NCBI GenBank assembly: GCA_016209865.1
Contig: JACQVL010000260.1
Location: forward strand, 1-6,100
Source of the DNA: Candidatus Latescibacterota bacterium
GTDB taxonomy: Bacteria > JAAXHH01 > JACQVL01
Direction of reading: 5' to 3'
Length of the DNA stretch: 6,100 bases
The notes beneath the pieces are model-generated. The model was given only the letters and a program-made list of their open reading frames with translations. It did no database searches and was not told the origin of the DNA. Made by a program: the position numbers and the translations under genes. Every line of letters starts with the position of its first letter. The stretch's first letter is position 1. Shown one piece after another: positions 1 to 6,100 of the stretch.

Positions 1-564
1 GCCGGGCGGCAGGATGCCGACGACCGTAAAAACCGTCCCGTCGAGCGTGAGCGTTTTTCCGGGCAGGCTCGGATCGCCGCCGAAGACGCGCTGCCAGAGG
101 CCGTGGCTTACGATTACGACGTGTTCCTTACCCGCCTTGCCATCTTCGGGCAGGAATGTACGTCCCCGCGCGGACGTCGCGCCCAGCATCGGGAAGAGAT
201 GGGGGGAGACGAAAAACCCGGATATCCGCTCGGCTTCGCCGGCCCCGGTCAGGGTGAGGTTCCATGACGGCGTGATCGCGGCCATCTGTTCAAACGACCG
301 GGTCTGCGCCTGCCAGTCGTTAAAGTTGGGATACGCCACCGGATCGCGGTTGACGCCCTCTTTCGTGTTGTGGCCCCAGAGCACCACCAGCCGGTCCGGG
401 TCGGCATACGGAAGCTCCCGCAGCAGCACCGCGTTGACCACGCTGAAAATCGCCGTATTCGCGCCGATGCCCAGCGCCAGCGTCAGTACCGCCACCGCCG
501 TGAAGCCGGGACTCCTGCGCAGCATCCGGACACCGTACCGCAGGTCTTGCCAGAGTGTGTCCAT
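1..564 (-). CDS. MacB/FtsX-family ABC transporter permease, ADOP-like (N-terminal part, cut by window edge)
   Basis: The first 188 residues of an inner-membrane permease are visible and the frame is still open at base 1. It begins MDTLWQDLRYGVRMLRRSPG, followed by a hydrophobic segment at about residues 21-49 with the motif LALGIGANTAIFSVVNAVLL, then LPYADPDRLV and the start of the periplasmic MacB_PCD domain (FFVSPHLFPMLG, GRTFLPED, VIVSHGLWQRVFGGD, VVGILPPG). This wording is typical of the acidobacterial duplicated orphan permease (ADOP) group and other MacB-like permeases. Full ADOP proteins are about 800 residues with a duplicated FtsX unit, so duplication cannot be tested here. The start ATG (564-562) has GGAGG at 571-575 with a 6-nt spacer. 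It lies 64 nt after the ATPase gene on the same strand, so it is probably the membrane part of one efflux complex with the ATPase and adaptor. Family is secure; substrate is unknown. Confidence 0.9.
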   Translation of the reverse strand, partial: MDTLWQDLRYGVRMLRRSPGFTAVAVLTLALGIGANTAIFSVVNAVLLRELPYADPDRLVVLWGHNTKEGVNRDPVAYPNFNDWQAQTRSFEQMAAITPSWNLTLTGAGEAERISGFFVSPHLFPMLGATSARGRTFLPEDGKAGKEHVVIVSHGLWQRVFGGDPSLPGKTLTLDGTVFTVVGILPPG

Positions 565-570
565 GAGGCA

Positions 571-575
571 CCTCC
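571..575 (-). promoter_or_regulatory. Ribosome binding site of the permease gene
   Basis: GGAGG on the minus strand, 6 nt before the ATG at 564. It fixes the start of the edge-truncated permease. A heptamer repeat (585-599) begins nine bases further upstream. Confidence 0.75.
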
Positions 576-584
576 AGAAGGGCA

Positions 585-662
585 GTGACGAGTGAAAAAC
601 ACCTCCTGTTATGGGTTTTCTTTGCCTTTCACTCTTCACTCTTCACTCTTACCTTTTCACTC
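585..662. repeat. Class A heptamer repeats (GTGACGA/TTCACTC) as an inverted pair
   Basis: A forward block GTGACGAGTGAAAAA (585-599) faces a tandem array of TTCACTC units at 628-634, 635-641 and 642-648, with a fourth copy at 656-662. GTGACGAGTGAAA (585-597) and GTGAAGAGTGAAA (reverse complement of 627-639) match at 12 of 13 bases across a 29-nt loop, so the transcript between ATPase and permease can form a hairpin. The array overlaps the 3' end and stop codon of the ATPase gene. Seven-base tandem repeats of this style resemble the STRR repeats known from cyanobacteria. Confidence 0.8.
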
Positions 663-1339
663 TCTTCCACGATCTGTCCGTCGAACAGGTGCACGGTGCG
701 ATCCGCGTAGCGCGCAAAGCGCGGGTCGTGGGTGACCATGCAGATGGTCGCTCCACCCTGATGGAGGTCGCGCAGCAGGTCCATCACCGCTTCCCCGTTC
801 TTGGAATCTAAGTTCCCGGTCGGCTCGTCCGCTAAGAGGATGGCGGGACGGCCCGCTAAGGCTCTGGCCACGGCCACGCGCTGCTGCTGGCCGCCGGAGA
901 GCTGTGACGGATAATGCTTCATCCGGTGAGACATGCCGACCTTTTCCAGCGCCTCCTGCCCCCATTGCTTCCGCTCCGCAGCCGGCATCCCCCGGTAGGT
1001 CAGCGGCAGCTCGACGTTCTCGAAGACGGTGAGGTCGCCGATCAGGTTAAAACTCTGAAAGATGAACCCGATCTCTCGATTCCGGATACGTGCGCGGTCT
1101 GCGGGACTCAAGTTCTGCACCGGGTTGCCGTTCAGAGAATAGCTCCCCTCGGTCGGAGAATCCAGGAGGCCGAGGATGGAGAGCAGGGTCGACTTGCCAC
1201 ACCCCGACGGGCCGGCGATAGAGACATACTCTCCTTTTCGGATTTCCATGTGGATATCCGCGAGGGCGTGCGTCTCAACCTCATCGGTGAAAAACACCTT
1301 CGTCATGCCTTCGAGACGAATCAACGACTGATCGTTCAT
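629..1339 (-). CDS. ABC transporter ATP-binding protein, MacB/LolD type
   Basis: The 236-residue ATPase is expected to sit on the cytoplasmic face and power the neighbouring permease. All nucleotide-binding motifs are intact: Walker A GPSGCGKST (43-51), Q-loop Gln95 in FIFQSFNLI, signature LSGGQQQR (147-154), Walker B ILLADE (167-172) followed by PTGNLD, and H-loop His204 in MVTHD. The set GLLDSPTEG, FENVELPL, LADEPTGNLDS is typical of the LolD/MacB/FtsE group. The start at 1339 is chosen because AAGGAG (1346-1351) precedes it by 6 nt; the frame runs open to 1411, but that stretch is translated repeat (HRPPTTDHRP). The last residues (SEKVRVKSEE) are encoded by the TTCACTC repeat array, so the natural C-terminus probably lay just after GQIVEE. 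It is 113 nt downstream of the adaptor gene and 64 nt upstream of the permease, consistent with one operon. Confidence 0.95.
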   Translation of the reverse strand: MNDQSLIRLEGMTKVFFTDEVETHALADIHMEIRKGEYVSIAGPSGCGKSTLLSILGLLDSPTEGSYSLNGNPVQNLSPADRARIRNREIGFIFQSFNLIGDLTVFENVELPLTYRGMPAAERKQWGQEALEKVGMSHRMKHYPSQLSGGQQQRVAVARALAGRPAILLADEPTGNLDSKNGEAVMDLLRDLHQGGATICMVTHDPRFARYADRTVHLFDGQIVEESEKVRVKSEE

Positions 1340-1345
1340 GATGGA

Positions 1346-1351
1346 CTCCTT
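1346..1351 (-). promoter_or_regulatory. Ribosome binding site deciding the ATPase start
   Basis: AAGGAG on the minus strand, 6 nt before the ATG at 1339. It supports the shorter protein over the Met at 1411, whose following codons are GGTCGGT repeat. The repeat block starts only two bases upstream of this SD. Confidence 0.8.
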
Positions 1352-1353
1352 TA

Positions 1354-1426
1354 GTGGTCGATGATCGGTGGTCGGTGGTCGGTGGTCGGTAAAAAACTTG
1401 TCACTCGGCACTTGTCACTCGTCACT
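1354..1426. repeat. Class B (GGTCGGT)n block next to class A (ACTNGTC)n block
   Basis: Bases 1354-1390 are GGTCGGT/GATCGGT heptamers, the last three copies perfect. After AAAAA, bases 1396-1426 are five ACT-phased heptamers (ACTTGTC, ACTCGGC, ACTTGTC, ACTCGTC, ACT), the reverse orientation of the GTGACGA family. The block fills most of the 113-nt gap between adaptor and ATPase genes and abuts the ATPase SD. No promoter or canonical terminator was seen here. Confidence 0.8.
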
Positions 1427-1452
1427 GCTGGTGTGGCTGACCCCTGCCCCTT

Positions 1453-2706
1453 TTACTTTAACCGGATCCGATCCACCGCATCCCAGGCGGACATGTCCGA
1501 CAGAATCACCTGGTCGCCGACTCGTAAGCCGTCCAGAATCTCGACGGTGTTGACCGAACTGCGCCCCAGCCTGACCTGCACACGAACGGCGGTCTTGCCA
1601 TCATCTTCGAGTTTGAACAGACCGACCATCCCCTGTCCCTGTCCATAGACAGGCCGTCCAACATAGAGGATATCGGCGAGACGTTCCAGTTCAATCGTCC
1701 CATCGACGCTCTGATCGGGCCGGGCTCCTTTGGGCAGCGGGCCTTCCAGCGCGATATCCACCGTGACCGTCCCGTTCTGCGCCGCCGGGTCGATCCGTGC
1801 CACGCGACCGGGCACGAGACCGTTCCGGGTATCGATCGAAGCGTGTTGACCGATGAGAATGTCTTTGGCTTGAGTCTCCGCGACCTTGATCTCCGCCTTC
1901 AGGTGCTCCGGTTCGACCACCCGCGCCAGGTTCAGGCCAGGGGTCACCCACTGGCCGACTTCCACCGGCACCTGCTGCAGCACCCCTTCAGTCCCCGCCC
2001 GAACACGAAGGGACTCGACCTGTCGCCGTCTGAGGCCATGGAGGGTGCGGAGTTGTTCGACGTGCGCCCGTTTGGCATCGAGCTGGGCCTGGATCGCGCG
2101 GGTGTTGATCGCCAGGCGTTGCTGCTCGATCTCATACCGGGTGGTGAGTCCTTCAGCTTTCACCTTGGAGAGTTTCCGGATCAGGTCCGGGGCAAGCCCA
2201 TTCTTGGCCAGCTCCTCATCCGTCTCCGCCTGCAGGACCGCCTGGCGGTAGTCTGCCTGGATCACGGCGGCTGCGGCTTTCTGATCCAGAAGCTGAGTCT
2301 CAAGCTGCGCTTGCAGACTCTTGTACTCCGCCTCAGCCGCCTTGAGCTGCCACTCCGCATCTAAAGCGTTGAGTTCGAGTTCAGGGTTGCTCATCTCCAG
2401 CACCACCGTATCCGCTGTCACCACCGCCCCTGGCAACAGACGGATGCGCTCGACTCGCCCTTCCGTGGCCGCCGGGATCCATCGAATCTCTTCAGGCACG
2501 AGTGTTCCCACCCCGCGCACCTGGCGGAGCATCGACCCCCGTCTAACGACATCGATCATCACCGTCGCCCGCTCCACCGTCGGCGCGGCGGGCCTGAGCC
2601 GCGACAGTCCCGCCGTGATGAGGAGGATCGCACCCACACCGACGATGGTATACACAAGACGGCGAATCCGTCGCGCACGTTTGTCCACTGGGCGCTGTAT
2701 GTCCAT
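1453..2706 (-). CDS. Periplasmic adaptor (membrane fusion) protein of an efflux system, HlyD/MacA-like
   Basis: The 417-residue protein should be anchored in the inner membrane and bridge the ABC permease to an outer-membrane channel. An Arg/Lys-rich cytoplasmic start (KRARRIRR, 9-16) precedes one membrane segment (17-34, LVYTIVGVGAILLITAGL). A first lipoyl half-motif follows at about 76-106 (IPAATEGRVERIRLLPG). A long alpha-helical hairpin at about 112-232 is rich in Ala, Gln, Glu and Leu. The second lipoyl half is at about 233-262 (LRVRAGTEGVLQQVPVEVGQ), then a beta-barrel (about 266-345) and a membrane-proximal domain ending DGLRVGDQVILSDMSAWDAV. Order and length fit the family. GGAG (2713-2716) lies 6 nt before the ATG at 2706; the frame is open to 2868 but those codons are repeat DNA (FPAFARTSFAGMT, SLVTGHSSLVTD). 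It is first gene of the operon with the ATPase and permease. A sigma54-like promoter lies about 200 nt upstream. Confidence 0.93.
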   Translation of the reverse strand: MDIQRPVDKRARRIRRLVYTIVGVGAILLITAGLSRLRPAAPTVERATVMIDVVRRGSMLRQVRGVGTLVPEEIRWIPAATEGRVERIRLLPGAVVTADTVVLEMSNPELELNALDAEWQLKAAEAEYKSLQAQLETQLLDQKAAAAVIQADYRQAVLQAETDEELAKNGLAPDLIRKLSKVKAEGLTTRYEIEQQRLAINTRAIQAQLDAKRAHVEQLRTLHGLRRRQVESLRVRAGTEGVLQQVPVEVGQWVTPGLNLARVVEPEHLKAEIKVAETQAKDILIGQHASIDTRNGLVPGRVARIDPAAQNGTVTVDIALEGPLPKGARPDQSVDGTIELERLADILYVGRPVYGQGQGMVGLFKLEDDGKTAVRVQVRLGRSSVNTVEILDGLRVGDQVILSDMSAWDAVDRIRLK

Positions 2707-2712
2707 GAGAGT

Positions 2713-2716
2713 CTCC
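2713..2716 (-). promoter_or_regulatory. Ribosome binding site deciding the adaptor start
   Basis: TGGAGA context (GGAG core) 6 nt before the ATG at 2706. It favours MDIQRP as the N-terminus, which places the basic patch and membrane helix at the usual distance from the start. Confidence 0.65.
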
Positions 2717-2740
2717 ACAAGATGATGGCCGGTGAAATCA

Positions 2741-2912
2741 GTGACAAGTGACGAGTGACCAGTGACGAGTGAAAGACGGTTCTCTTGGGTCATTCCCGCG
2801 AAACTTGTCCTCGCGAAAGCGGGGAACGGGGAGCAGGGACGGGAATGACACCAGATGTTTCTCGTCACTCGTCACTGGTCACTCGTCACCGATTTTACCG
2901 ATCACCGATAGA
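2741..2912. repeat. Composite repeat cassette: 25-bp inverted class A arms around a REP-like palindrome
   Basis: GTGACNA heptamers at 2741-2772 are mirrored by TCACTCGTCACTGGTCACTC-type heptamers at 2861-2889. Bases 2748-2772 and 2865-2889 are perfect reverse complements over 25 bp with a 92-nt spacer. The spacer contains a smaller REP-like inverted repeat. Class B-like ACCGAT heptamers (2889-2912) follow on the right. The whole block lies inside the leader expected from the leftward sigma54-like promoter, so in RNA it could form one long branched hairpin ahead of the adaptor gene. Confidence 0.85.
2789..2849. repeat. REP-like palindromic element (GTCATTCCCG...CGGGAATGAC)
   Basis: Perfect 10-bp terminal inverted repeats at 2789-2798 and 2840-2849 enclose a 41-nt core with CGCGAAA and CTCGCGAAAGCGGGGA. 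Translated, it gives FPAFARTSFAGMT, a form of the FPAFAGMT/FPRKRES string that marks a widespread bacterial intergenic repeat. A shorter relative is at 5024-5043. Confidence 0.75.
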
Positions 2913-2917
2913 GATGG

Positions 2918-2933
2918 GGCAAGAGGTGTGCCA
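2918..2933 (-). promoter_or_regulatory. Candidate sigma54 (-24/-12) promoter for the efflux operon
   Basis: On the minus strand TGGCACACCTCTTGCC matches TGGCACG-N4-TTGCW with only two differences, both at less constrained positions; the GG and GC doublets have the correct spacing. Transcription would begin near 2907, giving a leader of about 200 nt that includes the inverted-repeat cassette. A weak sigma70-type alternative overlaps it (TTGCCC at 2917-2922, TAAAAT at 2892-2897), but its 19-nt spacer is too long. Confidence 0.6.
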
Positions 2934-2958
2934 TCGGAACCATGCTTCCTAAGTAGCT

Positions 2959-2971
2959 GAAAAATTTGATC
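2959..2971 (-). promoter_or_regulatory. Possible IHF-like site
   Basis: Minus-strand GATCAAATTTTTC agrees with the ATCAA-N4-TT core of the IHF consensus WATCAANNNNTTR and lies in a short AT-rich patch between the GTCCC array and the leftward sigma54-like promoter, where a bending protein is often needed. The first and last consensus positions do not match, so this is weak. Confidence 0.25.
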
Positions 2972-2997
2972 TGAACGAATCGATCACGGATCAGGGC

Positions 2998-3036
2998 TGT
3001 CCCTCATGTGTCCGCTTTTGGGACGACCGTGTCCCA
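2998..3036. promoter_or_regulatory. Phased GTCCC/GGGAC half-site array, candidate shared enhancer
   Basis: TGTCCC (2998), TGTCC (3009), GGGAC (3020) and GTCCC (3031) start 11 bp apart, so they fall on about the same face of the helix. The last two form a dyad TGGGAC-6 nt-GTCCCA (3019-3036), and the middle two form GTCC-7 nt-GGAC. The array lies 65 bp from the leftward and 35 bp from the rightward -24 element. Position and dyad form suit binding by an NtrC-type activator; the protein is not encoded in this window. Confidence 0.5.
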
Positions 3037-3070
3037 CAACCGATCACTGATGACCCGGCTGCATGCTTTT

Positions 3071-3086
3071 TGGCACGTGGTTTGCT
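3071..3086 (+). promoter_or_regulatory. Sigma54 (-24/-12) promoter upstream of the response regulator
   Basis: TGGCACGTGGTTTGCT is a full match to TGGCACG-N4-TTGCW, preceded by a T run. The start of transcription is expected near 3097, leaving a 47-nt leader before the ATG at 3144. Such promoters need RpoN and an AAA+ enhancer-binding protein. Confidence 0.8.
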
Positions 3087-3143
3087 AGGGTTTACGAATA
3101 GGATCGATCACCTCGATGAGGAGCATCCCAGGAGGAGGCGTTT

Positions 3144-3572
3144 ATGATGGCTACGCATTCGAACCATACGGTGTGCTCAGAGCGCGCTGACCCACCCCTC
3201 ACCTCAGCCCCCCGTCTCCTGATCGCGGATGATGATGCCGTCCTCAGAGTCTCGCTCGGCAAGATCTACACGAAAGCCGGGTATGAGGTTGTCTTAGCTG
3301 CGGACGGTGAAGAAGCCATCCAGCTCGCGCGGACTCAACCGTTCGACCTGGCCCTGATCGATTTAAGCATGCCGAAGTATAACGGGCTTGAGGTCTTGAA
3401 AGCGATGAAACGGTTTGCGCCGCGGATGCCAGTCATCATCCTCACCGCGTTCGGGGCGTGGGATACCTACGCGGAGGCGCTGGAAGCGGGCGTGTACCAG
3501 TACGTCTCGAAGCCCATCCGGCAGGATGAGTTGTTGTTGTTGGCCAGGAACGCCCTGGAGAGCGCTCATTAG
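3144..3572 (+). CDS. Stand-alone response regulator receiver protein (CheY-like, no output domain)
   Basis: The 142-residue protein has a flexible N-terminal stretch of about 23 residues and then one receiver domain (about 24-142). The phosphorylation site is complete: acidic pair Asp29/Asp30 in LLIADDD, phospho-acceptor Asp73 in LIDLSMP, Thr101 in ILTAFG, Tyr120 and Lys123 in YVSKP. No DNA-binding or enzymatic domain follows, so it should relay phosphate or act by protein contact. The WDTYAEALEAG-YVSKPI wording resembles receivers of NtrC-type regulators, an impression not tested by alignment. GGAGGAGG (3131-3138) precedes the ATG at 3144 by 5 nt; a second ATG follows directly, so either may serve. 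A perfect sigma54 promoter lies upstream. No histidine kinase is in the window, and the gene is divergent from the efflux operon. Confidence 0.93.
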   Translation: MMATHSNHTVCSERADPPLTSAPRLLIADDDAVLRVSLGKIYTKAGYEVVLAADGEEAIQLARTQPFDLALIDLSMPKYNGLEVLKAMKRFAPRMPVIILTAFGAWDTYAEALEAGVYQYVSKPIRQDELLLLARNALESAH

Positions 3573-3613
3573 TTCACCGCCTGGCTTCACAGCGAAAGGT
3601 GGGGAGCGAAGCC

Positions 3614-3642
3614 GAGCCGGTGTGTGTTTGTCCCACCGGCTC
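3614..3642 (+). terminator. Stem-loop between response regulator and oxidoreductase genes
   Basis: GAGCCGGTG (3614-3622) and CACCGGCTC (3634-3642) form a perfect 9-bp stem with an 11-nt loop. The following ATGTTATTTGG is only moderately T-rich, so this may be a weak or partial terminator, or a processing/attenuation hairpin that lowers expression of the oxidoreductase relative to the regulator. Confidence 0.45.
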
Positions 3643-3668
3643 ATGTTATTTGGTGAGGAGGAGCGACG

Positions 3669-4844
3669 ATGATCGAACAGGCGGATGTCGTCATCATCGG
3701 GGGGGGAGTCAACGGCGCGAGCATCGCTTACCACCTGGCGGCCCGACAGTACGGAACGATCGTGCTCGTCGAGAAGAGCGGGCTGGCTGACGGGTCATCC
3801 GGGAAATCCGGGGGGATCATCCGGCAGCACTACTCCAACCCGGCGCTGATTCGGATGGCCATCGAAAGCCGGCGGTTCTTCGAACGGTTCGACGCTGAGG
3901 TCGATGGTCACGCGGGGTTTGTGCAGAATGGGTTTCTCATCGTCGTGGCCGAGAAGGAAACAGCGGCTCTGAAAGCCAACGTCACCCTTCAGCGAGAGCT
4001 GGGGCTGGACGTGGAACTGGTCGCGCCGGCTCAGGTTGGAACGATCCTGCCGGGCATCAATACTGACGGAGTGGCGCTGGCCGCGTACGAGCGGAGCGCG
4101 GGATACGCCGACCCCTACGGCGTCGTCACTGCCTTCGCACAACGAGCCAAACAATCAGGGGTAACGATCCACATCGGGCGGCAGGTCACGGGGATTCACG
4201 TCCAGGACGGCGCGGTCCGCGGGGTCGAGACGAACCTCGGCCTGATCCGGACGCCGCTCGTCGTCAACGCGGCCGGCCCGTGGGGACGGCACATCGCCCG
4301 CATGGTCGGGATCGACCTGCCCCTGACGGTCAAGCGTCTGCAGGAACTCGTCGTCAAGCCGCCCACGGCCTACTCGAAGATGAACCCGACGGTGATCGAC
4401 CTCTGTCACCTCGTGTACTTCCGGCCGGAGCCTGGCGGGTTGGTGCTGGCCGGGGGGGGCATCACGGACGACCCGGAGCCGGTCGACCCGGATCGCTACA
4501 AGGGGGCTGATTTCGAGACCCTGTCCGATGTCTCCGAACGATTGACCCGGCGGATGCCAGGGCTGGCGGATGCGGAACTCATCCGGGGATGGGCGGGGGT
4601 GATTACCGTAACCCCCGACTTCCACCCCATCCTCGGCGAAGCCCCGGAAGTCCAGGGGTTCATCCATGCGATGAGCTGCAGCGGCCACGGGTTCAAGCTG
4701 GCCCCCATCGTCGGACGGCTGATCGCCGAACTCATCGTCGATGGGCACACGACCACGCTCGACATCACGCCGCTGCGTCCGGATCGGTTCCAGCAGGGAC
4801 GCGCGTTGAGGTCGCGGTACGAGGATTTCCCCATCCTCGCATAA
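3669..4844 (+). CDS. FAD-dependent oxidoreductase, DAO family (sarcosine/glycine oxidase-like)
   Basis: The 391-residue protein should oxidise a secondary or primary amine such as an N-methyl amino acid, or a related amino acid, with FAD; the substrate cannot be read from sequence. The N-terminal dinucleotide fold is clear: DVVIIGGGVNGASIAYHL (6-23) with GGGVNG at 11-16 and Glu35 ending the second strand. GSSGKSGGIIRQHYS (42-56), NAAGPW (200-205), TPDFHPILG (315-323) and SGHGFKLAP (338-346) are the family's FAD- and active-site blocks, and the length is typical. Compared from memory with monomeric sarcosine oxidase, its covalent Cys falls at Gly310 here, so FAD is probably bound non-covalently. 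GAGGAGGAG (3655-3663) lies 5 nt before the ATG. It follows the response regulator by 96 nt and may be cotranscribed with it, although a stem-loop intervenes. No signal peptide is seen, so it is probably cytoplasmic. Confidence 0.9.
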   Translation: MIEQADVVIIGGGVNGASIAYHLAARQYGTIVLVEKSGLADGSSGKSGGIIRQHYSNPALIRMAIESRRFFERFDAEVDGHAGFVQNGFLIVVAEKETAALKANVTLQRELGLDVELVAPAQVGTILPGINTDGVALAAYERSAGYADPYGVVTAFAQRAKQSGVTIHIGRQVTGIHVQDGAVRGVETNLGLIRTPLVVNAAGPWGRHIARMVGIDLPLTVKRLQELVVKPPTAYSKMNPTVIDLCHLVYFRPEPGGLVLAGGGITDDPEPVDPDRYKGADFETLSDVSERLTRRMPGLADAELIRGWAGVITVTPDFHPILGEAPEVQGFIHAMSCSGHGFKLAPIVGRLIAELIVDGHTTTLDITPLRPDRFQQGRALRSRYEDFPILA

Positions 4845-4885
4845 ACCCATCACGCCATTTCGGGACCGCGTCGAACACTCGCCGC

Positions 4886-4908
4886 GCATCAACGGGTCGC
4901 GCTGATGC
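4886..4908 (+). terminator. Weak stem-loop after the oxidoreductase gene
   Basis: GCATCA (4886-4891) pairs with TGATGC (4903-4908) across an 11-nt loop and is followed by TCCGGTATTAAAT. It lacks a T tract, so a terminator role is only a guess. The rest of 4845-4920 shows nothing recognisable. Confidence 0.2.
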
Positions 4909-4975
4909 TCCGGTATTAAATCGGTGGTCGGTGGTCGGGAGTCGGTAACAATCAGTGACGAGTGACGAGTGTGTA

Positions 4976-5020
4976 ACCCCCCTCCGTGTCCCCCCGCATG
5001 CGGGGGGACGATAGGGGGGT
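4976..5020. terminator. Large GC hairpin between convergent genes (possible bidirectional terminator)
   Basis: Bases 4988-5009 are a perfect 22-bp palindrome (GTCCCCCCGCA and its complement with no loop). Outside it ACCCCCCT (4976-4983) pairs with AGGGGGGT (5013-5020), separated from the inner stem by a 4/3-nt internal bulge. The stem is very stable in either transcript. There is no T tract, so an intrinsic terminator is unproven; it may instead be a core part of the repeat cassette. Confidence 0.5.
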
Positions 5021-5023
5021 GTC

Positions 5024-5043
5024 ATTCCCGCGCAAGCGGGAAT
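5024..5043. repeat. Short REP-like palindrome (ATTCCCGC-GCAA-GCGGGAAT)
   Basis: A perfect 8-bp stem with a GCAA loop. With flanks it translates to FPRKRESI on the plus strand, the hallmark of a widespread bacterial intergenic palindrome. It is the compact relative of the 61-bp element at 2789-2849. Confidence 0.75.
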
Positions 5044-5089
5044 CCATATCTGCTCTTACCGACCACCGACCACTGATCACCGACCATCG

Positions 5090-6100
5090 TCACTTCACCA
5101 ACGTCATCCGCCGCGTCTGGCTGAACCCGGCGCTCGTCGTCAGGCGGTACAGATACACCCCGCTGGCCACGTTCATCCCGTGCCCATTTCGACCGTCCCA
5201 CGTCACCATATACCGCCCCGGCGGCTGCACCGTCTCGACCAGCCGGACGACTTCCTGGCCTAACAGGTTGTACACCGCCAGCATGATGTGCGCCGCCTGT
5301 GGCACATCGTAGGCGATCTGCGTCGCCGGGTTGAACGGGTTCGGCCGGTTGGGCTTCAACGCAAACGCGGTCGGGAGCGGCTGGACCTTGACCGTGCTCG
5401 TCCCCAGCCCCACCGGAATCGCCTGCGCCCCCCGGTTGGCCAACAGCACCTGCGACAGGGTCAGGGTGGGGGCGGCCTCAGGTCCGCTCCGCACGGTGAC
5501 GGGCACCAGCAGGGTCGTCCCGTGACCCGCCGGGATGGCCTGGCCGGTCGGACTGTAGATGAGCACCTGCAATCGCCCGGCCGTCACGTGACTCTGGAGC
5601 GTCATCCCCTCCGCCCGGCCGGCGAGCTGAGGCAGACCGGGCTCGAGCTGTGAGGGATCGAACGTGAAGGCGGCCTGCATTCCGGCGACGACACCGTCCG
5701 CGCTCATCGTCACCGGGATGGCCAGTTGACCGGATGCCACAGTCTGGAGATCGCCCAGACTCACCGTGACCGGACTCGTCGGTCCGTCCGCCAGTACTTT
5801 CGCCGGACTACTGTGGAGGACGGCGTTGATCATCCAGACGATGTCCAGGATGTTGATCGCCCCATCCCCGTTCGGGTCGGCTAAGAAGCGCTTGAACCCG
5901 AACGGCTCTGGCAGGGCTCCGAGGACGTACTTGATCTCCTGAATCAGGTCGAGGATATTGATATCCCCGGTGGCGTTGAGGTCGCCGCGTCTGCCGACAT
6001 GAATCGAGCCGGGCTGGACCCCCGGATGGATCGGCTGGCTGTCCGGGTCGGAGAGGAGGGCATTCGTCACGGCCATCATGATCCAATCCCCGAACGGAGC
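5090..6100 (-). CDS. Secreted dockerin/cohesin-like protein with C-terminal FlgD-like/T9SS type A sorting domain (C-terminal part)
   Basis: The frame is open at base 6100, so only the last 336 residues are seen; Met codons at 6079 and 6076 lack a convincing SD and are likely internal. Numbering from the first visible residue, two dockerin-like calcium loops occur: D40-L-N-A-T-G-D-I-N-I-L-D51, where Thr replaces the usual Asp at loop position 5, and D75-P-N-G-D-G-A-I-N-I-L-D86, which is canonical. A beta-rich domain resembling cohesins follows (about 109-240: GMQAAFTFDPSQLEP, IPAGHGTTLLVPVTV). The end (about 250-336) has NRPNPFNPATQIAYDVP, VYNLLGQEVVRL, GRYMVTWDGRN and ASGVYLYRL, the FlgD Ig-like/T9SS type A sorting signature used for export and surface attachment in Bacteroidota and related phyla. 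Catalytic or binding modules probably lie upstream outside the window. It is convergent with the oxidoreductase gene; no functional link is evident. Confidence 0.88.
   Translation of the reverse strand, partial: APFGDWIMMAVTNALLSDPDSQPIHPGVQPGSIHVGRRGDLNATGDINILDLIQEIKYVLGALPEPFGFKRFLADPNGDGAINILDIVWMINAVLHSSPAKVLADGPTSPVTVSLGDLQTVASGQLAIPVTMSADGVVAGMQAAFTFDPSQLEPGLPQLAGRAEGMTLQSHVTAGRLQVLIYSPTGQAIPAGHGTTLLVPVTVRSGPEAAPTLTLSQVLLANRGAQAIPVGLGTSTVKVQPLPTAFALKPNRPNPFNPATQIAYDVPQAAHIMLAVYNLLGQEVVRLVETVQPPGRYMVTWDGRNGHGMNVASGVYLYRLTTSAGFSQTRRMTLVK

Follow-up and report, generated by a model that had tools for sequence, protein, structure and literature searches.

The gap between an exporter operon and a divergently oriented receiver gene in a Candidatus Latescibacterota genome quite probably contains a promoter and an enhancer that belong to an ancient sigma54 (RpoN) regulon for MacA/ADOP-type exporters, which would operate through a two-component activator in the manner proposed below. 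Comparison with the corresponding sequences of other genomes brought out the promoter, the enhancer, the spacing between them, the genomic linkage to an activator gene and the presence of additional targets. The strong part of this result is the exporter side, with its enhancer, spacing and probable activator; a bidirectional switch that also serves the receiver gene is a reasonable but unproven extension of it.

Locus and gene content

The window, that is, the whole stretch of 6100 bp that was analyzed, is a complete contig (G000:C220) of a 3.75 Mb assembly that is 83% complete and consists of 356 pieces. Genome-wide work in this source genome was performed through pattern and protein searches. 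As the sequence-only reading had anticipated, the genome contains rpoN, in one copy (PF04552, E=3.4e-61), and it encodes 14 sigma54 activators. The leftward operon consists of genes for a periplasmic adaptor, an ABC ATPase and a permease (Table 1), the last of which matches positions 1-183 of the 803 positions of TIGR03434 with 247 bits, the gene being truncated at the contig end. The combination of an adaptor, a MacB/DarD-type ATPase and an FtsX-like permease is shared with the darobactin exporter DarBCD and with MacAB; unlike in DarBCD, however, the permease is of the ADOP type, and the adaptor and the ATPase fall below the DarC and DarD equivalog cut-offs (55 of 450 bits and 260 of 375 bits, respectively). 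On the other side of the gap, the receiver gene is followed by a gene for an FAD-dependent oxidoreductase that is possibly co-transcribed with it.

The remainder of the window contains, at 5090-6079 on the minus strand, a gene for a protein with dockerin type I and FlgD-like C-terminal domains, a type known from secreted proteins. Short heptamer-like repeat arrays, of the CACTCGT and GTCGGTG types, are present in all intergenic gaps of the window (590-660, 1355-1440, 2735-2905 and 4920-5090), and REP-like GTCATTCCCGCG elements likewise occur in every one of them. The end of the window (5958-6100) and the terminal 143 bp of contig C354 (L080, 5707-5849) form an end-to-end match at 95.8%, and the two contigs may be neighbours. 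Contig C354 has genes for a PAS sensor kinase and for a receiver that is 54% identical to the receiver of the window; if it adjoins the window contig, this kinase and receiver would be located about 6 kb away.

Table 1. Coordinates of the genes and candidate regulatory elements in the 6100 bp window
Feature	Position	Strand	Remarks
ADOP-type duplicated permease (TIGR03434, MacB_PCD)	1..564	-	cut by contig end
ABC ATPase, MacB/DarD/LolD type	629..1342	-	
Periplasmic adaptor (HlyD_D23/HlyD_3, MacA/DarC-like)	1453..2706	-	N-terminus MDIxRP conserved in orthologs
Dispersed genomic repeats between left promoter and adaptor start	2735..2905	.	77 matches of stretch 2735-2912 in source genome
Left sigma54 -24/-12 promoter, facing exporter operon, TGGCACACCTCTTGCC, 14/16	2918..2933	-	position conserved in adaptor orthologs
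Extra GTCCC half-site	2999..3003	+	without conserved counterpart in orthologs
Core enhancer dyad GTCC-N7-GGAC, centre 3017	3008..3024	-	CGTCCCAAAAGCGGACAC on minus strand (3025-3008)
Second, weaker candidate activator site, TCCCACAACCGATCAC, score 15.0	3031..3047	+	GTCCC half 3031-3035, conserved register 21 bp from core
Right sigma54 -24/-12 promoter, facing receiver gene, TGGCACGTGGTTTGCT, 16/16	3071..3086	+	start predicted near 3097
Stand-alone response-regulator receiver, 142 aa, without output domain	3144..3572	+	ribosome site AGGAGG just upstream
FAD-dependent oxidoreductase (DAO family)	3669..4844	+	

Enhancer and promoter on the exporter side

The GTCC/GGAC array occupies 2999-3035, between the left and right -24/-12 elements, and comprises the half-sites GTCCC (2999-3003), GTCCG (3010-3014), GGGAC (3020-3024) and GTCCC (3031-3035). 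Their centre-to-centre steps are 11, 10 and 11, so that the uniform 11 bp step described from the sequence alone was nearly right, and the gaps of 35 and 65 bp reported from the array to the two -24 elements proved correct. In 4000 dinucleotide-preserving shuffles of 2707-3143, neither a phased array of four half-sites nor an enhancer score of at least 24 was ever reached. The array is better read as a strong dyad, GTCC-N7-GGAC (3010-3024), accompanied by one half-site at 3031-3035 and an extra one at 2999-3003. The core dyad is separated from the left -24 element by 74 bp and from the right one by 46 bp, and the single exact match to CGTCCCAAAANCGGACAC in the source genome is the dyad of the window.

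A search with an adaptor alignment retrieved 80 orthologs, mostly from Acidobacteriota and Verrucomicrobia, with a few from Lysobacterales and one from a Latescibacterota genome (L136, the same locus as that of genome G001). A motif matrix was trained on the upstream regions of these orthologs, 76 of which were usable, with the window left out. It converged on TCCCAnAAnCGGACAC, which is the same dyad as that on the minus strand of the window at 3023-3008 (TCCCAAAAGCGGACAC). With this matrix, the window scores 24.1, and the runner-up among 156 kb of the source genome reaches 15.9. The dyad (score of at least 17) is present in 42 of the 76 adaptor upstream regions, and in 29 of these 42, a -24/-12 element matching at 13 or more of 16 positions is found downstream of it, compared to about 3% of shuffles. 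The gaps between the enhancer and the -24 element are concentrated at 70-76 bp, with a mode of 73, close to the 74 bp of the left promoter. Conservation extends in part to a half-site located 21 bp beyond the core on its upstream side, with which the GTCCC at 3031-3035 of the window is in register. The left promoter is thus accompanied by the arrangement by which such enhancers are recognized, namely, dyad half-sites one turn apart at a fixed distance from the -24/-12 element. Judged by these comparisons, the TCCCAAAAGCGGACAC core is an ancient enhancer that belongs to the exporter and is conserved over several phyla, and the switch very likely activates the export pump via RpoN.

The left element, which had been described as near-perfect, is where it was placed and retains both the GG and the GC doublet, but it matches at 14 of 16 positions; matches of at least this quality appear in 13 of the 4000 shuffles. 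Genome-wide, one-mismatch sigma54 matches are at background (34 versus 33 for the reversed control). Because such matches are no commoner than expected by chance, the case for the left promoter is made by its conserved position and not by its score. The distance from the -24 element to the adaptor start is about 227 bp, compared to near 38 bp in many orthologs; the leader is about 200 nt long here because dispersed repeats separate the left promoter from the start of the adaptor gene. This repeat-bearing leader could alter adaptor expression.

Probable activator and wider regulon

Next to the adaptor gene, about 20 of the 80 loci carry a gene for a receiver-AAA+-Fis protein that has GAFTDA in place of GAFTGA and a recognition helix of the form LGLSRSA[LFM]YRR. 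Among the adaptor-ortholog genomes, 30 were searched for orthologs of this protein, which are 64-75% identical and usually single; they were found in 21 of the 23 enhancer-positive genomes versus 3 of the 7 enhancer-negative ones (Fisher p = 0.016). The G001 genome combines the enhancer with a GAFTDA activator encoded beside an NtrY-like kinase. The cognate activator is probably the receiver-AAA+-Fis protein with the GAFTDA loop that is seen in these other genomes. The expectation that an NtrC-type activator gene would be located near such arrays was borne out in other genomes but not in the 83% complete source assembly, where searches with the full protein and with the helix-turn-helix alone did not find a match: the matching helix-turn-helix was found in none of the 14 activators of this genome, two of whose genes are cut before that helix. 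One activator of the source genome, encoded on contig C9, was considered as the cognate protein given its GAFTDA loop and rejected given its unrelated helix.

The probable activator has the receiver-AAA+-Fis architecture of the receiver-bearing members of the NtrC family, such as ZraR, AtoC and NtrC, and the candidate sites resemble those of the family in that the dyad half-sites are about one turn apart and lie about 100 bp ahead of the start. Unlike ZraR, AtoC and NtrC, it contains GAFTDA rather than GAFTGA and is paired with the recognition sequence GTCC-N7-GGAC, and it scores far below every cut-off of the named NCBIfam families shown. GAFTDA is a known functional variant, described in DVU2106 of Desulfovibrio (PMC4641369).

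We infer the following mechanism, including its signal, the binding, the looping and the use of the enhancer by the right promoter. The two-component activator would consist of a receiver, an AAA+ domain with the GAFTDA loop and a Fis-type helix-turn-helix ending in LGLSRSA-YRR, and a sensor kinase is encoded next to it in the sister genome. The sites bound by the activator would be the GTCC-N7-GGAC dyad at 3010-3024 and the weaker half-site at 3031; by looping of the DNA, it would open the RNA polymerase-sigma54 complex at 2918-2933, so that the adaptor, ATPase and permease would be switched on. The perfect promoter at 3071-3086 would drive the lone receiver protein and may use the same enhancer in the source genome.

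The enhancer appears to extend beyond the adaptor operon. In 8 genomes, the motif TCCCRNWWNCGRACAV occurs 62 times versus 12 times for the reversed pattern. Sites followed by a good -24/-12 element precede genes for ADOP or other FtsX-like permeases in three genomes (G001, G104 and G115), as well as an ABC ATPase gene in G111 and the activator gene in G013. A count of ADOP upstream regions was restricted to the 70 regions from G115 and G104, which have large ADOP families, and nine regions from other genomes, some of them picked for a nearby motif, were left out; 10 of the 70 score at least 14, compared to none of the shuffled controls. As this site is also found ahead of other ADOP permease genes, the enhancer marks a regulon. 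Outside the main class, distances from the dyad centre to the -24 element tend to differ from 83 bp by whole helical turns (14 values; turn of 10.5 bp; Rayleigh p of about 0.02). In G115, an enhancer site is located about 98 bp before the activator gene, and G013 contains a broken GAFTDA activator gene and a second gene start preceded by the enhancer. The other activator genes checked carry no enhancer-like site just upstream, and because only those of G115 and G013 do, general autoregulation of the activator is not claimed.

These observations provide a concrete sequence rule, composed of enhancer, spacing and activator, for a sigma54 export regulon of some very common uncultured soil bacteria, such that members of the regulon become predictable from genome sequence, and they suggest which ATPase and adaptor serve permeases that are annotated as orphans. 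A broader and distinctly more tentative proposal, which we consider rather unlikely in its entirety, is that, across several phyla, one enhancer and one dedicated GAFTDA activator wire the adaptor-ATPase operon to dispersed orphan ADOP permeases sharing one adaptor and one ATPase. In the present genome, the same enhancer would also have captured the lone receiver through the divergent sigma54 promoter, which would provide the regulon with feedback or cross-talk.

For ABC-type antimicrobial-peptide permeases (COG0577/COG1136), control by sigma54 has been predicted with promoter matrices in a 2025 survey, in which the enrichment for FtsX-like ABC permeases was called first evidence; a term search showed that neither upstream activating sites nor Acidobacteria are mentioned in it (PMC12316311). 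The systems of that survey, including those from Opitutia and gamma-Proteobacteria, resemble the present one in having sigma54 promoters before genes for FtsX/MacB-type permeases and ATPases. The difference is that the present analysis identifies an enhancer, a spacing rule and a probable activator and connects the adaptor operon with ADOP permeases. A 2011 survey of sigma54 contains no mention of efflux, HlyD or MacB (PMC3162934). In the literature searched, which was that available without subscription, we found no paper on ADOP regulation and no prior report of the GTCC enhancer or its activator, and priority is not certain.

Receiver promoter and possible sharing of the enhancer

The right -24/-12 element, located 58 bp ahead of the receiver ATG, is perfect, as the sequence-only reading had noted. 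It is one of 7 perfect TGGCACGNNNNTTGCW matches in the 3.75 Mb genome, for which base composition predicts about 1.06 (P = 1e-4), and a perfect right element arises in 0 of the 4000 shuffles. Because perfect matches exceed expectation, the right promoter is supported by its score in its own right and by its location ahead of an ATG preceded by an AGGAGG box. The likely ortholog of the receiver in G001, which belongs to a sister family of the same order, has a 15/16 -24/-12 element upstream (L095:1219); this protein is 45% identical to the window receiver, which is its better match in the source genome, rather than the paralog on C354.

A precedent is provided by the E. coli hyc/hyp intergenic region, in which FhlA sites lie between divergent sigma54 operons and sharing has been studied experimentally. 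The genes and the activator are unrelated to those of the window, where sharing is a proposal. The chance that the right promoter draws on the same enhancer in the source genome seems about even. Pointing toward sharing are the excellent right promoter, the near symmetry of the dyad and the use of shorter gaps in the regulon, where distances of 30-62 bp between the enhancer and the -24 element occur.

The main competing explanation, to which we assign somewhat less than an even chance, departs from the preferred one in the right half only: two independent sigma54 promoters would share the gap by an accident of gene order, with the dyad serving the exporter alone and the receiver gene under another activator. 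In agreement with this, the receiver gene of G001 is located apart from the exporter and is preceded not by a GTCC dyad but by candidate upstream sites of another type, TGACA-N3-TGTCA, and divergent sigma54 promoters around a GTCC dyad were found at no other locus examined, so that a conserved relation between the dyad and the right promoter was not observed. The receiver gene was not seen beside the adaptor orthologs of other genomes. In addition, the distance from the dyad centre to the -24 element is 84 bp for the left promoter and 54 bp for the right one, the latter being about 2.5 bp off the usual phase. Against independence, no other convincing upstream site, TGACA-type dyads included, was seen in the gap between 2934 and 3070, only GATCA-type words recurring there, short gaps of the kind given above do occur in the regulon, and the extra half-site at 2999 would be left without explanation. 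One locus, L204, was considered as a precedent for divergent sharing and dropped, given that its reverse -24/-12 element falls within the coding region of the activator.

The conservation expected in relatives was found for the left promoter and the array, which are kept as a unit with the same spacing, but not for the divergent pair. From the initial proposal of one enhancer for an RpoN-dependent bidirectional switch, there stand a left promoter conserved with the array and a statistically strong right promoter, with sharing being the inferred part.

It is very improbable that the GTCCC array is the site of an ordinary repressor or of a two-component regulator of another family, with no relation to sigma54. 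Dyads one helical turn apart would suit many helix-turn-helix regulators, and the source genome yielded no matching activator, but the 70-76 bp spacing to the -24/-12 element is fixed across phyla, the array is linked to and co-occurs with a sigma54 activator, and 2700-3700 yielded no sigma70-type promoter. That the whole pattern is due to chance in a GC-rich gap is most improbable: although one-mismatch sigma54-like matches are at background rate in the source genome, the shuffles yielded no phased array, no perfect promoter and no enhancer score as high as that of the window, and the conservation across phyla already refutes this reading for the left half.

Several additional sigma54-like elements were observed. 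TGACA-N3-TGTCA dyads recur upstream of such elements in the source genome and G001 (L095, around 1075-1135; L062, L067 and L078) and are probably the site of a second activator. On G000:C134 of the source genome, two further strong -24/-12 elements are divergently oriented with 21 bp between them, at 10485-10500 (minus strand) and 10522-10537 (plus strand) (L053/L070), and adjoin genes for a kinase and an NtrC-type activator. Finally, perfect -24/-12 elements on contigs C9 and C162 (L050, 118-133, and L054, 1501-1516) precede the nearly identical sequence GTTGAGTCCAACGGCCACGGCCAGTGGCACGGGG, apparently as parts of a repeated element that has a sigma54 promoter of its own.
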